A DNA stretch of 64,000 nucleotides. Origin: Mucilaginibacter lappiensis. Lineage in GTDB: Bacteria > Bacteroidota > Bacteroidia > Sphingobacteriales > Sphingobacteriaceae. A program made the translations under genes and the position numbers. A model generated the notes under the pieces. That model was not told the DNA's origin. It worked only from the letters and a program-made list of their open reading frames with translations, and did not search any database. This document shows positions 1-64,000 of the stretch, piece by piece. Numbering within the stretch: the first letter of the stretch is position 1; each line of letters opens with the position of its first letter. Location of the stretch: assembly GCF_900155965.1 (NCBI RefSeq), contig NZ_FTMG01000009.1:62001-126000 (forward strand), in the 5' to 3' direction.

Positions 1-1225
1 GCAAGGCAATTAGTTGAGCGATGGCGCCATAAGCAAACAAGCATAAAATGATACCCAAAGCTCCGCCCGAAAGATAAGCATCCACAATAAATGCAGGTTT
101 AGCAGATACATTGGAGAAACGGTTAATAACCCCGGCATTGTAAACGCGTTCCATGATCATTTCTTCGGTAATGGGTTTGTAGGGCCAGAATATCCGGGGG
201 ATGATGGCTGTACCGGATTGTTTAAGCAGCGTAAAACCATAATAATCTACCTGTTTGGGGGTTGATTGTACAAAACGGGTAAACATATCTATTTCGCTTA
301 GGCGGTTCACCAAAAACGACCAGTTGGAATCATCGCCCTCTATATCGTTGTTTAAGGTAGCATCCAATGCCAATTGACTGGCTTCACTGGCATTACTGTT
401 ACCCGCCCATGCGTTTTGTCTAAAAACACGATTGTAGGTAGGCAAAAAAATAAATAACAACAGCAATAAGGGGATGAAGGTAAAGGTAACTGCCTTTTTA
501 TAACTTGGATACAGGAATATCCCTAATACCATTACGCTTACAATAATGGGCTCTTTAAACCCGGAGATGAGCGACTGATAAAAATTAAAACAGTAAAAAC
601 CAATGCATACCAGTGTGTTGCCAATTTTTTTAAGTGGAATAGCAAATGCCAAAGCCAATGTACCCGCAATAAAGCTGAGCGAGTTGAACTGATAATAAAA
701 TTGTGATAGCCCGGGAATCCTTAAAAACAAAATAGATACAGGGAAACTAATCATAGCAAATAGCATGAGCAAATTGGCCAGTTTTTGTGTATCTACCTGA
801 TAAATTTTTTTGGCAGGATAATCCATAAAGATGAGCATCCCCAGAACAAGAGAAGCATGTCCCAAACAATAATAACGCTGGCATTGTGCGGTGAGCAGCA
901 GCTTTTCCTGGTCGACTAAAATATAACCTGGCTTTACAAAGTTTTCATACCCCATTACATCCATAAAATAAAAAATGGAAGTACAAGCCATGTATCCGGC
1001 AAAAATAATCTGAACTAAAAAGATGGGACGCATTAATTGGCCTGCAGTGCTTCTGTCGGCGGGTATGGGTTTTACCCATCCGCTTAATGTAAGCCAGAAT
1101 ATCAAGAACGAACCCAGCCAGGCAATAAAATAGGAGAGTACCGGGTCGCCTTTAAATAAAAAGGAGAGCCCCCAGGGTAAAAATAATATGAAAAACCGCT
1201 CCAACGGAGCCTGATTAGTTCGCAT
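1..1225 (-). CDS. Wzy-like polysaccharide polymerase, multi-pass membrane protein (partial, 3' end outside window)
   Basis: I translated this frame by hand; it is open from an ATG at 1223-1225 to the window edge, about 408 residues. It starts MRTNQAPLERFFILFLPWG and alternates hydrophobic helices with short loops, including one large hydrophilic loop (about residues 290-370) before further helices. That layout is typical of O-antigen/exopolysaccharide polymerases of the Wzy/EpsG type, which join lipid-linked repeat units on the outer face of the inner membrane. It overlaps the upstream glycosyltransferase by 11 bases, so it belongs to the operon. No sequence motif is decisive. An O-antigen ligase (WaaL-type) or another polysaccharide membrane protein is possible. 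The C-terminus lies outside the window. Confidence 0.6.
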   Translation of the reverse strand, partial: MRTNQAPLERFFILFLPWGLSFLFKGDPVLSYFIAWLGSFLIFWLTLSGWVKPIPADRSTAGQLMRPIFLVQIIFAGYMACTSIFYFMDVMGYENFVKPGYILVDQEKLLLTAQCQRYYCLGHASLVLGMLIFMDYPAKKIYQVDTQKLANLLMLFAMISFPVSILFLRIPGLSQFYYQFNSLSFIAGTLALAFAIPLKKIGNTLVCIGFYCFNFYQSLISGFKEPIIVSVMVLGIFLYPSYKKAVTFTFIPLLLLLFIFLPTYNRVFRQNAWAGNSNASEASQLALDATLNNDIEGDDSNWSFLVNRLSEIDMFTRFVQSTPKQVDYYGFTLLKQSGTAIIPRIFWPYKPITEEMIMERVYNAGVINRFSNVSAKPAFIVDAYLSGGALGIILCLFAYGAIAQLIAL

Positions 1226-2375
1226 AATTATGCTTTACGGTATTTAAAATAGCAGCCACCTGCTTGTCAAAACTCCAGTCGGTTATTTTATTTTGAGCAT
1301 TTTCTCCTAAAGCCTTCAACCTTGATCTGTCTTTCAAAAGCGTGCCAAGCTTTTGGGTAATATCTGATAAATTTTCCGAATCAAAAATATCACCTGTAAT
1401 TCCGGGTATCACTAAATCGGCAGCACAGCCCACTTTGTTGGATACCAGTACGGGTGTACCTGTAGCCATGGCCTCGTTTACAGCAAGTCCCCAGGTTTCG
1501 CCGGGACCCTTGGAGGACAGGCAAAAAAGATCGGCAGCCTGGTAAATCACCGGCATGACTGATTGATTTTGAAAATCCATAAAATGGATACGCTTATTTG
1601 TGCTGGCTCTTGTTTTTAAGGGGATCTCTAAAATACCGCCCCCTACCAGTAATAAATGGGCAGCCGGTTTATTTAAAGCCAAAAAAGCGTCGATGAGTAA
1701 CTGAGGCGATTTTTTAGCTTCAAATTTGCCTGCAAAAAGTATCAGGGTATCATCATCGGCAATACCCAGGTTTTGCCTTAATTGTGAAGCTTCCTGAGTT
1801 CTGTCGGCACTAAATCTTTCGTTATCTATGGCGTGCGGAGCAAAGGTTAGTTGTTGGTCAGTCAGTCCATATTTTTTAAAATAAGTTTTGCTATTGGCCC
1901 CCACATAAAAAGCATGATCAACGTGCCGGTAAACCCATTTTAAAAAAACAGATCTTAAAAAGGCACGGATGCCTGGTTTTATATCAAGCAGGGTAGAGTC
2001 GCCCCTGAAATATACGGGCAGCTTATGATGGTAATAACGAATAACTTTTAAGTGGCTGTTGAAGGCCCAGCCAAATACCAATAAAGCATTGGGCTGCCAT
2101 TGATTAATCTGATCGATTAAGCCAGGGTTGATGATCCCGTTACGATGGTGCGAGCCCGGGTCTGATGCTGTGTTTATTACCCATTCAAAATTATATCCCT
2201 GCAACAGCGGAATGTCCCAGTCAACTTTCTGTCCAAAACCAGGATCGAACTTTTCTATAGCTTTTTCGCCCCAGGTATAAAATACCCTGATCTCTATACC
2301 CGGACTTTCGGTCAGCAATTTAAAAACCGGGGCGTAGTATTGTACAGGATGGGTGGTTATAATGGCTAAGCGCAT
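1215..2375 (-). CDS. Glycosyltransferase family 4
   Basis: 386 residues with the two Rossmann lobes of a GT-B enzyme. The N-terminal strand is MRLAIITTHPVQYYAPVF. The C-terminal donor-binding lobe begins at LILFAGKFEAKKSP (about residue 212) and contains the GT4 E-x7-E signature within GETWGLAVNEAMATGTPVL (about residue 295). It should transfer a nucleotide-activated sugar to a lipid-linked repeat unit at the cytoplasmic face of the inner membrane; donor and acceptor cannot be read from the sequence. It sits second to last in the polysaccharide operon and overlaps the Wzy-like gene. The 106 bases separating it from the upstream gene hold a word-array repeat. Confidence 0.85.
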   Translation of the reverse strand: MRLAIITTHPVQYYAPVFKLLTESPGIEIRVFYTWGEKAIEKFDPGFGQKVDWDIPLLQGYNFEWVINTASDPGSHHRNGIINPGLIDQINQWQPNALLVFGWAFNSHLKVIRYYHHKLPVYFRGDSTLLDIKPGIRAFLRSVFLKWVYRHVDHAFYVGANSKTYFKKYGLTDQQLTFAPHAIDNERFSADRTQEASQLRQNLGIADDDTLILFAGKFEAKKSPQLLIDAFLALNKPAAHLLLVGGGILEIPLKTRASTNKRIHFMDFQNQSVMPVIYQAADLFCLSSKGPGETWGLAVNEAMATGTPVLVSNKVGCAADLVIPGITGDIFDSENLSDITQKLGTLLKDRSRLKALGENAQNKITDWSFDKQVAAILNTVKHNYAN

Positions 2376-2384
2376 AATTTGTGA

Positions 2385-2507
2385 AGAGTCAAGATGTTAG
2401 AATCAAGAATCAAGAGGGAAACAAAAAATTGTTCACTTGTTATTGACATGTTTAAACTTTAGCTTTTTTATGTCTTGATTCTCAACTCTTGATTCCTGAC
2501 TCTCGAT
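2385..2507 (-). repeat. Intergenic word-array inverted repeat (AATCAAGA/AGAGTCAAG type)
   Basis: The left arm (2385-2416) repeats a word like AGTCAAGA or AATCAAGA; the right arm (2471-2507) carries the complement (TCTTGATT, CTCTTGATTC, TGACTCTCG). The roughly 55-base loop is AT-rich and has no ORF. The right arm runs into the 3' end of the next gene and supplies its last residues and stop codon (stop at 2482). Elements with other words recur across the window. Confidence 0.75.
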
Positions 2508-3777
2508 TTAAAACCTGATTAAAAAGCCGGCATTGATTCACCGTCATTTGTTGTGCCGAATATTTGCTGATCGTTTCCTGATCATATAATGGCGGTTCAG
2601 GATTACCGTTATGGAGTTGTGAAAGAAACTCGTTAATATTTATTTCTGTTACTTTTTCATAGTCATACACGTGCTTTACACCGTATGATTTAAGTATCGG
2701 TATGGCGGAGCTTTTTCCGTTAAAAATAGCCAGTAAGGGTTTTGGGGTAAGCAGATAAGGATAAATTTTCGATGCCGTATATTGCGGATCGTCGGAGCCA
2801 GGAATAAAAAGCGCATTGGCTTGCTGCAAGGTAAGCAGGGTATGATAATAACTGATCCGATCGGTTATTTCAACAACATAGTCTGCTACCCCATATTGTT
2901 GGGCGAGGGGCAGTATAGTTGGTTTACCCTGACCAGCCGGGGCATAACTGGTCCCTATAAAATAAAACTTCAACCGACTGAAAAACGCATCTCCCTTATC
3001 TGTAAGGCCTTTTTTAAGGGCTTCAAATACAGGTGTTATAGCCTGATGCATATCGGCACCGCCGCGACCGGTATAAACTATGTTGATAAACCGGGCATCT
3101 AACAGGTTCACAAATTCCGTTTGGTTTTCCCGGGCGATGGATATATCCGGTTCAAAAGCTCCAAAAGTGATCACAGCTGATGGCCTGTTTTTTATAACAG
3201 GATATTTGTTTTTCAGCACATCAATATAGTCTTCCGAAACACTGATTAAGCCATCGGCATTTTTTATGGCGATGGGTTCAAGATATTTATTTAAACGGTA
3301 CGAGAAAAAGTATTTTGGTGGCCTTTGTTCCCGGGGTTTGTTCTGGTAGTAATCAGAATGCCAGGGATCTTGCATATCAATAACATAAGGGATACCAAAC
3401 TTTTTTTTCCAATAGGTGCCTAGAATACAAACCGGAAATTGGGTGGTTGAAAAATAAATCAGGTCGAATTTTCCATCCTTCAAAAGGCGGTTAACTTTAC
3501 GGCGATAAAACCAAAGCGAACGTAAAGCGATGCTGCCCAAGCCTAATTTGGATGTCCATTGTTTATTCAGTGCCTTAACCCGATGTATTGGGATATCTTT
3601 GGGGATACTTTGAAGCAACAAGGGGTCTATCTGAATATCCGCATAACGCTCATCCACCATCACCACTTCTACATTCCAGCCTTCATCGACAAAGTAGGGT
3701 AAGCTCATGCGTATCCGTTGCATATCGGCCGCATTTACCGGTGGAAAGTAGGGCGATATAATGAGGAGATTTTTGAT
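2482..3777 (-). CDS. Glycosyltransferase (GT4-like) whose normal start codon appears lost
   Basis: The first ATG is at 3723 and gives 413 residues (MQRIRMSLPYF...). The frame stays open upstream, and the codons from 3774 read KNLLIISPYFPPVNAADMQ, the expected first strand and loop of this GT-B family, so the real protein should begin there. The codon just before that lysine (3777-3775) is ATC where ATG would be expected, and no ATG, GTG or TTG lies between it and the in-frame stop further upstream (near 3817). A one-base change inside the word-array repeat at 3763-3866 therefore seems to have removed the start. The gene may use AUC, may start late at 3723 without its first beta strand, or may be crippled. 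The rest is intact, including the late donor-lobe region. Its C-terminus (NRESGIKS) is encoded by the neighbouring repeat arm. Confidence 0.7.
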   Translation of the reverse strand: MKNLLIISPYFPPVNAADMQRIRMSLPYFVDEGWNVEVVMVDERYADIQIDPLLLQSIPKDIPIHRVKALNKQWTSKLGLGSIALRSLWFYRRKVNRLLKDGKFDLIYFSTTQFPVCILGTYWKKKFGIPYVIDMQDPWHSDYYQNKPREQRPPKYFFSYRLNKYLEPIAIKNADGLISVSEDYIDVLKNKYPVIKNRPSAVITFGAFEPDISIARENQTEFVNLLDARFINIVYTGRGGADMHQAITPVFEALKKGLTDKGDAFFSRLKFYFIGTSYAPAGQGKPTILPLAQQYGVADYVVEITDRISYYHTLLTLQQANALFIPGSDDPQYTASKIYPYLLTPKPLLAIFNGKSSAIPILKSYGVKHVYDYEKVTEININEFLSQLHNGNPEPPLYDQETISKYSAQQMTVNQCRLFNQVLNRESGIKS

Positions 3778-3866
3778 TTCGGAATTCGGATTTTTGATAT
3801 CGGATTTATTTTGATTTTAGAACTCACTTTTATTATCCTGGTTCTTAACGCTAATATCTTGACTCT
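3763..3866 (-). repeat. Intergenic word array (ATTTTTGAT/TTCGGAATT words)
   Basis: Read on the plus strand, 3766-3816 iterates ATTTTTGAT and CGGATTT words, with a central GGAATTCGG. Positions 3841-3866 carry a separate TTCTTAACG...TCTTGACTCTC block resembling the right arms of the other arrays. There is no clean long inverted repeat here. The array covers the start region of the downstream glycosyltransferase and the last 15 or so codons (SVKNQDNKSEF) of the upstream one. Confidence 0.6.
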
Positions 3867-5073
3867 CTATTATGCGCTGAAATATTTTACTTTCATTTTC
3901 CCAGTTCAGCTCGGTTTGGCCCAACCGATAATTCATTTGCTTGGTTTGTGCTAGCCTTTCCGGATTTTCGGCATATCCCAATATACAATTGGCCAGGGAG
4001 TTGATATCATCTTTTTGATATAGACTTCCAGTGGCGGGATATTGCTCCAGGAAAAGGCGTTGGGCCTGCGTATCGCTGGCAATCATAGCCAGGCCGGCTT
4101 GTATATAGGTAAAAATTTTATTGGTGAGGCAAATATCCCTGTTCAGGTTGGGAGCAGTTTCTGTAGCCATGCCGATATCAAACCGGGCCGCAAATTTAAA
4201 AAGTTCATCGGGGGCAATAGGCCGGTGAAAATGGATTTGATCAGCAGTAAGACGATTGTATTCTGCCAGTTTTATGATCATCAGCTTATCCTCGTCAGAA
4301 CAATTTCCCAGTAAATGCAATTCTGTTGGTTTTGCAACAAGCGCCATGGCCCCGATGATGTTTTCGATCCCCCGTTCTGTGCCAATGGTTTGTGAAAACC
4401 AGAAAAGTTTCAAAGGCTGCGTGGTATCAGTTCCAGACCTGATCGGAAGCTCAATCTTCGGGAAAACATTATTGATCAACACTGGATTCAAATAAGAATA
4501 AACCTCTTTATAGTTTTGAGCAATAAGCGGACTTGCTGCCGTAAAATAATCTGTTTGAGGGAAATATTTTTCTTCAATAAATTTATTCAACAGATAGCCT
4601 TTTTCATCTTTAGTTTTGAACTGACCGGAGTGCATATCTTCGGCATCATAACCTACTTTGGCATGGTTAAATTTTGCCGCCAAAACCGCCGCTGGTAAAG
4701 CGCCAAGATTGTGCGCGATATACAGATCGGTTTTTATGGATTTGGCGATAGTCAGCGCCTCTGCATGCGTCCGGGATATGGCATTTTCTGGCACATCGAA
4801 AGCTTTGGTAAAGTTAAAAAGACGCCAGCTTATTTTTTGCCGTAAACGTGTTTTGTAATAGCTTAATTTTTCATTCACAGGATCACCGCCACAATAAATA
4901 TATACATCTTTATTTCTATTGACGATCTCAAGGTCAAACTCCCGCGCCCATTCCTGATAAAAGCAGCAGATCACCTTAACCTGATATCCCAACTTAATTA
5001 ATGTTTCAGCTTCTTTAACCAGCCGGGGATTGGTACTCGGCTGCCCGGTGGTAATGAAGGTGATGTTTTTCAT
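3817..5073 (-). CDS. Glycosyltransferase family 4
   Basis: 418 residues. The N-terminus MKNITFITTGQPSTNPRLVK is the typical acceptor-lobe opening of a GT-B glycosyltransferase. A donor lobe starts around PLKLFWFSQTIGTERGIENI (about residue 215) and continues through LHLLGNCSD and IFTYIQAGLAMIASD near residue 335. The second glutamate of the GT4 signature is not obvious (the stretch reads FTYIQAGLAMI), so donor specificity or activity could differ. The ATG at 5073 is separated by one base from a perfect 26-base repeat arm, leaving no room for a normal ribosome-binding site. The last residues come from another repeat array. It is likely a sugar transferase for the repeat unit. Confidence 0.8.
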   Translation of the reverse strand: MKNITFITTGQPSTNPRLVKEAETLIKLGYQVKVICCFYQEWAREFDLEIVNRNKDVYIYCGGDPVNEKLSYYKTRLRQKISWRLFNFTKAFDVPENAISRTHAEALTIAKSIKTDLYIAHNLGALPAAVLAAKFNHAKVGYDAEDMHSGQFKTKDEKGYLLNKFIEEKYFPQTDYFTAASPLIAQNYKEVYSYLNPVLINNVFPKIELPIRSGTDTTQPLKLFWFSQTIGTERGIENIIGAMALVAKPTELHLLGNCSDEDKLMIIKLAEYNRLTADQIHFHRPIAPDELFKFAARFDIGMATETAPNLNRDICLTNKIFTYIQAGLAMIASDTQAQRLFLEQYPATGSLYQKDDINSLANCILGYAENPERLAQTKQMNYRLGQTELNWENESKIFQRIIESQDISVKNQDNKSEF

Positions 5074-5074
5074 C

Positions 5075-5166
5075 GTATCAAGTAGTTAGTATCAAGTATC
5101 AAGATTTTTGAAATCCTCATAAAACAATTGCAGCAGTCATGATACTTGATACTAACTACTTGATAC
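5075..5166. repeat. Word-array element with perfect 26-base inverted arms (GTATCAAGTA words)
   Basis: 5075-5100 and 5141-5166 are exact reverse complements over 26 bases, separated by a 40-base loop. Within each arm the word GTATCAAGTA/GTATCAAG repeats with a GTTA spacer. The left arm stops one base short of the start codon at 5073. The right arm contains the stop codon (TAG at 5152) and the last five codons (RVSSS) of the upstream gene. The exact symmetry suggests recent formation or active maintenance. Confidence 0.9.
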
Positions 5167-6177
5167 TCGATAATACAATTGTTCATATTGCGTAGCCATT
5201 ACGGCCGAACTGAATTTTTCTTCGGCCACCTGGCGGCATTTTGATCTGCTTAAGGTGGAGATATTATTAACCACTTCAATCATTTCGTTGATATTGCTGC
5301 ATACAAAACCGGTTGATCCGTTGGTTACCACTTCGGGTACTGCGCCCCTGTTAAATCCGATTACGGGTGTGCCGCAGGCCAGGGCTTCGGCCATTACAAT
5401 ACCAAAAGGTTCATCCCAGGTCACAGGCATCAACATGGCGCAGGCCTTACCTAATAACTCATTTTTTTGACTATTATTAACCGGACCGATGTATTTGATC
5501 TGGTTCTGATCAATGAAGGGGCGTACCTGTTCATTAAAGTATTGCTGATGAATTTGCTCCGCCGGTATATTACCCGCTATGATCAGTTTTTTGTTTGTTT
5601 TAAGCGCTATTTCAATAGCTATGGCGGTTCCTTTTTCCTGCTGTATCCTTCCTAAAAATACCAATGGCGCATCTGCATCAACTTCGGCGTTAAATTGATA
5701 GTCGGCCATATCCACGCTGTTGTAAATGGTGGTTACCTTACCGATATGGCTGATCTGCCCGGCAATAAAATGGCTGCAAGCTGTAAAATAAAGTGAGTTT
5801 TTGGCAGCTATATTTACCGCTTTTTTTACCTGCGATATGGTAGGTGGTAACTGGTACGAAACTATTTTAGGCTGCTTAAAAGGCATGAGCGATGCTATAT
5901 TACTCATGCGGCCAAAGGTGTGTACAACGTCGAAGTTTTTAAAAAGCAAGGAGGATGTTAACCGGTTAATCTTTATAAAATCTTTTAATCCATAATTTTC
6001 AGACTCCCGGTAACCCATAAGCTTGCAGCCCGGTTGAGAATTTGGATTGGCATACAGGGTAACATTATGTCCCATTTTTATCAACTCCCTGATCAGTACA
6101 TACACCACGCGTTCTATACCGCCATATTGTTCGGGTGGTACAGGTATTAAAGGGTTTACGATAAGGGCTATTTTCAA
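5152..6177 (-). CDS. Glycosyltransferase family 4
   Basis: 341 residues. The start MKIALIVNPLIPVPPEQYGG carries the GGIERV loop typical of GT4 enzymes. The donor lobe begins at PLVFLGRIQQEKGTAIAIEI (about residue 172), and the E-x7-E motif lies in DEPFGIVMAEALACGTPVIG (about residue 258). Cytoplasmic, retaining GT-B fold; the sugar is unknown. The gene follows the GT2 upstream after one base, so the two are translationally close. Its 3' end has been rewritten by the perfect inverted-repeat element, which gives the tail RVSSS. Confidence 0.88.
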   Translation of the reverse strand: MKIALIVNPLIPVPPEQYGGIERVVYVLIRELIKMGHNVTLYANPNSQPGCKLMGYRESENYGLKDFIKINRLTSSLLFKNFDVVHTFGRMSNIASLMPFKQPKIVSYQLPPTISQVKKAVNIAAKNSLYFTACSHFIAGQISHIGKVTTIYNSVDMADYQFNAEVDADAPLVFLGRIQQEKGTAIAIEIALKTNKKLIIAGNIPAEQIHQQYFNEQVRPFIDQNQIKYIGPVNNSQKNELLGKACAMLMPVTWDEPFGIVMAEALACGTPVIGFNRGAVPEVVTNGSTGFVCSNINEMIEVVNNISTLSRSKCRQVAEEKFSSAVMATQYEQLYYRVSSS

Positions 6178-6178
6178 T

Positions 6179-7177
6179 TCAATGTATGTTTTGTTTTGAC
6201 TCCTGAAACCGCAACCGGGTATGCTTTAGCAAAAAAATATACGTTGCTTTTTGCGATGCCAGGTAGGTTTTAATATAGTTTAGTTTATGCCCGTTTCTGA
6301 TGAGCCATTTGCCAATAACCATCCAATCTGATAGGTTGAAGTATTGATAAAGCGATCTGTTTTTTAATAAAAAAAGATCAGCTAAAAAGAAATTGACCAT
6401 AGGATTGGGTTTTAGCTGGCGATGATAGGACAGCGCTTCCTTTATGATCGCAACATCGTTACCAGAAGCCTCTATGTAACTGGCCAGTAACATTACCTGG
6501 GAAGCGATCCATGGATACGGATCGGCAGAACGGTTGGTGTTTATGGTGATGGCGAAATTAGCCAAAGGCTTGTGATTTAAAATAATGGGGTGTTCAAAAG
6601 CTCGTTCGCGCACTAATTCAATAGCATTTAACAGTGTTTCATGAGGTGCTATATAATGATGAGCATATTTACCTCTATATAACATAGCTCCGGTTGAATG
6701 GAGGGCACTGATTGCTTGTTGTTGTGCAGGCCACGAAAATGTTGTTGTATGAGCACTGGCGGGCCAAATGGTATTACCAGTATTTTGCCATTCATTACCC
6801 GCTTTTTCCTGCCACAAATTCATATTGCTCCAGGATATATTTACAGCTGGTCTGTTTTCCATTAGCGCAATCATTTCTTCCAGAAAAGTGGGTTCCCACC
6901 AATTGTCATCTTCCAGGATACTGGCATAATGTTCTGTACAACCCGCAAAAGCAAGATTAAAACCGGCAACAGCACCCATATTAACCGTATGGTTTTTCAT
7001 GATAAATCTGGGATCATTTAATGACTCTGTATAAGCAGCCGGAAATGGATCATCCGGGCAATCATTGTGCAGTTCGCAAACCCAGTTTTGAAAGGTTTGA
7101 TTGATGAGGCTTTCAACAGCCCTGGGCAGCAGATGGTTCCTTTTATAAGTAAATAAATAGATTCTGCAGCTAACCAC
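6179..7177 (-). CDS. Glycosyltransferase family 2
   Basis: 332 residues. A GT-A domain occupies roughly residues 1-220: MVSCRIYLFTYKRNHLLPRA, ESLINQTFQNWVCELHND, then an acidic metal/nucleotide-sugar motif SILEDDNWW near residue 90. The remaining 110 residues are helical and probably pack on the catalytic domain or contact the acceptor. It overlaps the preceding GT2 gene by 8 bases and is followed one base later by a GT4 gene, so it is co-transcribed. It should add one sugar of the polysaccharide repeat; linkage and donor are not readable. Confidence 0.85.
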   Translation of the reverse strand: MVSCRIYLFTYKRNHLLPRAVESLINQTFQNWVCELHNDCPDDPFPAAYTESLNDPRFIMKNHTVNMGAVAGFNLAFAGCTEHYASILEDDNWWEPTFLEEMIALMENRPAVNISWSNMNLWQEKAGNEWQNTGNTIWPASAHTTTFSWPAQQQAISALHSTGAMLYRGKYAHHYIAPHETLLNAIELVRERAFEHPIILNHKPLANFAITINTNRSADPYPWIASQVMLLASYIEASGNDVAIIKEALSYHRQLKPNPMVNFFLADLFLLKNRSLYQYFNLSDWMVIGKWLIRNGHKLNYIKTYLASQKATYIFLLKHTRLRFQESKQNIH

Positions 7178-8129
7178 GATTTTTGAATATGAATTTAAGA
7201 TACTGGGTGGCTTTCCATCCTAATACCGATGCCAGTATTTTTGTATAACCACCCGCCGGGAAAGCAATGGAGGAACCCCCGAGTTCCTTTACTTTTAATA
7301 CTGCTTTTTGAACGACAGCTTTATGCTGAGGGTAAAAAGTATAAACCAATCGCTGAAAACAATCGGCAGCTATCCTGTTTACCCTGGTGCTGGTTTCCTG
7401 TTGTAAAAGATACTGCGTGCCCAGGTTTACCGAATGATATGCCGATTCTGCACCCTTTGCTGAAGTGGTGGTTGATACAGATCCGGCAAGCCCGCTGCGG
7501 TAATATAAAATAGCATCATTGGTAAAACGAAGTTCATGTGCACATAACAATACCCGGATAAAAAATTCAAAATCATTGATCAGCGAAAGCGTTTCGTTCC
7601 ATAAGCCGGAAACCTCTAAGATCCTGCGTGGAATAAGGAACATAGCATTCTGCAGCATAACCTGTTTATCGGTCATGGAGGCAATGAGCCATTCGGCAGG
7701 CTTCATAGATTTTGTTAAAAAGTTATCATCCAGGCGAAACGTTTTCAATGAGTTGTTATAAAATCGCCCCCAGGCAGCAAAAGCAATGGCATCTTCATCG
7801 TCATTGATCACAGAAACCTGGTTTTGAATATAATTAGGTGATAACAGATCGTCGGCATCCATAAATTTGATCAGCTTGCCTTTTGACAGTTTGAATGCTT
7901 GATTAGAAGCTGCACTTGGTCCTTTATTTTCCTGGTGAAATACCTTGATCCGGGTGTCGGTTAATTGATTAAGGATAGCAGCTGTATCATCTGTTGATCC
8001 ATCATTCACCATAATGAGCTCCCAGTTGGTATATGATTGATCGATAATTGATTTTACCGTATCAGCAATATATTCGCCTGCATTGTAAGCCGGCATGCAA
8101 ACAGAAACTAACGGAGTGTTTCTTTCCAA
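7170..8129 (-). CDS. Glycosyltransferase family 2
   Basis: 319 residues with a canonical GT2 opening: PLVSVCMPAYNAGEYIADTV, SYTNWELIMVNDGSTDDTAA, and the DXD-type motif KFMDADDLLSPNYI around residue 90. It is an inverting GT-A fold without membrane segments and is probably cytoplasmic at the inner membrane. It overlaps the upstream gene by 22 bases and the downstream gene by 8, so translation is tightly coupled. It presumably extends the lipid-linked repeat unit. Confidence 0.9.
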   Translation of the reverse strand: MERNTPLVSVCMPAYNAGEYIADTVKSIIDQSYTNWELIMVNDGSTDDTAAILNQLTDTRIKVFHQENKGPSAASNQAFKLSKGKLIKFMDADDLLSPNYIQNQVSVINDDEDAIAFAAWGRFYNNSLKTFRLDDNFLTKSMKPAEWLIASMTDKQVMLQNAMFLIPRRILEVSGLWNETLSLINDFEFFIRVLLCAHELRFTNDAILYYRSGLAGSVSTTTSAKGAESAYHSVNLGTQYLLQQETSTRVNRIAADCFQRLVYTFYPQHKAVVQKAVLKVKELGGSSIAFPAGGYTKILASVLGWKATQYLKFIFKNRG

Positions 8130-9025
8130 GCCTGCGTATAATAATGTTTTTTGGAGAGATCTACATAGTGATGCAGAACAGGAGGTTCGGTGTCGCCCGG
8201 GGAAGGGTTTACTTTATATTTATCCTTATCCAAAGCCGTCAACTTTTGATCACCGATGAGCATAGCAGTTAAGGCTTGTTCCAGGTAATAACTGGAACCC
8301 TCCTTTTTTTCCAGAATGTTCACCCAGTTATCCAATGCCGACCAGTTTATTTCAGTACTGTTTAGTCCTATCGCTCCCACATTAAGTAAAGAGGGAATAG
8401 GATGCCCACTCAGTTTTTCCATGAGTTGTTTGGAATAGCCATAGCTTTCTACACAATCCAGCATATGTATGGGCTGTTCAGGCTTTTTTAGCCACTGCAT
8501 GATCTCATGAGGCGTATCCCAAAACAGCATGTCAGAGTCCAATACCAGTTTCCAATGCGCGCCCATGAGCGTATGAATATCTGTCAATTTTTTTAAATGA
8601 GGATATACTTTCCTTTTTTGATATAGATGGGGGTACTGTTGCCGTGGTAAACGTTGTTGCAGATTTTTATCTACCTCATCTTGCATAACAACCCTGCAGC
8701 CCGGAAGCTGTTTTTGAATTTGTGCAACAAGGGTACTATCAAAGCTGCCATCATCAACCAGTATAAACTGAAACTCCTCGTTGGTGAATTTTACGAGTGA
8801 TCGGATACAAAATAAAGTTTGATAGAGGTAGTTTTTACCGGTTAAAAAATAAACAGGTAAGCCATGAGCATAGCACTGAACAGGAGGTAGTTGTATGGAT
8901 GCTTCCTTCATGCGCCGGGTACCACGTATCATGGCCCGATAGCTAAAATATCCACCAAAACGCCTATACCTTTTTAGCTCAGAGAGAGGATGCCGGTAAA
9001 GTAAATTAATAATTTGCTGTAGCAT
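8108..9025 (-). CDS. Glycosyltransferase-like protein (GT-A, DSD motif)
   Basis: 305 residues. After about 50 basic residues a GT-A-like domain starts at LPVYFLTGKNYLYQTLFCIR, with FILVDDGSFDSTLV near residue 95. A DXD motif follows in WKLVLDSDMLFWDTPHE (about residue 160), and then INWSALDNWVNILEKK. The combination resembles GT8/GT2-type enzymes. Late residues LHHYVDLSKKHYY could bind the nucleotide, as in GT8, but this is weak. The gene shares one base with the preceding GT2 start/stop junction and overlaps the following one. The specific sugar is unknown. Confidence 0.7.
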   Translation of the reverse strand: MLQQIINLLYRHPLSELKRYRRFGGYFSYRAMIRGTRRMKEASIQLPPVQCYAHGLPVYFLTGKNYLYQTLFCIRSLVKFTNEEFQFILVDDGSFDSTLVAQIQKQLPGCRVVMQDEVDKNLQQRLPRQQYPHLYQKRKVYPHLKKLTDIHTLMGAHWKLVLDSDMLFWDTPHEIMQWLKKPEQPIHMLDCVESYGYSKQLMEKLSGHPIPSLLNVGAIGLNSTEINWSALDNWVNILEKKEGSSYYLEQALTAMLIGDQKLTALDKDKYKVNPSPGDTEPPVLHHYVDLSKKHYYTQAWKETLR

Positions 9026-9939
9026 TATGATTTAATTCTTCCTTCCAGCATGCCACAGGCTCCTTGCCATTTAATAAAATTAACCTCGTTTTTCCAGGCT
9101 TTGTAACTGAGGTAGGCTTTTACTTTTCTGGGCAACAGCGTTTGTTTATTGATATTTTTCCATGGGTTGATGTGGTATTTTTCCAACAACTGAACCCATG
9201 ATCTGTTGGTATCCCGGAGCAGCCGGGCCAGGTAATGAACCTGCATTCTTTCTTTTGGAATGATATGCCGTAGCACCAATTCTGGAAAATACCCAATTTC
9301 CCAGCCAGATTTTAAAATCTGGATATTGATCTCATTATCCCCGCCCGATGTTAAGGAGGTATCGGTCCGGTCGGTTATCATATTTTTATCAGAGCGCATG
9401 GCATCAATGTATGATTGTAGTGCAACTTTTCTGATAGCCATGCCGGCGCCTATGGGGGCGGAGTTGGGATAGCTGTTTTCCCATTTGGTAATGATGGCAT
9501 CATTGCCCAGGTCACGTAAGGCCAGGTTGCCATAAAACTCCTTTAACCAGGCCGGCGTCGCACATTCAAATTCGGGCAGTGATTTGCCACCTGCCGAACC
9601 CATCCGAGGGTGATCTTTAAATAGATTAATGGTCTTTTGCAGATAATCATTTTGGAGTATATTGTCGTCATCAACCATAATTATAATCTCTCCTTTGGCT
9701 TCATCAAATCCTTTAAGCCGGGCATAGGTAAGGCCTTGTCGCTGTTCCCTGACGATCCTGGAATTTGGGAAAAAGCAGAGATCAAGATGAGCGTCAAAGC
9801 CGTTAGAAGAATTATTATCTACAATGATGAGCTCCCATAATAAAAGATCCAATGATTGTTTTTGCAAAGATGAAAGCGTTTGGGCAAGCCTTGTTAAATT
9901 AGGATTGTAAGTACAAATAATAACCGAGATATCCATCAA
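9025..9939 (-). CDS. Glycosyltransferase family 2
   Basis: 304 residues. The opening MMDISVIICTYNPNLTRLAQ, LWELIIVDNNSSNGF and the acidic motif EIIIMVDDDNILQNDYLQ (about residue 95) are those of GT2 enzymes. A likely catalytic or acceptor-side segment LTSGGDNEINIQILKSG follows near residue 205, resembling the (E/D)D motif region. The start overlaps the upstream GT4 by 4 bases. It is probably a cytoplasmic inverting transferase in the repeat-unit pathway. Confidence 0.88.
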   Translation of the reverse strand: MMDISVIICTYNPNLTRLAQTLSSLQKQSLDLLLWELIIVDNNSSNGFDAHLDLCFFPNSRIVREQRQGLTYARLKGFDEAKGEIIIMVDDDNILQNDYLQKTINLFKDHPRMGSAGGKSLPEFECATPAWLKEFYGNLALRDLGNDAIITKWENSYPNSAPIGAGMAIRKVALQSYIDAMRSDKNMITDRTDTSLTSGGDNEINIQILKSGWEIGYFPELVLRHIIPKERMQVHYLARLLRDTNRSWVQLLEKYHINPWKNINKQTLLPRKVKAYLSYKAWKNEVNFIKWQGACGMLEGRIKS

Positions 9940-11150
9940 GCGAATTTGTTGACAGCCTCTTGGTACCAGGCTATTGAATTTGAGGCAAGTTGTACATCTG
10001 AAAATTTATCTTCAACTGTTTTTCTGGCATTTGCGCCTAATTCTTTTCTCAGATCCGCGTCTTCTATGAGCGCGGAGAGCTGATGGACAAGACTTGATAC
10101 ATTCTCCGGTTCGGCCAATAAACCATTATGGTTGTCTTTTATAATATCCGGTGCTCCGCCTGCTTTCAGCCCGATAACGGGCTTTCCATAACTCATTGCT
10201 TCAATATATATCAATCCGAAGGACTCATATCGTGATGGTGCCACAAAAATATGGCAGCTGGCATAAGCCCTGTTGGTATCCGCCTGGTTAGCTGAACCGC
10301 AAAACATTACTTTGTTTGTAATATCAACAGGATGCTGAACACGGAAAGCTTTTTCGTAAGCATTATCGTTATCAGCACCAATCAATTTAAAAACCACTTT
10401 TTCATATTTTTCCAACACCAGGGGAATGGCTGCTAACAATAAGTCGATGCCTTTTCTGTATTCAAAACGCCCCACAAACAATATCTCGATCTGATCGCTA
10501 TTTGGGGTTTGAATTGATGATAAAATAGGCAAAGGAATGCCATGGGGAACGATATGGAACCTACCGGTATTAATACCATACAGCCGTTCCATTTCAGCCG
10601 CATGATGATGAGTATGGGTAACCAGGCAATTGCTTTTTTTTAACATCGCTATCTCCATATGTCCCAATCTTTTTTGAAGCCTTGACTTAAATGGATAGTA
10701 CTCCTCCATGATTTGTAAAAATGTTGTACTTACCCGCACAACAACGGGTATTTGCGGCTTTCTTATTAAAAAGTTAAAATAGCATAGTGAATAATAATTG
10801 GTTGTTTCAATAACATCCAGCTGATATTCTTTGATGACCCTGTTCAGTATTTTAAAAGTAACCAGCATACATCGCAGTTTAAGCAGAAAATCAAGCACGG
10901 CCCATCTGTTTTTGAAAAGCTTGTGGAAATAAGCTGGCAAAGTTATAGGATAGGTTAATAAGGTAATTAAAGGATTGATTTGTTGACTCCCGATGTTATC
11001 ACCATCTCCATAAGAAGGCCGTACATATAAAATCACTACGCGATGCCCTTGTTGCGCTAATGCATTCGCCAAAATGGAGAAATGATTAGCTATACCACTA
11101 TTAAAAGTTTGCTTATCCGGGTAATAGGGTGTAACTAAACCAATGGTCAT
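9936..11150 (-). CDS. Glycosyltransferase family 4
   Basis: 404 residues. The N-lobe is MTIGLVTPYYPDKQTFNSGI. The C-lobe begins at IEILFVGRFEYRKGIDLLLA (about residue 222). The GT4 signature E-x7-E is clear in SRYESFGLIYIEAMSYGKPV (about residue 310), followed by a GGAPDIIKDNHNG loop. This is a full-length retaining GT-B enzyme. A short direct-repeat array lies between it and the upstream gene at 11157-11191. Confidence 0.9.
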   Translation of the reverse strand: MTIGLVTPYYPDKQTFNSGIANHFSILANALAQQGHRVVILYVRPSYGDGDNIGSQQINPLITLLTYPITLPAYFHKLFKNRWAVLDFLLKLRCMLVTFKILNRVIKEYQLDVIETTNYYSLCYFNFLIRKPQIPVVVRVSTTFLQIMEEYYPFKSRLQKRLGHMEIAMLKKSNCLVTHTHHHAAEMERLYGINTGRFHIVPHGIPLPILSSIQTPNSDQIEILFVGRFEYRKGIDLLLAAIPLVLEKYEKVVFKLIGADNDNAYEKAFRVQHPVDITNKVMFCGSANQADTNRAYASCHIFVAPSRYESFGLIYIEAMSYGKPVIGLKAGGAPDIIKDNHNGLLAEPENVSSLVHQLSALIEDADLRKELGANARKTVEDKFSDVQLASNSIAWYQEAVNKFA

Positions 11151-11156
11151 CCGGGA

Positions 11157-11191
11157 ATAATTATTGAATTAGTGATTTATTGAATTAGTAA
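11157..11191. repeat. Short word array: TTATTGAATTAGT twice
   Basis: The word TTATTGAATTAGT(GA/AA) occurs twice head to tail at 11161-11175 and 11177-11191. It fills the gap between two genes and encodes the last residues (LLIQ) and the stop codon of the upstream gene. It is a single-armed member of the word-array class. Confidence 0.55.
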
Positions 11192-12244
11192 TTTTGTATT
11201 GGCACTTTTTAAAGTTCTATTTACTTGCCGTATCCAGATATCAAAACCCAAAGGGTTCCAATGGGCGTCGCTTAAAAAGTATAGGTTATGTTGATCAGAT
11301 TTAAAAGTCTTATAGATGCTGATGAGGGGCAGGTCGGTTTGCTCCTCTATCCGTTCCAGCAGATGGTTATAAGGCATCCGGTTTTCATCATAGATGGATA
11401 CCGGGTTTGGGACAATACTCAAGAACACTTTTTTAAACCCGATGGCTTCGTAATAATTTTTAGCCTCTTTAAGGTTTGCCGTTATCGTATCAATTTGCCG
11501 GGCAGTTTTATATCTGAAGGCCGAATGGATATCGCTGGTGTCAACAGTGATATTTAATAGTAATCTTTTTTTGTCGGTACTCACGGCAACTTCTTTCGCT
11601 ACGCGGCCAAATAAATTATAGTTGAGCGATGCTTTTAACTCTTTTATCGGGGTAAATAACTTGTCGTCAAATAGTAAAAGTTCCAAATTCCGGCTCAGGT
11701 CTTTGTTGAAAATAATGTTTCCTAACCTGTTTAAGAGAGAAGGTGATACAGAGGGATTTGCTTTTATTTCATCGGTTTTGTTCATAACATAGCCATTGAG
11801 GTTACGCTCGGCAAATTCCATGATCAGGAAATTTTGTTGGGTACTGTCTAACCGGAGAGGGCCGAAGGGGAATCTTCTGTCTAAAAAAATAACCTTATCG
11901 AAACCATCAAATGCGCTTGTTAATGTTTTGTCAGCCAAAAAGCTATCGCCAATAATATAAAGCACCCGGTTTTGAGGATTCGCTCCACTTGTGGAATTGT
12001 ATTTTTTGAAAGGTTCCAGCTTAAACCGGTATTGGGGCAGATAGCATAAGCCATAAAGGTCGCCGTATGCCCAGCGATCCGATCTTACAAAAAATCGGTG
12101 ATATAATGATCTGGGTGTATGGTCATTATTTAAATGGTCAAAATATCTGTCCTGCTTAATCCGGTTGATGAACGACTGGTTCATGGCCGTCAATAGTACT
12201 ATCATACTAATAGCTAATACCAATATACCGGTGATCTTTTTCAT
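11177..12244 (-). CDS. AlgJ/DltD-like SGNH-type protein, partner of the MBOAT O-acyltransferase
   Basis: 355 residues. One N-terminal membrane anchor (about residues 5-22, ITGILVLAISMIVLLTAM) precedes an extracytoplasmic domain. The motif VLYIIGDSFLADKTL (about residue 92) is the GDS-type nucleophile block. LYFLSDAHWNPLGFDIW (about residue 325) is the D-x-H block. Together these match the SGNH fold of AlgJ/AlgX/PatB-type O-acetyltransferases, which move an acetyl group from the MBOAT partner onto the polymer outside the membrane. It overlaps the MBOAT stop by one base (ATGA), a usual sign of a two-gene unit. The substrate is presumably the polysaccharide made by this locus. Confidence 0.75.
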   Translation of the reverse strand: MKKITGILVLAISMIVLLTAMNQSFINRIKQDRYFDHLNNDHTPRSLYHRFFVRSDRWAYGDLYGLCYLPQYRFKLEPFKKYNSTSGANPQNRVLYIIGDSFLADKTLTSAFDGFDKVIFLDRRFPFGPLRLDSTQQNFLIMEFAERNLNGYVMNKTDEIKANPSVSPSLLNRLGNIIFNKDLSRNLELLLFDDKLFTPIKELKASLNYNLFGRVAKEVAVSTDKKRLLLNITVDTSDIHSAFRYKTARQIDTITANLKEAKNYYEAIGFKKVFLSIVPNPVSIYDENRMPYNHLLERIEEQTDLPLISIYKTFKSDQHNLYFLSDAHWNPLGFDIWIRQVNRTLKSANTKLLIQ

Positions 12245-13632
12245 CAGAATTGAAAATAAATAAATTGAGCCTCATTAAATATCCCCAGGAAATAACAGGC
12301 AATAAATAAAATAGCCGTAGTCAATAACATGCCACGTTTTGACCACACGGCTTTACGCTGCAGGTACCATTCACCCCCTAACAAAGCCAGGATAATGAAT
12401 ATGCAATAAAAGATTTCGTTCCATGGCATAATAGAAGCTGCAGTATAATGGAAGGAAGCTAAAGTAAAGATCTTGTTTAGGATGAAAATACCTTCGGTAA
12501 CCGTATTGGCCCTGAAAAATATCCATGCCAGGCAAACCAGGTTAAAGGTGAGTATCCATTGGAGATAACTAAATCCCTTTACATGAATTTCGAATTTTTT
12601 CAGTAGCTGATAGCCAATGAGCAGTAGGCCATGTACTAAGCCCCATACCAGGTATTTCCAATTGGCGCCATGCCACAAACCACTAATGATAAATACAACA
12701 AGTATATTAATGCAAGTGACTGTGAAAGTTACCCGGCTGCCGCCAAGGGGGATGTAAACATAATCGCGGAACCAGGTAGATAAGGAGATATGCCAACGCT
12801 GCCAAAATTCTGCAATGTTTTTGGAGAGATAGGGCATGTTAAAGTTTCGCATCAGTTCAATACCTAAAGTTAAGGCAGCACCTACAGCAATGTCTGAGTA
12901 TCCGCTAAAGTCGCAATAGATCTGGAATGCGAAAAAATAAACAGCCACCAGGAGATCAAATGCAGAATGGCCGTGGGGGTTGTTAAATACCGGGTCAACA
13001 AACATGCCCAAACGGTCGGCAATCACCATTTTTTTAAACAAGCCTATCGCTATTAAAAATATGCCGGTAATAAAACCTGTGGTATTGAATTGGTTTACAC
13101 GGTGCAACTGGGGTAAAATATGCTGAGGTCTTTCAATTGGCCCGGCAACCATCTGCGGATAAAAAAGCACGTACAGTGCGTAAATACCAAAATGCTTTTC
13201 GGCCTTTTGATTACCACGGTAAACTTCAATGGTATAGCTCATAGCTTGGAAAGTGTGAAACGACAATCCTATAGGCAACAAAATATGCAGCAAGGGTATT
13301 TGCGGACCATTAAAATGATGACTCAGGAAATTAATGTTACCCGCGAAAAAGTCGAAATATTTAAATACGGCCAGTACCCCTACGTTAGCGATTATACTTG
13401 CCAGCAGAAAAAACTTTTTATTACTGCCCTGTGCCTTTTCAATTAATAAACCCGCTATATAATCAATTACAATGGTGAAAAGTATAATTAAAATATATAC
13501 CGGTTTAAAATACATGTAAAAGTAACAGCTGACCAGTAAAAGCCATATCCAGCGTAATTTGGGCGTTAGCAGATAATACGCGCTGGTTACTACCAGGAAA
13601 AAGAGCAGGAATAAAAGAGAGTTAAATAACAT
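12244..13632 (-). CDS. MBOAT family O-acyltransferase (AlgI-like)
   Basis: 462 residues and about a dozen hydrophobic helices. Conserved MBOAT landmarks are visible: GLSFHTFQAMSYTIEVYRG (about residue 120), FYPQMVAGPIERPQHILPQL, CDFSGYSDIAVGAALTLG, FWQRWHISLSTWFRDYVYIP (about residue 280), and the catalytic histidine in VFIISGLWHGANWKYLVWG (about residue 320). It should carry acetyl groups across the inner membrane to the AlgJ-like partner encoded next. The start codon lies six bases from a perfect inverted-repeat element. Confidence 0.93.
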   Translation of the reverse strand: MLFNSLLFLLFFLVVTSAYYLLTPKLRWIWLLLVSCYFYMYFKPVYILIILFTIVIDYIAGLLIEKAQGSNKKFFLLASIIANVGVLAVFKYFDFFAGNINFLSHHFNGPQIPLLHILLPIGLSFHTFQAMSYTIEVYRGNQKAEKHFGIYALYVLFYPQMVAGPIERPQHILPQLHRVNQFNTTGFITGIFLIAIGLFKKMVIADRLGMFVDPVFNNPHGHSAFDLLVAVYFFAFQIYCDFSGYSDIAVGAALTLGIELMRNFNMPYLSKNIAEFWQRWHISLSTWFRDYVYIPLGGSRVTFTVTCINILVVFIISGLWHGANWKYLVWGLVHGLLLIGYQLLKKFEIHVKGFSYLQWILTFNLVCLAWIFFRANTVTEGIFILNKIFTLASFHYTAASIMPWNEIFYCIFIILALLGGEWYLQRKAVWSKRGMLLTTAILFIACYFLGIFNEAQFIYFQF

Positions 13633-13638
13633 ATGGGG

Positions 13639-13733
13639 GAAGAATCAAGAGATGAGAGTCAAGAGCCAAGACAGATCGAAAAAAGCAGCTTGTTATTTTT
13701 TCATGATTCTTGACTCTCATCTCTTGATTCTTC
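13639..13733. repeat. Word-array element with perfect 26-base inverted arms (AATCAAGAG/GAGTCAAGA words)
   Basis: 13639-13664 and 13708-13733 are exact reverse complements over 26 bases. An imperfect continuation narrows the loop from 43 bases to about 20. The words AGAATCAAGAG and GAGAGTCAAGAG alternate. It sits exactly between the end of a GT2 gene (stop at 13736) and the MBOAT start (13632), occupying nearly the whole gap. Confidence 0.9.
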
Positions 13734-13735
13734 TT

Positions 13736-14659
13736 TTAAACGATCTTTAGTAATCTGTATAATTTTAACCTGATGCGGTTCAGGAAAACTATTCTTTTCC
13801 ATTCCGGTACTGGTCCGTGCCCTTCTGCCGACCACATTTTTACATGATCCTCGTGCCATTTATTTTTTGTAGCTTCATTATGGGTCTTGGCATCGTCATG
13901 AACGTTAGCTACAGCCAACGGCTGCCTTATCCGTTTGCGTTTATGGCCTTTTACCAATCTTAGCCAAAGCTCATAATCAAGCGCACAATACATTTCTTCC
14001 CAAACCGGCTGATGGATGCTTGCGCTCCAAAAGCAGGCTGGTTGTGGTAATGATGGTATCTTTAAAAAATAATCGTATAACGGCGGTACAGTCATCAATT
14101 CCAACTCATTGTTCTTTTTGTTAAAGACATATCCGTAAACAAAAGCAGTCTGATGTTTTAAAAAGGTATTGGCCACCAGGTGGAATATATTTTTCAGGTA
14201 GTAATCGTCACTGTTTATCCACGCATAATAGCTGCCACTTGCCAGGCTGAAACCTAAATTGATAGCGTTTGATTGTCCCTTATCTTTTTTGCTTTGCCAA
14301 TAACTTATCCAGGGAGAATATTTTTCGAGTATTGCACCGCTGTCATCTGTGCTACCCCCATCAATCACTATATATTCCAGGTTAGGATAGTTTTGCAAGA
14401 GTATTGACCGGATGGTTTCTTCCAGAAAGTGACCCTGATTAAAAGAAGGTGTAACAATGGTGAGCTTTGGCCATGTTATCTTTTCATCATATAAAGCCGG
14501 TGAAGTTTCCTCGGTCCAGGGCCAGCCTGTTTTATCAGTTTCGGGTTTGGGTAAAATATTTAATAGACCCTGTTTGGTAAACGGTACCGTTTGCAACGGA
14601 AATGCCGCTCCGTTTTTTTCTAATTCGGCACGATATTGAAGCAGATCAGGCAGAAGCAT
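13736..14659 (-). CDS. Glycosyltransferase family 2
   Basis: 307 residues. About 65 N-terminal residues precede the GT-A domain, which starts at WPKLTIVTPSFNQGHFLEET, then NYPNLEYIVIDGGSTDDSGA and the DXD-like AWINSDDYYLKNIF (about residue 148). This subgroup (WcaA-like) is common in exopolysaccharide loci. The C-terminus is basic (WKRIVFLNRIRLKLYRLLK), which could bind the membrane surface. The neighbouring 521-residue GT-like gene lies upstream. Confidence 0.88.
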   Translation of the reverse strand: MLLPDLLQYRAELEKNGAAFPLQTVPFTKQGLLNILPKPETDKTGWPWTEETSPALYDEKITWPKLTIVTPSFNQGHFLEETIRSILLQNYPNLEYIVIDGGSTDDSGAILEKYSPWISYWQSKKDKGQSNAINLGFSLASGSYYAWINSDDYYLKNIFHLVANTFLKHQTAFVYGYVFNKKNNELELMTVPPLYDYFLKIPSLPQPACFWSASIHQPVWEEMYCALDYELWLRLVKGHKRKRIRQPLAVANVHDDAKTHNEATKNKWHEDHVKMWSAEGHGPVPEWKRIVFLNRIRLKLYRLLKIV

Positions 14660-14746
14660 TTATCGTTTTATTTTCAAGAGAGTAATTTGTTTTTTAATGG
14701 TAATGAAGCTATCATGAGCCGGTTTACTCATTCCGGTTTGTGAACT

Positions 14747-16312
14747 TTAGCTCATGATGGTTTCAAGAGAAAAACATCTTTGATCAAAATGATCTAAAAA
14801 TGCCCTGTCCCTGTCTCTTAAGATTATATCCGTATTTATTTCACCAATAAAACCGGCATTGTTATCTAAGGGTATAACTATCGGCTCTTCATCTGGAAAT
14901 CTTGGAAAACTATCATGTACCATCACGTCATGCTTAACCAGCGGATATATGATCTTATTTAAAAAAGCCATATCCATTCCGTATTGGTTTGTCATCAGGA
15001 GCTTTTTCGTTTCTTTTTTGATGTCGATATCTATCAATCCCTTTTTTATACCCCAAATGCCTCCCATAATTCTGCCGGTGTGGTTCACATGGTCCCGGAT
15101 AATGTGAAATTTCTTCTCGGAATTTAACCACTCATCGATCATTAATTTTTCCCGGTAAGTGCAAAAAGAATCAATATCCCTAATAATAACAGCATCCTTG
15201 TTTTTGTCTTCTATCACTAAAAAACGCCAGTTCATATACCGTGCGTCAATTCCGCCTCTTTTCATGATAATCACCTCACACTGTTTATCCAGGAGTAGTT
15301 GGATGGTCTTGGCGCTTACATCACTGCCAATGTATAATCGGCATTGCCAATCAGGAAGCCATTCATTATACGATGCCAGGGTTTGATCGATGTTTTCTAT
15401 ATATCTCGGTTCATTACCATAAAGTGCAAAGGCTATGGTTTTAGTTTTTACGGCTTTTGCAGGGATTGTTTTTAAAACCTGGTATAAGTCTTTATCGAAA
15501 AGAAGCTGCTTTAGCTGTTTAATGGCGAGATAAACCGCCTTAACCGGGTTTTTAAATGACTGAAAAAAGAAAGCCTTATGATCAGACCCCGCTTCAACAA
15601 AATTGATAAGGTTTTTAAGCTTACTAAGATTTGGGTTTAGCGGCCTTATGCTATGGGCATCAATATATTTGTTATTAAATAACCCTAATTTGGAATACCA
15701 CCACTTCCCCCTGTCTATTCTTTTTCTGGCAAAGGGAGCCCACCCGCCTCTTGTTAAAAAGATGGTTTTTTTTAACAAGGGCGATTCATGTAACTGTTTA
15801 GCGAAAAAAAGCTCGTCGGTTTCCCAGTGCAAACCTAAAGCATACAGAGATTCGATAAATTCTTTTATGGTAAGCCAGTTGGTATCTTTAAGGCCAATAA
15901 TTTGTTGAAAAAACTTCCCTTTGGCAGCTATATAACACATCGGGTACCTTACCTGATCTTTATAAGCATCAGCCGAAAATATGATGATGCGATCATCGTC
16001 ATATTGGGATATCTGATTGGTAAAGTATTCTCTGCTTAGGGGAATCATGTCTATGTCGCCTATGACAGATATTTCTTCCGGAAACAGACAAGGTATAATA
16101 AAGCGGATAACCTGTGCTATAAATCCTGTAGGTATGTTATCAATAAGCGGAACTTTAATGACCAGGCCATGCTCGTAATTGAGGTTAAGATCGCCAATAA
16201 CTGCTACAACCGGGGCTATTTTAAAATTGCTCCATGCTGTTGCAGTTAATGGCCAAAAATCATAATAGAATGGGTTGGCGTCTGTAGAGACTATTGCTTT
16301 TTGGATGATCAA
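14747..16312 (-). CDS. Two-lobed GT-A-like protein of unknown specificity
   Basis: 521 residues with two glycosyltransferase-like halves. The first half (about 1-230) has EISVIGDIDMIPLSREYF, a DXD motif near residue 83, and LHWETDELFFAKQL. The second (about 270-521) opens AFALYGNEPRYIENIDQTL, continues CRLYIGSDVSAKTIQLLL, has another DXD motif in AVIIRDIDSFCTYREK (about residue 385), then MGGIWGIKKG. Each half looks like a nucleotide-sugar-binding GT-A core, so one protein may add two sugars or one half may be structural. I do not recognise a named family. It lies among transferases in the operon, 8 bases after the acyltransferase stop region on the coding strand. A 10-base imperfect hairpin (ATCATGAGC...GCTCATGAT) lies at its 3' end near 14713-14757. 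Confidence 0.6.
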   Translation of the reverse strand: MIIQKAIVSTDANPFYYDFWPLTATAWSNFKIAPVVAVIGDLNLNYEHGLVIKVPLIDNIPTGFIAQVIRFIIPCLFPEEISVIGDIDMIPLSREYFTNQISQYDDDRIIIFSADAYKDQVRYPMCYIAAKGKFFQQIIGLKDTNWLTIKEFIESLYALGLHWETDELFFAKQLHESPLLKKTIFLTRGGWAPFARKRIDRGKWWYSKLGLFNNKYIDAHSIRPLNPNLSKLKNLINFVEAGSDHKAFFFQSFKNPVKAVYLAIKQLKQLLFDKDLYQVLKTIPAKAVKTKTIAFALYGNEPRYIENIDQTLASYNEWLPDWQCRLYIGSDVSAKTIQLLLDKQCEVIIMKRGGIDARYMNWRFLVIEDKNKDAVIIRDIDSFCTYREKLMIDEWLNSEKKFHIIRDHVNHTGRIMGGIWGIKKGLIDIDIKKETKKLLMTNQYGMDMAFLNKIIYPLVKHDVMVHDSFPRFPDEEPIVIPLDNNAGFIGEINTDIILRDRDRAFLDHFDQRCFSLETIMS

Positions 16313-16319
16313 GGGATTA

Positions 16320-17387
16320 TCAGTTGAATTTTTTCTTGAGTTTTAAAAAGCGGCTTTCAAAGAGGTAGTATGATAAATAAGAAACGACAAAGAGAATGGG
16401 TACATTAAACCATGCTGAATCAGCATACCGGAAATAATGCCCCCAGGGCTGGTATTGGGTAAACAATTGCTGCCATATATAAATGCTGTATGATAAGGTC
16501 CCAATTTGCATCAAAATCTTGTTTTTTAAGATTTTAGACAATAAAGTGCTTTCATCAAAACACAGATATATTATTACAGCTATCAATAAATCAAAGATTA
16601 ATGTGGTGATGAACTCATTTTCGATGAGCTGGCTGTTTCTGAAAATAATGGCAGCAACAAAAAGAACGAAGGTAAAAAGGAAATTGCTCTTTATTTTATT
16701 TGTAGGTAGTATCCCCTTAAAAATCAGGGCTGAAAGTAGGGTGCCAATTAATATGGATATCGTATCGTTCCCGAATAAAAGAACGATCAGGAGCGAGAGG
16801 TAGTGAATGATTTTAACAGAGAAAAACCAGCCGACATTATTGTAAACCAAAAGCCCTAGTATCTTGATTGTTAAAATGATGAGGCATATAATTTTTATAT
16901 AATGTTTAAAGCAAAAAACTATAATTATCGGAAAAAATAAATAGAATTGCTCCTCGACAGCCAACGTATAAAAGTGCCCGTTATACCAATCAGCGTTATT
17001 GGTATGTATAGGCAGGTTTCGTAAATAAAGGAAAGAAGTGAGGAATGAAACGTTTGAAATGGAAAGCTTTAAAAGAACGTTTAAAATAAGCAATACGATG
17101 AGGAATAAATAGGATACAGGCAAGATCCGTAGCGCCCTTCTGATATAAAAATTTTTAAACGAAACTCTGCCATTTAAAATATTTTCTTTGTGCAATAAGG
17201 TGGTGATCAAAAATCCACTCAATACATAAAATATCCCCACTCCGGCATTCCCTTTGAAATAATTGCCAAATTGGGTGCCGATGGTTAGGTGGCCAATTAC
17301 AACTATTAAAATGGCTACGCCCCGGAGCCCGCTTAAGGTTGGATAATAGGGTTGGTTAAGTAATGGAGGGATAGTTTTTATTTCCAA
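16320..17387 (-). CDS. Acyltransferase 3 family (OafA-like) membrane protein
   Basis: 355 residues and about ten helices. The N-terminus YYPTLSGLRGVAILIVVIGHLTIG carries the R and H of the acyltransferase-3 family (LRGVA, H around residue 33). NAGVGIFYVLSGFLITTLLHKE and FYIRRALRILPVSYLF follow, the family's typical first-quarter signature, and TLAVEEQFYLFFPIIIVF is at about residue 145. It should transfer acetyl or another acyl group to a sugar, so this locus has two independent acylation routes (this one and the MBOAT/AlgJ pair). Confidence 0.93.
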   Translation of the reverse strand: MEIKTIPPLLNQPYYPTLSGLRGVAILIVVIGHLTIGTQFGNYFKGNAGVGIFYVLSGFLITTLLHKENILNGRVSFKNFYIRRALRILPVSYLFLIVLLILNVLLKLSISNVSFLTSFLYLRNLPIHTNNADWYNGHFYTLAVEEQFYLFFPIIIVFCFKHYIKIICLIILTIKILGLLVYNNVGWFFSVKIIHYLSLLIVLLFGNDTISILIGTLLSALIFKGILPTNKIKSNFLFTFVLFVAAIIFRNSQLIENEFITTLIFDLLIAVIIYLCFDESTLLSKILKNKILMQIGTLSYSIYIWQQLFTQYQPWGHYFRYADSAWFNVPILFVVSYLSYYLFESRFLKLKKKFN

Positions 17388-17413
17388 TTTGATTGGTAAT
17401 AACCTGAGGTCAA

Positions 17414-18685
17414 TTATTGACTCTTGTCGGTTGGAAGGAAGATCATCCCAACCCCTTTTTCATATTCAAAGACATGGCCGCTGGCCATGCCATATCCGGT
17501 ATATTCGATGCTTAATGCGTTTTCGCAGGATGCATATATTTCCACATCCGGGTGGGTAAAATACAGGTTCATATCCATGTTGATCTTATTCAGATTATGG
17601 GGAAAAGTTATTTTGTAAGACAATGATATTTCTCCTTTATTTTGAACGGTGACCCCATCGTGATGCCCGGGACTAAAAAAAGCAACCCGGTTTAAATCCC
17701 TATCTAAAAAGCGGCATTCGATATCTAAGGGCATATCGGTTTTTAACGATAGCTCAACTTTTATTTCAAATGAAAAGTTATTTTCCGAATTCAAAACAAT
17801 ATCATTGATGCTGCTATTGTTAAAAAGTATATTGGTTATTTTTAAATTATCAGAAGAGTAAGTTATTCTATCCAAAAAATTCGCATCTGTTTTAACGCCG
17901 TTTTGGCTGTAATTGTATACCGCATCTTTACAAGATCCGTTAAACGTAACTTGCCCGTTATTCAATAAAATTCCCTTATTGCATAGCTTCTGTACGGCGC
18001 CCAAATTATGGCTCACAAATAAAACAGTTTTGCCTTCTCCCCGGCTTACGTCGCCCATTTTGCCCAGGCATTTTTTTTGGAACTCTGCATCCCCCACGGC
18101 TAATACTTCGTCTACTATCAATATTTCTGATTCCAGGTGGGCAGCCACCGCAAATGCCAGGCGTACGTACATGCCCGATGAATATCTTTTTACCGGTGTA
18201 TCTATGTAGCGCTCTACACCTGAAAAATCTACGATCTCATCAAACTTTCGTTTGATCTCGGCTTTGCGCATCCCCAGGATAGCGCCGTTTAAATATATAT
18301 TTTCCTTCCCGGTTAATTCCGGATGAAAACCGGTACCTACTTCCAGTAAACTGGCTATACGCCCTTTTACCTTTACCGAGCCGGTAGTAGGCGAAGTAAC
18401 CCGGCTTAATATTTTAAGCAAGGTGCTTTTGCCCGCGCCATTGCGACCAATAATGCCCACGGCATCACCTTGTTCAATATCAAAATTAATATCGCGTAAA
18501 CTCCAAACCACATCACTTTCGCCTTTGGTTGTGCGATCATTGGTTTCACCAATTTTTAAAAAAGGATCTTCTTTACCGCGCATCCTGGCCCAGTAACGTT
18601 CCAGATCGCGGGAGATGGTGCCGGTACCAAAATCGCCCAGTTGGTAGGCTTTTGACAAATTTTCAACTTTAATTGCAGTGCTCAT
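17414..18685 (-). CDS. wzt: Polysaccharide ABC exporter ATP-binding protein with carbohydrate-binding tail (Wzt-like)
   Basis: 423 residues. ABC domain: Walker A GIIGRNGAGKSTLLK (about residue 82), signature YSSGMYVRLAFAVAAH (about residue 168), Walker B ILIVDEVLAVGDAE, H-loop LFVSHNLGAV. The last 180 residues (from about 245) form a beta-rich domain like the Wzt C-terminal domain, which in O-antigen exporters recognises the modified non-reducing end of the finished chain. It follows the permease gene directly (stop 18686 next to start 18685). It powers export of a completed lipid-linked polysaccharide. Confidence 0.93.
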   Translation of the reverse strand: MSTAIKVENLSKAYQLGDFGTGTISRDLERYWARMRGKEDPFLKIGETNDRTTKGESDVVWSLRDINFDIEQGDAVGIIGRNGAGKSTLLKILSRVTSPTTGSVKVKGRIASLLEVGTGFHPELTGKENIYLNGAILGMRKAEIKRKFDEIVDFSGVERYIDTPVKRYSSGMYVRLAFAVAAHLESEILIVDEVLAVGDAEFQKKCLGKMGDVSRGEGKTVLFVSHNLGAVQKLCNKGILLNNGQVTFNGSCKDAVYNYSQNGVKTDANFLDRITYSSDNLKITNILFNNSSINDIVLNSENNFSFEIKVELSLKTDMPLDIECRFLDRDLNRVAFFSPGHHDGVTVQNKGEISLSYKITFPHNLNKINMDMNLYFTHPDVEIYASCENALSIEYTGYGMASGHVFEYEKGVGMIFLPTDKSQ

Positions 18686-19543
18686 TTATACGGTATCTAC
18701 AAAAGTTTTTTCAACCCTGTTAAATATAATAGTACCTATTAACAGGATTATGATAGTAGTGATGAAACTATAACCTATCAGTTCCCAGCTAAAACTGCCT
18801 CGACCTAAAAACCCATATCTGAAAGTTTCAATGATAGCCGTTATCGGATTGAATTTTACCAGCCAGCTATAAGCCGGATACCGGGCCTCGGCTACCGATA
18901 GGGGGAAAATTACTGTTGTAGTATACATTAACAATGGTACCCCGAACGATACGATAAAGGCCAGATCCCGGTATTTGGTTGTTACTGCTGATATGATCAT
19001 CCCAAGGCCCAAACCCAAAGCCGCTATCATGATGATGAGCACAGGCAATAGCAATAAAAAAGCATTTGGAACAATAACGGTTCCCTTAAACAGGTAAAAC
19101 ACGTAAAGAATCATAAACAATAAAAACTGTACCCCAAATCTGATCAGGTTGGATAGTACGATGCTCAGTGGCATAATTAACCTTGGGAAATAAACTTTCC
19201 CTAACAGTGCCGCGTTATCCCTGAAAACGGTAGATGTTTTGGTAAGACACTCAGCAAAATAATTCCATACAATGGTTCCTGCCAAATAAAACAAAGGCTT
19301 TGGCAGGCCATCAACGGGTATACCGGCCAGGTTGCCAAAAACCAGGGTATAAAACAAAATGGTGATAGCCGGCTGAATAAAAAACCAGATGGGGCCCAGT
19401 ATGGTCTGCTTATAAAATGAAACAAAATCGCGCCTTACCAATAACAATAACAGATCGCGGTAATGCCATACATCCTTAAGCTTTAGGTCGAGAATGTTGT
19501 TTTGCGCGGTTATTTCAATATCCCAGTCTTCGTTTTCCAACAT
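18686..19543 (-). CDS. wzm: Polysaccharide ABC exporter permease (Wzm-like)
   Basis: 285 residues with an ABC-2 layout. A short N-terminal amphipathic stretch (DVWHYRDLLLLLVRRDFVSFYKQ) is followed by six membrane helices, among them ILGPIWFFIQPAITILFYTL and the PLSVAEARYPAYSWLVKFNP loop. It forms the inner-membrane channel with the adjacent Wzt-like ATPase and moves undecaprenyl-linked polysaccharide to the periplasm. The GT4 gene ends two bases upstream of its start region, so these genes are co-translated. Confidence 0.93.
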   Translation of the reverse strand: MLENEDWDIEITAQNNILDLKLKDVWHYRDLLLLLVRRDFVSFYKQTILGPIWFFIQPAITILFYTLVFGNLAGIPVDGLPKPLFYLAGTIVWNYFAECLTKTSTVFRDNAALLGKVYFPRLIMPLSIVLSNLIRFGVQFLLFMILYVFYLFKGTVIVPNAFLLLLPVLIIMIAALGLGLGMIISAVTTKYRDLAFIVSFGVPLLMYTTTVIFPLSVAEARYPAYSWLVKFNPITAIIETFRYGFLGRGSFSWELIGYSFITTIIILLIGTIIFNRVEKTFVDTV

Positions 19544-19545
19544 GC

Positions 19546-20667
19546 TTATTCGGTTAATAGTTCCTCAAGTTTATGCGCGTAATCTGCTTGATTGAAGTAG
19601 CGTAAACTGTGTTTTTGTAGTTGCTCCCGGTCAGTGGTTGTTAGCGGTTGTGCTAACGATTCATTAATGCAGTTATATAATTCGGCAGCATTATCTGTGT
19701 TAACAGATTTGCCTAATTCACCGTTACGGATAGCATCAATGCTTCCGTCGGCATTACCACAAATAACAGGTAAGCCACAAGCCAAAGCTTCAATAAATAC
19801 AATGCCGAAGCCTTCTTTTTTGCTTGGTAAAACAAACAGATCGGCCAGCAAAAAATGATCGGTCAATTCGGCTTCATCAATAAAACCGGTTAAGATGATT
19901 TGATCGCTCACGTCATGATTGGCTATTAATTTATTGATCCTTACATCTTCCAGTTCATCGTATTTTCCAGACAATATATATTTAATGTGGGGGAATTTGT
20001 TTTTCAATTTTCCTATGGCTTCGATTACCAACTCGTGACCTTTGTATTTTTCTGTAGAAGCCATACGGGTTAACGTAAATACAACCGGATAGCTATTGTT
20101 AAGTTGGTAACGATCAAGCAAATTTGTTGGCCTTGAAAAGGTGGCAGGTAATTGCATCAAAGGATCGATAGTATTATTCAGCACAATACAAATGTCTTTA
20201 TCAACATGGTGCCAGTTGAGCATTTGTTGTTTGGTGTAATTGCTTACACAAATTATTCTGTCGCAGTTTTTCAGAAAACGTTTTTGGATGAACGAAAAAG
20301 GTCTCCATACCTCAATGCCATGAGCTACTAACCAAACCTGGCATTTAGGGTTAATGATCTTGATGATAAACCCAATTACAGCCAGGTTGATATGGCTCAA
20401 TATGACAACATCCTGAAAAGAGAACTTTTTACAAAGAACTTTTAAAGCAAAGCTTAATTTATTGATACCAAATCCTTTAAAATTTGAGGATGGCAGATAC
20501 TCCGGCATCAGATCGCCTGCATGATCATAAGCCGACCATAATTCAAAATCCCAGTTATTGTTCTTCGCTATTTGGTTTAAGGTATAGCCTAAGGTGCGGG
20601 TCATTTTTTGGATGCCACCGGTGGTGCTAAACGTTTGCAAAGTAAGCAGGAGTACTTTTTTAGACAT
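19546..20667 (-). CDS. Glycosyltransferase family 4
   Basis: The longest frame starts at 20691, but the conserved N-terminus begins MSKKVLLLTLQTFSTTGGIQ at 20667, so I choose that start (373 residues, 8-base overlap with the amidotransferase gene). The GGIQK loop, donor lobe start PVVFTLTRMASTEKYKGHEL (about residue 195) and GT4 signature KKEGFGIVFIEALACGLPVI (about residue 290) are all present. It is a cytoplasmic transferase for the repeat unit. Confidence 0.9.
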   Translation of the reverse strand: MSKKVLLLTLQTFSTTGGIQKMTRTLGYTLNQIAKNNNWDFELWSAYDHAGDLMPEYLPSSNFKGFGINKLSFALKVLCKKFSFQDVVILSHINLAVIGFIIKIINPKCQVWLVAHGIEVWRPFSFIQKRFLKNCDRIICVSNYTKQQMLNWHHVDKDICIVLNNTIDPLMQLPATFSRPTNLLDRYQLNNSYPVVFTLTRMASTEKYKGHELVIEAIGKLKNKFPHIKYILSGKYDELEDVRINKLIANHDVSDQIILTGFIDEAELTDHFLLADLFVLPSKKEGFGIVFIEALACGLPVICGNADGSIDAIRNGELGKSVNTDNAAELYNCINESLAQPLTTTDREQLQKHSLRYFNQADYAHKLEELLTE

Positions 20668-22447
20668 GACCTTGTATCTGATAAAGTGCAAACGCTTTTG
20701 ACCAGTGTATGCCTTGGTGTTTAAATTTTTTAATCACTGCCTGGGCCGCTTGCCCTTTGTAAAATTCACTGTTACTTATTTCGGGATGGGCAGCCATCCA
20801 TTGTTGCAGCGGAAAGGAAAAACCCATTTTGGGCCGGTCCCATATTTGCGGCGGCAGCAGGTCTCCGAAGCTGTCAATCAATAGTTTTTTAGGTGGATTG
20901 CTGTCAAACCGGATGGATGGAGCAATACAATTTACGATGCTTGTAAAGTCCTCATCTAAAAAAGGGACCCTAACTTCCAGCCCATGATTCATGCTCATCA
21001 CATCGGTATCCCTGAGTAACTGATTCTGCATGTATAAATTGGTTTCGAGCCAGGATGCATGTTCTTCATTGTAACTGCTTGGACCGGAGGCATGGCTGGT
21101 GTCAAAAAGTATCTCCATGACCTGTTTACTGTCGGCATCCAGAAATTTAGCTATCTCGATGGGAGAGAAGAAGCCTCTTAGCAAAAGGTAATCGGCTAAA
21201 TAATGGTCGTTAGCTAAAAAAGTCAATTTTTTATACTGATCAGGTAAAAATCCGGCAATAGCCGAAAACAATAACGGATTAATTTTTCGGAGATACCTCA
21301 AATACTTTATCCGCCTGAAAGATGGATACCCACCAAAAAGTTCATCTGCACCAATACCCGATAGTACTGCTTTTAAACCATCTTCATGAGCGTATTTACT
21401 AATAAACCAGCTATTGATGCCATCGGTAGTTGGCATATCCATGGCGGCAATTATCTGAGGTAAAAAAGTATCAAAATCATGTTGTTGTACCAGGTGCGAA
21501 AAGCTTTGACCCTGTAGCTTATTTAAAATTACACGCTGGTAGTTTTGCTCATTATAATTTTGCTCATTAAAATAAATGGATACCGTTTTTAGCTGTTGTT
21601 CTTTTTTGAGGTTGGCCAATAAGGTGAGCAAACTGGAATCAATACCTCCGCTTAAAAATACACCAATGGTAGCGTCGGCCATCAGTTGCCGGTTCACGCT
21701 TTTTATGAGCGCGTCTTTGATCAACAAGCGGGCCTCGTTTACATCGGTAATTTGTTCCTGCGCCGGTGTTTCATGATACGAATTGACGGTGTAGGCAGAT
21801 GAGGTAATATCCCAGCGTAAAAAATGCCCCTTCGGTAAACTAAAAACATTTTTTAAAGTAGTGTAGGGCTCTGGAATGTGGCCAAAGGCTAAAAATCTTA
21901 CCGGCCAGTTGGGGTCTTTTTCTGTAACGATACCTGCAGCGGTAAAAGCCCTTATTTCTGAGGTAAAGCTTAAAGCCCCATGCTGTGTGTAGTAATATAT
22001 GGGTTTGATACCCGCGCTATCACGAACCAGGTAAACGAGATGCTTAGCAGTATCATACAAAGCAAAAGCAAACATCCCACGGAATTTGGCGAAGGCAGCA
22101 GTTCCCCATTGCAGATATGCTAATAAGATCACCTCGGTATCGGTTGCCGATTTGAATTGTGCACCCAGGGTTAACAGCTCTGTTTTTAACTCCTGGTAAT
22201 TATAAAGCTCGCCGTTAAAAGTTATCCATGCCTTTTGCCCGGCATCGGCCATGGGCTGGTGCCCGTTGCTGCTTAGGTCAATGATGGATAAACGACGGTG
22301 CCCAAACCCTATATGATTTCTTTCGTCAAAAAACAGGCCCTCATCGTCTGGGCCGCCATGCTGTAATACCTGGCACATGGCCTTTACTTTTTGATGTATC
22401 TCAGCAGGCGGCAAGCTTTTATCAATTATTCCTGCTATCCGGCACAT
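20660..22447 (-). CDS. asnB: Asparagine synthase (glutamine-hydrolysing)-like amidotransferase
   Basis: 595 residues. The class II glutaminase domain (about 1-190) starts MCRIAGIIDKS with catalytic Cys2; the family usually has MCGI, here R replaces G. Later landmarks are GFGHRRLSIIDLSSNGHQPM and ITFNGELYNYQEL. The synthetase domain (about 235-560) contains the PP-loop GVFLSGGIDSSLLTLLA, with SGIGADELFGGYPSFRRIK and EVRVPFLDEDFTSI. In polysaccharide loci such proteins are thought to amidate a sugar acid or attach an amino group rather than make free asparagine. Position directly before a glycosyltransferase and the Wzm/Wzt genes favours that, but plain asparagine synthesis cannot be excluded. 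Confidence 0.88.
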   Translation of the reverse strand: MCRIAGIIDKSLPPAEIHQKVKAMCQVLQHGGPDDEGLFFDERNHIGFGHRRLSIIDLSSNGHQPMADAGQKAWITFNGELYNYQELKTELLTLGAQFKSATDTEVILLAYLQWGTAAFAKFRGMFAFALYDTAKHLVYLVRDSAGIKPIYYYTQHGALSFTSEIRAFTAAGIVTEKDPNWPVRFLAFGHIPEPYTTLKNVFSLPKGHFLRWDITSSAYTVNSYHETPAQEQITDVNEARLLIKDALIKSVNRQLMADATIGVFLSGGIDSSLLTLLANLKKEQQLKTVSIYFNEQNYNEQNYQRVILNKLQGQSFSHLVQQHDFDTFLPQIIAAMDMPTTDGINSWFISKYAHEDGLKAVLSGIGADELFGGYPSFRRIKYLRYLRKINPLLFSAIAGFLPDQYKKLTFLANDHYLADYLLLRGFFSPIEIAKFLDADSKQVMEILFDTSHASGPSSYNEEHASWLETNLYMQNQLLRDTDVMSMNHGLEVRVPFLDEDFTSIVNCIAPSIRFDSNPPKKLLIDSFGDLLPPQIWDRPKMGFSFPLQQWMAAHPEISNSEFYKGQAAQAVIKKFKHQGIHWSKAFALYQIQGHV

Positions 22448-22522
22448 GGTTGGTATATCTTCACAGCTTCGCCCCGTAAGTTACAGTTGTATTTTGTAAC
22501 TTATTATTTTACAGTTATTTAT

Positions 22523-22648
22523 AAGAGTCAAGAGCTAAGAATTAAGAAGCAAGAAAATAACTAAATATGCGATAATGCCACAACAAAAAATATTCAGGTA
22601 CGGCTTTTTACTATTCTTTCTTGTTTCTAATTTCTTGACTCTTGATTC
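22523..22648. repeat. Word-array inverted repeat (AAGAGTCAAGA/AAGAAGCAAGAA words)
   Basis: Left arm 22523-22557 and right arm 22612-22648 pair imperfectly. The outer AAGAGTCAAGA block matches exactly and the inner part matches with small gaps. The loop of about 54 bases is AT-rich. It lies in the 237-base gap between the UpxY-like and AsnB-like genes. That gap also holds AT-rich sequence but no further gene. Confidence 0.7.
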
Positions 22649-22684
22649 GTTGTATTTTCTTTAATGTTAAAAATAATATCCTGA

Positions 22685-23200
22685 TTAAAAGCGCTCAATA
22701 TAGGAGGCTGCAACATGTACAATAATGGAGCGCCCTATACTTTCAAGCCTTAATATCAATTGCTTTTGCGACCGGTATATAATCACCTCGCCTGTAAGCC
22801 CTTTCAAGGGGCCCGCTTTTATAATGATCTTTTCTCCGGGCTGCAGATTTTCTTCTGTAATTTCCAGATCAAGTGAACTTGTCATTAATAACTTTAGTTC
22901 GTTGATCTGGCGGTCGGGCATGGTGGCCGGTTTGCCCGAAAAATATAAAAAACGGGATATGCCCTTAGTCATTAGCACCTCTGTCTGCGCATGTTCGGCG
23001 ATGTTAACAAATAGGTATGATTTGATAAAGGGCTCCTCGACCCACTTTTTACGATCGCTCCATTGTTTAAGTTGCCGGTGTAGCGGCAGGTAGGCTAAAA
23101 TTCCTTTATTGATTAGCGCTTCGTATGCTTTTTTTTCGGCCCGCGCATGGGTATAAACCGGATACCATTTGTTTTTTGCCTCACTTGTTAGCAGGTCCAT
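22685..23200 (-). CDS. UpxY/NusG-family transcription antiterminator
   Basis: 171 residues. The N-terminal NGN domain starts KWYPVYTHARAEKKAYEALI and contains LPLHRQLKQWSDRKKWVEEP and the hydrophobic IKSYLFVNI. A C-terminal KOW motif follows (LQPGEKIIIKAGPLKGLTGEVI, about residues 122-143). In Bacteroides, UpxY proteins bind elongating RNA polymerase near the 5' end of one capsule operon and prevent early termination. Here it is the third gene, after the export and chain-length genes, and probably promotes transcription through the long glycosyltransferase operon downstream. Confidence 0.88.
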   Translation of the reverse strand: MDLLTSEAKNKWYPVYTHARAEKKAYEALINKGILAYLPLHRQLKQWSDRKKWVEEPFIKSYLFVNIAEHAQTEVLMTKGISRFLYFSGKPATMPDRQINELKLLMTSSLDLEITEENLQPGEKIIIKAGPLKGLTGEVIIYRSQKQLILRLESIGRSIIVHVAASYIERF

Positions 23201-23217
23201 TGTATTTGAAAGTATAC

Positions 23218-25638
23218 TTATTTAAACCATCTTCTGATATCCCACCATTTGGCTTTGTTATCATCCAAATAATAACCCGAATCTTCATAACCGCTGTAAT
23301 CGGCATAATAGTAATAGTGCACGCCCGAACTATCACCGGTAAATTTGGTGGTATAGTACCTGGAGTGCAGAGGTTCTTCCTCAAACGCATTCAGCACTAT
23401 TACCGTGTTATTAAGCTGATATTCCTGCGCTACGCGCTGTGGTACAGTAGCCGCATAAAACTTTGACCTCCCTGATCGTATCACAAAAACATTGATATCA
23501 CTCATCCGGATAAGTGGGATAGCATCAGACACCAGGCCTATAGGAGCGGTATCAATCATCACAATATCGTATCTGGTTTTTAACTGGGTTATTAAAGTAT
23601 TCATCCGCTCGCTATGCAGCAGTTCGGAGGGGTTGGGTGGTACCGGGCCAGAAATTATAAAATCAAGATTTTCCTGCTCCGAATGAAAAATGATATCATC
23701 CAGTTCGCTTTGGTGTGCCAGGTAGTTGCTTAGCCCTATGTGGTTAGCTACATTAAATATTTTATGTATCCTGGAACGGCGAAGATCGGCCCCAATAAGA
23801 ATAACTTTTTTATCGATAAGTGAAAGTGTACTTGATAAGTTAACTGCGACAAATGATTTTCCTTCACCGGCCACTTCTGACGTGATACAGATAACCTTGC
23901 TTTTTTTGTCAGATGCCAGGAAGCTTAAATTGGTGCGTACAGAACGCACCGATTCTGCAAATATAGATTTGGGCTTAACGAGCGCCAGAATTTGCCCGTT
24001 ATTTTCATCAATAGGCTCAGGAAATTTGCGGATGATGCCCAGTATTGGTATAGAGGTAAGGCTTTCGATAGTTTCTTTATCATAAATGTAGGGATTCATG
24101 ATCCTGACAATAATAATAAGACCCAAACCGATAACTAAACCCATGATAATGGCTGAGCGGTGTATATTATGCTCATCTGGCGATACCGGGTTAAAATTAG
24201 GCTGTGCGGGTTCAATAATGGTAGCCCCCGGCAATATACCCGCCCTGCTTATTTGCGCCTCCAGCTTTTTTTCTGATAAAAATGAATAAACTTTATCGTT
24301 GATCTCAAAATCCCGTTGAAGGCTCACCAGGTCGCGCTGAGCGGCCGGCAATGTCATGATGGTTTGATTAACCTGCGACAGCTGGCTATCTAAAAAGGCA
24401 ATGTTTTTCTCAATCCCCGAACGTAAAACTTTGATATTATTAAGGGCATTCAGTTTTATTTGCAATACCTGCTGATTGATATCACGGATAGGTTGTGAGT
24501 CATTATTATAAGTTTTTAATAATGCGTTCCGTTCCTGTATCAGGACATCCAGTTTTTCGACCATGGCCTGCAATAAATGATTATCAGCGCCTGCGGTGGT
24601 AAAATTTAAATTAACGTTATCTTTTTCCCTGGTGATTTGATCTTTGAGCTGATCAATGGCCATCAGCTGTATTTTTAATAATGATTTGTTTGATTCAATT
24701 TCGGCTGCTTTAGTAACTGATGTGGTTGAAGCCGAACTTACATCCAGGATCTTTGATTTTTGCTTGTATTTTTCAATGGAATTTTCCGAACCTTTAACTT
24801 CTGTTGACAAAAAAGCCAATTGACTATCAATAAAGTCAATCATTTGCGAAGCTGATTGTGCTTTTTGATTGCGATCAAAAGCAACATACTCATTCATGAT
24901 ACTATTGATAATATCGGCGGCAAACTGAGGGTTAGAGTCAATTTCCTGCAGGCCGATAATATTGGAGTTTTTTGATGTTTCGCCTGTGGCCAAGCCAGCT
25001 TTTACACGGTCTATATAATCTTCAGGAATATTGAATTTAAATAGATAAACGGTGTTTTTGCTCAGCATCCCCGGGTATTTTATAGTGAAGCTGGTAGGGC
25101 CTATATTTACAGGAGTATCGTAGTTAAACGTGTTTTGAGTTTCTTTACCGGCAATTTTGTAGGAAAGCTCAAATGATTTGTTATTAAGGGCTTTAAAGCC
25201 TATTTGATCATGGTAAAAATTCAAACTATCAAACCTGATCAGTTCAATATTCAATGGTTTTGAAGGGTAGACTTCAGAAGTGCGTACCCGCCCCATGATA
25301 TAAAAGCTTACCCTGTAATCCAGGTCTTTTATAGCGCTCAGGATAAGGTTACGGCTTTGCAGTACGGAGGTGATACTTTGTATTTTTGATGGCCCGCGTT
25401 CGGGAACGGCCATCACAGTTACCAGATCTGATATTTCCGTTTTCTTTTCTTCAATTTTTAATGTGCCTGCGGATGAATACGTTTTTGGGGTATACCACAG
25501 GTATGTATAAGAAATAAGCACAGATATACCCACGGAAGCAGCTATCCAATACCAGCGGCTCAATAATATTTTGCCGATCTTAAAATAGTCAATCTCCTGG
25601 TTGGGCAGTTTTCGCTGAATTTTTTCTGTTTCTTCCAT
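23218..25638 (-). CDS. wzc: Wzc-like polysaccharide co-polymerase with BY-type tyrosine kinase domain
   Basis: 806 residues. A Wzz domain lies between two membrane helices (about residues 30-50, YWIAASVGISVLISYTYLW, and about 505-527, AIIMGLVIGLGLIIIV), with a long coiled-coil periplasmic region between them. The cytoplasmic kinase domain has Walker A SEVAGEGKSFVAVNL (about residue 598), Walker A' VILIGADLRRSRIHK and Walker B YDIVMIDTAPIGLVSD. The C-terminal tail is a tyrosine cluster (HYYYYADYSGYEDSGYYLDD), the autophosphorylation site in this family. It sets chain length and couples the inner membrane to the Wza-like exporter encoded just upstream, with which it overlaps by one base. Confidence 0.95.
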   Translation of the reverse strand: MEETEKIQRKLPNQEIDYFKIGKILLSRWYWIAASVGISVLISYTYLWYTPKTYSSAGTLKIEEKKTEISDLVTVMAVPERGPSKIQSITSVLQSRNLILSAIKDLDYRVSFYIMGRVRTSEVYPSKPLNIELIRFDSLNFYHDQIGFKALNNKSFELSYKIAGKETQNTFNYDTPVNIGPTSFTIKYPGMLSKNTVYLFKFNIPEDYIDRVKAGLATGETSKNSNIIGLQEIDSNPQFAADIINSIMNEYVAFDRNQKAQSASQMIDFIDSQLAFLSTEVKGSENSIEKYKQKSKILDVSSASTTSVTKAAEIESNKSLLKIQLMAIDQLKDQITREKDNVNLNFTTAGADNHLLQAMVEKLDVLIQERNALLKTYNNDSQPIRDINQQVLQIKLNALNNIKVLRSGIEKNIAFLDSQLSQVNQTIMTLPAAQRDLVSLQRDFEINDKVYSFLSEKKLEAQISRAGILPGATIIEPAQPNFNPVSPDEHNIHRSAIIMGLVIGLGLIIIVRIMNPYIYDKETIESLTSIPILGIIRKFPEPIDENNGQILALVKPKSIFAESVRSVRTNLSFLASDKKSKVICITSEVAGEGKSFVAVNLSSTLSLIDKKVILIGADLRRSRIHKIFNVANHIGLSNYLAHQSELDDIIFHSEQENLDFIISGPVPPNPSELLHSERMNTLITQLKTRYDIVMIDTAPIGLVSDAIPLIRMSDINVFVIRSGRSKFYAATVPQRVAQEYQLNNTVIVLNAFEEEPLHSRYYTTKFTGDSSGVHYYYYADYSGYEDSGYYLDDNKAKWWDIRRWFK

Positions 25639-26429
25639 TAGCGATGGGAAAGCGTGAAAATAATTAAGGCCGTATTCAACAAAAGCAACACCGGTTGACT
25701 GATCACTGATATGTTTTGCAGGTTATCATTCCGTACAGCACGTTTGTTTTGGGCAATATAAATAATATCTCCATTTTGAAGAACAGCGCGCGGATCATTG
25801 ATGGATTGAATATTCCGCAGATTGATGACTGCTACCTGTGGATTGGCCTGATCGCCCCTTATAATTTGGATGTTGGTTTCATTGGCTTTGTCTGTAAGGC
25901 CACCGGCCGCGCCAATCATTTCCACCAGGGTAGTCCTGTCTTTGGTTAGCGGATAATTTCCTTGTCCTTTAATTTCGCCCAATAATGTAACCTTCAGGTT
26001 TACAATTTTTAGCTCGATGATGGGATCTTTGAGCAAACTTTTACGGTAAAGGCCTTCTATAACCTTCGCAGCTTCGGCCCGGGTAAGCCCCGCTACAGCT
26101 ACATGGCCAATAACCGGCAGGGCTACGGTACCATCATCATCAACCTGGAAAGTTTGGCCTGTAGTTGCACCATTGCTCCCGCCCGAAGTGGTGCTGTTGC
26201 TTACAGGAGCTTCGTCAACTATATACTTTACGTTTTGTAAGTTCCTGATCTGTAGTATATCCTGAGGTTTTATGCGATAAGCAGCCATGGTTACAGCGGC
26301 CTTTTGTGCTGAACTGCTGTCCGGAGCGGCTGTTTTTTGTTCAAAAAGCACTTGGTATTGTTTGCTGGAACAAGAAGCTAAAACAAAGATTATCCCAAGA
26401 AATAAAAGAGTAAAGGTACAAATGCGCAT
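25638..26429 (-). CDS. wza: Wza-like polysaccharide export lipoprotein
   Basis: 263 residues. The signal sequence ends with the lipobox LASC (Cys at about residue 20). The Poly_export domain starts at AAYRIKPQDILQIRNL and leads into FQVDDDGTVALPVIGHVAVAGLTRAE, followed by SLBB-type repeats (LKVTLLGEIKGQGNYPL). A hydrophobic C-terminal segment (VISQPVLLLLNTALIIFTL) could be a membrane helix, which is usual in Bacteroidetes versions. It forms the outer-membrane export path. It is the first gene of the minus-strand operon and is shorter than E. coli Wza. Confidence 0.93.
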   Translation of the reverse strand: MRICTFTLLFLGIIFVLASCSSKQYQVLFEQKTAAPDSSSAQKAAVTMAAYRIKPQDILQIRNLQNVKYIVDEAPVSNSTTSGGSNGATTGQTFQVDDDGTVALPVIGHVAVAGLTRAEAAKVIEGLYRKSLLKDPIIELKIVNLKVTLLGEIKGQGNYPLTKDRTTLVEMIGAAGGLTDKANETNIQIIRGDQANPQVAVINLRNIQSINDPRAVLQNGDIIYIAQNKRAVRNDNLQNISVISQPVLLLLNTALIIFTLSHR

Positions 26430-26475
26430 AGAAAAGAGTAGAAGGCTAAATAACTATATAATTAGGGATTGATTT

Positions 26476-26483
26476 CAAAAATA
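26476..26483 (-). promoter_or_regulatory. Possible Bacteroidetes -7 element for the polysaccharide operon
   Basis: On the minus strand this reads TATTTTTG, a match to TAnnTTTG, 47 bases before the wza start at 26429. It lies in the gap between this operon and the divergent GT2 gene. No clear TTG -33 box is visible at the usual distance. Confidence 0.35.
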
Positions 26484-26500
26484 CATAATTTGCGGGTATA

Positions 26501-26508
26501 TATATTTG
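26501..26508 (+). promoter_or_regulatory. Possible Bacteroidetes -7 element for the plus-strand GT2/WecA genes
   Basis: TATATTTG fits TAnnTTTG, about 24 bases before the TTG start codon at 26532. If used, the ATG at 26469 would lie outside the transcript, which supports the TTG start. No good -33 TTG is seen at standard spacing. Confidence 0.35.
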
Positions 26509-26531
26509 TATTCTTTTCCAACTTGTACGTT

Positions 26532-27269
26532 TTGAAGCTCTCCCTGGTTACAGTAGTTTATAATGCTCAGGATACCATCAAACAATGTATCCAATCTGTT
26601 ATCAGCCAAAACTACCCCAACCTGGAGTATATTATTATTGACGGCGGCTCCACAGACCATACGCTTCAGATTATTAATGAATATCGGGAGTATATCCAGA
26701 TTTTAGTTTCGGAACCGGATAAGGGCATATACGATGCTATGAATAAAGGTATCCGGCTGGCTACCGGCGATATAGTGGGTATGTTAAATGCCGATGATCA
26801 TTTTGCCGATGAGCGTGTTTTACATTCAATAGCCGGTGTATTTACGCAGCACGATGTAGAAGCATTGTACGGCGATCTGGATATTGTTGATCAACGCCAG
26901 CAGGTTATCCGTAAGTGGCGCTCCGGTAAATGTAATCACAACTCCTTTAAGCTGGGATTTATGCCACCGCATCCCACTTTTTATTGCAGGCGCAGCTTAT
27001 TTGACCAATTTGGTTTTTACAGTCTTGATCATGGATCGGCAGCTGATTATGAATTGATGCTCCGGTTAATGTACCGGCATCAAATCAGGAGTTATCATTT
27101 AAAAATGGTAATGGTTAACATGAGTGCCGGTGGCATCAGCAGCAAAAATTTAAAGAACAGGGTAAAGGCCTGGCAATTTGATTTGCTGGCTATGCGTCAA
27201 AATAAAATTCCGTTTCCCGTACTAACACTGGCTTTAAAGCCGCTCCGAAAAATAGTTCAATTTCTTTAA
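26532..27269 (+). CDS. Glycosyltransferase family 2 (WcaA-like)
   Basis: The longest frame begins with ATG at 26469, but its first 21 residues look like translated promoter region. The family start (KLSLVTVVYNAQDTIKQCI) follows a TTG codon at 26532, which I prefer; this gives 245 residues. GT2 motifs: NYPNLEYIIIDGGSTDHTLQ, DIVGMLNADDHFADERVL (DXD near residue 75), then a conserved FMPPHPTFYCRRSLFDQFG segment near residue 145. This subgroup often adds an early sugar in colanic-acid-like loci. It is divergent from the main operon and followed by the initiating WecA-type transferase. Confidence 0.85.
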   Translation: MKLSLVTVVYNAQDTIKQCIQSVISQNYPNLEYIIIDGGSTDHTLQIINEYREYIQILVSEPDKGIYDAMNKGIRLATGDIVGMLNADDHFADERVLHSIAGVFTQHDVEALYGDLDIVDQRQQVIRKWRSGKCNHNSFKLGFMPPHPTFYCRRSLFDQFGFYSLDHGSAADYELMLRLMYRHQIRSYHLKMVMVNMSAGGISSKNLKNRVKAWQFDLLAMRQNKIPFPVLTLALKPLRKIVQFL

Positions 27270-27285
27270 ATTCTACTTGAACTTA

Positions 27286-27320
27286 AATTATTTATACTCG
27301 TATAAGGAGTATAAATAATT
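27286..27320. repeat. Perfect 14-base inverted repeat, AT-rich hairpin
   Basis: 27286-27299 and 27307-27320 are exact reverse complements with a 7-base loop (GTATAAG). It lies between the GT2 stop and the WecA-like start. No T-run follows directly, so it is not a standard terminator; it may be a protein-binding site or an RNA processing hairpin. Confidence 0.7.
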
Positions 27321-27369
27321 ATAACCTGTTTTTATAAGATAGCCCCCGCTAACATTATAAAAGCATTAC

Positions 27370-28473
27370 ATGATAGAACTATTGCATCCTAACAACTTTG
27401 GATATCAGGTTTTAATACTTGTAATATCGACCCTTATAACCTGGTTAGCCATACCGTCCATTTTACATGTGGCACGTGCGCGTCATTTATATGATGATGT
27501 GGGGCATTTCCGCAAGCAGCATGACCACGGCATACCACGCTTGGGTGGTGTAGCTATATTTGTAAGCTTTATTATTACCACCCTTTTATTTAGTATTATA
27601 GACAAGGCCCTGCCCATCAGTTATTTACTGATAGCCTGCATTATTTTATTTGCCATGGGTTTAAAGGATGATCTTTCGGGCGTAAACTCCAGTACCAAAT
27701 TCCTCATCCAGTTTATTGTGGCAGCCATCCTGGTATTGCTGGGCGATATCCGGATCACCAGTATGTATGGCATATTCGGTATTTTTAATTTGCCCTATGT
27801 GCCCAGTGCTATATTTTCTATCCTGCTCATCATGCTGATCGTAAATTCCTTTAATCTGATAGATGGAATAGATGGCCTGGCCGCCACCACCGGACTGATT
27901 GTTAACGGCACGCTGGCTTTGATGTTTATGTCGGTAAAACAGTATGAACTGGCCGCTATTTGCCTGGCTATGATAGGGGCAGTAGCTGGTTTTTTACGCT
28001 ATAACATTACCCCGGCTAAAATATTTATGGGCGATACAGGAGCTTTACTGATCGGTTTGGTATCGGCAGTGATGGCTATTAAATATACAGAGATCAGTAA
28101 AATCAGTATATCGGATGTACCGCATCTGTTTACAGCGCCTGCGCTTACGGTAGCCGTACTGATAGGGCCTGTTTTTGATACCTTGCGGGTGTTCACACTC
28201 CGGATATTAAAAGGGGTATCGCCATTTGATGCCGACCGCAACCATATGCATCACCGGATGCTGAAGCTGGGGCTTACCCATTTGCAGGCTACACTATGCC
28301 TGGCAGGTATGAATCTCGGCGCCATTGGTTTTGTGTTGCTTTTCAGCGACCTGAGCAATACTTTTTTGATTTCGGCGATCTTATTAATCCCCATTATTTT
28401 TAACTGGATGGTTACTTTCTGCATCCGCTCCAAAGAACGTGAACAGGTAGCTTTACGAAACTTATTTGTGTAA
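27370..28473 (+). CDS. Undecaprenyl-phosphate GlcNAc-1-phosphate transferase family (WecA/TagO-like)
   Basis: 367 residues and about eleven helices. PNPT family motifs are in order: RKQHDHGIPRLGGVAIF (about residue 43), ILFAMGLKDDLSGVNSSTK (acidic DD, about residue 95), NSFNLIDGIDGLAATTG (about residue 158), AKIFMGDTGALLIG (about residue 218) and DADRNHMHHRMLKLG, the His-rich loop that separates WecA types from MraY. It transfers a sugar-1-phosphate from UDP-sugar to undecaprenyl phosphate, the first membrane step for the polysaccharide built by the neighbouring operon. No other initiating transferase is in the window. Confidence 0.92.
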   Translation: MIELLHPNNFGYQVLILVISTLITWLAIPSILHVARARHLYDDVGHFRKQHDHGIPRLGGVAIFVSFIITTLLFSIIDKALPISYLLIACIILFAMGLKDDLSGVNSSTKFLIQFIVAAILVLLGDIRITSMYGIFGIFNLPYVPSAIFSILLIMLIVNSFNLIDGIDGLAATTGLIVNGTLALMFMSVKQYELAAICLAMIGAVAGFLRYNITPAKIFMGDTGALLIGLVSAVMAIKYTEISKISISDVPHLFTAPALTVAVLIGPVFDTLRVFTLRILKGVSPFDADRNHMHHRMLKLGLTHLQATLCLAGMNLGAIGFVLLFSDLSNTFLISAILLIPIIFNWMVTFCIRSKEREQVALRNLFV

Positions 28474-28476
28474 AAT

Positions 28477-28567
28477 TCATTAAGGCATTAAGTTATTTAC
28501 TTTGTAGTCATTGGGCCATTATGTAATTAAAATGACCCAATAACTCAATGTCCCAACGACTTAATTA
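28477..28567. repeat. Word-array inverted repeat (CATTGGG/CATTAAG words)
   Basis: The left half (28477-28527) contains CATTAAGG, CATTAAG and TCATTGGGCCATTATG. The right half (28531-28567) contains the complements AATGACCCAATAA, CTCAATGTCCCAACGAC and TTAATTA. Pairing is good but gapped. It fills the gap between the WecA-like gene and gap. Confidence 0.65.
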
Positions 28568-28598
28568 CTAACTTTGACCTGTTTTTAAAACAGAGAGA

Positions 28599-29603
28599 AT
28601 GAAGATCGCTATAAATGGATTTGGCCGTATAGGTCGCATTTTTTTAAGAAATGTTTTAGCTAAACCCGGTATTGAGGTGGTAGCTATCAATGACCTTACG
28701 GATACGCAAACACTAGCCCACTTATTTAAATATGATTCCGTTCACCGCGGCTTTAAAGGCACGGTTGAGCATGATGCCAGCAACCTTTACATCAATGGGC
28801 ACCAAATAAAAGTATTGGCCGAGCGCGATCCACAGGCACTACCCTGGGGTAAACTGGATATTGACCTGGTGATAGAATCAACCGGGAAATTTACTTCCAG
28901 GCAAGGTGCCGAATTGCATTTAGCCGCTGGTGCCAAGCAGGTGATTATTTCGGCCCCATCCACTGATAAAAATGTACCAACTGTTGTATTGGGGGTAAAT
29001 GATGGCCTGGTCGATCTGCATTCACCCGTGTTATCTAACGCTTCATGCACCACCAATAATGTGGCGGCTATGGTGAAGATACTGGATGAGAACTGGGGAA
29101 TTATTGATGGCTACATCACTACCGTTCACTCCATGACCGGCGATCAAAACCTGCATGATGCTCCGCATAAAGACCTGCGCCGGGCAAGGGCGGCTTCGGC
29201 TTCTATTATACCTACTAGTACAGGTGCTGCCAAAGCTATCACCGCTATATTTCCGCATCTCGAAGGCCGTTTGGGTGGGGCTGGTATTCGCGTACCGGTA
29301 CTTAATGGTTCCTTAACAGATTTTACCTGCAGCCTTAAAAAGCAACCCACTATTGAAGAAATTAACCGGGCATTTAAACAGGCCGCCGATGGGCCTATGA
29401 AAAATGTACTGGAGTATACCGAAGATCCCATTGTATCAACCGATATACTGGATAATCCGCACAGCTGTATTTTTGACGCGCAGCTCACCTCCATTGTAGG
29501 GGGACTGGTGAAAGTGGTTGGCTGGTACGATAACGAAATGGGCTACAGCAGTCGCCTGGCCGATCTGGTGGAGGAAATAGCTAATTTAGAACCAAGAAGT
29601 TAG
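28599..29603 (+). CDS. gap: Type I glyceraldehyde-3-phosphate dehydrogenase
   Basis: 334 residues, normal length. The NAD-binding start MKIAINGFGRIGRIFLRNV, the catalytic cysteine in LSNASCTTNNVAAMVKIL (about residue 152), TVHSMTGDQNLHDAPHKDLR, and the C-terminal GWYDNEMGYSSRLADLVEEI are all conserved. It oxidises glyceraldehyde 3-phosphate to 1,3-bisphosphoglycerate; pgk, the next glycolytic step, lies 0.7 kb downstream. The last codons (EPRS) and the stop TAG at 29601 fall at the edge of a word-array repeat. Confidence 0.97.
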   Translation: MKIAINGFGRIGRIFLRNVLAKPGIEVVAINDLTDTQTLAHLFKYDSVHRGFKGTVEHDASNLYINGHQIKVLAERDPQALPWGKLDIDLVIESTGKFTSRQGAELHLAAGAKQVIISAPSTDKNVPTVVLGVNDGLVDLHSPVLSNASCTTNNVAAMVKILDENWGIIDGYITTVHSMTGDQNLHDAPHKDLRRARAASASIIPTSTGAAKAITAIFPHLEGRLGGAGIRVPVLNGSLTDFTCSLKKQPTIEEINRAFKQAADGPMKNVLEYTEDPIVSTDILDNPHSCIFDAQLTSIVGGLVKVVGWYDNEMGYSSRLADLVEEIANLEPRS

Positions 29604-29737
29604 AGTCAAGACATTAGAATCAAGAGCCAAGAATCAAGAAAATTGCTAACTAACAAATTAGAAAATGTTATGCATGCCAACAATAAATGATTTGCCTTTT
29701 TTTCTTGATTCTTGACTCTAATATCTTGACTCTTATA
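29599..29737. repeat. Word-array inverted repeat (AGAGTCAAGA/AATCAAGA words)
   Basis: Left arm 29599-29642 iterates AGAGTCAAGAC, TAGAATCAAGAG, CCAAGAATCAAGAA. Right arm 29697-29737 is its complement but lacks about one word (10 bases), so the arms pair with one bulge. The loop of about 55 bases has no ORF. The element separates gap from the acetyltransferase gene and carries the gap stop codon at its edge. Confidence 0.8.
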
Positions 29738-29744
29738 TGAAATT

Positions 29745-30179
29745 ATGATCAAATTTATAACTGTAGAGGACTTATTGCCTATCCGCAACGAAGTGCTGCG
29801 TGAAGGCAAACTCACCTTAGAAGAGTGCATTTTTCCGACGGATAAAATAGAGGGTGCTTTTCATTTAGGCTATTACCAGGATGATGAACTGGCTTGTATA
29901 GCATCGTTTCATCCCCAAAATTATGAAGGTTTCGCTGGTAAGGCCTACCAGCTGCGGGGCATGGCCACTACCGAAAAATATCAGGGTAAAGGACTTGGCA
30001 ACCAACTGGTAAATTTTGCCCTGGTTTACCTGCGCGGGCGAAAGACTAATTACGTTTGGTGCAACGCGCGTAAAAAGGCAGTGCCGTTTTATCATAATGC
30101 TGGTTTCGAGATCATTTCGCCGGAGTTTGAAGTGCCTGGAATTGGGCCACATTATGTGATGTATGTTAAAATAGCATGA
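29745..30179 (+). CDS. GNAT family N-acetyltransferase
   Basis: 144 residues. The acetyl-CoA binding motif A is visible as LRGMATTEKYQGKGLGNQLV (about residues 79-98; Q-x-x-G-x-G), followed by VWCNARKKAVPFYHNAGFEI, the usual motif B region near residue 120. The substrate cannot be assigned; small GNATs acetylate amines on metabolites or proteins. It sits between gap and pgk, but nothing in the sequence ties it to glycolysis. Confidence 0.85.
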   Translation: MIKFITVEDLLPIRNEVLREGKLTLEECIFPTDKIEGAFHLGYYQDDELACIASFHPQNYEGFAGKAYQLRGMATTEKYQGKGLGNQLVNFALVYLRGRKTNYVWCNARKKAVPFYHNAGFEIISPEFEVPGIGPHYVMYVKIA

Positions 30180-30280
30180 AGTTTGAGCCATTTTCAAACA
30201 CCTTTTTTACTTTTTCGTTAAGAATTAAGAATAAAATGTTGAATTTGCGCGCCTTACAGTAAATGACCCATATAATTAAT

Positions 30281-31471
30281 ATGAAAACAGTAGATCAAAT
30301 AAGTTTTGCAGGCAAAAGAGCCCTGATCAGGGTTGATTTTAATGTGCCTTTGGATAAGGATTACAACATTACTGATGATAACAGGATGACGGCTGCTTTG
30401 CCAACTATAAAAAAGATTTTAAAAGATGGCGGTAAGGTTATCCTGATGTCGCACCTGGGTCGACCAAAAGATGGTCCGAATGAAAAGGATTCCCTGAAAC
30501 ATGTTGTTTCGCATTTATCTGATCTGCTGGGTCAGCAGGTACAATTTGCTGACGACTGTATTGGCGCTGATGCTCTTGAAAAATCACAAAAATTAGGAAA
30601 AGGCGAGGTGCTTTTATTAGAGAACCTGCGTTTTTATAAAGAAGAAGAAAAAGGCGATGTGGCTTTTGCCGAAAAGCTTTCCAAATTGGGCGATATCTAT
30701 GTGAACGATGCCTTTGGGACCGCTCACCGTGCTCATGCTTCTACAGCAGTAATCGCACAGTTTTTCCCTGATGCCAAATATTTTGGTTACCTGATGGCTG
30801 CCGAATTAAACAATGCCGAAAAGATATTGAATGGCGCTGCTAAACCTTTCACCGCTATCATGGGTGGTTCCAAGGTTTCTGATAAGATCGAATTAATCGA
30901 AAAATTGCTGGATAAGGTGGATAACCTGATCATTGGTGGTGGTATGGCTTATACCTTTGCTAAAGCAGAGGGCGGCAATATCGGTACATCACTGGTTGAA
31001 GCCGATAAATTGGACCTGGCCATCAGCCTAAAACAAAAAGCTAAAGATAAAGGTGTGAACCTTTATTTACCGGTTGATAACGTTATTGCTGATGCTTTTG
31101 CTAATGATGCCAAAACCAGCGTTGCTAAAACCGGCGAAATTCCTGACAACTGGATGGGCCTGGATATCGGTCCGGAAACCGTTGCTATATTCAGCAAAGT
31201 GGTTGAGGAATCAAAAACTATTTTATGGAACGGCCCGATGGGTGTTTTTGAAATGGAATCATTTTTAGTAGGCACCAAAGCTATTGCCGAAGCGGTAGTT
31301 AAAGCAACCGAAAACGGTGCTTTCTCGCTAATAGGTGGTGGCGACTCAGCTGCTGCGGTTGCCAAATTTAATCTGACCCATGAGGTGAGCTATGTATCAA
31401 CCGGCGGCGGCGCTTTGCTGGAATACATGGAAGGTAAAGAATTACCGGGTGTAAAAGCCATAAACGAGTAA
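30281..31471 (+). CDS. pgk: Phosphoglycerate kinase
   Basis: 396 residues from the ATG at 30281 ([20 protein letters not shown]). An in-frame ATG at 30263 would add six residues not usual for the family. Conserved blocks: [74 protein letters not shown] and the nucleotide loop [14 protein letters not shown]. It makes ATP from 1,3-bisphosphoglycerate. A strong terminator follows. Confidence 0.97.
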
Positions 31472-31489
31472 TCGAATATCTTTTATAAA

Positions 31490-31532
31490 AACAAAAGCTC
31501 CCCGATTTTTAGGGGAGCTTTTGTTTTTTGTA
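31490..31532 (+). terminator. Rho-independent terminator after pgk
   Basis: The stem ACAAAAGCTCCCC / GGGGAGCTTTTGT, with loop GATTTTTA, is followed by TTTTT. The A-rich upstream side makes it usable in both directions, although the convergent GH18 gene ends further on. Confidence 0.9.
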
Positions 31533-31540
31533 GGGTTTGC

Positions 31541-31624
31541 GGGCTGCCATGCTGAGCTCCGTCGAAGCATGGTGTGCAGACCTCTGCACTCTACCCTTCG
31601 ACAGGCTCAGGGTGACATCCCTTT
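31541..31624. repeat. Palindromic intergenic repeat, CTTCGACAGGCTCAGG family, copy 1
   Basis: An imperfect 84-base palindrome. The left side GCTGAGCTCCGTCGAAG pairs with the right side CTTCGACAGGCTCAGGGTG, and a GC-rich centre lies between. A second copy in the same orientation, about 80 percent alike by eye, is at 41835-41922. Repeats with this core are widespread in Bacteroidota. Confidence 0.8.
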
Positions 31625-31642
31625 TGGGGAATTATTACTCAC

Positions 31643-32650
31643 TTATGGGTTCATGATCTTGATCAGATCCTTGGTTACCTTGTAATCAGGAACACGGAGT
31701 GTGTTGTCATGCATAGAGGTTAGCGGCGCATCACGGTCAATAGCATAACCAAAGGTGCCACCTTTTTTGCCTGAAGTTGGCTCCCAGCGGGCATAATCAT
31801 AAGCACGACCTGTACCATTCTCCGGGTAAGTAACATCATCCCAGTAATTGCTTGGGTAGCCGTTTTCTTCATAAAATGAAAACCCGGGTACAAACTGAGT
31901 TGAGGTAATGTAAGATTTAAACGTGTTCCATGTGCCTTGTAAGGTGGATGAGCCTCTGCCATAAGCCTGTAACCACACAAAGTCGATCATGGTATACACT
32001 TTTCTGAAAAGGCTGTTGGTACCGGTTTGGTTGGTATCAAAGGTAAGCAGTTTGCCGGTGCCCGATTTTGGCCCCAGGTAAGCCGAAAGTGCAGTGTAAA
32101 CGCCAGTCATATCAGTTAGCGTACTACCCGATGGATTGCTTTCCACATCAATATCATAACCATCCAAACCGTATTTGTTAACCACACTATCCATGATCAT
32201 TTTAGCAGTTGTCTGGTACCCAGCGGTGTTATGCGGTACGCCCGACGGAATATTCAGGTTGCCTGTGACAATTACTTTGGTGCCTTTGGCATGTAACGAG
32301 CTCACCCATGCCGGTACGCTGCCGGCAATAGGCGATGTTTTGTCAAAACAAAAAAGGATAAGTACGTCGAGACTATCGGGTACCAATGAAAAGTTAGAGC
32401 CATTTACACCAGGACCATAGCAAGGGCCCTGTACACGGTAAAAGCCTGCGCTAATTTCATGCTTGGTGGCTTTATAAGCAATCAGGTCGGCATTTGAAGC
32501 CATGGTTGTAAGCCCATTTTTAGATGCACCTGTAGTTAGTGATTTTGAGACAGTGTTTCCAGAGTTCTTTTTACAAGCCTGGGTTGTGAACAAAGCAGAA
32601 AGACCAATCAGCAAAAGACCGGCTTTTAATGAAGATGTGTTTTTTTTCAT
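31643..32650 (-). CDS. GH18-type glycoside hydrolase lipoprotein
   Basis: 335 residues from the ATG at 32650 (MKKNTSSLKAGLLLIG); the longer frame to 32707 adds 19 residues before the signal peptide. The lipobox is TTQACKKNSG (Cys at about residue 26). The GH18 catalytic signature D-G-x-D-x-D-x-E is complete in YGLDGYDIDVESNPSG (about residue 150), with the terminal Glu as acid/base. It is probably anchored to the outer or inner membrane face and cleaves beta-1,4-GlcNAc linkages in glycan or chitin-like material. Sequence around the active site differs from the two EndoF/H-like neighbours, so the substrate may differ. It is the last of four tandem GH18 genes. Confidence 0.82.
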   Translation of the reverse strand: MKKNTSSLKAGLLLIGLSALFTTQACKKNSGNTVSKSLTTGASKNGLTTMASNADLIAYKATKHEISAGFYRVQGPCYGPGVNGSNFSLVPDSLDVLILFCFDKTSPIAGSVPAWVSSLHAKGTKVIVTGNLNIPSGVPHNTAGYQTTAKMIMDSVVNKYGLDGYDIDVESNPSGSTLTDMTGVYTALSAYLGPKSGTGKLLTFDTNQTGTNSLFRKVYTMIDFVWLQAYGRGSSTLQGTWNTFKSYITSTQFVPGFSFYEENGYPSNYWDDVTYPENGTGRAYDYARWEPTSGKKGGTFGYAIDRDAPLTSMHDNTLRVPDYKVTKDLIKIMNP

Positions 32651-32797
32651 AATGGGGGATTTTAGAGGGTTTATGTTTGATGAAATTGTTTCTGAAATAA
32701 ATAACAAGGAGGTTGCATAGGAACCCTTCCGGAGAAGGGCCCTTATACAAACTAATCAACCTTACCCAGTTTCTCAAGCTGGATAATGCCTTATTCA

Positions 32798-34129
32798 TTA
32801 TTGAATTTTAACAGAGGTTACTTTATCATTGGCATTTGGCGACAAGGTGGTAAAGTCGGGCGTGTTTGCCGTACGTGTCCAGGATGTGCCGCCAAAGTTA
32901 TCGTTGATATACATGATCACTGTCCATCCCGATGGTACTTTTACCGATGATGCCCAGTTATCCACAAAACCATAAGCCTGTAATTGGGACAGGGTATAGG
33001 TGCCTTTAGGTATCAGGCTGGTAACCGTACCGCCATAATTAGTATTTTGATAAAAAGTTACGCCGGTGGTTGGAGTACCGCTGCCAGAGCCGTTCATAAG
33101 CTGAATGGCATTCCTTGACACTATAAATGGAGGAGTATGGTTATAATCGCGGCTCATGCGGTAAGCGCCAACGCCGGCAACCTTGTTGGTTTTGGCCCAA
33201 TTAGTGGCATAACTGTACAGATCGGATGTTGCTTGAGCATCGCCGCCTGATTGATCTTCAGTGCCATCGGCATGTTTAAAGCTATCGCCGTTAACCAGCA
33301 AAATAGTTTTATCCGATCCATAAGTAGAAGCTATCGAAGATAGTGGGAAGGAACTGCTGCTCCAGAAATGGCTTCCGGTAGTATAGGACTGGAATAATAT
33401 ATAGTCATAATTGCTTTTAGTGCCGGTTAAAGTATTGTTATCCAAAGATCCGTCGGTATCATAAAAGAATACCGGTTTTTTGCCCATGCTTTTGGTAACT
33501 GCCGAGGTAGAGTTCGGTCCGAACCATTTGGCCACCGATGTTAGTAAATTCGGATAACTGCTGCTGGTTACGTTTTTGTTGTCGATGGTACCGGATTCTA
33601 TATCCAGATCTATACCGTCTAAAGAATCGGCTACAATATGCTGGTTATACATCGCCTGCGACCAATGATCATAAGTGCTGGTTGAACTGGCAACGGTCTT
33701 GGTTGAAGTTGGCGTAGCCGGATCCTTGGATGATCCATCAAAATAGGCATCCTGCAGAAAGTGACACACCACTATCCTGGTTCCTTTGGCTTGTGCTGCA
33801 CGCCAATGAGATCTGGTGGCATCATTCCCGGCAAAAAACTCCAGAAAGTCGGTACTGTCTGGTGCATTGGCCGGATTATAACTGGCAGCAGGATCGGCAC
33901 CATCACCTACCAAAAAACCTACAAATATTTTATGTACACTATTTTTGTAAGCAATCAGGTCGGCATTTGAAGTGGCCGCCTGGGTTTTTAAACTATTCTT
34001 GGATGCACCAAGTGTTTGTAGTTTTTCGGCCGAGTTTCCGCTATCCTTTTTGCAGGATGAAGTAAGGGCAAGCGCCAACATACAGAGCATAGGCAATCCT
34101 ACCCTCGTTAAAAAAGCATTTTTTTTCAT
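32798..34129 (-). CDS. GH18-type lipoprotein with C-terminal beta/gamma-crystallin-like domain
   Basis: 443 residues. The signal peptide and lipobox end in LALTSSCKKDSG (Cys at about residue 26). The GH18 signature is in SLDGIDLDIESGTIDNK (about residue 172), with the acid/base Glu present. The last 85 residues (VTFYQNTNYGGTVTSLIPKG onward) form a beta/gamma-crystallin-like Greek-key domain with the YGG and WASSVKVPSGW motifs. Almost the same module ends the next gene. Such modules can bind calcium or glycans; which one applies here is not readable. The start ATG is at 34127-34129, followed by a basic N-region. Confidence 0.82.
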   Translation of the reverse strand: MKKNAFLTRVGLPMLCMLALALTSSCKKDSGNSAEKLQTLGASKNSLKTQAATSNADLIAYKNSVHKIFVGFLVGDGADPAASYNPANAPDSTDFLEFFAGNDATRSHWRAAQAKGTRIVVCHFLQDAYFDGSSKDPATPTSTKTVASSTSTYDHWSQAMYNQHIVADSLDGIDLDIESGTIDNKNVTSSSYPNLLTSVAKWFGPNSTSAVTKSMGKKPVFFYDTDGSLDNNTLTGTKSNYDYILFQSYTTGSHFWSSSSFPLSSIASTYGSDKTILLVNGDSFKHADGTEDQSGGDAQATSDLYSYATNWAKTNKVAGVGAYRMSRDYNHTPPFIVSRNAIQLMNGSGSGTPTTGVTFYQNTNYGGTVTSLIPKGTYTLSQLQAYGFVDNWASSVKVPSGWTVIMYINDNFGGTSWTRTANTPDFTTLSPNANDKVTSVKIQ

Positions 34130-34153
34130 AATAGTTTTTTTATAAACAGTTAA

Positions 34154-34240
34154 ATAGAGTCAAGAGCCAAGAGTCAAGAATCAAGAAAGGAGTGAAATTG
34201 ATCGATGACCATTTTTAACTCTTGATTCTCGATTCTTATT
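34154..34240. repeat. Word-array inverted repeat (AGAGTCAAGAG/AATCAAGAA words)
   Basis: Left arm 34154-34188 repeats AGTCAAGAGCCAAG, AGTCAAGAATCAAG. Right arm 34215-34240 is a shorter, diverged complement (AACTCTTGATTCTCGATTC). The loop is about 26 bases. It is located between two tandem GH18 genes. Confidence 0.7.
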
Positions 34241-34243
34241 TTG

Positions 34244-35482
34244 TTATTGAATTTTAACAGAGCTTACCACATCGTTCGCATTGGGCGACAGGGTGGTGAA
34301 ATTGGTAGTGTTGGCGGTTAACGTCCAGGAGGTGCCGGTAAAATTATCATCACTGTACATGGTCACTGTCCATCCCGAAGGAATTTTTACCGATGATGCC
34401 CAATCGTTCACAAACCCCAAAGCCTGCAACTGTGATAAGGTGTAATTGCCCTTGGCTATGTTGCTGGTAACGGTACCGCCATAATTGATATCCTGATAAA
34501 AAGTAACACCGGTAGCCGGTGGAGTAGTGCCGCCGCTGCCAAACACCGTAGCTTTACCATATAACGCGTTAGATACATTGCTCAGGTAAGTGTGCGAATC
34601 AGCATTAGGCAGATTATAGTACAGGTAGATGCCATAACCATCGCTTACTGTTTGTGTTGCTAATGATGCTGCTGTTGATGCGTCGGTGCTTTGGATATCA
34701 ATAGCAGCAGGACCCAGGTTGCTTTTAGCTAATCCCGGTACATTTGGGGCGCCGTAGCTGCCGTAATAAGCTTGCCAGCTATAATCAATTTTTGAGCCTA
34801 CGGTTACACCATTATAACTTAAGTTTGATGCGGCAGGGCCAATAAAATAAAAGGAGATCAGCTTATTGGGCATCAGCTGGCGTAGCGCGGTTACCAGGTA
34901 AACAAAAGAGCTAGAGTTGGGTTGCCCGGTGTTGTTGGTTCCGTAATCGGCATATTCATCGTCAAAATCAATACCATCCAAACCGTAGGTGGTTACAGCA
35001 TTTGCGAGTAGTTGGGCAAAATCCTGTGCAGCCTGCTGGCTCGGGAAGTTGGAGATACCTGCGCCTTGGTGATTACCCAGGATGGATAGCATTACCTTAA
35101 TACCCTTGGCTTGTAATGGCTGAATCTTAGTGGCCGCGTTGTTTAATACAGCAGTTACCTGCGGATTGAAAAATAATTCGGCCTTTTGGGTAGTGGTGTT
35201 GTAATTGATATTGGCCGCGAATATAATACCGATATCAAAAAGCTGCTCCCCGGTTGACAGGGTATAATTGCCTACATTAAGAATATCGTTATTGTTCACC
35301 TCTACATAACAAACACCTTTAGGACCGCTAACGCCAATGGCATTGGTGCCCAATTTTGATGAAGCAGTGTTTGTTTTTGCATTAGGGGTAAGGTCTTTTT
35401 TACAGGCTGCTGTACACATTAGCGCAAAGCCAAATAGGGCTACAGCTATCCTGTTAAAGGATAAATTGATAGATGTTTTCAT
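34244..35482 (-). CDS. Endo-beta-N-acetylglucosaminidase (EndoF/EndoH-like GH18) lipoprotein with crystallin-like tail
   Basis: 412 residues. The signal peptide and lipobox end in LMCTAACKKDLTP. The catalytic motif YGLDGIDFDDEYADYG (about residue 165) matches the D-G-x-D-F-D-x-E form found in EndoH and EndoF1, enzymes that cut between the two core GlcNAc residues of N-glycans. Supporting blocks are VMLSILGNHQGAGISNFPSQ and LRQLMPNKLISFYFIG. A beta/gamma-crystallin-like module (VTFYQDINYGGTVTSNIAKG onward) occupies the last 85 residues. Its catalytic part is nearly identical to the next gene, a recent tandem duplication. N-glycan scavenging from eukaryotic glycoproteins is the likely role. Confidence 0.87.
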   Translation of the reverse strand: MKTSINLSFNRIAVALFGFALMCTAACKKDLTPNAKTNTASSKLGTNAIGVSGPKGVCYVEVNNNDILNVGNYTLSTGEQLFDIGIIFAANINYNTTTQKAELFFNPQVTAVLNNAATKIQPLQAKGIKVMLSILGNHQGAGISNFPSQQAAQDFAQLLANAVTTYGLDGIDFDDEYADYGTNNTGQPNSSSFVYLVTALRQLMPNKLISFYFIGPAASNLSYNGVTVGSKIDYSWQAYYGSYGAPNVPGLAKSNLGPAAIDIQSTDASTAASLATQTVSDGYGIYLYYNLPNADSHTYLSNVSNALYGKATVFGSGGTTPPATGVTFYQDINYGGTVTSNIAKGNYTLSQLQALGFVNDWASSVKIPSGWTVTMYSDDNFTGTSWTLTANTTNFTTLSPNANDVVSSVKIQ

Positions 35483-35514
35483 GTCGGTTTCTATTGGTTT
35501 TTCAAGGGTAAATT

Positions 35515-36465
35515 TTAGGGCTGTTTCACGGTAGCTTTACCATATAGCGCGTTAGAAACGCTGGTTAAGTAAGTATGCACATCTGTATTAGGCAGGTTAT
35601 AATACAGGTAAATACCGTAGCTGTTATTAACAGTTTGTGTAGCCAGTGAAGCCGCGGTTGATGAGCTGGTACTCTGGATATCAATAGCAGCAGGCCCTAA
35701 ATTGCTTTTAGCTAATCCCGGAACATTTGGTACTGAATAAGACCCATAAATGGCATTCCAGCTGTAATTAACTTTTGAGCCTACGGTTACGCCATTATAG
35801 CTTAGGCGAGATGCTGCCGGGCCATAAAAATAAAAAGAGATGAGTTTGTTAGGCATCAGCTGACGCAAGGCGGTTACCAGATATACAAATGAGCTGGAGT
35901 TGGGTTGCCCGGTATTATTGGTACCGTAATCGGCATATTCATCGTCAAAGTCGATACCGTCAAGACCGTAAGTAGTAACGGCGTTGCTGAGCAGTTGGGC
36001 AAAATCCTGCGCAGCTTGTTGGCTCGGGAAGTTAGAGATGCCCGCACCCTGGTGATTACCCAAAATAGAAAGCATTACCTTAATACCTTTGGCCTGCAGG
36101 GTTTGTATATAAGTAGCTTTGTTGCTCAATACATTAGTTACCTGCGGATTAAAAAATAACTCGGCCTTTTGGGTGGTGGTGTTATAGTTAATGTTGGCCG
36201 CGAATATAATGGCGATATCAAACAATTGTTGTCCGGTTGATAAGGTGTACTTACCTACGTTACGGATGTCGTTGCTGTTAACCTCTACATAGCAAACACC
36301 TTTTGGGCCGCTAACGCCAATGGCGCTGGTACTTAATTTTGATGAGGTATTGTCAGTTTGTGGAGTTGGAGCGAGGTCTTTTTTACAGGCTGCTGTAAAT
36401 AGGAGCGAAAAGCCCAACAAGGCCACTGACGCTTTGGTAAATAGTGAATTAGATGTTTTTCTCAT
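35515..36465 (-). CDS. Endo-beta-N-acetylglucosaminidase (EndoF/EndoH-like GH18) lipoprotein, short paralogue
   Basis: 316 residues. Lipobox LLFTAACKKDLAP. The catalytic motif YGLDGIDFDDEYADYG and most of the rest match the preceding paralogue almost residue for residue, but the protein stops at NALYGKATVKQP, just where the paralogue continues into its crystallin-like tail. Either the tail was lost here by a new stop or gained in the copy. It is the first gene of the four-gene GH18 row and no SusC/SusD pair is near, unlike most Bacteroidetes glycan loci. Confidence 0.87.
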   Translation of the reverse strand: MRKTSNSLFTKASVALLGFSLLFTAACKKDLAPTPQTDNTSSKLSTSAIGVSGPKGVCYVEVNSNDIRNVGKYTLSTGQQLFDIAIIFAANINYNTTTQKAELFFNPQVTNVLSNKATYIQTLQAKGIKVMLSILGNHQGAGISNFPSQQAAQDFAQLLSNAVTTYGLDGIDFDDEYADYGTNNTGQPNSSSFVYLVTALRQLMPNKLISFYFYGPAASRLSYNGVTVGSKVNYSWNAIYGSYSVPNVPGLAKSNLGPAAIDIQSTSSSTAASLATQTVNNSYGIYLYYNLPNTDVHTYLTSVSNALYGKATVKQP

Positions 36466-36876
36466 TGTCGGTTTTTTAAAATTGGTTTATAAATTTTTAA
36501 TCGGTTTAAGCTCAAGAGCCGTGTTTATGCATAGGCGTATTGGTTTTATTGGTGGCATAAAGAAATAATTGGAGATAAATTAATAGGGCGGGTGGGTATT
36601 AAACGATTTAGCATTATAATATGTTTAGTTAAATAACTAAGAAATGTTAAATATTTTTTAACGTCCGGTAAATGAATGAGCATATATTAATGGGTTTATA
36701 TGCGTAATGATTTAATTGGTTTACAGCTATATGGACAAGCAATAAATAATAATTGCCTACAAACATTTAAAATTTAATTATATTAATATCTATATTATCG
36801 TCATATATGGTTTAATAGCATCATTTGGCGCTATAAGCCGTGGGATGTCACCAGGGAAAAAACTACATTTGCCATG
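36466..36876. other. AT-rich gap between divergent GH18 and thiD units
   Basis: About 410 bases without a convincing ORF. It should hold the promoter of the GH18 row on the minus strand and the promoter of the riboswitch transcript on the plus strand. I found no strong TAnnTTTG/TTG pair and no long inverted repeat. Confidence 0.5.
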
Positions 36877-36952
36877 GCTTTAGGGGTATTCTGTGAAGAA
36901 TTGAGATAAACCCTTTGAACCTGATCCGGCTGATACCGGTGTAGGGAAAAGT
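36877..36952 (+). promoter_or_regulatory. TPP riboswitch (THI box)
   Basis: Conserved aptamer blocks are present in order: TAGGGGTATTC (36881 on), TTGAGATAAACCCTTTGAACC (P2/P4 core, split here by one base from the standard CTGAGA), TGATCCGGCTGATACCGGTG, and GTAGGGAAAAG closing P1 against CTTTAGGGG. It senses thiamine pyrophosphate and should turn the downstream thiD off when the cofactor is abundant. A GCTCAG-TC-CTGAGC hairpin followed by a TTTTTT stretch at about 36975-37006 may be the terminator of the expression platform. Confidence 0.93.
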
Positions 36953-36974
36953 TGGAATTTATTTTATCCGCAGC

Positions 36975-37006
36975 GCTCAGTCCTGAGCCCATAAGCCAAA
37001 TTTTTT
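36975..37006 (+). terminator. Possible riboswitch-controlled terminator before thiD
   Basis: A six-base stem GCTCAG/CTGAGC with a two-base loop is followed after about 12 bases by ATTTTTTA. The distance to the T-run is longer than usual, so this is only a candidate expression platform. Confidence 0.35.
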
Positions 37007-37018
37007 ATCCGGAAACTA

Positions 37019-37855
37019 ATGATGAATAAAAAAGCATACAGCTATCCATCTGTTTTAACCATAGCAGGGTTTGATGGCAGTGGTGGCGCCGGCATACAGG
37101 GCGATATCAAAACCATCTCGGCATTGGGCTGCTACGCTACCTCGGTGCTTACGGCGCTCCCAGTTCAAAATACCTGTGGAGTTAGGTCCATTTATCCTAT
37201 ACCTGCTCATATAGTGGAAGCCCAATTGCAAGCCGTATTGGATGATATTTTCCCGGATGCTATCAAGATAGGTATGGTACATTCTGCCGATGTGGTCGAG
37301 GTCATTGTTAATACCTTGCAACAGTACCCGGAGGTTCCGGTGGTCTTTGATCCAGTCATGGTATCAACCAGCGGGCACCGGCTCCTGGAAGATAGTACGG
37401 TGGAAATGATTGTTAAAAAACTGTTCCCCCTGGCTACTGTTATTACCCCCAATCTGGATGAAGCCGCTGTTTTAACCGGGATGCTTATACATACGGTGGA
37501 CGATATGCAAGCAGCCGGCAAAAAAATCATGGAGCTGGGAACCCGGTCGGTATTACTGAAGGGGGGCCACCTGGATGCCACGCAATTGACTTCCTTATAT
37601 TTTACAAGCGATGGCGGGGGTCAGGAATACAGCTTTGAAAAAATCGATACTCCAAATACTCGTGGTACCGGATGTGCCTTGTCATCGGCCATAGCCAGTT
37701 ACATAGCTATGGGAAGATCATTACCAGATGCGGTAGCCCTTGCGCAGCAATATGTGCATAAGGCCATATTGAACGGAAAAGATGTACAAACCGGCAAAGG
37801 CAATGGTCCGCTGAATCATTTTTTTGATCCACAAAAACAGATCATCAACACGTAA
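37019..37855 (+). CDS. thiD: Hydroxymethylpyrimidine/phosphomethylpyrimidine kinase
   Basis: 278 residues. The N-terminal substrate loop is TIAGFDGSGGAGIQGDIKTI; mid-protein VVFDPVMVSTSGHRLL; C-terminal ATP-binding/anion-hole DTPNTRGTGCALSSAIASYI with the GTGC motif. It phosphorylates HMP to HMP-PP for thiamine synthesis. It is alone behind the TPP riboswitch, with no other thi genes next to it, which fits HMP salvage or a scattered pathway. Two consecutive ATGs (37019 and 37022) could each start the protein. Confidence 0.95.
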   Translation: MMNKKAYSYPSVLTIAGFDGSGGAGIQGDIKTISALGCYATSVLTALPVQNTCGVRSIYPIPAHIVEAQLQAVLDDIFPDAIKIGMVHSADVVEVIVNTLQQYPEVPVVFDPVMVSTSGHRLLEDSTVEMIVKKLFPLATVITPNLDEAAVLTGMLIHTVDDMQAAGKKIMELGTRSVLLKGGHLDATQLTSLYFTSDGGGQEYSFEKIDTPNTRGTGCALSSAIASYIAMGRSLPDAVALAQQYVHKAILNGKDVQTGKGNGPLNHFFDPQKQIINT

Positions 37856-37872
37856 GGCCTGTTTATTAACGT

Positions 37873-38556
37873 TTATAGCTTCTGCTCTTTGGCCGCCTTT
37901 TCAATTTCAGGGAGCGAGTTTTTATAGGCTGTTATATCCCAGGTTAAATTAAACACTTTGGCATATTCCGCAATGGGCTGAAGATCTACAGTTTTGCGCC
38001 TTTCATCCACATGGTCGGGATCTTCTATCGGGTAAAAACATAATTTGCCGGTTGCTTTATTGGTGAATAGCTGGCTGCCGTAAATTTGCTTTTTGCCCTG
38101 GCGCATAGCCACACGATCTTCTAACAGTGCTAAGTTACTTGAGAGTGTTTTGCCATCTTTTACCGCCTTTTTCACCATGGGTAAATATTCTTCCTGCGTG
38201 GCAAGGTCGGCGTGTTGTATGGTTAAAAACAAGCCCTGGCTGCTATTCATACCTACATCCTGCGGGCCAAGCCAGCCATATTTGTTGATGATAGCTCTTA
38301 CCTTAACTAAATTTTTAGCATCGATGGCCCGTAATGCTTTTCTTGCAGAATCAATCTGGGCCTCACTGGCTTTGCTTTTTGAAATTTCACCCATTCTAAC
38401 CCTGCCTCCCTGGTCGTCCTTGTAAATGGTATCTAGCATCAGCATTACCGGTTTATTGAATTTACTACTGTCTATGGTAAAAGAATTTACCTGTGCCATG
38501 GACATCAACCGTAAAAATACCAGGATCAGGACCAAATAGATGTGTTTCATTTTCAT
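37873..38556 (-). CDS. DUF6624-like secreted protein
   Basis: 227 residues. A signal peptide (MKMKHIYLVLILVFLRLMSM, cleavage near AQV) is followed by a soluble domain. The segments YGWLGPQDVGMNSSQGLFL, IQHADLATQEEYLPMVKKAV and EDRVAMRQGKKQIYGSQL are characteristic of the DUF6624 family, whose function is unknown. It is convergent with thiD, with 17 bases between the stops and no clear terminator. It probably acts in the periplasm. Nothing here indicates a partner. Confidence 0.75.
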   Translation of the reverse strand: MKMKHIYLVLILVFLRLMSMAQVNSFTIDSSKFNKPVMLMLDTIYKDDQGGRVRMGEISKSKASEAQIDSARKALRAIDAKNLVKVRAIINKYGWLGPQDVGMNSSQGLFLTIQHADLATQEEYLPMVKKAVKDGKTLSSNLALLEDRVAMRQGKKQIYGSQLFTNKATGKLCFYPIEDPDHVDERRKTVDLQPIAEYAKVFNLTWDITAYKNSLPEIEKAAKEQKL

Positions 38557-38887
38557 TGTGATAAATTTATGGTTTATATCAATAAGGTGCTTGGTATTAA
38601 CGGGAAACCGTTTTTAAAATTGTCTTTGAATAGGCTCAACCCGTGGTTATTACACCGGAAAAAATGTGCAATAAGCAATCCGTGAAAACCCCGCAACCCT
38701 GATGGATTTTACGCGATGTAATCAGCGTAAAATCACGATGCCGATCACGTAAATATCCCGGCTGCTTTTTCTTTCCGGTGCTGCAATTTTGCAGCTCACA
38801 ATTTTTTATAACGAGGGAAGACAGCAAATACTAACCCGCCCAGCACAGCACATAGGTAGAACGTTTTATTCCCTGAAACGGACAATC
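38557..38887. other. Gene-free gap with a 10-base perfect inverted repeat
   Basis: The gap lies between the DUF6624 gene and the LuxR-type HTH gene. It holds a perfect inverted repeat GATTTTACGC / GCGTAAAATC at 38705-38714 and 38725-38734 with a 10-base spacer, close to one helical turn and the size of a dimer-binding operator. A second loose symmetry, CACGATGCCGATCACG, follows it. No credible ORF is seen. Confidence 0.55.
38705..38734. promoter_or_regulatory. Candidate operator: perfect 10+10 inverted repeat
   Basis: GATTTTACGC and GCGTAAAATC flank a 10-base centre. It lies 154 bases before the HTH gene, so autoregulation by that protein is possible. It could also simply be an RNA hairpin. 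Confidence 0.4.
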
Positions 38888-39112
38888 ATGTACACAGAAA
38901 AAGTTAGAACATTCACCAAAAGAGAAATGGAAGTGCTGGATCTGATTGGAGAAGGATTTTCCTCCAAACAGATCGCTGGGAAATTATTTATCAGTATCAA
39001 CACCGTGGAGACACACAGGCGTCACATGCTTGAAAAAATGGAGGTTAAAAACTCCATGCAATTGATTAGACGTGCAACCCACGCGTTATTACTTACGGAG
39101 AGCGGATTTTAA
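38888..39112 (+). CDS. Stand-alone LuxR/GerE-type HTH protein
   Basis: 74 residues from the ATG at 38888 (MYTEKVRTFTKREMEVLDLI); a longer frame from 38789 adds residues with no family similarity. The complete LuxR HTH is present: TKREMEVLDLIGEGFSSKQI, then GKLFISINTVETHRRHMLEK as the recognition helix. There is no receiver or autoinducer domain, so it is a GerE-like single-domain regulator. It might work as an accessory DNA-binding subunit or a decoy, or could be the remnant of a response regulator. A terminator follows. Confidence 0.85.
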   Translation: MYTEKVRTFTKREMEVLDLIGEGFSSKQIAGKLFISINTVETHRRHMLEKMEVKNSMQLIRRATHALLLTESGF

Positions 39113-39138
39113 TAAAAAATTTATTATTACCTCCCTTC

Positions 39139-39175
39139 AAGCCCTTGGTCATAAAACTAAGGGCTTTTGTTTTAC
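39139..39175 (+). terminator. Rho-independent terminator after the HTH gene
   Basis: The stem AAGCCCTT / AAGGGCTT, with a 12-base loop, is followed by TTGTTTT. Confidence 0.8.
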
Positions 39176-39190
39176 AATTCTTTTAACTTT

Positions 39191-39518
39191 TGTCCCCTCA
39201 GGGTCTCTCGCAGATTTAAGTTAACCCATAAAATCTAAATATGAACTAAAGAGTCCCCGGAAGGCAAGTTCAGGATCAGGAGACTCCGCAGGAGTCCACC
39301 ATTTCTTTAATTTTATCTATAAACAGGAGGCCTCTCTGAGGCCGAATGGCAGGCCAGGTATACTAATTATAGTATAAAGCATTGCCGGCCCCAGCGGGGC
39401 CACGTGTTTATAGCCTAAAAGAGCACGTTCTTTGGCTCCGTAGGTGCCTCCCGTTGAAATTTCAAGTTGATCAATTTTGTGGGTTAACTTAAACTTTCAG
39501 GAGACCCCCGAGGGGACG
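39191..39518. repeat. Long composite hairpin element with 38-base imperfect terminal inverted repeats
   Basis: The outer arms 39191-39228 and 39480-39518 match as inverted repeats at about 30 of 38 positions (GTCCCCTC...TTTAAGTTAACCCA). Inside lie separate small hairpins: GACTCC-gca-GGAGTC at 39282-39296, GGCCTC-tct-GAGGCC at 39329-39343, TATACT-aattat-AGTATA at 39359-39376, and GGCCCC-agc-GGGGCC at 39387-39401. CTATAAACA (39318 region) also pairs with TGTTTATAG (39406 region), and AACAGGAGGC with GCCTCCCGTT. It carries no ORF. It could be a MITE-like insertion or a structured RNA. It fills most of the gap between the HTH gene and the CocE-type hydrolase. Confidence 0.75.
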
Positions 39519-39626
39519 AAAATCCTTGGGGAGGAACTACTGACTTCCGGCTCCAAACTTAAGACTCGCCACCAGTTGCCTCTTTTATTTTATTCAGGTA
39601 CATTTAGGGCTTGATTGACTAATTAA

Positions 39627-41495
39627 ATGAAAAAAACATTATTTATCTGTTTATGGCTGACGATAGCGGCCATCAGTGTTTACGCTCAACCCCAGGCGCC
39701 TGATGCCGAGTACATCAAGGCTAATTATCAGAAATACGAATACCAGATACCCATGCGCGATGGCAAAAAACTGTTTACCTCGGTATACGTACCCAAAGAT
39801 CAGTCGAAAAAGTATCCTATCATGATGGACCGCACACCATACAGTGTTGCGCCGTATGGAACTGATTTGTATAAAGGCGGCCTGGGGCCATCATCGTTAT
39901 TTGTGCATGATGGTTTTATTTTTGTTTACCAGGACGTACGCGGTCGCTGGATGAGCGAAGGCATTTTTGAAGAAATGACACCCGAAAAAGAGGCGCATAA
40001 AACCAAAAATGATGTTGACGAAGGCACAGATACCTACGATACTATCAACTGGCTGCTTAAAAACCTACCCAACAATAATGGTAAAGTAGGGGTATGGGGT
40101 ATATCGTATCCCGGCTTTTATACTACTGCCTCATTGCTGAGCCGCCATCCGGCACTGGTTGCTGCATCGCCACAAGCTCCCATGGCCGATTTGTACCGCG
40201 ATGATGCTTTTCATAACGGTGCCTTTATGCTGGTGGCCAATTTTGGCTTTTACCCATTTTTTACCAATCGCCAGGATGATAAGCCTACGCAACGCAGGGT
40301 TCCCGGACTTAATACCGGAACCGAGGATGGATATGATTTTTTCCTGAGAATGGGTTCGGTAAAAAACACAAACGATAAATTTTATAAAGATACCATTCGC
40401 CTGTGGAACGAGATGCTGGATCATCCCAACTATGACCAGCATTGGAAAGATCGCAATGTACTAACCCACTTACACGATATTAAAACCGCCGTACTGGTTA
40501 CCGGCGGCTGGTACGATGCTGAGGATTTGTATGGCGCTATTAATACCTACAAAACATTGGTGAAAGAAAATCCTAAAACACCGGTTTACTTTACCATGGG
40601 GCCTTGGGTGCATGGTGGCTGGGCTCGCGGCGATGGCGACCATTTAGGCGATGTAGATTTTGGTGGGCCAACCGGTCCGTTTTATCGCGAAAAGATAGAG
40701 TTTGCCTTTTTTAGTCATTACCTGAAAGGGACTGACCTGAACCTGGCACCGGTATCTGCATTTGAAACCGGCACCAATCAATGGAAAACCTATAATACCT
40801 GGCCGGCAAAAGAAGCCGCCGAAAAGAACCTGTACCTATTGCCCGGCGGGAAACTGGCTTTTGATGCACCGGCAGCCACAGCAGGCAGTTTTGATGAGTT
40901 TATATCCGACCCGAACAAACCCGTGCCATTTACAAATGATATTACCATGGATATGAAGCGGGAGTATATGACCGGCGATCAACGCTTTGCTGCCCGGAGG
41001 CCGGACGTACTGACCTATCAAACCGACGTATTGGATAAGGACATTACCCTTGCCGGTAATATATGGGCCAATTTAAAAGTATCAACCACCGGCACCGATG
41101 CCGATTGGGTAGTTAAAGTGATTGATGTTTACCCGGATTCGACCAAAAATAATAAGTGGACAGGCAAGGATGTTTACTTGTCGGGCTATCAGCAAATGGT
41201 ACGGAGCGAAGCTATCCGTGGTAAATACCGTAATGACTTTAGTAAACCAGAGCCATTTGTACCGGGCCAGGTAACACCGGTGAATTTTGAGCTGCAAGAT
41301 GTACTGCATACCTTTAAAAAAGGTCACCGATTAATGGTGCAGGTACAGAGTACCTGGTTCCCGCTTATCGATAGGAATACCCAGCAGTTTCAGGACATTA
41401 TGAAAGCAAAAGACACCGACTTTAAAAAGGCTACCCACCGGGTTTATACCTCAAAAGATAGCCCAAGCTTTTTGAAAGTAAGGGTGATAGAATAG
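39627..41495 (+). CDS. CocE/NonD-type alpha/beta hydrolase (X-Pro dipeptidyl-peptidase/acyl esterase family)
   Basis: 622 residues. A signal peptide (LFICLWLTIAAISVYA) precedes a catalytic domain with the nucleophile in GVWGISYPGFYTTASLLS (Ser near residue 164). The oxyanion and upstream strand are in YVPKDQSKKYPIMMDRTPYS, and VYQDVRGRWMSEG is a family hallmark. A C-terminal jelly-roll (about 440-622) contains the likely catalytic His in VLHTFKKGHRLMVQVQSTWF. Relatives hydrolyse beta-lactam acyl amides, alpha-amino acid esters, or X-Pro peptides. It is probably periplasmic; the substrate is not identifiable. Confidence 0.9.
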   Translation: MKKTLFICLWLTIAAISVYAQPQAPDAEYIKANYQKYEYQIPMRDGKKLFTSVYVPKDQSKKYPIMMDRTPYSVAPYGTDLYKGGLGPSSLFVHDGFIFVYQDVRGRWMSEGIFEEMTPEKEAHKTKNDVDEGTDTYDTINWLLKNLPNNNGKVGVWGISYPGFYTTASLLSRHPALVAASPQAPMADLYRDDAFHNGAFMLVANFGFYPFFTNRQDDKPTQRRVPGLNTGTEDGYDFFLRMGSVKNTNDKFYKDTIRLWNEMLDHPNYDQHWKDRNVLTHLHDIKTAVLVTGGWYDAEDLYGAINTYKTLVKENPKTPVYFTMGPWVHGGWARGDGDHLGDVDFGGPTGPFYREKIEFAFFSHYLKGTDLNLAPVSAFETGTNQWKTYNTWPAKEAAEKNLYLLPGGKLAFDAPAATAGSFDEFISDPNKPVPFTNDITMDMKREYMTGDQRFAARRPDVLTYQTDVLDKDITLAGNIWANLKVSTTGTDADWVVKVIDVYPDSTKNNKWTGKDVYLSGYQQMVRSEAIRGKYRNDFSKPEPFVPGQVTPVNFELQDVLHTFKKGHRLMVQVQSTWFPLIDRNTQQFQDIMKAKDTDFKKATHRVYTSKDSPSFLKVRVIE

Positions 41496-41500
41496 TAAAT

Positions 41501-41560
41501 ATCGAACACCGGATGCTGAATGTTGAACATCGAAAGGTTTTAGCATTCGGCATCCGGTGT
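41501..41560. repeat. Word-array hairpin (GAACACCGGATGCTGAATG words)
   Basis: 41506-41522 and 41544-41560 are inverted repeats of 17 bases with a single mismatch, and the loop is 21 bases. GAACACCG and GAACATCG are the repeated words. It lies immediately after the CocE-type gene. Confidence 0.75.
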
Positions 41561-41609
41561 AAAGAATTAAAAGCAAAGGGCTGTGCGATTCATTCCTTGG
41601 GGAAGGGGT

Positions 41610-41783
41610 AATGTCATTAAGTTAAGCACATAGAGCCCCACCTAAATCCTCCCCGGTAGGGAGGACTTTAAAGAATTGAAGCTAAGTCTCCCCTTCCGGG
41701 GGAGATTATTACATGAGGGCTTCGCCGTTTAGAGGGGGCTTTTGCGGAATTGCTTTTGCGTTTCCCCTTAACTTAATGACATT
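41610..41783. repeat. Nested hairpin element with 17-base perfect terminal inverted repeats
   Basis: 41610-41626 and 41767-41783 are exact reverse complements (AATGTCATTAAGTTAAG). Inside lie two GC-rich hairpins, TCCTCCCC-ggta-GGGAGGA near 41646 and TCTCCCC-ttcc-GGGGGAGA near 41686. The flanks share GGGGAAGGGG-type direct repeats (41599-41608 and 41784-41803). No ORF. It resembles a MITE-like insertion. Confidence 0.75.
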
Positions 41784-41834
41784 GGGGGAAGGGGGGGAAG
41801 GGGTTTATGGTATAGGATAAACTATCGTCCATAA

Positions 41835-41922
41835 AAGAGGGCTCTCATCCTGAGCTTGTCGAAGCATGGTGGGCAGGCCTCTGCGCTCAACCCTTCGACA
41901 GGCTCAGGGTGACAGCCCTCTT
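41835..41922. repeat. Palindromic intergenic repeat, CTTCGACAGGCTCAGG family, copy 2
   Basis: AGAGGGCT at the left end pairs with AGCCCTCT at the right, and CCTGAGCTTGTCGAAG pairs with CTTCGACAGGCTCAGGGTG. The order and centre match copy 1 at 31541-31624. Followed by TTTTTCG, it could act as a transcription terminator. Confidence 0.85.
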
Positions 41923-42134
41923 TTTCGTGGGTTTACATAAAACTTGGTATATTATGGAAAAATTTGTATAAATTATTGATTTTCAATATAATAAATCAAT
42001 GTTAACCATAAAAAGTGTAAACCATGTAAACCCACTTTTTAACAAATGGTTCTCCGACGGTTCAGGCGTTCACGCTTGAATTTTATTTAGCCTGTGGTTG
42101 GTGATTTCACTTCACCACTTAAAATTAGTTACGG

Positions 42135-43958
42135 ATGAAAAAAATAACCTACTCTCTTAAATTATTCCACATCGCAGGACTGTTGTTCCTATACCCTTTG
42201 ATGGGATACGCTCAGCACAGCCCCGAAAAAAACTATGGACAGGATCCGATAAAGTATGATACCACCACCAAGCTTTTCAAAACCGCTTACATTCCTAAGG
42301 CACCAGTAAAAGCACCGAACATCGTGATCATTATGCTGGACGATGTGGGTTTCAGTACCGCTGGCAGTTTTGGAGGTTTGGCAGAAACACCTGTGTTTGA
42401 CAGTCTGGCCAAAAGGGGATTAAAATATACCAACTTCCATACAACAGCTTTGTGCGCGCCTTCGCGTGCTGCTCTTTTAACCGGGCGCAACCATCATTCG
42501 GTACACATGGGACATTTTACCGAAACCGCTTTTGATGCGGCCGGTTACGACAGTTATATGCCCTTTGAAAAAGCCACCATAGCCGAAGTATTACGCGAAA
42601 ACGGTTATAACACTTTTGCGGTGGGTAAATGGCACCTAACGCCACTGGCGGACCGGACTGCGGCTGGTCCGTTTAACCGCTGGCCAACCGGGCGTGGCTT
42701 TGATCGTTTTTATGGTTTCCTGGAATCGGCAACCGATCAGTATTACCCCGTACTTTGGGAGGGTATAACCCGGGCGGCCGTAGATACTGGCAAAGGCACG
42801 CATTTAACCACCATGCTGGCCGACAGGGCTATTGATTACATCCGCAACCAGAACAAAGCCAATCCGCAGAAACCATTTTTCCTGTACTTTACGCCAGGTG
42901 CGGTGCATTCGCCATTGCAAACAGATCAACGGTGGATAGATAAATATAAAGACAAATTTGATATGGGCTGGGATAAATACCGGGAACTGGTGCTCACCAA
43001 TCAAAAACGCCTGGGCGTGGTACCTGGCTATGTTACGCTGCCGCCACGTAATGAAAAAATAGCAGCTTGGGAAAGCCTTTCGGCTGATGAAAAAAAGGTA
43101 ATGGCCAGGGCCATGGAAGCACATGCCGGCTTTTTATCGCAAACTGATTATGAGATAGGCAGGGTGATCAATTATTTAAAACAAAGCGGGCAGCTGGAAA
43201 ACAGTGTGGTGATGGTCATCATCGGCGATAATGGCGCCACTAAATACACGGCCGATTTGCCCGGTGTACCCGAAGGAATGGAAAAGGCCAGCCACGAAGA
43301 GCGGGTAAAAGCGGCGTTGAAAAATATAGATCAGATCGGCCGGAAAAACTTCAAAGGCGATATACCGCTGGGCTGGACACAAGCCACCAACGCCCCCTTT
43401 AAACTCTGGAAAGGTGACGCAAATGCAGAAGGAGGTACGCACAATCCCATGATCCTGTACGCTCCGGGTTTTATCCGGGAAAAAGGGGGCATCCGCAACC
43501 AATACGTACACTTGATTGATGTGTGGCCAACAGTGATGGAACTTATAAAGGCGAAGATTCCCGCATTAGTCAACGGCTACCAGCAGGCACCAGTGGAAGG
43601 AACAAGTTTTGCATATACGCTGAATAATGCTGCTGCCAAAGACAGGCACACGCTGCAATATTATGAAACCGGGGCTTCAAGGGCTTTATATAAAGATGGC
43701 TGGAAGGTAGAGGCCTATCATCACCAGGGGCGATCATATCTGAAAGATACCTGGGAACTATATGATATGCAGCACGATTTTAATGAGCATTTTAACCTGG
43801 CTACAAAATATCCCGAAAAGGTAAAAGAATTGCGCGCCTGGTTTGAGATCGAGGTCAAAAAGTACCATGTTTACCCGCTGCACGATTCCTGGTTCCCTGC
43901 AAACCAATATTTGCAGATAAGTGATAGCCGGGAAAAAGAAGCGCAGGAGGAAGAATGA
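42135..43958 (+). CDS. Secreted arylsulfatase (formylglycine-dependent sulfatase)
   Basis: 607 residues with an N-terminal signal (LKLFHIAGLLFLYPLMGYA). Sulfatase landmarks: metal-binding APNIVIIMLDDVGFSTAGSF (DD near residue 70), the FGly motif LCAPSRAALLTGRNHHSVHM (C-x-P-S-R, Cys near residue 112), AVGKWHLTPLADRT, and VMVIIGDNGATKYTADLPG (about residue 360). The Cys-type motif needs an FGE or anSME activator; neither is in the window. It removes sulfate from an organic ester, perhaps a glycan, in the periplasm. Confidence 0.95.
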   Translation: MKKITYSLKLFHIAGLLFLYPLMGYAQHSPEKNYGQDPIKYDTTTKLFKTAYIPKAPVKAPNIVIIMLDDVGFSTAGSFGGLAETPVFDSLAKRGLKYTNFHTTALCAPSRAALLTGRNHHSVHMGHFTETAFDAAGYDSYMPFEKATIAEVLRENGYNTFAVGKWHLTPLADRTAAGPFNRWPTGRGFDRFYGFLESATDQYYPVLWEGITRAAVDTGKGTHLTTMLADRAIDYIRNQNKANPQKPFFLYFTPGAVHSPLQTDQRWIDKYKDKFDMGWDKYRELVLTNQKRLGVVPGYVTLPPRNEKIAAWESLSADEKKVMARAMEAHAGFLSQTDYEIGRVINYLKQSGQLENSVVMVIIGDNGATKYTADLPGVPEGMEKASHEERVKAALKNIDQIGRKNFKGDIPLGWTQATNAPFKLWKGDANAEGGTHNPMILYAPGFIREKGGIRNQYVHLIDVWPTVMELIKAKIPALVNGYQQAPVEGTSFAYTLNNAAAKDRHTLQYYETGASRALYKDGWKVEAYHHQGRSYLKDTWELYDMQHDFNEHFNLATKYPEKVKELRAWFEIEVKKYHVYPLHDSWFPANQYLQISDSREKEAQEEE

Positions 43959-44015
43959 CCGGGCCGCTTATCTGATTACTATTGTATTTTTGTATAAAAT
44001 CTGTTTTTATTAAAT

Positions 44016-44354
44016 ATGGAACTTTTACAACCAACTGTTATCGACACAAAAGCAATCTCTGCAGAACATCCGGAGGATTATTTTAATACCATTCTGAGCA
44101 GTGTGAATGATCATATCGTACGGATAGGTATCATGACCGAACCTTATTTCTGGCACCTGCATCCTAATTCCGACGAAACCTTCCTGGTGCTGGAAGGCAC
44201 CTTGTTAGTCGACCTGGAAACCGGCACCCTCGAATTGCAGCCTGGGCAAATGTTAACCATCCCGAAAAATATGCGCCACTGCACCCGTCCCGGTGGAGAA
44301 AGATCTGTGAATCTAACCATAGAGCACCAACAAACGGAGACGGTAATGGGCTAA
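44016..44354 (+). CDS. Small cupin-domain protein
   Basis: 112 residues. Single cupin_2 barrel: FWHLHPNSDETFLVLEGTLL gives H-x-H...E, and MLTIPKNMRHCTRPGGE supplies the late histidine, so the metal site looks complete. It resembles small stand-alone cupins with unknown substrates, some of which are isomerases or metal-dependent oxygenases. It is convergent with the VOC gene, and only one base separates their stop codons. Confidence 0.85.
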   Translation: MELLQPTVIDTKAISAEHPEDYFNTILSSVNDHIVRIGIMTEPYFWHLHPNSDETFLVLEGTLLVDLETGTLELQPGQMLTIPKNMRHCTRPGGERSVNLTIEHQQTETVMG

Positions 44355-44355
44355 A

Positions 44356-44730
44356 TTAAATGTCTTCCCAAAGCTCAATGCTGTTTCCTTCTGGATCGAG
44401 GATATGGACAAATTTACCGTAATCATAAGTGGCTACCTCATCAATAATGGTTACGCCATCAATTTTTAGCTGTTCTACCAAAGCTTCGATATTCTCGACC
44501 CGATAATTGATCATGAAATCTTTTTTCGAAGGTTCAAAATATTTAGTGTCTTTTGCAAAAGGGCTCCAAACAGTAGTGCCCTCTTTATCGGGGTCATCCG
44601 CGTCTCTCCATTTAAACATGGTGCCGTATTGCTCAACAGGCAGACCCAGATTTTGGGAATACCAGTCCTTCATTTTCTGCGGATCATTACATTTAAAGAA
44701 GATGCCGCCTATGCCAGTTACTTTTTTCAT
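44356..44730 (-). CDS. VOC superfamily protein (glyoxalase/bleomycin-resistance fold)
   Basis: I choose the start at 44730 (MKKVTGIGGIFFKCNDPQKM, 124 residues). The frame extends to 44775 with 15 residues of no family similarity. Features are DWYSQNLGLPVEQYGTMFKW in the first beta-alpha-beta unit and YGKFVHILDPEGNSIELWED at the end, with the usual His-x-Leu-Asp-Pro-Glu block. The protein probably binds a divalent metal and a small molecule. The exact function is unknown. Confidence 0.85.
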   Translation of the reverse strand: MKKVTGIGGIFFKCNDPQKMKDWYSQNLGLPVEQYGTMFKWRDADDPDKEGTTVWSPFAKDTKYFEPSKKDFMINYRVENIEALVEQLKIDGVTIIDEVATYDYGKFVHILDPEGNSIELWEDI

Positions 44731-44882
44731 ATAGCTAAATTTAAACAAATTAACCATATAAAATAGTCGACACATCCCAAAAAGATTTGATGTGCAAACA
44801 GGCAGAAACTACGATAGGTTAAGCATGTAATCATGTTGATTTTTCTTGTATTACCGGCCAAGATTTTGTATATTAGTATGGG

Positions 44883-44919
44883 CAGCCCGGTTTCTCCGAA
44901 AAAGAGAGAAACCGGGCTG
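44883..44919. ncRNA. Strong 14-bp hairpin, possible small RNA or leader element
   Basis: CAGCCCGGTTTCTC and GAGAAACCGGGCTG are perfect complements with a 9-base loop. No gene ends nearby that would need a terminator: the VOC gene points away and the DUF2314 start is 340 bases downstream. A stand-alone transcript, a leader hairpin, or a repeat-family stem are the options. Confidence 0.35.
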
Positions 44920-45069
44920 TTTGGTTAAGGGAGAATAAGCTCCAAAAATCAACTATTTTGCATGTAGTTATTTGATATTCACAAAATTAATACTTCTTAA
45001 ACCTCTAAAAACTCATCTAAAATTTGTTAAAAAGTGTTAAAATCGATGGTTTTGAGTGATTTTTAAGCA

Positions 45070-45102
45070 GTTTTTGATGTGTTTTTGCCCTGTTTTTGAG
45101 CA
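45070..45102. repeat. 11-base tandem repeat, three units
   Basis: GTTTTTGATGT, GTTTTTGCCCT and GTTTTTGAGCA lie head to tail; the first seven bases are constant and the last four vary. GTGTTAAAAT flanks the array on both sides (about 45030 and 45107). Confidence 0.75.
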
Positions 45103-45262
45103 GAAAAGTGTTAAAATAAAACTTTAAAAAGTTTTTGTTTCCCTTAGGTCAATGAAAGTCGGGAATAAAAAATAACGGTTGTGGTATAATGCAGGATTTG
45201 TGCTAAACTATAGTTTTGGGGTTATAAACCTGAAGTTCCAAACTTTATCAGTGAAAAAGTGC

Positions 45263-45718
45263 ATGAAAAATCTACTGTTTATTTTGTTGCTGTTTGTCAT
45301 AACAGGTGCTTATGGTCAGCAAACTAAGGTTGAAAATAATGTGTTGTATAAATCTGTAACATTACCAAAAGATGATGCCCGGTTTCTGGCTTTAAAAGGT
45401 ACAGCTCAAAAATATATGCCCCAGTTTATTGATAGCCTGCAAAAGCACGGAAATGATACCCAGGGCTACAGGTTTGTAGTAAAATCAGATTTTGTGGAGG
45501 GCGATACCCATGAGCATATGTGGTCTGAAGTGGTGGGTTATAGCAATGGTTTTTTTAAAGCCATATTCATCGATTCGCCATTTACACTTAAAAATATTAA
45601 GCTTGGCGATAAGATCAGCATTAAAGAAACCGATATAGAAGATTGGGCAGTTGAAAATATAAGAACAAAAAAAATAACCGGCGAATTCTCAGAGAAATAC
45701 CTGAACAGCAAACCGTAA
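45263..45718 (+). CDS. DUF2314-like secreted protein
   Basis: 151 residues from the ATG at 45263 (MKNLLFILLLFVITGAYGQ), which begins with a clear signal peptide; the longer frame from 45179 is probably untranslated. The segment THEHMWSEVVGYSNGFFKAI and GDKISIKETDIEDWAVENIR resemble DUF2314, a small domain with an invariant H/W pair and no known activity. It is convergent with the deacetylase gene, with 14 bases between the stops. Confidence 0.7.
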   Translation: MKNLLFILLLFVITGAYGQQTKVENNVLYKSVTLPKDDARFLALKGTAQKYMPQFIDSLQKHGNDTQGYRFVVKSDFVEGDTHEHMWSEVVGYSNGFFKAIFIDSPFTLKNIKLGDKISIKETDIEDWAVENIRTKKITGEFSEKYLNSKP

Positions 45719-45732
45719 GAAGAGTATTGGAA

Positions 45733-47049
45733 TTATATCCCTGTTAAAATCACCGGATTCCCGTTTGGCAAAACCTGATACAGCGTATAAACACCTTTAG
45801 TATCGGTGGTGGTGGCGGTTGTTTGTTTTTTATTGCCTTGTACAACATTTACATTTTTCCAACCGGCGGGCACATAGGTTTTAAGCGTAAGCGGGAAGTT
45901 GTAAAAAACTTTGCTAAGCGGGTGGTTGATAATTATGGTTACTTGATTGCCTTTTAAACTGCTCTGTACTTTGGCACTTTGTCTTTCGCGCATGTACTTG
46001 GTTACATCGCCAAAAGTGGCCACCCAAAGCTTGTCCTGGTGGTTTTTAATATAGGTAAAATACTCATTCAGCTCCTGGTGGGGCAGGGCTTCCCACCCTA
46101 TACCATCCACTCCATGATGGGTAAGTACCAGCCAAGTATCTTTCCTGTTCATGGTGGTATCAACCCAGGCTTTCATCATAAGTAATGGCGTTTTGGTTGT
46201 TGCACCACGTTGATATTGAACATATTCCTTGTTGGTATTGCCGGGAGTATCCTTGTTGCTACGGCTTATTTCTTTGAGCCAGGGTTCGGGCATGCGGTTA
46301 CGCAGAGCAGGATAAACTTTGGCCAGGTAGGCAACAGCACGCTCGTTCTCGGTGCCAAACGGCCCTTCGGCACTAAAGGTATATGGAAGACCAAGGTGGT
46401 TTAAGACATCCAGCCGGCTTTTTTGGGCTTCGTACATTAAATTGGTTTCGTCAAGGGCGGCCAGGCGTGGATGGGTTACCATATGGCTGGCAAATTCATG
46501 GCCTTGCGCGGCGTAAGCTTTGATCTGTGCCCAGGTAGTGCCGTGGGCATCTTTATATTCGTCGTTATGCTGTATGCCGGGTTTAAATTCACCATTGCGT
46601 ACCTTGGCGTAACACTCATCAATGGCTTTATAAGCTGCTTCGGGTTTGCCAGCATCTATTAATGATCCGGCTTTGTAATGATAATCCAGCGGACCGATCA
46701 GTCCAAGATACCCTGCTGCTGATGCCCGCTCAAAAAAGTTATCCTTATTGGTAGGTATGCTAGCTGTTTCCCTGATGATATCTTTTACCGGACGGCCGAT
46801 GAACAGGCCATGATATTGTGAGCCTGGTATTTGGCCGGTGATGATAAAAAATGTAGCGGGTAGCTGCAGCCTGTTGAGTATGGGCAATGCTATTTTGAAT
46901 TGATTGATAGAACCATCATCCCAGGTAATGGATACTGCGCCGTTGCGGTTATACTGCCACTTGGTTATTTGGGTTTTGCCTGGCTGGGCCTTTGCAAACG
47001 AAGCTAGAAACAGGACGACAATAACTAGCAGGAACAGTTTTTTCATCAT
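45733..47049 (-). CDS. Secreted polysaccharide deacetylase (NodB-like)
   Basis: 438 residues with signal peptide (FLLVIVVLFLASFAKA). NodB domain: NGAVSITWDDGSINQFKIAL (metal Asp-Asp motif near residue 44), LQLPATFFIITG, and the H-x3-H motif in HEFASHMVTHPRLAALDE (about residue 190), so the metal triad looks complete. A C-terminal domain (about 310-438, from ERQSAKVQSSLKGNQVTIII) is a beta sandwich of unknown role. It removes acetyl groups from a GlcNAc-type polymer outside the cytoplasm; whether peptidoglycan or another glycan cannot be told. Confidence 0.88.
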   Translation of the reverse strand: MMKKLFLLVIVVLFLASFAKAQPGKTQITKWQYNRNGAVSITWDDGSINQFKIALPILNRLQLPATFFIITGQIPGSQYHGLFIGRPVKDIIRETASIPTNKDNFFERASAAGYLGLIGPLDYHYKAGSLIDAGKPEAAYKAIDECYAKVRNGEFKPGIQHNDEYKDAHGTTWAQIKAYAAQGHEFASHMVTHPRLAALDETNLMYEAQKSRLDVLNHLGLPYTFSAEGPFGTENERAVAYLAKVYPALRNRMPEPWLKEISRSNKDTPGNTNKEYVQYQRGATTKTPLLMMKAWVDTTMNRKDTWLVLTHHGVDGIGWEALPHQELNEYFTYIKNHQDKLWVATFGDVTKYMRERQSAKVQSSLKGNQVTIIINHPLSKVFYNFPLTLKTYVPAGWKNVNVVQGNKKQTTATTTDTKGVYTLYQVLPNGNPVILTGI

Positions 47050-47137
47050 AAAAAGTTTATGTAGCTAATATAATCACGCTATCTAAAGGTAAGATCGATT
47101 AATGGCTTTGTAACGAAATAGTTAAGATATCTTATTA

Positions 47138-47156
47138 ATTTAAACTAATTCTAAAT
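47138..47156. promoter_or_regulatory. Possible Fur-like iron box
   Basis: ATTTAAACTAATTCTAAAT is an inverted repeat of two nonamers (7 of 9 positions) spaced by one base. It resembles the AATTTAGAAT-ATTCTAAATT type operator reported for iron regulation in Bacteroidetes. It lies 80 bases before a PepSY membrane protein, a class often linked to siderophore uptake. A weak match only. Confidence 0.35.
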
Positions 47157-47235
47157 AATGTTTGCGGATTGAGATCACGTTATTACTTTTGCGCTTAGTT
47201 AGGCTATAGGAATTATTACGGTTTTTGCAGATACA

Positions 47236-48456
47236 GTGACAATGAAGGTTTTTTTTCGTACGATACATCTTTACCTGAGCCTGGCGGCAGGTATTATTAT
47301 TTTTTGCTCGTGCTTTACGGGTACCATGCTGGTATTTGAAAAGGAGATACAGCATGCGCTTCATTCGCAGCGTTATGCTATAAAACCCGAAGGGGGCAGG
47401 ATGGCTCTGGCAAACCTGGTGCCAACAGCTCTAAAACAGGTGCCTAAAGCCAAACTCTCATCGGTTATGGTATATAACGACCCGGAGCATGCCACAGAAA
47501 TAGCAGTAAGCATTCCTGGAAAAAAGAAGAATAATGCTGAAATGCCAGCCCCAAAAGCCGGAAAAAGCGAAAAAGGTCATGACCATAAAGACAAGAAGCC
47601 TAAAGCCGATGAGAAGCCCAATATTACTCTTTTTGTAAATCCCTATACAGGTCAGGTGATGGAACAGTTTAACCGCCGCCAAACTTTTATGTACAAGGTG
47701 GAGATGTTTCACCGCTTTTTACTGGGAGCGAAGAATAGTCTTGGCGATTGGATCATATCATTATCTACGCTTATTTTTCTGTTTATATTGATAACCGGGG
47801 TGATATTGTGGTGGCCTAAGACAAAAGCTATCATGCGGCAACGTCTTAAAATTAAGTGGGATGGGAGCACCAAAAGGTTAACGCATGATTTGCATATAGT
47901 CACCGGGTTTTATACTTCGATATTTTTGATCATCGTAGTATTAACCGGACTAATTATGACCTTTAAGTGGGCTAACGTGGCTTTGTTTGCTATTACGGGT
48001 TCAAAACCACCTGTTAAAGAGCAATCCAAAGTGCCACTGTCTGTATACAAACCCGATACCCCGGCTTTATCTGCTGATGTGATTTTGGCTGATATGGGTA
48101 AAACAATCACCTCAGCAGAATATTACAGCGTTCGGCTACCAAGAGATTCGTCGGCTACCTATACCGTAAATGTTTGGCCAGAAGGCGCTATCGAAACCAC
48201 GGCAGACGTGTATTATATTGATCAGTATAGTGGTGGCTTAGTTGGTTCTCAAACCTTTGCCTCTAAAAGTTTAGGGCAACGGGTAAGGGCATATGTGAAA
48301 CCGGTTCATACAGGTGCCGTGTACGGCCTACCTACTAAAATACTCAGCTTTGTAGTTTGTGCGTTATCGCTCATATTCCCGGTAACCGGGGTAATGATGT
48401 GGCTAAATCGCACAAAGAAAAAGAAACCCCGTGCAAAGACATTGGTTGCAGCCTAA
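47236..48456 (+). CDS. PepSY-associated membrane protein (possible siderophore/iron reductase)
   Basis: 406 residues, with GTG at 47236 or ATG at 47242 as start. Four membrane helices: TIHLYLSLAAGIIIFCSCFTG, WIISLSTLIFLFILITGVIL, TGFYTSIFLIIVVLTGLIMT and ILSFVVCALSLIFPVTGVMMW. PepSY-like loops lie between them, with conserved His (HLYL, HRFLLG, HDLHIV, HTGAVYG) suited to heme binding. A charged insert KAGKSEKGHDHKDKKPKADE (about residues 108-127) is unusual. The family is often next to TonB receptors and is thought to reduce ferric siderophores. None is visible here. Confidence 0.85.
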   Translation: MTMKVFFRTIHLYLSLAAGIIIFCSCFTGTMLVFEKEIQHALHSQRYAIKPEGGRMALANLVPTALKQVPKAKLSSVMVYNDPEHATEIAVSIPGKKKNNAEMPAPKAGKSEKGHDHKDKKPKADEKPNITLFVNPYTGQVMEQFNRRQTFMYKVEMFHRFLLGAKNSLGDWIISLSTLIFLFILITGVILWWPKTKAIMRQRLKIKWDGSTKRLTHDLHIVTGFYTSIFLIIVVLTGLIMTFKWANVALFAITGSKPPVKEQSKVPLSVYKPDTPALSADVILADMGKTITSAEYYSVRLPRDSSATYTVNVWPEGAIETTADVYYIDQYSGGLVGSQTFASKSLGQRVRAYVKPVHTGAVYGLPTKILSFVVCALSLIFPVTGVMMWLNRTKKKKPRAKTLVAA

Positions 48457-48528
48457 ATTGGATATAAATTTATTTTCCTGACCCCATTTTTCTGCGGTAA
48501 GCGAGATTTTAGCTAGGCATTTATAAAA

Positions 48529-48556
48529 AACGCCCTTTGGTTGGATGGGGGCGTTC
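48529..48556 (+). terminator. Weak hairpin after the PepSY gene
   Basis: AACGCCC pairs with GGGCGTT around a loop of about 12 bases, followed by CTGTCCC rather than a T-run. It may be a terminator in the minus direction or only a stem. Confidence 0.4.
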
Positions 48557-48653
48557 TGTCCCTATTGTCACGTAGAAGTATACTTGTTTCTCAAACAAAT
48601 TGAGCCATGATATGGCTAATCCAAGCTCCATTTAATATTAATTATTATAAAAA

Positions 48654-48840
48654 ACGCAAACGTTTGTTTATATATTTGATATCTATTTTGTATAATAGCT
48701 AGGTGATAATTATTAAAAGTTTAATAATATTGATTTTTTTTATAATCATTTTGGATGATTCTTGACCAGTTATAAAAATTTGTATTATTAGGTGATTTAA
48801 TTACGCTATTGATACTAAAAACTAAAACAAACGTTTGCGT
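48654..48840. repeat. 16-base perfect inverted repeats, each palindromic, flanking 155 bases of AT-rich DNA
   Basis: 48654-48669 and 48825-48840 are exact reverse complements. Both contain CAAACGTTTG, itself a perfect palindrome. The enclosed AT-rich segment has promoter-like words (TATATTTG at 48671, TTTTGTATAAT near 48697) and no ORF. The block lies just upstream of the VKOR/thioredoxin gene. It is either an operator pair or an invertible promoter. Confidence 0.7.
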
Positions 48841-48983
48841 GGAAGTATAAAAAAATAATAACTTTCGCTTACGTACCTTGCTGTTTAATAAATAAAAATA
48901 CCAGATTATAATTTCTTGGTCTTGTATTATATTTATACTTATTTTAAATATTAAAGCCTAAAGCCGAATAACATACCCTACTT

Positions 48984-50642
48984 ATGGTTTCTCTTTTTGA
49001 ATCTAAAACCAATGGCCCCAAGGCCGCAAAACTCCTGCTTGACATTTTGAATGTTAAAGTTACGGAAACAACACTAACTCAGGAAATAGAAGAACATCCG
49101 GATTATCCAAGCTTATTAAGCATAAGTGATGTGTTGAATAATCATGGCGTTGAAAATATGGGTATAAGAGTTGATCCTGAAAAGTTTGATGAACTTCCCT
49201 GTCCATTTATTACCCAGATACGGTGGGGAAAGGTACCCGCAAATCTTTTTACTGTTGTAAAGGAAGTGAATGAAAAAAATATCCAGTTTTTTGACCCGGA
49301 AAAACATCGATGGACTTCCCTTGATAAAGAGACTTTTTTAAAGAGGTGGTCAGGCATTGTATTATTAGCTGAAGCAAGCGATGATGCAGGAGAGAAGGAC
49401 TATAACAAAAAGGCAAAAGAAGAAAACAGGAAAAATATCATTCAATATCTAAGCGCCTTTTGTATCCCTGCTATAGTTATTATTGCCGGGCTATTGACCC
49501 TAACGCAATTAGGCGCAAACGCTTTGCTGCCGGTTGCTTTTACTTTGATAACGCTTGCCGGAGGTATCACCGGGGCTTTATTGCTTTGGTATGAGATCGA
49601 TCAGCATAATCCTGTATTTCAGCAAATTTGCAATGCCGGTAAAAAGGTAAACTGCGGAGCTATATTGCAATCCAAAGCCGCAAAAATTGGAGGTATTAGC
49701 TGGAGTGTTTTAGGCTTTAGTTATTTCATGGGTATATTGCTGTTGTTGTTATTTTCAGGTATCACCAATCCAACTGCATTGTTTGTTATATCCTGGCTAA
49801 ATGTAGTAGCTGTACCGTATGTGATATTCTCCATTTACTATCAGTGGCGTGTAGCCAAACAATGGTGTGTATTGTGTTTATGTGTACAGGGGGTATTGGT
49901 GCTACAGCTGGCAACTACACTTGTGGGTGGCTGGCACACTTTACTATCATTTAATATCATTGAACCCGGATTAATCATTTCAACTTTAACGGCTCTGGTT
50001 ATTCCGTTTATTGTCACCACTTTATTAATACCGGCTTTTCAAAAAGCTAAAGGAAGCAAACAGATTAATACTGAACTACAAAAGCTAAAACACAACAGGC
50101 AGATATTTGAAGCATTGCTTGAAAAACAAAAGAGGGTGGTAAATATCCCCACTGGACTTGGCATAACCCTGGGTAACCCCAACGGTATTTATAAATTGAT
50201 TAAAGTATGCAATCCTTATTGCGGCCCATGTGCTAAAGCCCATCAGCCGATGGAGGATTTACTGGAAAATAACCCGGATGTTCAGATACAAATATTATTT
50301 ACCGCTACAAACAGCGAAGGAGACACAAAAGCGCCTCCTGTAAGGCATTTGTTAGCTATTGCTGAAAAAAATGAAGAGCCTGTTATAAAAAAAGCGTTGG
50401 ATGACTGGTATCTGGCCGAAAAGAAAGATTATGAAGTATTTGCTGCCAAATATCCAATGAATGGCGAATTGAAACAGCAAAATGCTAAAATAGAAGCTAT
50501 GGAAAATTGGTGTGATACTATAGAAATAGAATTTACCCCCACTTTTTTTGTTTCCATTCCAAATGATGAAAATGAAGTAACATATTATCAATTGCCAGAA
50601 ATATATAGTGTAATTGATTTAAAATATTTCTTTTCTGTATAA
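48984..50642 (+). CDS. C39-like / VKOR / thioredoxin fusion, putative disulfide-forming maturase for the neighbouring peptides
   Basis: 552 residues. N-terminal domain (1-130): HPDYPSLLSISDVLNNHGVE and PANLFTVVKEVNEKNIQFFDPEKHRW resemble peptidase C39, but the usual catalytic Cys and His positions are not conserved (the segment that should hold the Cys reads AAKLLLDILNV; the His position reads NLFTVV). It therefore looks like an inactive leader-binding module. Then come five or so membrane helices (about 150-350) with VKOR cysteine pairs in CNAGKKVNCGAIL (about residue 223) and QWCVLCLCVQGVL (about residue 300). A soluble thioredoxin-like domain follows with the CXXC-containing KVCNPYCGPCAKAHQPMEDL (about residue 412). 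VKOR-thioredoxin fusions make disulfides in the periplasm. The GG-leader peptides downstream are the obvious candidate substrates. Confidence 0.88.
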   Translation: MVSLFESKTNGPKAAKLLLDILNVKVTETTLTQEIEEHPDYPSLLSISDVLNNHGVENMGIRVDPEKFDELPCPFITQIRWGKVPANLFTVVKEVNEKNIQFFDPEKHRWTSLDKETFLKRWSGIVLLAEASDDAGEKDYNKKAKEENRKNIIQYLSAFCIPAIVIIAGLLTLTQLGANALLPVAFTLITLAGGITGALLLWYEIDQHNPVFQQICNAGKKVNCGAILQSKAAKIGGISWSVLGFSYFMGILLLLLFSGITNPTALFVISWLNVVAVPYVIFSIYYQWRVAKQWCVLCLCVQGVLVLQLATTLVGGWHTLLSFNIIEPGLIISTLTALVIPFIVTTLLIPAFQKAKGSKQINTELQKLKHNRQIFEALLEKQKRVVNIPTGLGITLGNPNGIYKLIKVCNPYCGPCAKAHQPMEDLLENNPDVQIQILFTATNSEGDTKAPPVRHLLAIAEKNEEPVIKKALDDWYLAEKKDYEVFAAKYPMNGELKQQNAKIEAMENWCDTIEIEFTPTFFVSIPNDENEVTYYQLPEIYSVIDLKYFFSV

Positions 50643-50774
50643 GATAACTATTCATGATGTATGAGTAATATAAAGAGGAGGTAACCTGATCAGTAAATTA
50701 CGTGATTGCCCCCTGTGCTTCCGGGCTTAATAATAAGGAAGTAAAAATCATTAACCAATTCAATTTATAAAACA

Positions 50775-50948
50775 ATGAAAAAACTAAAATTAAAGGCGCA
50801 GGAACTTAATGTTAATGAAGTGCTTACAAGAGAACAATTGAAAAAAGTATCTGGTGGGGGCAGTAATTGCGTTAAAGACAAGGCTCCGTGCGAATGGTTT
50901 ACACCATGTTGTCATGTTTGTGCCGGAGTCTATTGTGGTGATATATAA
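50775..50948 (+). CDS. GG-leader cysteine-rich peptide precursor 1 (knottin-like)
   Basis: 57 residues, found by hand. The leader MKKLKLKAQELNVNEVLTRE ends in KVSGGG, the double-glycine cleavage context read by C39-type peptidases. The core, SNCVKDKAPCEWFTPCCHVC and onward, has six cysteines with spacing C-x6-C-x5-CC-x2-C-x4-C. That C-C-CC-C-C framework is the one used by inhibitor-cystine-knot peptides. A near-identical 5' region (ggaag...aatttataa) precedes copy 2, and a terminator follows. It is probably secreted, oxidised peptide with three disulfides. The activity (bacteriocin, signal or other) is unknown. Confidence 0.88.
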   Translation: MKKLKLKAQELNVNEVLTREQLKKVSGGGSNCVKDKAPCEWFTPCCHVCAGVYCGDI

Positions 50949-50980
50949 GCAGAAAATAGAAGATTAAGGCTATTACTTAT

Positions 50981-51017
50981 AAAAACGGCTGGAGGTAAGT
51001 CTCGGCCGTTTTTTTAC
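50981..51017 (+). terminator. Rho-independent terminator after peptide 1
   Basis: AAAAACGGC pairs with GCCGTTTTT across a loop of about 15 bases and is followed by TTT. Peptide 1 therefore has its own transcript end and is not obligately joined to peptide 2. Confidence 0.85.
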
Positions 51018-51153
51018 TAATAATTTGTTTATAAAAAACTGTTCACTCATGGTGTATCTAAGAGTATAAACATCTTTAAATAAATACAAGAGAGGTGTGT
51101 CGGTGCTTTATAAAAAGGAAGCAAAAATCATTAACCAATTTAATTTATAAATA

Positions 51154-51339
51154 ATGAAAAAACTAAAATTAAAAGTATTAGGATTGACTACTAATGAAGT
51201 GCTCACAAGGGCACAGTTGAAAAAAGTATCAGGTGGAGGGAGTCATTGCCTTGCAGTTGGCAGTGCGTGCTCATTTTTTAATGACCCACCATGTTGTCTT
51301 ATTTGTCTTCCATCATTTCTTTGTGGCTATCCGTCATAA
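51154..51339 (+). CDS. GG-leader cysteine-rich peptide precursor 2 (knottin-like)
   Basis: 61 residues. The leader MKKLKLKVLGLTTNEVLTRA...KKVSGGG is nearly identical to that of peptide 1. The core SHCLAVGSACSFFNDPPCCL and onward has spacing C-x6-C-x7-CC-x2-C-x5-C and ends CGYPS. Leader conservation with a variable core between fixed cysteines is the pattern expected of a precursor family under diversifying selection. The 5' region 51117-51153 repeats that of peptide 1 with few changes, so the duplication included the leader RNA. Confidence 0.9.
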   Translation: MKKLKLKVLGLTTNEVLTRAQLKKVSGGGSHCLAVGSACSFFNDPPCCLICLPSFLCGYPS

Positions 51340-51432
51340 GCTAAAAGTTGTAACCTCCAGAGCAAACTTTTTAATATTTTGTACATCTTAAAAAGAGAGC
51401 AAAGCTGACCAATTAATTTAACGCATGAAGCA

Positions 51433-51612
51433 ATGAAAAACTAAAATTAAAAGCATTGAAATTATCTGCTAACGAGGTGCTTACAAGGGCGAAATAAAAA
51501 AGTGTTGTGCGGTGGGAGCAATTGTGTTAAATATGGTGAAGCTTGTGAATTTTACATATTATGTTGCGGTATTTGCCTTGCTTCACTCGTTTGTGGCTGG
51601 CCTTCTTTATAG
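51433..51612 (+). pseudogene. Decayed third GG-leader peptide precursor
   Basis: ATGAAAAACTAAAATTAAAA at 51433 matches the start of the two intact copies with one A deleted, which puts a stop at codon 4. In the leader, ACAAGGGCGAAATAAAA replaces ACAAGGGCACAGTTG, adding a second stop and frameshift. The core is still readable after that: CGGSNCVKYGEACEFYILCC, then GICLASLVCGWPSL, with C-x6-C-x5-CC-x2-C-x5-C intact. The leader is broken while the core framework survives, so decay looks recent. Confidence 0.85.
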
Positions 51613-51719
51613 GCCAAAATGGAGGATCAAACAATTGCCTGTATAAAAGTGGTTGAGCCAAAGCCTTATCGTTTTACTTTCATTATTATTTTGTAAGAGA
51701 GGGGCTTGAAATTACGAAA

Positions 51720-51854
51720 GTGAACTATTCTATTAGAAGACTAATGAAGGTGCCATTTGTGCTTTTTATTATTATTTATAATTCAGGTATGGTGCCCATG
51801 TTTTCAAGTGACGGGAACACTTTGGCAGATAGATTCGTTATTGTAAAAGGCTAA
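51720..51854 (+). CDS. Possible 44-residue hydrophobic peptide
   Basis: A GTG at 51720 (or ATG at 51744) opens a frame MNYSIRRLMKVPFVLFIIIY, then NSGMVPMFSSDGNTLADRFV, ending before 51854. It has a basic start and one hydrophobic segment, like a signal or small membrane peptide. It could be a real small protein of the peptide system or a chance frame in AT-rich DNA. Confidence 0.25.
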   Translation: MNYSIRRLMKVPFVLFIIIYNSGMVPMFSSDGNTLADRFVIVKG

Positions 51855-51862
51855 TTTTTATA

Positions 51863-53248
51863 ATGTCTCCAAATACAAAAAAATGCTTAAAGACAAAGGA
51901 AATGGTTAATAATGAAATAAAAACTATCTCTGCTTATATTATCAATTTAAAGAGCAGAGTAGATCGTAAAGAACACATTTTAAAAGAATTTGCCGGTCGC
52001 CCGGAATTTACTGCACATGTAGTGGAAGCTTGCCAGCACAAAATTGGCGCCGTTGGTTTATGGAATACGATCAGGCACATCGTGCAAAATTTGGTAAATG
52101 AAGATGATGAATATGTATTGATTTGTGAGGATGATCATCAATTTACGGCTTCTTATTCTAAAGAGTTATTGTTTAACAGTATAGCTAGCGCCCAGAATAG
52201 AAATGCAGATATATTGTTGGGAGGTATAAGTTGGTTTAAGGGTATTGTGCAGATTGAAGATCCTTTGTTTTGGGTGAAAAGCTTTAACGGAACACAGTTC
52301 CTGATCATATTCAGAAAGCTTTTTACCTCATTGTTGGCCGCTGATTTCAATGATAATGATACCGCCGACTTTAAAATATCCATACTCGCTGAGAGTCAAT
52401 TTTTTATACACCCTTTTATTTCTGTACAAAAAGATTTTGGGTATTCTGACGCTACACCTAATAATAACCAGGAAGGTCATGTTGGGGAATTGTTTGCAAC
52501 GAGTTCAGAATGGATTCAGAATTTAAAAAGTGTTGGCTTTTATTATGAAAATATTAATCGACAAATTGAGGATGAAAGTGATGAAGATGTATATCATAAT
52601 TTAATCATTCCAACTTATGTTATTAATCTGCCTGAAAGAACGGATAGACTGGAGCATATAAAAAAGCAATTTAAAGGAAAACCGGAGTTTAATGTAACAA
52701 TTGTAGAGGCCTGTAACCATAAAATAGGTTCTGTAGGCCTATGGCAAAGTATCAGAAAGATTATTAACCTGGCAATGGAAAACGATGATGATGTGATAAT
52801 TATATGCGAGGACGATCATGAGTTTACAGAGTATTACTTCAAAGAGTATTTGATGAAAAATATAATAGAGGCTCACTTACAGGGGATAAATTATTTATCG
52901 GGCGGCAGCAGCTATACTGATAATGAAATACTCATTGCTGATAATAGATTTTGGGTAAGTAATTGTCTGGCCACTCAGTTTATTATTCTTTATAAAAGCT
53001 TTTTCCAGCAAATTATTGATGAACCTTTTGATGATGGGGTTATTGTTGATCGATTACTCTCTGAAATGACAAGTAAAAAAATGGTATTGTATCCATTTAT
53101 TTCAAGGCAACATGATTTTGGATATTCAGATGTTACGACGATCCACAATGAAAATAAAAATTTGGTTAACCGGTTATTCGAGGAGAGTGATAAGAAGCTA
53201 AACGCCATTTATATTATGCATCAAAAGTATAATTCCGTAGATATATAA
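51863..53248 (+). CDS. Internally duplicated GT25-like protein near the peptide genes
   Basis: 461 residues; M14 at 51902 (MVNNEIKTISAYIINLKSRV) may be the true start. Two homologous halves, about 1-230 and 245-461. Each opens with INL-x-R-x-DR-x-EHI, then PEF...VEAC-HKIG-VGLW and an acidic motif (LICEDDHQFT and IICEDDHEFT). Each ends near HPFIS-x-Q-x-DFGYSD-x-T. The EDD motif and INL start resemble family 25 glycosyltransferases (LPS/collagen type), which use a DXD-like metal site. Placed beside precursors and a disulfide-forming enzyme, it may glycosylate the peptide, as in glycocins. It could equally act on surface glycans. Confidence 0.75.
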   Translation: MSPNTKKCLKTKEMVNNEIKTISAYIINLKSRVDRKEHILKEFAGRPEFTAHVVEACQHKIGAVGLWNTIRHIVQNLVNEDDEYVLICEDDHQFTASYSKELLFNSIASAQNRNADILLGGISWFKGIVQIEDPLFWVKSFNGTQFLIIFRKLFTSLLAADFNDNDTADFKISILAESQFFIHPFISVQKDFGYSDATPNNNQEGHVGELFATSSEWIQNLKSVGFYYENINRQIEDESDEDVYHNLIIPTYVINLPERTDRLEHIKKQFKGKPEFNVTIVEACNHKIGSVGLWQSIRKIINLAMENDDDVIIICEDDHEFTEYYFKEYLMKNIIEAHLQGINYLSGGSSYTDNEILIADNRFWVSNCLATQFIILYKSFFQQIIDEPFDDGVIVDRLLSEMTSKKMVLYPFISRQHDFGYSDVTTIHNENKNLVNRLFEESDKKLNAIYIMHQKYNSVDI

Positions 53249-53270
53249 AATATAAACAAAGAATTTTCAG

Positions 53271-53298
53271 AATCCGGTACCCGCCGGATTTTTTGTTT
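53271..53298 (+). terminator. Terminator after the GT25-like gene
   Basis: The stem AATCCGG / CCGGATT, with a 6-base loop, is followed by TTTTTTGTTTTT. It closes the accessory island before the mraZ promoter. Confidence 0.88.
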
Positions 53299-53343
53299 TT
53301 ATGGGTATGGCAAAATATCCTCCAAAAATGTTGAAAACTTTTT

Positions 53344-53374
53344 GGTGGTAGAAAGTGGTAGAAAGTGGTAAAAG
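53344..53374 (+). promoter_or_regulatory. MraZ-binding repeats upstream of mraZ
   Basis: GGTGGTAGAAAGTGGTAGAAAGTGGTAAAAG repeats the word GTGGTAGAAA with a 10-base period (about three copies). MraZ proteins bind short direct repeats spaced one helical turn apart in front of their own operon, so this is the expected autoregulatory site. It lies 41 bases before the mraZ ATG at 53415. Confidence 0.8.
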
Positions 53375-53414
53375 TAACTTACTTTTACTCATTAAATCAT
53401 GCCATAGTCTTAAA

Positions 53415-53879
53415 ATGTCCTATTTAACCGGTGAATTTGAATGTAAGCTGGATCCTAAATCAAGGATGATGATACCTGCTGGGCTCAAAAAAAAGCTTCC
53501 TGAAGCTGAAACTGAGGGCCTGGTGATCAATCGCGGATTCAAAAACTACCTGGTTATATATACTAAAACAGAATGGGACAAAAGGCTGGATGAACTGAGC
53601 AAACTTAACGAATACGAGGAAGATAACATAGAGTTTATCAGATATTTCACCCGTGGCGCTACTGAGCTTTCGCTTGATGCGGCCGGTAGGGTGTTGTTGC
53701 CGAAGTTTTTGTTGGATTATGCAGGTATAAAAAATGATGTAGTGCTGGCTTGTCAGTTAAATAAAATTGAAGTGTGGGATGCTGATGCGCATAAGACTGC
53801 GTTCTCCAATGAGCCGCAAAACTTTAGTGCGTTGGCGCAGCGGGTTATGGGTAATAAAGCAAGGAGGGGTGATGAGTGA
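53415..53879 (+). CDS. mraZ: Transcriptional regulator MraZ
   Basis: 154 residues from the ATG at 53415 (MSYLTGEFECKLDPKSRMMI). The longer frame from 53355 runs back through the MraZ-box repeats and is not a protein start. Two SpoVT/AbrB-type DNA-binding halves are visible: KLDPKSRMMIPAGLKKKLPE and LDAAGRVLLPKFLLDYAGIK. It controls the dcw operon that it heads, binding the repeats just upstream. Confidence 0.95.
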   Translation: MSYLTGEFECKLDPKSRMMIPAGLKKKLPEAETEGLVINRGFKNYLVIYTKTEWDKRLDELSKLNEYEEDNIEFIRYFTRGATELSLDAAGRVLLPKFLLDYAGIKNDVVLACQLNKIEVWDADAHKTAFSNEPQNFSALAQRVMGNKARRGDE

Positions 53880-54774
53880 GTATCATGTACCGGTTATGCT
53901 CGATGAGTGTATTGAGGGTCTTGCCATTAAAAAGGACGGAACTTATGTGGACGTTACTTTTGGTGGTGGCGGTCACTCACGTGAAATATTAAAACATTTG
54001 GGGCCCGATGGCACTTTGTTGGCTTTTGATCAGGATGCCGATGCGCAGCAAAATTTGATTGAGGACAAACGTTTTGTATTTGTTGATCAAAACTTTCGCT
54101 ATCTCAAAAACTTTTGCCGTTTGCACGGCGCTATCCCGGTTGATGGTATACTGGCCGATCTGGGTGTTTCATCCTATCAGTTTGATCAGGCCGAACGGGG
54201 TTTTTCAATCCGCTTTGATGCGGAGTTAGATATGCGCATGAACCAACTGGGTGATCTTACGGCTAAGGATGTGGTTAATAACTATACGGTTGCGGAGTTA
54301 CACCGGATTTTTGGCATTTACGGTGAGATTCAGAACGCGAAATCGCTGGCCGAAACTATCGCGACAGCTCGTTTAAACGCGCCGATAGTAACCATCGCCG
54401 ATTTGAAAAATGCGATTAGCAACCGTATCCCCCGGGGTAAGGAAAATAAATACCTGGCACAAGTGTTCCAGGCGTTACGCATTGAGGTTAACCAGGAGCT
54501 GGAAGCATTGAAGGAGTTTTTGGTTCAGTCGGCAGAGGTTTTAGCTGTTGGCGGCAGACTGGTGGTAATGTCATATCATTCGCTGGAAGACAGGCTGGTG
54601 AAAAATTTCATCGCCAAAGGCAAGTTCAGCGGCGAGGTGGAGAAAGACTTTTACGGTAATAACAATAAACCATTGGATGCAGTAAGCCGTGGAGCTATAA
54701 CCGCATCAGATGATGAGATAAAGAATAATAATAGAGCACGGAGCGCTAAATTAAGGATAGCTGTAAAAAAATGA
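53872..54774 (+). CDS. rsmH: 16S rRNA (cytosine1402-N4) methyltransferase
   Basis: 300 residues from the ATG at 53872 (MSEYHVPVMLDECIEGLAIK); a frame from 53767 lies within mraZ and is not used. Motifs: DVTFGGGGHSREILKHLGPD (SAM site), AFDQDADAQQNL, VDGILADLGVSSYQFDQAERGFS, and late MSYHSLEDRLVKNF. It methylates C1402 in 16S rRNA. It overlaps the mraZ stop by 8 bases. Confidence 0.97.
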   Translation: MSEYHVPVMLDECIEGLAIKKDGTYVDVTFGGGGHSREILKHLGPDGTLLAFDQDADAQQNLIEDKRFVFVDQNFRYLKNFCRLHGAIPVDGILADLGVSSYQFDQAERGFSIRFDAELDMRMNQLGDLTAKDVVNNYTVAELHRIFGIYGEIQNAKSLAETIATARLNAPIVTIADLKNAISNRIPRGKENKYLAQVFQALRIEVNQELEALKEFLVQSAEVLAVGGRLVVMSYHSLEDRLVKNFIAKGKFSGEVEKDFYGNNNKPLDAVSRGAITASDDEIKNNNRARSAKLRIAVKK

Positions 54775-55184
54775 CAAATCGTTTGCGTACAGAAATTCAG
54801 GACGAAGAAGAATTAGAACAGGATCTTATCGTGGAGGAAAAACCTGCGCGCGAAATCCAGGACAATCTTTTTACCCAGTTTTTTGCCAAAGGCTTTATCA
54901 CGAAAGAAACAGCCACAGGTGCGCTACCATTTATTATGTATATAGCCCTGTTGGGTATGATATACATTGGTAATATGCACCTGGCCGAAAAAACGATACG
55001 TGACATAGATGATATTACCAAAGAGGTAAAAGAGCGTGGCTGGGATTACAAAACCGCCAAAGCCGATATGGCCTTTAAAAGTACATTAACCGAGGTTGCT
55101 AAACGTGCCGATACCCTGGGGGTAAGGCAGTCTGTTGAGCCGCCGCAAAAAATAACAGTAAAGGAGGATCAGGATGGGAATTAG
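54771..55184 (+). CDS. FtsL-like division protein
   Basis: 137 residues. A charged cytoplasmic N-terminus (EIQDEEELEQDLIVEEKPAR) leads to one membrane helix (ATGALPFIMYIALLGMIYIG, about residues 48-67). The periplasmic part is helical and probably coiled (EKTIRDIDDITKEVKERGWD). The position between rsmH and ftsI is that of FtsL, whose sequences are too divergent for firm naming. It overlaps both neighbours (4 and 11 bases). Confidence 0.82.
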   Translation: MTNRLRTEIQDEEELEQDLIVEEKPAREIQDNLFTQFFAKGFITKETATGALPFIMYIALLGMIYIGNMHLAEKTIRDIDDITKEVKERGWDYKTAKADMAFKSTLTEVAKRADTLGVRQSVEPPQKITVKEDQDGN

Positions 55185-57285
55185 AACCAACATTCTGCTG
55201 CGGGTATATATCGCTTTCGGGCTGATATTGCTATTTGCTTTTGCTGTAGTAGTGCAGTTATGCCGTGTGCAATTTGTACAGGGTAAAAAATGGAAAGATA
55301 TGGCAGCCAGTCTTTCGGCCCAGTATCAAACGGTTGAAGCTGCCCGTGGTAATATTTTCTCTGCAGATGGTAGTCTTTTAGCTACTTCTGTTCCGGAGTA
55401 TGAGTTACACATGGATATGATGGCCGGCGGTATTGCCGAGGATAGCGTGTTTAATGACAACATTGATCAGCTGGCTATGAACCTGTCAAAAATGTATGGC
55501 GACAGAAGTGCCCGTGAATATTCCAGAATATTTCGCGATGCCCGCAAAGAGGGCTCGCGTTATCAGTTGTTAAGACGGCGGGTAAGCTATCAGGAATTAA
55601 AAAAAATCAAAGAGTTTCCGATTTTCAAAAAAAGGAAGACCAAAAACTGTTTGATTGTACTGCAGCAAAACAAGCGTATACGACCGTTTCACTCGTTGGC
55701 AGCCCGTACTATTGGATATAAAAATGAGAATGTAAAAAACGCTGTAGGCCTGGAGGGGGCCTATTCGTCTTATATCAATGGCGAGAATGGACGCAGGTTA
55801 ATGCAGCGCATTCCAGGTGGAACCTGGATGCCTGTTGATGATGACGAAGAGATAGCCGCTAAAGATGGTGCAGATATCATATCCACCATCAATGTGAATT
55901 TTCAGGATGTGGCCCAGGAGGCGTTGATGAAACAGTTGACCAAAAGTGAGGCTGATCATGGTTGTGTGGTGTTAATGGAAGTAGCTACCGGCGAGGTGCG
56001 GGCAATAGCCAACTTTACCCGTACCAAGGAGGGGGACTACGAAGAAAGGATGAACTACGCTATCAGTAATGCTATTGACCCGGGTTCAACCTTTAAGCTG
56101 GCATCGTACATGACCTTGCTCGATCAGCATAAGATTGATACCAGTTCTATAGTAAATGCCGAAGGTGGTAAATACAAATTCCCGAAAGGGCCAACCATTA
56201 CCGATACCGAGCATGATAACTATGAAATGAGTGTTAAACGGGCGTTCGAAGAATCATCAAACGTGGCGGCAGCTAAATTGGTGACCAGGTATTATCACGA
56301 TAACCCGTGGGAGTATATCAATAAATTGTACAGTTATCATTTAAACGAAAGGTTAGGGTTGCAAATCCCGGGCGAAGGTAAACCGGTGATCAAAAATCCG
56401 TCAAACCGCAGCTGGAACAAGAACTACACCTTGCCCGAAATGGCCTACGGTTATGAAATGAACTTGACGCCACTGCAAATGCTGGCTTTTTATAACTCGG
56501 TACCAAACAATGGTAAGCTCATTGCACCCATTTTTGTGCGCGAGATACGCCGCCTGGGTAATCCGATAGAGCAGTTCCAGGCCCGGGTTATTAATGAGCA
56601 TGTATGCTCGGACGTTACAGTAGGTAAATTGAAGGGAATGTTAGAGGGGGTGGTACTTAACGGTACTGGTAAAAATGTAATTAAAAACAAGCTTTATAGT
56701 GTAGCTGGTAAAACCGGTACGGCGCAAATAGCCGACGGACGTAAAGGTTATACTGCTCATAAAACATACCAGGCTTCTTTTTGCGGTTATTTCCCTGCCG
56801 ATCATCCTAAATATTCCATGATCGTGGTGATCAATAACCCAACAAAAGGTAATTATCTGGCGGCCCTGGTTGCGGGTCCGGTTTTCAGGGAAATAGCCGA
56901 TAGGGTGTATGCCAATGATATGGAGATAAACCAAAGTCCGGCTACAAATTTGGTGGGTAATACCAGTATGCCAAAAGTAAAGCAGGGTAATTTAAAAGCA
57001 TTAAAAAAGGTGTACACCAAATTGGGTGTAAAACCGCTGTACGCTTCGGCAAATGCCAACACAGGCGGCGTTGATACCAGCAACGGTATCCCCTTTGAAG
57101 AAGTAAGATATAAGAATGGCACCGTTCCGGGAGTAACCGGCATGGGCCTTAGTGATGCCCTGTATGTATTGGGTAACGCGGGTTATAAAGTAACGGTACG
57201 CGGCAGCGGCGTGGTAACCACACAATCGGTTACCGGTGGCAGCCTCATACCAAAAGGATCACGAATAACAATTGAATTACAATGA
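55174..57285 (+). CDS. ftsI: Penicillin-binding protein, FtsI family, with PASTA domain
   Basis: 703 residues. A membrane anchor near residues 8-28 (VYIAFGLILLFAFAVVV) is followed by a dimerisation domain. The transpeptidase domain has nucleophile DPGSTFKLASYMTLLD (SxxK near residue 305), ESSNVAAAKLV (SxN) and YSVAGKTGTAQIADGRKG (KTG near residue 510). One PASTA domain ends the protein (TVPGVTGMGLSDALYVLGNA, from about residue 648). It makes septal peptidoglycan crosslinks with FtsW. Confidence 0.96.
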   Translation: MGIRTNILLRVYIAFGLILLFAFAVVVQLCRVQFVQGKKWKDMAASLSAQYQTVEAARGNIFSADGSLLATSVPEYELHMDMMAGGIAEDSVFNDNIDQLAMNLSKMYGDRSAREYSRIFRDARKEGSRYQLLRRRVSYQELKKIKEFPIFKKRKTKNCLIVLQQNKRIRPFHSLAARTIGYKNENVKNAVGLEGAYSSYINGENGRRLMQRIPGGTWMPVDDDEEIAAKDGADIISTINVNFQDVAQEALMKQLTKSEADHGCVVLMEVATGEVRAIANFTRTKEGDYEERMNYAISNAIDPGSTFKLASYMTLLDQHKIDTSSIVNAEGGKYKFPKGPTITDTEHDNYEMSVKRAFEESSNVAAAKLVTRYYHDNPWEYINKLYSYHLNERLGLQIPGEGKPVIKNPSNRSWNKNYTLPEMAYGYEMNLTPLQMLAFYNSVPNNGKLIAPIFVREIRRLGNPIEQFQARVINEHVCSDVTVGKLKGMLEGVVLNGTGKNVIKNKLYSVAGKTGTAQIADGRKGYTAHKTYQASFCGYFPADHPKYSMIVVINNPTKGNYLAALVAGPVFREIADRVYANDMEINQSPATNLVGNTSMPKVKQGNLKALKKVYTKLGVKPLYASANANTGGVDTSNGIPFEEVRYKNGTVPGVTGMGLSDALYVLGNAGYKVTVRGSGVVTTQSVTGGSLIPKGSRITIELQ

Positions 57286-58742
57286 TGTATTTAAGTGATA
57301 TACTGGATGGATTGGCTTTTACTGAATTACAGGGAAGCGCTGATGTGGAAATTACGTCTGTAACCTTTGATTCGCGCAAAGTTGAGCCCGGTTCATTGTT
57401 TGTTGCTGTAAAAGGCACGCTGGTTGATGGTCATGACTATATTGATCAGGCTATTAAAAGCGGTGCTATAGCTATTATTTGTGAAGATCTGCCCGCGCGT
57501 ACCGTAGCTGAGGTGGACTTTCTGATGGTGGCCGATTCTGGTAAGGCATTGAGTATTGTTGCCGCCAATTTTTATGGACAGCCATCCGAAAAGCTTAAGC
57601 TGGTTGGTGTTACCGGTACCAATGGTAAAACTACAGTGGCTACTTTGCTGTACCAACTGTTTCGAGATTTGGGATATAAATGCGGTCTGTTATCAACTGT
57701 CGAAAACCAGGTCAATGGTACGGTAATTCCATCAACCCACACCACTCCCGATCCCATTGAGCTGAATAGCTTATTGGCAGAGATGGTGGAGCAGGGATGT
57801 GATTATTGCTTTATGGAAGTGAGTTCGCACGCCATAGCTCAGCACCGTATTGCCAACCTGGTGTTTTCGGGTGGGATATTTACCAATTTGACGCATGATC
57901 ATTTAGATTATCATAAAACTTTCGATAGTTATCTGAAAGCTAAAAAGGCATTTTTTGATGGCCTGCCAAAAACCGCCTTTGCGCTTACCAATAGCGATGA
58001 TAAAAATGGTAATGTGATGCTGCAGAACACCCAGGCGCATAAAAAAACCTACGGACTAAAAACTATGGCCGATTATAAGGCCCGTATCCTGGAAAATCAG
58101 TTTGAGGGCTTGCTGCTGCACATTGATAGTGAAGAGGTTTGGTTTAAAATGGTTGGCACATTTAACGCCTACAATTTGCTGGCGGTTTATGCCACTGCTA
58201 TGTTGCTCGATCAGGATAAAGCTAAAGTATTAACCAGCTTGAGTAAACTGACGGGTGCCGAAGGTCGCTTTGAATATATAGTAGCGCCTAATAAGGTAAT
58301 AGGCATAGTTGATTATGCCCACACGCCTGATGCTGTACAAAATGTACTGAGCACCATTCATGACATCCGTAAGGGTAACGAGAAAGTGATCACCGTAATT
58401 GGCTGCGGTGGCGATAGGGATAAAACGAAACGCCCGATCATGGCACGTGTAGCCAGCGAGTGGAGCGATAAGGTAATATTAACTGCCGATAATCCACGGA
58501 CGGAAGATCCGGGTCAGATCATTAAAGATATGGAGGAAGGGGTTGATCCGGCTTTCAAAAGACATGCGGTGAGCATTGTTGATCGTCGCGAAGCAATAAA
58601 AACAGCCTGTATGTTGGCCAATCCAGGTGATATTATACTGGTAGCCGGCAAAGGGCACGAGAAATACCAGGAAATAAATGGCGTGAAAAATCATTTTGAC
58701 GATATGGAGGAGTTGGAAGAGCAATTTAAGTTATTGTCATAG
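57282..58742 (+). CDS. murE: UDP-MurNAc-L-Ala-D-Glu:meso-diaminopimelate ligase
   Basis: 486 residues. The Mur ligase P-loop is VGVTGTNGKTTVATLLYQLF (about residue 109). The D-N-P-R motif in ILTADNPRTEDPGQIIKDME (about residue 405) marks the meso-diaminopimelate-specific enzymes rather than the lysine type. It adds the third residue of the peptide stem. Start overlaps ftsI by 4 bases. The stop TAG at 58740-58742 overlaps the left arm of the four-helix-bundle element. Confidence 0.97.
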   Translation: MMYLSDILDGLAFTELQGSADVEITSVTFDSRKVEPGSLFVAVKGTLVDGHDYIDQAIKSGAIAIICEDLPARTVAEVDFLMVADSGKALSIVAANFYGQPSEKLKLVGVTGTNGKTTVATLLYQLFRDLGYKCGLLSTVENQVNGTVIPSTHTTPDPIELNSLLAEMVEQGCDYCFMEVSSHAIAQHRIANLVFSGGIFTNLTHDHLDYHKTFDSYLKAKKAFFDGLPKTAFALTNSDDKNGNVMLQNTQAHKKTYGLKTMADYKARILENQFEGLLLHIDSEEVWFKMVGTFNAYNLLAVYATAMLLDQDKAKVLTSLSKLTGAEGRFEYIVAPNKVIGIVDYAHTPDAVQNVLSTIHDIRKGNEKVITVIGCGGDRDKTKRPIMARVASEWSDKVILTADNPRTEDPGQIIKDMEEGVDPAFKRHAVSIVDRREAIKTACMLANPGDIILVAGKGHEKYQEINGVKNHFDDMEELEEQFKLLS

Positions 58743-59243
58743 ATGTGCAGATTTCAGATGTGCAAATGTGCAGATGAGGAAGAAGATGAAAAAATGACTG
58801 GATTGAAGTAATATAAAATGGATGAAAAGCCTAATCTGATAGTTGACCTGACATTTAAGTTCTCGTTGAAGATAATAAGCTTTACAGAAAAGCTGGAAAC
58901 AGAAAGGAAATTTAATATGGCGAATCAGCTTTTTAGAAGTGGAACATCAATCGGAGCGAATATTTGTGAAGCACAGGGAGCACAGAGCAAGGCTGATTTT
59001 AAACATAAATGTAAAATAGCTTATAAAGAAGCCGAAGAAACAAGATACTGGTTAAGATTATGTCAACAAGCGGAAAGTTATCCATTTGAACAAGCAATGC
59101 TTGATGATATACAGTCAATAGTTAAAGTTTTAGGGAAGATAATTTCATCAACCAATTAATAAGTAACAAAAAAAATCAAAACATAAACCGCACATCTGCA
59201 TATCTGCACATTTGAAATCTGCACATCTGCACATCTGCACATT
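58741..59243 (+). mobile_element. Word-array inverted-repeat element carrying a four-helix-bundle gene, inserted between murE and mraY
   Basis: The left arm 58741-58776 and the right arm 59191-59243 are inverted complements built from TGCAGATG/GTGCAAATG words; AGATGTGCAGATTTC is shared exactly in inverted form, and the right arm has more word copies. Between the arms lies the 113-residue gene at 58818. The element fills the murE-mraY gap almost entirely. I see no transposase and no clear target-site duplication. It matches the architecture of the empty word-array elements elsewhere in the window, so I read it as a coding version of them. Confidence 0.7.
58818..59159 (+). CDS. Four-helix-bundle protein (S23/IVS-encoded type, Avd-like fold)
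   Basis: 113 residues, mostly helical: DLTFKFSLKIISFTEKLETE, then FNMANQLFRSGTSIGANICE, AQSKADFKHKCKIAYKEAEE, TRYWLRLCQQAESYPFEQ and LDDIQSIVKVLGKIISSTN. The S-I-G-A-N-I-x-E-A and the E-A-E-E-T-x-Y-W-L blocks are signature features of the family found inside 23S rRNA intervening sequences and related to Avd of diversity-generating retroelements. No reverse transcriptase or variable repeat is here. It lies inside inverted word-array arms, splitting murE from mraY. Confidence 0.9.
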   Translation: MDEKPNLIVDLTFKFSLKIISFTEKLETERKFNMANQLFRSGTSIGANICEAQGAQSKADFKHKCKIAYKEAEETRYWLRLCQQAESYPFEQAMLDDIQSIVKVLGKIISSTN

Positions 59244-59252
59244 GAAGAAGAG

Positions 59253-60494
59253 ATGTTATATTATTTATTTACATATCTAAGTAAAAACTACAGTATTCCG
59301 GGAGCGGGGGTATTTCAGTATATCACTTTCCGTACGGCAATGGCTGTAATAACATCATTGCTCATTACCACGGTATATGGCCGCAGACTGATCGATTATC
59401 TGCGTTTTAAACAAGTGGGCGAAACGGTACGGAACCTGGGTCTGGAAGGTCAGATGCAAAAATCAGGTACGCCTACTATGGGTGGTATCATTATTTTATT
59501 GGGTATCCTGATCCCTACGTTGCTGTTTGCTAAACTGAGTAACGTATATATTATCCTGATGCTGATCACCACTGTGTGGCTGGGCGCTATTGGTTTTCTG
59601 GACGATTATATCAAAGTATTCAGAAAGAATAAAGAAGGATTGGCAGGCAGGTTTAAGATCATCGGTCAGGTAGGGCTTTCGCTGATCATCGGTTGGACAA
59701 TGTATTTCAATACCGATATCGTGATCAGGCAGGAAGTAAAACCGCCTGTGAAGGTTGATGCCCCGGTGGAGTTCCATATGAAGAGGGATGTGCCGGTTTA
59801 TACACAGGATGTGCGGTCGACAAAAACCACGATGCCTTTTTATAAAAACAATGAGTTTGACTACGCCAAGGTATTAAAATTCCTGGGTCCTGGTTATGAG
59901 CAATACGGACTGGTCGTGTTCCTGTTTTTTGTAATACTGATTATCACATTTATATCAAACGGAGCCAATATTACCGATGGTATCGACGGATTGGCCACCG
60001 GCACATCGGCTATTATCGGCATTACGCTGGCTATACTGGCTTACGTATCTGGTAACATTGCCATGGCCGATTACCTGAACATTATGTTTTTACCTAACTC
60101 TGGCGAGCTGGTAATATTTGCCGGTGCATTTGTGGGTGCTTGTGTAGGCTTTTTATGGTACAACTCGTATCCCGCACAGGTGTTCATGGGCGATACCGGA
60201 AGTTTAGCCATTGGTGGTATCATTGCTGTTTTTGCCATTGTGATACGCAAAGAATTATTGCTCCCGGTATTATGCGGCGTATTCCTGATCGAAAACATAT
60301 CGGTGATTATGCAGGTAGGCTGGTTCAAATACACCAAGAAAAGATCGGGCGAGGGCAGGCGGATATTTTTAATGGCGCCGCTGCATCACCATTATCAGAA
60401 AAAAGGATTCCATGAAGCCAAAATCGTTACGCGCTTCTGGATCATTGGTATCATGCTGGCTATTATAACGATTATAACATTAAAGCTGAGATAG
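59253..60494 (+). CDS. mraY: Phospho-MurNAc-pentapeptide translocase
   Basis: 413 residues and ten helices, longer than many MraY because of an insert at about residues 170-215 ([20 protein letters not shown]). Motifs: [20 protein letters not shown] (DDY), [33 protein letters not shown] and [20 protein letters not shown] (HHH). It moves phospho-MurNAc-pentapeptide from UDP to undecaprenyl phosphate to form lipid I. The start codon follows the repeat element by nine bases, so its translation no longer couples to murE. Confidence 0.96.
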
Positions 60495-60495
60495 A

Positions 60496-60594
60496 TTTTA
60501 GAACCAAGAGATAAGAATCAAGATATAAGACAAGAATTATAGTGCAATGAATCAACAGGGACACAAAACACAAAACTCATCACTCACCACTCAA
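60496..60594. repeat. Word array between mraY and murD
   Basis: 60496-60540 repeats AGAACCAAGAG, ATAAGAATCAAGA and TATAAGACAAGA. 60570-60594 repeats CTCATCACTCACCACTCA-type words. Only one arm of the first is seen. The second array supplies the false N-terminal extension (MNQQGHKTQNSSLTTQ) in the longest murD frame. Confidence 0.55.
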
Positions 60595-61923
60595 ATGTTA
60601 GCCATCCTTGGCGCTGGCGAAAGCGGTGTGGGTGCGGCATACCTTGCCCAGCAGCAGGGTTATGATGTTTTTGTTTCGGATTTTGGCGCTATTGCCGATA
60701 ACTATAAAAAACAACTGCAGGATTGGAATATCCGTTTTGAGGAAAATCAACATACCGAGGCTGAAATACTGAACGCGGTTGAAGTGATCAAAAGTCCGGG
60801 GATCCCAGAAAAAGCTCCTATTGTTAAAAAGCTGCGTGAAAAAGGCATTCCTGTTATTTCTGAAATAGAATTTGCAGGCAGGTATTGCCATGCAAAGATC
60901 ATCGGAATCACGGGCTCAAACGGGAAAACTACTACCACCAGCCTAACCTACCATATCCTTAAAAACGCGGGATTAAATGTGGGTTTGGCGGGTAACATTG
61001 GTAAAAGCTTTGCTTACCAGGTAGCTACTGAAAAATTTGAATATTATGTGTTGGAGCTAAGCAGCTTTATGCTGGATGATATGTACCGGTTTAAGGTTGA
61101 CATTGCTGTTTTGCTCAATATTACGCCTGATCATTTAGACAGGTACGATTACAAGCTGGAAAACTACGCGGCATCAAAATTCCGTGTTACGCAGAATCAA
61201 ACAACGGCTGATTATTTTATTTACTGCGCCGATGATCCGGAAACCATCAAAGGGATGACCAGGCGTATGTTTGAAGCACAGCAATTACCCTTTTCAATTG
61301 AAACTAAGATTAAACCGGGAGCATATCTCGAAAACGACAATATTGTCATCAACACACAACAAGAACATTTTCAAATGTCAATTAAAGAATTAGCCCTGCA
61401 GGGCAAGCACAACATTTACAACTCCATGGCATCAGGTATTGTATCAAAGGTGTTGGAGCTGCGCAACGAAACGATGAGAGAGAGCATGGGCAACTTTAAA
61501 AACATCGAGCACAGGCTGGAGTCGGTTGGCAAAATATCGGGCATTAGTTTTATTAATGACTCTAAAGCCACCAACGTTAACTCAACCTGGTATGCGCTGG
61601 AAAGCATGACTACTGATGTGGTATTGATCCTGGGTGGTGTTGACAAAGGGAACGACTACAGTATGTTGAAACAGCTGGTAAAGCAAAAAGTAAAAGCCAT
61701 TGTGTGTTTAGGCAAGGACAACAAGCGTATCCATGATGCCTTTGAAGATGATGTGGAAGTGATCGTAAATACAGGTTCGGCGCAGGAAGCAGCACAAGTG
61801 GCATTTCACCTGGCCGAAAAAGGCGATACCGTATTGTTGTCGCCAGCTTGCGCCAGTTTTGATCTGTTTAAAAATTATGAAGATCGCGGCAATCAATTTA
61901 AAGCCGCGGTAAGGGAATTGTAG
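60595..61923 (+). CDS. murD: UDP-N-acetylmuramoyl-L-alanine:D-glutamate ligase
   Basis: The longest frame begins at 60547, but its first 16 residues are a translated repeat array. The family start is the ATG at 60595 (MLAILGAGESGVGAAYLAQQ), which I choose (442 residues). Motifs: IIGITGSNGKTTTTSLTYHI (P-loop, about residue 105), ISFINDSKATNVNSTWYALE and LLSPACASFDLFKNYEDRGN. It adds D-glutamate to the stem peptide. Confidence 0.96.
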   Translation: MLAILGAGESGVGAAYLAQQQGYDVFVSDFGAIADNYKKQLQDWNIRFEENQHTEAEILNAVEVIKSPGIPEKAPIVKKLREKGIPVISEIEFAGRYCHAKIIGITGSNGKTTTTSLTYHILKNAGLNVGLAGNIGKSFAYQVATEKFEYYVLELSSFMLDDMYRFKVDIAVLLNITPDHLDRYDYKLENYAASKFRVTQNQTTADYFIYCADDPETIKGMTRRMFEAQQLPFSIETKIKPGAYLENDNIVINTQQEHFQMSIKELALQGKHNIYNSMASGIVSKVLELRNETMRESMGNFKNIEHRLESVGKISGISFINDSKATNVNSTWYALESMTTDVVLILGGVDKGNDYSMLKQLVKQKVKAIVCLGKDNKRIHDAFEDDVEVIVNTGSAQEAAQVAFHLAEKGDTVLLSPACASFDLFKNYEDRGNQFKAAVREL

Positions 61924-61930
61924 GTAAAGA

Positions 61931-61998
61931 GGTCCATAGTCTATGGTCGATAGTCAATGGAAAAAGAAAATAAGATCTATCGACCATGGTCCATGGAC
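61931..61998. repeat. Word-array inverted repeat (GGTCCATAGTC words)
   Basis: Left arm 61931-61954 and right arm 61975-61998 pair at about 19 of 24 positions. The words GTCCATAG, CTATGGTCGATAG and TCCATGGAC are themselves partly palindromic. The array begins eight bases after the murD stop and encodes the false N-terminal extension of the long ftsW frame. Confidence 0.75.
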
Positions 61999-62017
61999 AA
62001 AAAATAAAAGTAAGGCA

Positions 62018-63163
62018 ATGCACAGGATACTCAGTAATACAAAAGGCGACCGCTGGATATGGCTTATAGTCATATTGCTTTCTGTTATATCCCTGTTGGC
62101 GGTATACAGTTCAACCGGTACGCTGGCTTATAAGCGTGGCGTTGGGGTCGAGTCGATCCTGATGAAACACCTGGCTATGGTGGTAGGCGGTATCGCACTG
62201 ATGTATATTTCCCATAAGCTCGACTATCGATATTACGCAGGTATCTCCAAGGTCATGATGATCGTGACTATACCTTTGTTATTATACACATTGGTATTTG
62301 GTAGTCACATCAACAACGCCAGCCGCTGGATCAATATCCCGGTAATTGGCTTGAGTTTCCAGACATCCGATTTGGCTAAACTGGCTTTGATCACTTACCT
62401 GGCACGTACATTATCGCGCAAGCAGGAAAATATTAAGGATGTTAAAGAATCCTTCCTGCCCATAATGGGTTCTGTTTGCCTGGTGTTTATACTCATCGCG
62501 CTGGCCAACTTGTCAACCGCGCTAATGTTGTTTGGGGTTAGTATTTTACTGTTGATCATTGGTCGTATCAGTATTAAACAAATAGCGGTGGTGTGTGTAG
62601 CCGGATTTATATTGTTAATGGGCGTTTTGTTCTTAGGGCCGCGCCGTCACATGTACGCTACTCGTGTAAGTACATTCCTGCATCCTGAGCAAGCTAAGCC
62701 CGATAAATCGTTCCAGTCTGACCATGCTAAAATAGCTATCGCCAGCGGCGGGATATTTGGCAAAGGTCCGGGTAACAGTACCGAAAGAAATTATCTGCCA
62801 GAGTCCTACTCCGACGAAATATACGCCATTATTATTGAGGAGTATGGACTTGTAGGCGGGTTTGCCTTAATTGGCATTTACCTGTTTTTACTATACAGGT
62901 GTATAAAAATTGTGACGAAGGCCCCCAAGGCGTTTGGGGCCTTGCTGGCTTGTGGTTTAAGTTTCAGTTTAACCATACAGGCGTTTGCTAATATGGCGGT
63001 GGCAGTGGGTTTAGGTCCAGTAACAGGTGTCCCGCTACCATTTGTGAGTATGGGGGGGACGTCGATATTATTTACCAGTGTGGCGTTTGGTATCATATTA
63101 TCGGTAAGCCGTGATATTGAAGAACCCAAAAAAGTAGTGGTAGGAGAGATCAGAACGGCGTGA
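62018..63163 (+). CDS. ftsW: Division-specific SEDS glycosyltransferase FtsW
   Basis: A longer frame from 61943 reads through the repeat array; the family start is the ATG at 62018 (MHRILSNTKGDRWIWLIVIL, 381 residues). About ten helices. Conserved loops: NNASRWINIPVIGLSFQTSD, NLSTALMLFGVSILLL, and GKGPGNSTERNYLPESYSDE with a following IYAIIIEEYGLVGGF. It polymerises septal glycan from lipid II with the FtsI encoded upstream. Confidence 0.95.
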   Translation: MHRILSNTKGDRWIWLIVILLSVISLLAVYSSTGTLAYKRGVGVESILMKHLAMVVGGIALMYISHKLDYRYYAGISKVMMIVTIPLLLYTLVFGSHINNASRWINIPVIGLSFQTSDLAKLALITYLARTLSRKQENIKDVKESFLPIMGSVCLVFILIALANLSTALMLFGVSILLLIIGRISIKQIAVVCVAGFILLMGVLFLGPRRHMYATRVSTFLHPEQAKPDKSFQSDHAKIAIASGGIFGKGPGNSTERNYLPESYSDEIYAIIIEEYGLVGGFALIGIYLFLLYRCIKIVTKAPKAFGALLACGLSFSLTIQAFANMAVAVGLGPVTGVPLPFVSMGGTSILFTSVAFGIILSVSRDIEEPKKVVVGEIRTA

Positions 63164-63180
63164 GCTTAATTAGTGAGTTG

Positions 63181-63231
63181 GGATTTTTAGGATTTAGAGT
63201 TTAGGTTTTAGAATTTAGTTTTTAGAGTTTA
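63181..63231. repeat. Word array between ftsW and murG (GGATTTAG/GAATTTAG words)
   Basis: GGATTTTTAGGATTTAGAGT, then TTAGGTTTTAGAATTTAG and TTTTTAGAGTTTA: TTTAG(A/G) words run through 50 bases, head to tail. There is no second arm. The array fills the gap and ends seven bases before the murG ATG. Confidence 0.6.
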
Positions 63232-63237
63232 TAAAAA

Positions 63238-64000
63238 ATGGCAAAGAGAATAATAATTAGCGGTGGCGGAACAGGAGGACATATCTTCCCGGCTATTGCT
63301 ATTGCCAATGCTTTAAAAAATATTGACCCAACTATCGAGATATTGTTTGTTGGCGCTAACGGGCGCATGGAGATGGAAAAAGTTCCGGCTGCCGGCTATA
63401 AGATCATTGGTCTGGATATTCAGGGGATACAACGTAAATCAGTTTGGAAAAATGTGATGTTCCCCATTAAGCTAATGAACAGTGTGCGCCGGGCGCTTAA
63501 AATTATTAAAGATTTTAAACCCGACGCCGCAGTAGGTGTTGGAGGCTATGCTTCGGGGCCGTTATTATACGCGGCATCGTTAAAAAATATACCCTACCTC
63601 ATACAGGAACAAAATTCCTATGCAGGTATCACCAATAAGTGGCTGGGTAAAAACGCTCAAAAAATATGCGTGGCCTTTGACGGGATGGATAAGTTTTTCC
63701 CTGCCGAAAAAATTATTAAAACAGGTAACCCCATCCGCCGCGATTCGGTAAATGTGGCCGGTAAACATATGCAAGCCCTGGAATTGTTTAAGCTTTCGGC
63801 ATTTAAAAAAACAGTACTCATAACCGGCGGAAGTCTTGGTGCACGTACGCTAAACAATAGTATAGCTGCCGGTTTAGATAAATTGATTGCCGCTGATGTG
63901 CAGGTGATATGGCAAACTGGCAAATACTATTATAAACAGATCATTGAAAAATTAGGTGAAGACCATCACCCCGATGTGAAGATCAGGGAGTTTTTAACCC
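63238..64000 (+). CDS. murG: UDP-GlcNAc:lipid I transferase MurG (partial)
   Basis: The frame is open from the ATG at 63238 to the window edge, 254 residues. The start MAKRIIIISGGGTGGHIFPA-type glycine loop is read as RIIISGGGTGGHIFPAIAIA. GVGGYASGPLLYAASLKNIP, LIQEQNSYAGITNKWLGKNA and TVLITGGSLGARTLNNSIAA (start of the donor lobe) follow. It converts lipid I to lipid II at the inner membrane. The C-terminal third lies outside the window. Confidence 0.96.
   Translation, partial: MAKRIIISGGGTGGHIFPAIAIANALKNIDPTIEILFVGANGRMEMEKVPAAGYKIIGLDIQGIQRKSVWKNVMFPIKLMNSVRRALKIIKDFKPDAAVGVGGYASGPLLYAASLKNIPYLIQEQNSYAGITNKWLGKNAQKICVAFDGMDKFFPAEKIIKTGNPIRRDSVNVAGKHMQALELFKLSAFKKTVLITGGSLGARTLNNSIAAGLDKLIAADVQVIWQTGKYYYKQIIEKLGEDHHPDVKIREFLT

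Follow-up and report, generated by a model that had tools for sequence, protein, structure and literature searches.

How do the two arms of a long inverted repeat come to be identical when one of them ends a gene and the other lies against the start of the next? The question is raised by a hairpin in a 64,000-nucleotide stretch of Mucilaginibacter lappiensis DNA, the whole of which is referred to here as the window and whose genome of origin (6.79 Mb) is designated G000. The arms GTATCAAGTAGTTAGTATCAAGTATCA (5075-5101) and TGATACTTGATACTAACTACTTGATAC (5140-5166) match as reverse complements at all 27 nt, enclose a loop of 38 nt (AGATTTTTGAAATCCTCATAAAACAATTGCAGCAGTCA, 5102-5139) and are bounded by a mismatched adjoining pair at either end. 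A sequence-only reading of this locus had described a perfect inverted repeat with arms of 26 bases; the perfect pairing stood, and the length was revised to 27 bp. That reading had also placed a glycosyltransferase stop in one arm and the end of the other one base before the next start codon, in agreement with the ORF coordinates: the 341-aa glycosyltransferase ORF (5152-6177, - strand) has its C-terminus, ...YYRVSSS*, inside the right arm, and the ATG of the downstream glycosyltransferase ORF (3817-5073, - strand) lies 1 base past the left arm. The predicted RNA fold of the hairpin is strong (-47.4 kcal/mol, z = -10.8). The parts of the hairpin and the other heptad arrays listed for the window are as follows.

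5075..5101, + strand: left arm (3' arm in the transcript), GTATCAA GTAGTTA GTATCAA GTATCA, ending 1 base before the ATG
5102..5139, no strand: loop, of the same type as the loops at C19:145589 (direct) and C17:17103 (inverted) in the same genome
5140..5166, - strand: right arm (5' arm in the transcript), encoding the end (VSSS, TAG stop) of the upstream glycosyltransferase
2385..2503, no strand: hairpin of the same architecture in the neighbouring glycosyltransferase gene gap, word GAATCAA/GAGTCAA
3724..3816, - strand: unpaired ATCCGAA/ATCAAAA heptads filling a glycosyltransferase gene gap
13639..13733, no strand: GAATCAA-type heptad hairpin, inner 26 bp perfect
29602..29733, no strand: GAGTCAA-type heptad hairpin
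34156..34237, no strand: GAGTCAA-type heptad inverted pair
61932..61998, no strand: GTCCATA-type heptad hairpin

Hairpins scoring at least 17 numbered 31 in 400 kb of real sequence and 5 in the window; since Markov-model 400-kb copies yielded none, the window hairpin is not a product of chance. Far from being a single oddity, it belongs to a family of intergenic hairpin repeats that are dispersed over its own genome, with 97 BLAST matches at ~45 places. Among 38 loci of that genome the arms are mostly AGTATCAAGTAG[CT]TAGTATCAAGTATCAAGA, and the loops are typically 36-44 nt long and poorly conserved. Each arm is a string of 7-nt words, four per arm module, and other words (GAATCAA, GTCCATA, AGATATG, GATTTCG, GTCATTA, GAGCAAG, GTTCATA and others) form hairpins in the same genome, as does an 8-nt unit, AGATGTGC. 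An inverted repeat of the latter kind spans window 58741-59242, with arms ~416 nt apart enclosing a small ORF (~58819-59160) that by eye looks like a four-helix-bundle protein of the 23S-intervening-sequence type. Heptanucleotide periodicity was enriched intergenically: runs at periods 7, 14 and 21 numbered 29, 31 and 11 in intergenic DNA and 6, 5 and 13 in ~5 times as much coding DNA. Intergenic runs at the octad periods 8 and 16 numbered 15 and 12, and the remaining periods up to 30 mostly gave 0-7. Our literature search found no description of these words, or of such hairpins, in Mucilaginibacter.

A near-exact 21-mer of the repeat was present in 19 of 60 sampled relatives, every carrier belonging to the Mucilaginibacter-like genus. 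The exact 23-mer, in a scan of named genomes, was also found in Pedobacter, Algoriphagus, Spirosoma, Wenyingzhuangia and Breznakibacter, and in Marinilabiliaceae, Cytophagales and Chitinophagales records. Carriage by phages or plasmids was rejected, the repeat being present in 8 of 2.9 million viral contigs and giving no match in a plasmid search. The arms behave as modules, because in Pedobacter, Algoriphagus and other Bacteroidota the partner of a GTATCAA arm is often built of a different word. Pairing is therefore not universal, and the Pedobacter and Algoriphagus arms of differing words count against a general arm-to-arm copying.

In 1.25 Mb of Mucilaginibacter DNA, 117 heptad hairpins were located, none of them inside a gene, with crude gene calls underlying these placement counts. 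By gap type, 94 were co-directional, 12 divergent and 7 convergent; co-directional gaps were enriched (94/113 hairpins vs 476/715 gaps, p = 2.8e-4) and convergent gaps depleted (7/113 vs 108/715, p = 0.008). The median hairpin lies 5 nt past a stop codon and 18 nt ahead of the next start. An intrinsic terminator, which has a GC-rich stem followed by a T run and lies at the end of convergent or last genes, was rejected as an identity: the window hairpin is without a T run, and heptad hairpins are depleted in convergent gaps; a search for terminators gave nothing terminator-like at 4800-5500. Integron attC sites, considered for the co-directional placement, were set aside because the arms, by eye, are without the usual core sites. 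No Rfam family matched at the hairpin, and the only match in the window was a TPP riboswitch (36872-36964, + strand). A long inverted repeat that is not built of heptads, CCTGAGCTTGTCGAAG / CTTCGACAGGCTCAGG, lies at window 41833-41924. Elsewhere in G000, the conserved gap C26:173708-173848 carries copies of a palindrome, GTTCCACGTGGAAC, that are well kept in G083 and G022; this palindrome presumably resembles the parS-like motif TGTTCCACGTGGAACA.

We then compared the window locus with its counterparts in related genomes. G083 and G022 keep the first arm in transcript sense (with GTAGCTAG), followed at the site of the 3' arm by a block of ATCCGAA words that does not pair with it; G155 has a hairpin of GAGTCAA words, and G147, G152 and G079 have no insert. 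Because G083 is the closest relative, G022 lies outside the G000-G083 pair (identities 88.6, 86.7, 85.8%) and neither has a pairing partner for the arm, the ancestral state is probably the unpaired one, with the palindrome probably completed in the G000 lineage, a placement made by parsimony on three species. Recent origin, one of the two alternatives put forward in the sequence-only reading, accords with this arrangement. The window loop is closest to that of C19:145589, an old copy, given that G083, G022 and G155 have a GTATCAA hairpin in the corresponding position. Orthologues of the neighbouring gap 3724..3816 hold a GTATCAA hairpin in G022 and a GAGTCAA-type hairpin in G155. The codon at the start of the downstream glycosyltransferase (window 5071-5073; L344, L346) is ATG here, GTG in G155, ATA in G083 and ATC in G022, and start use at this codon may be unusual or shifted.

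Within hairpins of the family, the two arms change together. At C26:337643, where G000, G083 and G022 have clearly homologous loops, both G000 arms are without the same heptad and both show a T-to-C change. Similarly, at C19:145589 GTAATTAG occurs in both G083 arms vs GTAGTTAG in both G022 arms. The T/C variant of the second word was concordant between arms in G000 (Fisher p = 2.7e-4) and over 120 pairs (p = 5.6e-6; 0 of 2000 permutations). Across 29 orthologous pairs, in which several rows represent one locus compared across three species, divergence was 0.048 within a hairpin vs 0.319 between orthologous arms (Wilcoxon p = 6e-6), a between-orthologue value (0.32) that includes word switches and arm-length differences and so overstates substitutions. 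Gap 603 was an exception, its orthologous distance being smaller than its within-hairpin distance, and paired change at the scale of a whole heptad was seen in one clear case only. Joint alteration of the arms, with greater similarity within a locus than between orthologues, is what template switching predicts.

Loops, for their part, were found inverted between orthologues, at two loci only. The reverse complement of the G000 loop at C19:145589 is 79% identical to the G083 loop and 77% to the G022 loop, with colinear flanks, whereas the direct orientation gives only 50% identity between G000 and G083. The second locus is C26:191685, where G000 and G083 have the loop in one orientation and G022 in the opposite one; the more distant G116 shares the G022 orientation, so that this inversion probably took place in the ancestor that G000 and G083 share. 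A spacer inverted between lineages within colinear flanks is likewise predicted by template switching. The other alternative, that the arms are being corrected against each other, is thus supported by joint arm change and loop inversion in the family.

We consider it likely that the window hairpin is a copy of a dispersed intergenic repeat whose arms are kept identical at the DNA level by arm-to-arm templating, with the loop sometimes inverted, and that the window palindrome arose in this lineage. In the course of replication or repair, one arm would template the other, by quasipalindrome-type template switching or by recombination between the arms; changes would thereby be transferred from arm to arm and the loop would occasionally be inverted. 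We infer that template switching, rather than another recombination route, is the cause. At the window locus, a hairpin of the C19:145589 type would most likely have been taken over onto a site that already had one GTATCAA arm. Arm-to-arm copying leaves unaccounted for the 23-mer shared across Bacteroidota and the consensus arms beside diverged loops. Such copying equalises the two arms of a hairpin but does not bring them to a consensus across genera, so that spread, conversion between loci, or a sequence-specific binder or selection is needed in addition.

The paired changes could alternatively be compensatory evolution under selection on an RNA hairpin in polycistronic mRNA, acting in processing, as a stabiliser or in translation control. 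Enrichment in co-directional gaps, the position close after stop codons, the absence from genes and the strong predicted fold are all consistent with such selection. However, selection on RNA pairing should favour G.U mismatches, and on the transcript strand of the 94 co-directional hairpins G.T mismatches were not in excess over A.C (25 vs 33, p = 0.36, in a test of modest size). Since no G.U excess was seen, arm matching looks like a DNA-level process that is blind to strand. Related species, moreover, have unpaired arms or no insert in the same gap, and loop inversion is not a product of RNA selection, so that we regard this explanation as unlikely. The suggestion in the sequence-only reading that the hairpin may tune translation of the downstream gene likewise gains no support from these data, the gene pair being retained in close relatives that have no paired hairpin between the two genes. 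The case cautions that covarying stems are not necessarily functional RNAs, the covariation here being strong and without G.U preference. The loop inversions, with their colinear flanks, could also reflect a site-specific recombinase with the arms as its recognition sites, which would flip the loop much as phase-variable promoters are inverted. A spacer of ~38 nt is very short for a synaptic complex, and inversion alone would not match arms of different words at word-switched loci; a recombinase of this kind appears more improbable still.

A stronger competitor, which we nevertheless hold to be less probable than arm-to-arm templating, is that each copy is a unit of some MITE- or REP/BIME-like mobile element and owes its arm identity to recent insertion of the whole unit. 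Dispersed homologous copies of ~92 nt, the exact 23-mer in several Bacteroidota lineages, the close relative of the window copy with a matching loop, and the existence of orthologous gaps without the element all fit such units. But in most copies the loops are strongly diverged and the arms are not, the opposite of what recent whole-unit insertion gives, and the elements at C26:191685 and C26:337643 are older than the species split and still have matching arms. The flanks of copies show, by eye, no evident target duplication, distant empty gaps being too diverged to resolve. No arm lies within 1.5 kb of any of the seven Y1_Tnp loci that the window genome has; different repeats flank these genes. 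G022, which is rich in copies, gave just one Y1_Tnp match, and this match covers the domain profile in full. A RAYT/REP origin was rejected on these grounds. Insertion of a mobile element may well account for the spread, but the arm identity of old copies is left unexplained by it. Separately, an inverted repeat with GGGTCTCTCGCAGA at window 39201-39507 is probably a true RAYT-linked REP, because it resembles the repeats that flank a Y1 transposase gene in L187.

Arm-to-arm templating concerns the likeness of two arms; the words themselves also change at fixed positions. At C26:360699 three species have three different words, and the hairpin persists between flanks that are 87-90% identical. 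The hairpin word differs between G000 and G083 at gaps 410, 531 and 585. A hairpin of another word was present in G083 at 6 of the 26 gaps with a G000 heptad hairpin vs 12 of the 267 without one (p = 0.002); of the 8 scored word switches, 2 were the same word at a different length and were dropped by eye. Word switching may represent rewriting in place, conversion by other loci, or recurrent insertion into a preferred site. Tentatively, and as a view that we hold with some reserve, the hairpins could constitute an undescribed Bacteroidota-wide class with 7-nt words as building blocks. The word at a locus would be replaced and its hairpin retained, which would imply that heptad arms, together with inverted copies of them, are actively written into the gaps between genes. 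The switching of words at fixed positions suggests such a repeat-writing process, of which we found no description.

Among known repeats, the TAACTGA heptanucleotide direct repeats of Beggiatoaceae, Cyanobacteria and some Bacteroidetes (PMC4679880) share with the present family a 7-nt unit, an intergenic location near start codons and a distribution scattered over phyla. As relayed in that paper, the Mrazek survey found 7-nt units to be the commonest class in most genomes, and an earlier proposal, also relayed there, took 7 nt to be the length that DNA polymerase may contact during slippage. The TAACTGA sets, however, repeat one fixed word in direct orientation, a single inverted case being reported in that genome (PMC4679880), whereas here the units vary, many word families coexist, and the arms are mutually matching inverted pairs. 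REP/BIME sequences with their RAYT are likewise short, intergenic, dispersed and often in inverted pairs, and the TnpA_REP of Bacteroidetes form a subclass of their own, 2.6, whose flanking structures are atypical (PMC3733652, PMC6006769). REP stems are of 5-13 bp and tagged GTAG or CGTC (PMC3733652, PMC6006769), unlike the Mucilaginibacter arms of 27-33 bp with an internal period of 7 nt; in the window hairpin, with its 27-bp arms and 38-nt loop, GTAG lies inside the arm and not in an unpaired tag.

The origin and upkeep of long perfect inverted repeats is an old question, usually approached via single reporter palindromes. Dozens of natural hairpins with known relatives are at hand in the Mucilaginibacter genome; they permit a direct count of arm-copying and loop-flipping events, for which orthologous gaps whose arms do not pair serve as a control. 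A close likeness of the family is to quasipalindrome correction by template switching. The products described for template switching between inverted-repeat arms in yeast are arm homogenisation and spacer inversion (PMC8604942), and in RNA genes template switching makes multi-base paired changes in one step (PMC8794818). Traces of both arm homogenisation and spacer inversion are present here. Where the yeast spacer inversions given in PMC8604942 concern coding genes and spacers only a few bases long, it is a genome-wide repeat class, with spacers of ~38 nt, that bears both traces in Mucilaginibacter.

Follow-up and report, generated by a model that had tools for sequence, protein, structure and literature searches.

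We analyzed a 64,000-nucleotide stretch of the Mucilaginibacter lappiensis genome (the window; contig NZ_FTMG01000009.1, positions 62,001 to 126,000). A first-pass annotation, made from the sequence alone, had described a fusion protein carrying VKOR and thioredoxin domains behind a C39-type domain that seemed to lack its catalytic Cys and His, two intact precursors and one decayed precursor with double-glycine (GG) leaders and six-cysteine cores, and a duplicated GT25-like protein. Open reading frames (ORFs), Pfam matches and profile searches confirmed all of these parts and their positions, as follows.

48984..50642, + strand: 552-aa fusion of a C39-like domain, VKOR and a DsbA-like thioredoxin (Pfam, conservation, active-site columns, AF2, fold search, hydropathy)
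Fusion residues 5-133: C39-like domain, catalytic Cys and His lost
Fusion residues about 152-350: six hydrophobic segments (hydropathy)
Fusion residues 216, 224, 295 and 298: VKOR cysteines
Fusion residues 382-552: thioredoxin domain with CGPC (Cys 413, 416) and cis-Pro 519
50775..50948, + strand: precursor 1, 57 aa, 28-aa GG leader and C-X6-C-X5-CC-X2-C-X4-C core (ORF; leader profile E 2.6e-17)
51154..51339, + strand: precursor 2, 61 aa, 28-aa GG leader and C-X6-C-X7-CC-X2-C-X5-C core (ORF; leader profile E 1.1e-15)
About 51434..51614, + strand: decayed third precursor (leader profile match with one TAA; frame-by-frame translation)
51863..53248, + strand: tandem GT25-like glycosyltransferase, 461 aa, EDD at residues 80, 89 and 316 (Pfam PF01755)

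Three domains make up the fusion: a dead C39-like domain, followed by VKOR and a DsbA-like thioredoxin. Its N-terminal domain passed the Pfam C39 family threshold (PF03412, 55.2 bits, cut-off 22), and the VKOR domain met the criteria for that family (PF07884, 53.9 bits, cut-off 27.5) with all four catalytic cysteines present; the Thioredoxin_4 match fell slightly below threshold (22.0, cut-off 23.2). The C39, VKOR and DsbA-ScsC-like domains were also supported by an AF2 model (pLDDT 91.5) and a fold search, in which the C39 fold was retained (Z 15.6 against the LahT-leader complex 6mpz). A phmmer search of the PDB with the VKOR-thioredoxin part returned no match, although the fold search gave matches. 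In the AF2 model, the C39-like domain occupies the N terminus from the outset and leaves no space for a signal peptide.

Inspection of the active-site columns in 87 relatives showed that the catalytic Cys position of the C39-like domain is N in 75 and C in none and that the catalytic His position is never H, being mostly D or E. The PCATs within the same alignment served as a control, and all six retained both residues. The loss reported by the first-pass annotation therefore held, an intact active site was excluded for this domain, and we rejected the possibility that it is an active C39 protease. While the active site is not conserved, an HPxYPSLLSISD segment of the fusion is. All six redox cysteines, four in VKOR and two in the thioredoxin, are invariant (87/87). 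These results show that the fusion family has lost the protease site and retained every redox cysteine. That the VKOR domain has quinone-linked disulfide-forming activity is inferred, as we have no biochemical data.

The two intact precursors have cores of 29 and 33 aa with six cysteines each, and the stretches upstream of them are nearly identical. In the decayed precursor, the leader and six-Cys core are still recognizable but lie in different frames, with a stop within the leader part. Both intact cores meet the C-C-CC-C-C spacing range of inhibitor cystine knots (ICKs). Across the collected peptides, 18 of 100 six-Cys cores had cystine-knot spacing, compared to 0.4 expected by shuffling. 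The core of precursor 1 was modeled by AF2 at a pLDDT of 71-75, and its best PDB fold matches were cystine-knot peptides, none of them significant. A knotted disulfide connectivity is a possibility that rests on Cys spacing.

We determined whether the pairing of fusion and peptide extends beyond the window by searching within 3 kb of the fusion gene in two sets of Bacteroidota loci that overlap, one with 80 fusion genes and one with 82, the latter drawn from Mucilaginibacter, Chitinophaga, Pedobacter, Parapedobacter, Niabella, Hoylesella, Dyadobacter, Sediminibacterium and others. A same-strand, Cys-rich GG-leader peptide was present for 61/80 and 53/82 fusion genes, so the fusion is not as common without such peptides as with them. 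Within this distance, the first set had 88 Cys-rich GG peptides on the same strand and 0 on the opposite strand (68 versus 1 in the second set), at a median position 104 nt downstream of the fusion in the 80-fusion set. With the pattern used, no peptide was within reach for a quarter to a third of the fusions in both sets. The Cys count was even in 157 of 162 distinct peptides. Leader positions -4, -7 and -12 were hydrophobic in 99% each (n = 157), and together with small residues at -2 and -1 they meet the criteria for leaders read by C39 domains; in LahT, a C39 protease, the same three positions occupy the groove (PMC6363468). At the genome level, a full-length fusion was found in 26/29 genus genomes with the MKKLKL-type leader versus 40/92 others (Fisher 1e-5, shared ancestry uncorrected). 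The fusion is tightly linked to GG-leader peptides with even Cys counts far beyond the window, and the strand and Cys-parity controls show that this linkage is not due to chance.

A PCAT homologue was encoded in two thirds of the fusion loci (104/156) and HlyD in 85/156, and TlpA-like genes were also present in many of the clusters. No C39 exporter or PCAT-HlyD genes adjoin the fusion at the window locus itself. The window genome encodes six C39 exporters (PCATs), all away from the fusion, as well as seven further GG-leader peptides that are dispersed. The enzyme therefore probably acts in trans, with one fusion in this genome likely serving several dispersed precursors; export of the window peptides by a PCAT in trans is inferred. 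The two nearest relatives without a peptide beside the fusion (G022 and G082) had such peptides elsewhere in the genome.

The six hydrophobic segments predict that both ends of the fusion lie on one side of the membrane. The catalytic face scored 15.1 for lysine plus arginine, against 0.94 for the opposite face, and the pattern held in 166/166 fusions. Ordinary Bacteroidota VKORs showed the opposite pattern in 11/12 cases, with one tie; rows L260 and L261 were excluded from this control, being C39 fusions. Together, the six transmembrane segments and the inverted charge pattern suggest that oxidation takes place on the cytosolic face, before export. However, AF2 modeled residues 140-205 as a single unbroken helix, without the TM1-TM2 hairpin on which the count of six segments depends, so the orientation is unsettled. 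We consider a cytosolic catalytic face likely, as an inference from charge pattern and segment count. A VKOR serving two compartments is indicated for Aeropyrum pernix by the title of Hibender et al. 2017, cited in PMC12453122. Any disulfides made in the cytosol must survive the reducing systems there.

The closest described system is that of the bacteroidetocins (class IIf bacteriocins; PMC6671954), which share with the fusion system a Bacteroidota origin, a GG leader, a Cys-containing core (with a gel shift that fits disulfides) and regions with a C39 ABC exporter, and whose thiol oxidoreductase is required for full activity. Bacteroidetocins differ in having a 15- to 16-aa leader, a core that runs to about 42 aa and usually contains four Cys, and a separate thiol oxidoreductase and 5-TM protein in place of one fused enzyme. 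We rejected membership in this class both on leader length, core length and Cys number and because no separate TM protein, PCAT or thiol oxidoreductase gene lies beside the window precursors. We did not find the C39-VKOR-thioredoxin fusion in the relevant sections of the bacteroidetocin paper.

The C39-like domain shares its fold (Z about 13 to 16) and the leader positions -4, -7 and -12 with the C39 domains of PCATs (LahT, ComA, PCAT1) and the inactive C39-like domain of HlyB. Those domains belong to ABC transporters, whereas the window domain lacks the catalytic residues and is fused to VKOR-thioredoxin. VKOR-thioredoxin oxidases such as Synechococcus VKOR (3KP9) share the VKOR fold, four catalytic Cys and a fused thioredoxin-type domain; the window fusion adds a domain at the N terminus and one further transmembrane segment, along with the inverted charge pattern and a thioredoxin part nearest ScsC, BdbD and DsbA. 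Glycocin clusters combine a GG leader, a disulfide core, a glycosyltransferase and thioredoxin-like proteins, as does the window set. Membership was rejected because GT2 gave no match and only GT25 (PF01755) scored above its cut-off; the core framework also differs, and the oxidase is VKOR based and fused to a leader-type domain. Animal ICK peptides share the Cys spacing and were the top hits for the window core by fold and by sequence, none of them significant. The window peptides are bacterial with a GG leader, and the likeness is likely convergent and uninformative on activity.

Based on these results, we propose that the dead C39 domain captures the GG leader and places the core within reach of the quinone-linked oxidase fused to it, although leader binding is inferred without binding data. 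The DsbA-like domain would then oxidize the core cysteines, probably at the cytosolic face of the inner membrane, and VKOR would reoxidize the DsbA-like domain; disulfide formation is likewise inferred. Some cores may be sugar modified by the tandem GT25, and a PCAT encoded elsewhere in the genome would cut the leader and export the folded peptide, with one fusion probably serving several dispersed precursors. As a whole, this biosynthetic system for disulfide-rich secreted peptides is the reading we favor with moderate confidence, in the absence of expression, mass or binding data. An antibacterial or signaling role is the most likely inference for the peptides, for which there are no bioactivity data. 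A bolder version is slightly less likely than not: a leader-guided oxidase with a flipped membrane orientation would knot the precursor's cysteines while they are still in the cytosol, ahead of export, with one enzyme for many dispersed peptides.

The leader-guided oxidation proposed in the first-pass annotation is thus supported, with binding, oxidation, glycosylation and expression remaining inferred. Its contrast with glycocins held, as did its judgment that the exact set is undescribed, within the literature searched, where we found no publication linking VKOR to bacteriocins or describing the fusion or set. Action in trans, the frequent PCAT-HlyD genes of other loci and the probable cytosolic orientation go beyond it. 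The set appears to be an undescribed way to make disulfide-rich peptides, perhaps before export. If so, it would provide a widespread Bacteroidota route to such peptides, possibly knotted, through a leader-recognizing oxidation machine, and would give a dead C39 domain a function outside ABC exporters. It raises the testable question of whether a membrane enzyme can install peptide disulfides in the cytosol ahead of secretion. The fusion is also a search key for peptide genes, most of which carry a hypothetical-protein label or no annotation, and the leader and fused oxidase are possible tools for producing disulfide peptides in ordinary laboratory strains.

The main rival to this model keeps the usual topology, with a cytosolic C39-like domain recruiting the precursor or exporter and a periplasmic VKOR-DsbA unit oxidizing the peptide during exit. 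The periplasm is where most known bacterial VKOR and DsbA proteins work, the long AF2 helix could place the C39-like end in the cytosol and the remainder across the membrane, and TlpA-like proteins, common in the clusters, are usually periplasmic. Against it, the segment count puts both ends on the same side, and every fusion has a charge pattern opposite to that of ordinary VKORs; we consider it unlikely.

Still less probable is a C39-like domain without any role in leader reading, which docks onto the PCAT or is a remnant, the fusion being a general disulfide oxidase that lies incidentally in peptide clusters. The C39-like domain of HlyB is chaperone-like toward its unfolded substrate (PMC6363468), which favors such a role; however, fusions adjoin GG-leader peptides even without a nearby PCAT, as in the window, and the HPxYPSLLSISD segment persists without the active site. 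We give even less weight to the idea that metal binding or thioethers, rather than disulfides, account for the cysteines, with the oxidoreductase either holding them in the reduced state or having no connection to them. LanC- or LanB-like genes occur in some loci, but LanC-like genes are in only 10/156, and the invariant VKOR cysteines, the even Cys counts and the excess of cystine-knot spacing all argue against it. Chance gene order is all but excluded as the cause of fusion-peptide proximity by the strand control, which holds across several Bacteroidota groups, and we found no point in its favor.

The first-pass annotation had counted the GT25 protein as a member of the set, which held in part. 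The protein met GT25 criteria (55.2 bits, cut-off 24, with the EDD motif), and its two halves are 42% identical (E 8e-57). Tandem GT25 genes were found in 22/156 fusion loci, and they nearly always adjoin GG-leader Cys-rich peptides. We regard the enzyme as a variable accessory outside the core set, one that may glycosylate some cores, a role that is only inferred. Since its relatives align from about residue 20, the true start may be an internal Met 13 codons into the ORF.

In fold searches, the C39-like part of the fusion protein came out near the LahT-leader complex (Z 15.6). Its VKOR part fell near VKORs from Synechococcus and vertebrates (Z about 13 to 15), and ScsC, BdbD, and DsbA were the neighbours of its thioredoxin part, with Z reaching about 17. 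Named relatives assign the window's genome (6.79 Mb, 39 contigs) to Mucilaginibacter, and the fusion gene has the following position:

48984-50642 (+), 552-aa fusion protein with three domains: C39-like, VKOR, and DsbA-like thioredoxin

Full-length relatives, labelled vitamin K epoxide reductase family proteins in public annotation, were found in 66 of 121 genomes of the same genus (about half) and in roughly 40 of 395 evenly drawn Bacteroidota genomes (about a tenth). The relative in Mucilaginibacter sp. SG564 is 82% identical over the fusion, and Emticicia, Spirosoma, Hymenobacter, Aureibacter, and Parabacteroides records are among those with relatives.

We aligned 87 fusions with the C39 domains of six real PCATs. 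The first-pass annotation had suspected that the C39-type domain lacks its catalytic residues, and this held. The catalytic Cys column is Asn in 75 of the 87 fusions and Cys in none, versus Cys in all six PCATs, and the catalytic His is absent from every fusion and present in 6/6 PCATs. VKOR cysteines 216, 224, 295, and 298, thioredoxin cysteines 413 and 416 (CGPC), and cis-Pro 519 are invariant across the 87 fusions. The protease site has therefore been lost and the redox sites retained. Within the C39-like part, conservation is strong along HPDYPSLLSISD, whose PCAT counterpart in the alignment is EGVSLLGISEAAE. In LahT, the leader occupies the groove that helices 1-3 form with the central sheet (PMC6363468); we infer, without binding data, that the conserved stretch would line the same groove in the fusion.

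We counted peptides with a GG leader and at least 4 Cys lying within 3 kb of a fusion on the same strand. At least one was present at 61 of 80 fusions in the genus set, with 88 GG-leader Cys-rich peptides on the same strand versus none on the opposite strand, and the nearest typically lay 104 nt downstream. A second, named set gave a peptide at 53/82 fusions (68 on the same strand versus 1 opposite; median distance, 128 nt); the two sets partly overlap and share genomes, and the counts are not additive. Leader positions -4, -7, and -12, which C39 proteases read, are hydrophobic in 99%, and the Cys number is even in 157 of 162 distinct peptides. The cores vary widely, and the cystine-knot spacing of both window cores recurs in 18 of 100 six-Cys cores versus 0.4 expected on shuffling. 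The AF2 model of the precursor is moderate (pLDDT 63; core, 71-75), and the solved folds nearest to it are cystine-knot peptides, without significance. Convergence probably accounts for this likeness, which carries no information on activity. An antibacterial or signalling role would be the likeliest option for the peptides.

A leader profile matched 13 places in the window's genome, including both intact window precursors and the decayed one. Nine of the remaining places were opened and held seven stand-alone peptides with 8, 6, 6, 6, 6, 6, and 3 Cys. In the two closest fusion relatives, at loci L032 and L033 (88% and 82% identity), neither a peptide nor a GT25 adjoins the fusion, and their genomes also carry dispersed peptides. 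We infer from the sequence that the fusion enzyme of the window's genome probably works in trans. Full-length fusions occur in 26 of 29 leader-positive genus genomes versus 40 of 92 others, uncorrected for shared ancestry; the three exceptions are two incomplete assemblies (61% and 81%) and a 92% complete genome with one short partial match. In L033, mraZ immediately follows the fusion where the window has its peptide and GT25 cassette, and the cassette was therefore gained or lost at this site. One stand-alone peptide (8-Cys core SGPTCSINQG...CWCGCRG) is near-identical across four Mucilaginibacter genomes (loci L322, L330, L336, and L340), which is suggestive of selection.

The tandem GT25, whose halves are 42% identical, had been proposed as part of one set with the fusion and peptides, and this held only in part. 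Strong matches occur in 10 of 131 genus genomes. Five have a fusion adjacent or within 6 kb (G000, G014, G017, G086, and G102), and in four (G045, G049, G096, and G586) the GT25 adjoins GG-leader peptides of 8 or 10 Cys with no neighbouring fusion; the tenth (G117) has it in a LanB/PCAT cluster. Only 2 of the 395 evenly drawn genomes carry it; in one of them, G400, it is split into two neighbouring half-genes that sit next to a fusion and two six-Cys peptides. This distribution associates the GT25 with the peptides, not with the fusion, and we infer that it may glycosylate them. Four loci (L276, L277, L278, and L279) show the tandem GT25 by GG-leader peptides of 8-10 Cys in neighbourhoods without a fusion. 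At L280, the neighbours of a tandem GT25 pair are PCAT, HlyD, a LytTR regulator, and a LanB-like gene, which suggests that the GT25 is also used with other peptide classes.

Among 156 fusion loci we counted PCAT homologues (104), HlyD (85), TlpA-type (34), DUF4369-type (21), GT25 (22), and LanC (10) genes. Clear cases include the Emticicia and Aureibacter plasmids, where fusion, peptide(s), PCAT, and HlyD form a single run. No exporter gene sits in the window's cluster itself. Six C39 ABC proteins are encoded elsewhere in its genome, and the stretches fetched around them held no fusion and no pattern-fitting peptide. Fusion clusters repeatedly include thiol proteins of the TlpA or DUF4369 type, often encoded directly after the peptide gene (loci L048, L052, L056, L063, and L173).

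The fusion begins directly with the C39-like domain, without a signal sequence, and has six hydrophobic segments, which puts both ends on the same side. Lys plus Arg average 15.1 on the face with the C39-like domain, VKOR cysteines, and thioredoxin versus 0.94 on the other, and the direction is identical in 166/166 fusions. In ordinary Bacteroidota VKORs, a control that leaves out two rows that are C39 fusions (L260 and L261), the charged loops are the opposite ones in 11 of 12 cases, with one tie. By the positive-inside rule, this pattern argues for a cytosolic catalytic face. However, residues 140-205 form a single helix in the AF2 model, which speaks against the six-segment orientation, and this inference from sequence is not settled. 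A VKOR serving two compartments is on record in Aeropyrum pernix (title cited in PMC12453122). If the face is cytosolic, then leader, oxidase, glycosyltransferase, and precursor would share one compartment, consistent with a C39 exporter cutting the leader afterwards.

The closest known system is the bacteroidetocins (PMC6671954), which share the Bacteroidota phylum, GG leader, and PCAT with this system and have a separate thiol oxidoreductase and TM protein; the length of the leader, the number of Cys, and the composition of the enzymes set them apart. Glycocins use another glycosyltransferase family. We did not find the fusion and such peptides described together in the literature searched, which left out most subscription papers; novelty is thus a judgement on limited coverage. 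Every step beyond the genes and their sequence is inferred from sequence alone.

At three loci (L282, L283, and L081) the C39-like and VKOR-thioredoxin parts lie on separate or overlapping ORFs; the fusion may come apart, or a reading frame may be broken. L081 (NZ_OY725771.1) is labelled a Parabacteroides distasonis plasmid and has lysS, gmk, tsaB, and nadD, so it could be a mislabelled piece of chromosome.

What the first reader, a model, noticed from the sequence alone, without database searches (positions are those of the whole stretch)
50775..51612. Six-cysteine C-C-CC-C-C core in bacterial GG-leader peptides resembles inhibitor cystine knots
All three cores, including the pseudogene, keep C-x6-C-x5/7-CC-x2-C-x4/5-C. 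This is the cysteine framework of inhibitor-cystine-knot peptides such as O-superfamily conotoxins. Between the cysteines the residues differ strongly while leaders are almost constant, the signature of a diversifying precursor family. Bacterial knottin-like RiPPs with dedicated oxidases would be unusual.
Basis: partly seen in the sequence, partly recalled or inferred. Interest (0 to 1): 0.75.

Follow-up and report, generated by a model that had tools for sequence, protein, structure and literature searches.

The report
Knottin-like bacterial peptides with dedicated oxidase
A soil-type bacterium carries a small tandem family of secreted-type peptides whose six cysteines are spaced as in the knotted mini-proteins of animal venoms, right behind a gene for a membrane enzyme that looks built to make their disulfide bonds; the knot itself is likely but not shown.

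Summary
P1 (50775-50948), P2 (51154-51339) and a third copy with a broken leader (51433-51612) have cores C-x6-C-x5/7-CC-x2-C-x4/5-C behind a conserved 28-residue double-glycine leader. A 552-aa fusion (catalytically dead C39-like domain, VKOR, thioredoxin) ends 132 bp upstream of P1. Its homologues occur in 72 of 149 genomes searched in the genus, and 50 of 62 inspected fusion loci carry a leader-bearing short ORF within 1.5 kb downstream; exporter genes lie nearby in 36 of 62. So these are exported disulfide-rich peptides with a dedicated oxidase.

The knottin reading is partly supported. A congener encodes the same framework behind its own fusion gene, and other fusion loci carry near-textbook knottin spacings. 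Best PDB sequence matches of P1 and of that relative are knotted toxins; three cysteine-preserving shuffles matched nothing. Against it: P2 matches no knottin, Pfam scores are below cut-off, one shuffle also reached a conotoxin family in Pfam, the P1 model is poor (pLDDT 63), framework enrichment vanishes at family level, and a C-C-CC-C-C relative models like a non-knotted antifungal fold. Disulfide pairing remains open.

The parts
48984..50642 (+). 552-aa fusion: C39-like domain without catalytic Cys/His (aa 6-132), VKOR domain (aa 186-312), thioredoxin-like domain (aa 393-524); proposed dedicated disulfide synthase
   Evidence: Pfam C39 8.5e-15, VKOR 2.7e-14, Thioredoxin_4 2e-4 (just under cut-off); VKOR Cys 216/224/295/298 and thioredoxin C413/C416 invariant in 26 of 26 aligned fusions; C39 catalytic Cys and His replaced
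50732..50774 (+). conserved 5' block before P1, repeated before P2 (51111-51153) and, weaker, before the pseudogene
   Evidence: direct repeat D1, alignment
50775..50948 (+). precursor P1: 28-aa GG leader (50775-50858) and 29-aa core C-x6-C-x5-CC-x2-C-x4-C
51154..51339 (+). precursor P2: 28-aa GG leader (51154-51237) and 33-aa core C-x6-C-x7-CC-x2-C-x5-C
51433..51612 (+). third copy, pseudogene: leader frameshifted and interrupted by stops, core (51502-51612) still open, C-x6-C-x5-CC-x2-C-x5-C
51863..53248 (+). 461-aa protein with two Glyco_transf_25 matches; accessory glycosyltransferase of the cluster (inferred)
   Evidence: Pfam PF01755 1.1e-14; homologues in the same clusters in 4 of 62 fusion loci, also in L025 and L029; only copy in the genome

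Best explanation
The locus makes exported disulfide-rich peptides. P1 and P2 are ribosomal precursors with a 28-residue double-glycine leader. A C39 peptidase/ABC exporter encoded elsewhere in the genome cuts after GG and exports the core. The 552-aa membrane protein next door, with a dead C39 domain kept for binding the leader or exporter-bound precursor, oxidises the six cysteines through its VKOR and thioredoxin domains. The oxidised cores most likely adopt a compact knottin (I-IV, II-V, III-VI) or knottin-like fold; the mature peptides are probably antagonistic or signalling peptides. Shown: gene order, motifs, co-occurrence, framework, sequence similarity. Inferred: leader binding, oxidation of these peptides, knot topology, function, glycosylation by the GT25-like neighbour.
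For: Fusion gene 132 bp upstream. 50 of 62 fusion loci have a leader-bearing short ORF within 1.5 kb downstream; hits pile up in the first 500 bp (53 of 87). Redox cysteines invariant in 26 of 26, C39 catalytic residues lost. C39-peptidase/ABC exporter in 36 of 62 fusion loci, HlyD in 23; two exporter homologues of 82% and 78% identity at contig ends in this genome. G098 encodes core spacing 6,5,0,2,4 on the same strand, first core Cys 203 bp past its fusion gene. Cores with spacing 6,8,0,4,8/11 (G017 twice, G013, G157) and 6,5,0,3,11 (G121, three) also lie 200-800 bp downstream of fusions. PDB sequence matches: P1 6 of 6 knotted toxins (best E 0.45), G098 best E 0.0014 to the double-knot toxin, G017 8 of 8 (best E 0.045), P1/P2/pseudogene/G098 profile best E 0.0034; three cysteine-preserving shuffles gave 0 matches up to E 10.
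Against: No pairing data. P1 model pLDDT 63, pTM 0.30, 0 fold matches. P2 core matches no knottin in the PDB (0 of 2 hits). All Pfam scores below curated cut-offs, and 1 of 4 cysteine-preserving shuffles also reached the I-superfamily model (E 0.0038). The L029 family with the same Cys order models like NFAP2 rather than a knottin. C-C-CC-C-C is enriched per sequence (14 of 67 six-Cys cores against 2.4 expected) but not when cores are clustered into 21 families (1 against 0.81 expected). Exporter not in the window. Two close relatives (G083, G022) keep the fusion without adjacent peptides.
Confidence: 0.55

Rival explanations
1. Same exported, oxidised GG peptides, but the six cysteines form a non-knotted fold (ladder, nested pairs, or an NFAP2/PAF-like beta-strand fold), and the knottin look is convergence of spacing only.
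For: L029 four-paralogue core with C-C-CC-C-C models at pLDDT 80 and matches NFAP2, Foldseek prob 1.00, TM 0.63/0.67, Z 5.6, rmsd 1.3 over 43; loops C4-C5 (2) and C5-C6 (4-5) of P1/P2 are short; P2 has no knottin match; G098 core also matches elafin/WAP weakly.
Against: L029 loops (7,8,0,11,10) differ much from P1 (6,5,0,2,4); the best non-shuffled matches of P1 and G098 are knotted peptides.
Confidence: 0.35
2. Cysteine-rich peptides that are not disulfide-bonded: thioether-bridged RiPPs or metal-binding peptides.
For: Leader is distantly like TIGR04149 rSAM-modified RiPPs (below cut-off); a LanC-like gene sits in the G098 cluster.
Against: No radical SAM or LanB/LanM-type protein among the window ORFs read (by eye, not by a family search of all of them); the constant neighbour is a redox fusion with all catalytic cysteines.
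Confidence: 0.06
3. The locus is decaying and the peptides are not functional.
For: One of three copies is broken; G155 precursor is degenerate; G022 has mraZ directly after the fusion, with peptides and GT absent.
Against: P1, P2, fusion and GT are open; leader dN/dS about 0.14 between P1 and P2.
Confidence: 0.04

Closest known systems
Bacteroidetocins (proposed class IIf bacteriocins of Bacteroidetes; PMC6671954, passages read)
   Same: GG-leader Cys peptides of Bacteroidota with a neighbouring thiol oxidoreductase, needed for full toxin activity, and a peptidase-ABC exporter
   Different: 15-16-aa leaders and four cysteines in A and B against 28 aa and six here; a five-TM protein is part of that set; no knottin framework reported in the passages read
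Inhibitor cystine knot peptides (conotoxin O and I superfamilies, spider and scorpion knottins)
   Same: Cys order C-C-CC-C-C and loop lengths; weak loop-residue similarity; constant leader with variable core
   Different: bacterial GG leader instead of a secretory prepro-region; all profile scores under cut-off; pairing unknown; common descent not shown, convergence more likely
NFAP2 / fungal disulfide beta-strand antifungal proteins (PMC10273333, PMC11818080, passages read)
   Same: fold match of the Chitinophaga L029 relative
   Different: not matched by the P1 model; different Cys spacing
C39-like domain of HlyB-type exporters (recalled)
   Same: degenerate C39 domain without catalytic Cys, proposed substrate binding
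   Different: fused here to VKOR and thioredoxin domains, not to an ABC transporter

Membership tests
Inhibitor cystine knot (knottin) | six Cys in order C-C-CC-C-C or wider | tested here: met
Inhibitor cystine knot (knottin) | loop lengths 3-7/3-10/0-7/1-17/4-19 (ranges recalled, from no call) | tested here: met
   P1, P2, third copy and G098 all inside
Inhibitor cystine knot (knottin) | pairing I-IV, II-V, III-VI with III-VI through the ring | not testable with these tools
   no coordinates or mass data; P1 model pLDDT 63
Inhibitor cystine knot (knottin) | small antiparallel beta-sheet knottin fold | tested here: inconclusive
   short strands in a weak model, no Foldseek match
Conotoxin I/O superfamilies (Pfam) | score above the curated cut-off | tested here: not met
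   P1 13.9 bits against 23.2 for Toxin_19
Conotoxin I/O superfamilies (Pfam) | secretory signal and propeptide | tested here: not met
   28-aa bacterial GG leader without hydrophobic signal (by eye)
Bacteroidetocin | GG leader of 15-16 aa | tested here: not met
   28 aa; definition from PMC6671954
Bacteroidetocin | thiol oxidoreductase gene beside the peptide | tested here: met
Bacteroidetocin | peptidase-ABC exporter beside the peptide | tested here: not met
   none among the window ORFs read; the genome has six further C39 matches in long open frames on other contigs
TIGR04149 rSAM-modified RiPP / Chryseo leader / class IIb | score above the curated cut-off | tested here: not met
   15.6 bits at best against 23.5

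The most novel reading that the evidence does not exclude
Bacteroidota run a leader-guided oxidative folding line: a dead C39 peptidase fused to VKOR and thioredoxin recognises one constant double-glycine leader and folds a hypervariable repertoire of disulfide-rich cores, several of them true knottins that arose independently of venom and plant knottins, a bacterial counterpart of the conotoxin precursor strategy.
Probability: 0.35. Interest if true: 0.82.

Novelty: new variant of a known kind. Interest (0 to 1): 0.62.

Why it matters
Knottins are best known from animals, plants and fungi (recalled). A bacterial family with its own oxidase and a shared leader would give an independent origin of the fold, a genetically tractable enzyme for making knotted peptides, and a large natural library: 103 leader-bearing Cys-rich peptides were collected here. 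It also suggests a role for dead C39 domains, as leader readers on a disulfide synthase, that can be tested directly.

Tried and rejected
Membership in a conotoxin or other toxin Pfam family: rejected, below cut-off. Independent enrichment of the C-C-CC-C-C order: per sequence it looked strong (14 of 67, null mean 2.4), but single-linkage clustering chained all 14 into one of 21 families and the excess vanished; how many origins there are (one to four by eye) is unresolved. Core-only profile of P1/P2/third copy/G098 in 395 genomes of the class: besides this genome only marginal matches (E 0.0025 or worse; aligned stretches partial, three with stops), not counted as real; G098 was not seen among the listed genomes of that draw. 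Core profile A7 in 395 genomes: nothing at E 1e-3, so uninformative. A VIA second look at P1 had no chains to align. The HMM row count dropped from 218 domain rows to 103 peptides after removing duplicates, ORFs without a Met, cores with under 4 Cys and cores over 130 aa. Membrane topology of the fusion: six hydrophobic stretches; which side the C39-like domain faces could not be settled, and if it lies in the periplasm the leader-binding idea weakens. PADLOC hit of the GT protein (E 0.0026) taken as chance. Papers: ten searches; none of the listings showed a bacterial GG-leader knottin or a C39-VKOR-thioredoxin fusion for peptides; only open-licence PMC text is held, so this is weak evidence of absence. 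PMC10352776 and PMC13418204 were read as passages only and added nothing decisive.

Full report
WHAT IS THERE. Between 50775 and 51612 lie three tandem copies of one precursor gene. P1 (57 aa) and P2 (61 aa) are open; the third copy has a leader broken by small deletions and stops, with its core frame still open. They are tandem duplicates: a 113-nt stretch covering the 5' block and leader recurs at 50732, 51111 and 51389. Leaders share 22 of 28 residues and end in GG; cores share the six cysteines and little else. Leader dN/dS between P1 and P2 is about 0.14 and the core's about 1.5, but both core comparisons with the pseudogene are under 1, and the sites are few.

SURROUNDINGS. The gene upstream, 48984-50642, is a 552-aa fusion of a C39-like domain, a VKOR domain and a thioredoxin-like domain. 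Across 26 aligned fusions the four VKOR cysteines and the thioredoxin CxxC are invariant, while the catalytic Cys and His seen in the true C39 exporter of L025 are absent in the rows shown. Downstream, 51863-53248 is a protein with two Glyco_transf_25 matches, the only such homologue in this genome. No exporter lies among the window ORFs I read; six further C39 matches in long open frames lie on other contigs, two of them 82% and 78% identical to the exporter of a cluster in Mucilaginibacter sp. BT774 (L025), both at contig ends. In L025 the set is complete: GT25-like protein, two peptides, fusion, C39-ABC exporter, HlyD.

HOW GENERAL IT IS. Fusion homologues at E 1e-40 or better occur in 72 of 149 genomes searched in the genus and in 16 of 395 drawn from the class, 8 of 196 genera. 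Of 62 fusion loci examined, 50 have a leader-bearing short ORF within 1.5 kb downstream; 53 of 87 leader hits fall in the bin that begins at the gene's 3' end, while the upstream bins hold 0 to 3 hits per roughly 28 kb (that bin also counts the gene body in its bases). The leader model was built from peptides of these same loci, so detection is partly circular, but position was not used in building it. Exporter homologues lie in the fetched stretch in 36 of 62 loci, HlyD in 23, GT in 4.

THE CYSTEINE FRAMEWORKS. The leader search gave 103 peptides with four or more core cysteines, 67 of them with six. Fourteen have the C-C-CC-C-C order: P1, P2, the G098 relative, two in G017, one each in G013 and G157, three in G121 and four in Chitinophaga L029. 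Shuffling residues between first and last Cys gives a mean of 2.4 (maximum 10 in 2000). With single-linkage clustering this falls to 1 family of 21 against 0.81 expected, so the excess reflects related sequences. The frameworks are very varied: 45 of 67 six-Cys cores have no CC at all. The G098 core has exactly the P1 spacing and stands on the same strand, its first core Cys 203 bp past its fusion gene; it is the best independent support for the framework.

KNOTTIN OR NOT. For: P1, 6 of 6 PDB matches are knotted toxins (best E 0.45); G098, best E 0.0014; a G017 core, 8 of 8 (best E 0.045); a G121 core, four of five (best E 0.093); the four-row profile, best E 0.0034 to an I-superfamily conotoxin, although that list also holds copper-binding bundle and viral chains further down. 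That these named toxins are knotted is recalled. Three cysteine-preserving shuffles and a C-CC-C-C-C core of the same genome matched nothing at E 10. In Pfam every one of six further ICK-like cores or segments has knottin-type toxin families among its matches, the closest 22.6 bits against a cut-off of 24.3. Against: all Pfam scores are under cut-off, one of four shuffles reached Toxin_19 at E 0.0038, P2 has no knottin match, the P1 model is weak and matches no fold, and the L029 core, modelled at pLDDT 80, matches NFAP2, which is paired abbcac (PMC11818080 and PMC10273333, passages). I therefore put the true knot in P1/P2 at about even odds and the wider claim, exported disulfide peptides with a dedicated oxidase, much higher.

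MECHANISM. Precursor made; leader read by a C39-ABC exporter, cut after GG and the core exported; the fusion protein oxidises the cysteines via thioredoxin and VKOR to quinone. The dead C39 domain most simply reads the same leader and hands the peptide over, as the degenerate C39 domain of HlyB-type exporters is recalled to do. Six hydrophobic stretches leave its side of the membrane open. The nearest studied system, bacteroidetocins, shows the principle: a thiol oxidoreductase beside the peptide gene whose deletion attenuates activity (PMC6671954, passages). Function is inferred: antagonism of related bacteria or fungi, or signalling.

TURNOVER. In G022 the fusion gene (82% identical) is followed 223 bp later by mraZ (name recalled), the gene that follows the GT here; peptides and GT are absent. 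G083 (88%) has no adjacent peptide either. G155 keeps a degenerate precursor. The peptide cassette thus turns over at a fixed site while the oxidase stays, and this genome encodes further unlinked GG Cys-rich peptides that the one fusion could serve in trans.

Noticed in passing
L029 5597-7018 (Chitinophaga dinghuensis): Four tandem GG peptides with C-x7-C-x8-CC-x11-C-x7/10-C cores; the model (pLDDT 80) matches the fungal antifungal protein NFAP2. No fusion gene in the stretch, but GT25-like and HlyD genes.
   Followed up: partly
L087 (G121) cores first Cys at 1195, 913, 641, minus strand: Three tandem peptides with C-x6-C-x5-CC-x3-C-x11-C behind a fusion gene; leader ends in MAGSG instead of GG.
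   Followed up: partly
L125 near 1971; L043 core: An 8-Cys core C-6-C-5-CC-4-C-1-C-6-C-1-C with sub-threshold spider-toxin Pfam match, and a 10-Cys core whose C-terminal part nearly reaches the conotoxin O-superfamily cut-off.
   Followed up: partly
L004, L012/L170, L033, L039: An 8-Cys GG peptide whose core is almost identical in four genomes of the genus, the opposite of diversification.
   Followed up: no
L025 5153 and 6001; L036: Precursors with GK in place of GG at the expected cleavage site.
   Followed up: no
window 50732-50774 and 51111-51153: The 5' block before P1 and P2 is nearly identical close to the start codon; possibly a regulatory or ribosome-binding element.
   Followed up: no
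L108 10241-12770 (G098): The G098 cluster also holds a LanC-like protein and a 521-aa protein without a Pfam family, the latter with a similar protein in G013.
   Followed up: no
window 31643-36465 minus strand: Four tandem lipoprotein-like genes, two with a C-terminal repeat domain, that look like GH18-type glycosidases (by eye, recalled motif).
   Followed up: no

Follow-up and report, generated by a model that had tools for sequence, protein, structure and literature searches.

Why does a gene for a small four-helix-bundle protein, enclosed by inverted arrays of short words, lie between two open reading frames that are putatively murE and mraY? The locus is part of a 64,000-nucleotide stretch of the Mucilaginibacter lappiensis genome, called the window throughout. 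The list of open reading frames places the putative murE at 57282..58742 and the putative mraY at 59253..60494, both on the + strand. The murE stop codon abuts a left arm (58741..58776, + strand) composed of TGTGCAGA-type words, and the same word occurs at the murE–mraY junction in relatives. Next comes a gene (58818..59159, + strand) for a 113-residue four-helix-bundle protein of the 23S rRNA IVP family, assigned from profiles, an AlphaFold (AF2) model and PDB folds, followed by a right arm (59193..59243, − strand), an inverted TGTGCAGA word array. The element occupies the junction from the murE stop to 9 nt short of the mraY start.

The core arms, 58741–58776 and 59193–59228, span 36 nt and are 92% complementary, with more words up to position 59243. 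Such an arrangement, a gene enclosed by inverted word arrays at murE–mraY, had been proposed in the first-pass annotation of this DNA, and it is confirmed: the arm pair scores 28.5, whereas 1000 random placements in the window have their 99th percentile at 12.5. Their maximum was also 28.5, which may be the murE–mraY element itself. Chance as the origin of the arms was rejected by the random placements and by shuffles. RNA spanning 58736–59252 folds with the two arms paired (z −4.9).

Two other identities were tried for the locus and rejected. At gathering scores, the window gave a single known RNA family, a TPP riboswitch situated elsewhere (36872–36964; RF00059, 74.5 bits). PADLOC returned no match for three proteins tried as defence genes.

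Fold and family of the encoded protein

The window protein scores 84.1 bits against PF05635 (cut-off 33.8) and 97.1 bits against TIGR02436 (cut-off 24). Its AF2 model is a four-helix bundle with a pLDDT of 93.8. The nearest structure match is 2rld (E 2e-6), followed by 2gsc (E 6e-3) and, more weakly (E 0.07 and above), by the Avd protein of diversity-generating retroelements (DGR). A profile search against the PDB gave strong matches to 2gsc and 2rld only, with five chains each; the next two were designed proteins at E ~0.001. Two relatives matched phrog_3206 (Avd of DGR), to which the window protein had no match at E 0.01. The Xanthomonas protein is described as a toroidal homopentamer of four-helix bundles (PMC4990558), and according to that paper the proteins of the S23p family have no known function. 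At murE–mraY, the median dN/dS was 0.053 over the 10 unsaturated of 55 ortholog pairs, a rough estimate because dS exceeds 1.

Inverted arms around the gene family

The window's genome carries 11 such genes, each, by eye, with inverted arms and its own word; two of them, L003 and L007, have arm scores of just 11.0 and 12.5. The PF05635 family is present in 60 of 61 genomes of the genus. The expectation that inverted arrays accompany homologues of the gene beyond what random placements produce was borne out in genus, family, phylum and multi-phylum samples alike. In the genus, 112 of the 122 best-scoring loci listed have inverted arms above 12.5, the 99th percentile of random placements, and the remaining ten, at or below this value, include truncated genes. 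These 122 loci (L001–L040, 60 of 80 further places, and L171–L192) are the top of match lists and a non-random sample. A cross-pair arm control was set aside for its overlapping or word-sharing loci (99th percentile 98.8).

The arms are periodic at 7 nt. Across the 115 genus loci with a score above 12, autocorrelation reached 0.60, 0.56 and 0.53 at lags 7, 14 and 21 and stood at ~0.25 at most other lags, the best lag being 7 in 94 loci and 8 in 19. G outnumbers C in the 5′ arm of 105 of these 115 loci.

Among 110 classified genus loci, 98 lie in sense between co-directional frames, 7 between convergent and 5 between divergent ones, with no antisense case. The 39 loci from outside the genus comprise 28 sense, 4 convergent, 3 divergent and 4 antisense ones. 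The upstream stop codon falls within 12 nt of the left-arm start in 95 of 107 loci, and the next in-frame start lies −9 to 25 nt from the right-arm end in 87 of 97. Given this sense placement between stop and start, the element would be transcribed and its neighbours left unbroken. The bias may stem from selection for expression or from an RNA step in mobility, and the data do not decide between the two.

Beyond the genus, PF05635 was found in 116 of the 148 genomes of a phylum sample. Arm scores above 12.5 were obtained at 23 of 28 loci in a family-level sample (one of the 23, L230, is from the host genus) and at 15 of 28 in a phylum-level sample, where several of the rest have shorter heptads by eye. 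In the multi-phylum set, inverted flanks were significant at p ≤0.01 in 60 of 77 homologues when each was compared with 100 shuffled versions of its flanks, and a 7- or 8-nt period is present in 55 of the 60; a few of the 60 (L373, L401, L404) have long or distant alignments with no clear word, and 17 of the 77 lack significant arms. This set, from a pattern-based scan of named genomes, comprises the best 80 loci of the matches listed, of which 77 were testable (the flanks of the other three were too short). The search pattern required a conserved core, which places divergent members outside the sample, and phylum labels follow record titles. By group, the inverted-flank test was passed at 8 of 9 loci from Alphaproteobacteria, 9 of 11 from Bacillota and 6 of 7 from planctomycetes. 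G-rich heptads occur in all seven cyanobacterial loci tested. Cyanobacterial STRR repeats are already known and may correspond to arms of the kind described here.

Arm words follow protein clades

On a tree of 116 of the 122 genus proteins (those of at least 95 aa), word labels mostly match protein clades. The labels come from a hand-made motif list, under which several loci are ‘other’ and a few (L116, L133 and L134) are doubtful. The same combination of clade and word is found at different junctions, and single junctions can host several word-plus-clade types: two at aguB–aguA (AGTCCGAAAG and GTCCATAG elements) and three at argC–argD (AAGTTGAA, AGCTGAAAG and GGTTAAAGG elements), the neighbouring genes having been named for selected loci.

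A pair test that uses no word labels, and whose automatic junction clusters may in places be wrongly split or merged, bears on the same relation. Among locus pairs drawn from different junctions, words matched in a fraction of 0.01–0.06 below 60% protein identity, 0.29 at 60–70%, 0.71 at 70–80% and 0.87 above 80%. Word and protein similarity across junctions are correlated at 0.45 (permutation maximum 0.08), and the nearest protein at another junction has the same word for 58 of 111 loci, where 4.3 are expected. The two arms of one locus resemble each other more than they resemble the arms of other species at the same junction (57/88, p 2.7e-6). The first-pass annotation had supposed that the arm sequence is free to change; this did not hold, as word and protein clade are passed on together. 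A word–protein link is expected for any transposon ends and is no proof of binding.

Filled, empty and re-used junctions

Junction tables cover 59 of the 61 genus genomes, those with full-length mraY matches; two with only weak mraY-like matches were left out. The empty sites anticipated for murE–mraY were found among these relatives, alongside filled, arms-only and one-sided ones. By gap length, the gene is present in 12 of the 59 genomes, in 11 of which its frame stays open for at least 100 aa. Both arms occur without the gene in 7, one-sided arm words in 4 and a single word in 2. The junction is free of the word in 34 genomes, in five of which the two genes abut or overlap, leaving no spacer; some of the word-free junctions carry arrays of other words, as judged by eye. 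G022, whose mraY is 98% identical to that of the window's genome, keeps the right arm together with an apparent 3′ end of the gene. Such arms-only and partial sites show that a gene-free array at murE–mraY can be what is left of a gene-carrying copy.

Among relatives, the words at this junction vary in number and order, and many elements at one junction appear to be vertically inherited. At the junction of L010, the gene and left arm are gone in G022, and G042 has a different family member with different arms. No target-site duplication was recognised between the relatives compared, which are highly diverged at these junctions, and genome comparisons revealed no transposition event.

Two further arrangements were seen at such sites. 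A GTCATTGCGAGG-like inverted repeat with a CCTCGCAATGAC-like partner occurs at the same intergenic sites (L286, L297, L298 and L299) in relatives that lack the heptad element or have lost part of it. At L079 (G033, murE–mraY), a unit of ~60 nt with right-arm words is present in several tandem copies, interrupted by an N run.

Gene-free arrays in the window and the genus

The window also holds arrays without a gene, none with an assigned strand. Six of these had been likened to the murE–mraY arms in the first pass. All six are present and share the build of those arms, but the words differ, five being GAGTCAAGAATCAAG-like and one GTATCAAG. Array reading gave a GAGTCAAGAATCAAG-like word at 2386..2495 and a GAATCAAGA-like word at 13639..13733. 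Arrays with GAGTCAAGA-like words lie at 22525..22648 (with no counterpart seen there in G052 or G056), at 29602..29733 (the same word, rearranged, in G022) and at 34169..34237 (the same word in G022, with a loop that is not alignable by eye). The remaining one, a GTATCAAG hairpin of ~92 bp at 5075..5166, folds as DNA with a z of −10.8 and has many relatives, dispersed as near-copies, in the genome. A seventh array, absent from the first-pass annotation, consists of the GTCCATAG word at 61932..61998, just past the end, at 61923, of an open reading frame. Because this array encloses 61943, the start listed for the following frame, that frame probably begins at 62018, with an in-frame ATG. Between G000 and G022, one gene-free array has a different loop.

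We read 13 more relatives of the GTATCAAG hairpin from G000 and 7 from G022. By eye, the copies have common sharp ends, AGTATCAAGTAG...CTACTTGATACT, and a partly common loop. The middle word is altered on both sides together in 17 of the 20 two-armed copies (again by eye), a pattern that may reflect two subfamilies rather than repeated compensation. A gene-carrying locus, L118, has the same ends with an ORF in between, and at L170 an apparent gene-free hairpin stands next to the gene.

The number of GTATCAAG arrays is tied to the cognate gene. Of 18 genomes with a cognate gene or its relic (at least 60% identity, or a fragment), 15 gave at least 10 array matches, versus 8 of 43 without (Fisher p 3e-6); as scoring was limited to few candidates in each genome, the match counts are lower bounds. 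The window's genome is one of the eight: it has 28 GTATCAAG matches, yet no protein above 47% identity, and for these eight genomes one has to suppose that the gene was lost once the arrays had spread. In G036, which lacks the family altogether, there are 7 matches. A small and noisy scan of array density showed no split by gene presence, with 6 hits in G089 (no gene), 0 in G020 (8 genes), 2 in G117 (5 genes) and 0 in both G036 and G111 (no gene). The proposal that gene-free arrays are non-coding relatives of the gene-carrying element gains support for GTATCAAG, where dispersed gene-free copies share the flanking repeats of the gene as in RAYT/REPIN systems, and at murE–mraY from arms that lack the gene. 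For the window's TGTGCAGA word, gene-free relatives were sought at the murE–mraY junction alone.

Inverted repeats of other kinds are present as well. A non-heptad pair, ~240 nt apart, is similar at window 39188–39521 and at L101 7175–7498. In the same genome, the inverted flanks of the Y1_Tnp genes L331–L334 are long and non-heptad, which is what a RAYT-REP arrangement would lead one to expect.

A mobile hairpin element as the probable explanation

We consider it probable that the murE–mraY feature is a mobile hairpin element with an arm-matched four-helix-bundle protein and non-autonomous gene-free hairpins, working in the manner of RAYT/REPIN and akin to the 23S rRNA intervening sequence (IVS). 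Sequence comparisons support a unit in which arms and gene are inherited together, with sites gained, lost and re-used and gene-free relatives of at least one word family dispersed. From these we infer movement, recognition of the arms by the protein, action in trans, the reading of a heptad by each subunit and the source of catalysis. The murE–mraY feature would be a gene-carrying copy, its ends being inverted heptad arrays around one S23/Avd-type four-helix-bundle gene, and the gene-free heptad hairpins would be its non-autonomous relatives. The protein, a pentamer in solved relatives, would bind the 5′ arm strand, in RNA or single-stranded DNA form, at its repeated G-bearing heptads, and each protein subunit might take one heptad. 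Both its own hairpin and gene-free ones would thereby be tagged, in trans, to be copied or inserted where one co-transcribed gene stops and the next starts, with catalysis supplied by the host or by other enzymes.

Four other explanations were weighed. The arms might serve only for RNase III excision of an IVS-like insert from the operon mRNA, with a protein unrelated to arms or mobility. This would fit the pairing of the arms in the RNA fold, the sense orientation between operon genes and the Coxiella IVS, which combines terminal inverted repeats, an S23p ORF, tandem heptamers and RNase III excision (PMC4990558). It leaves unexplained, however, why words follow the protein clade across junctions and why array number is tied to the cognate gene, and we regard it as unlikely. 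Growth of the hairpins in place, by slippage or template switching, with the gene a passenger that happens to be in the loop, would account for the variable word number and order within one junction and for the greater likeness of a locus's own two arms. Dispersed near-copies of arms plus loop argue against it, as does the recurrence of one word with one protein clade at different junctions, making in-place growth very improbable.

A Y1/RAYT transposase that moves the arrays, with the four-helix-bundle gene as cargo, draws on seven Y1_Tnp matches in the genome. The best inverted flanks of six Y1 loci that we read lack a heptad period, though (period-7 score 0.17–0.32), and the words track the four-helix-bundle protein; we give this explanation very little credence. 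Similarly slight is the chance that the feature acts as a regulatory attenuator, with its sensor encoded in the operon, and is maintained because it benefits the host. The purifying selection seen at murE–mraY and the sites beside core metabolic genes would be as expected for an attenuator, but the 34 murE–mraY junctions without trace of the word and the presence of closely related proteins at different junctions would not.

Relation to known systems

RAYT/REPIN systems consist of one gene flanked by inverted repeats, plus dispersed gene-free palindromes of the same sequence family. Window-type elements likewise pair a flanked gene with dispersed gene-free palindromes. They differ in that the ORF encodes a four-helix bundle and no Y1 (HUH) tyrosine transposase, and in that the ends are heptad arrays of variable word and order.

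The 23S rRNA IVS with an S23p ORF shares the protein family and has its ORF within a terminal inverted repeat (PMC4990558), and the window element likewise has terminal inverted repeats around an S23p-family ORF. It is not in a 23S rRNA gene, as it sits between two protein genes and the window gave no rRNA match at gathering scores. Unlike the IVS, window-type elements lie at stop/start junctions of protein genes, in several copies and words per genome, and have dispersed gene-free relatives. The Coxiella IVS has tandem heptamers, GACAGAT, ahead of its ORF, and the results of its authors suggest that the S23p protein is not made in vivo (PMC4990558). DGR Avd proteins (4dwl, 8ub7; PMC10053308) have a similar fold, with weak E values of 0.07–0.2 at probabilities of 0.99–1.00. 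In contrast to a DGR, the stretch between murE and mraY comprises arm, ORF and arm only, with neither a reverse transcriptase nor a template/variable repeat (TR/VR) pair.

Intergenic heptads have also been described elsewhere, as GGGAATC in Xanthomonas and GGGGA(C/T)T in Nostoc (PMC4692102) and as TAACTGA in Beggiatoaceae (PMC4679880). Inverted GGGAATC pairs number 70 and 75 in two Xanthomonas genomes (PMC4692102). These heptamers differ from ours in how they are interpreted, the two papers treating them as quadruplexes or regulatory sites (PMC4692102, PMC4679880). An association with mobile elements was generally not found in the Xanthomonas work (PMC4692102), and the term ‘four helix’ appears in neither PMC4692102 nor PMC4679880. 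Among open-licence PMC papers matching our search terms, we found no link of the PF05635 family to heptad-armed mobile elements outside rRNA.

A broader reading is conceivable, and we offer it tentatively, as something we would sooner doubt than assume. PF05635 proteins might be the specificity factor of a bacteria-wide mobile class, the ends of which would be set by period and count (about five G-bearing heptads per arm, one per subunit of a ring-shaped pentamer), with the word co-evolving with the protein. The rRNA IVS, cyanobacterial heptanucleotide repeats, Xanthomonas GGGAATC and perhaps the TAACTGA repeats would then be members or leftovers of this class. The link between PF05635 proteins and heptad hairpins gives these proteins a candidate function, word-specific arm binding. 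It likewise provides a candidate cause for bacterial heptamer repeats to which no mobile source had been assigned, and sets rRNA intervening sequences in a wider frame, and word–protein pairs could be natural experiments on how a small ring protein reads a repeat array.

Number of heptads per arm

Runs of G at 7-nt spacing peak at five per arm across 156 of 178 loci: 64 left arms have five, 11 four and 29 six, and among right arms 69 have five, 19 four and 27 six. Allowing a spacing of 7 or 8 blunts the peak (46 left arms with five, 43 with six), chains of A and T likewise centre on four to six, and in the multi-phylum set (59 of 77 loci) the G count is broader, with a left-arm mode of six when 8 is allowed. 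Because the peak blurs, A and T chains behave alike and the multi-phylum set is broader, the agreement of five heptads with the number of subunits in the pentamer is suggestive only, and arm length alone may explain it. A preference for four heptamer units is described in Xanthomonas and Nostoc (PMC4692102). Five residues of the window protein, Q, R, S, N and E at positions 37, 40, 44, 48 and 74, do not vary among 36 diverse members of the family and could form a binding or active site.
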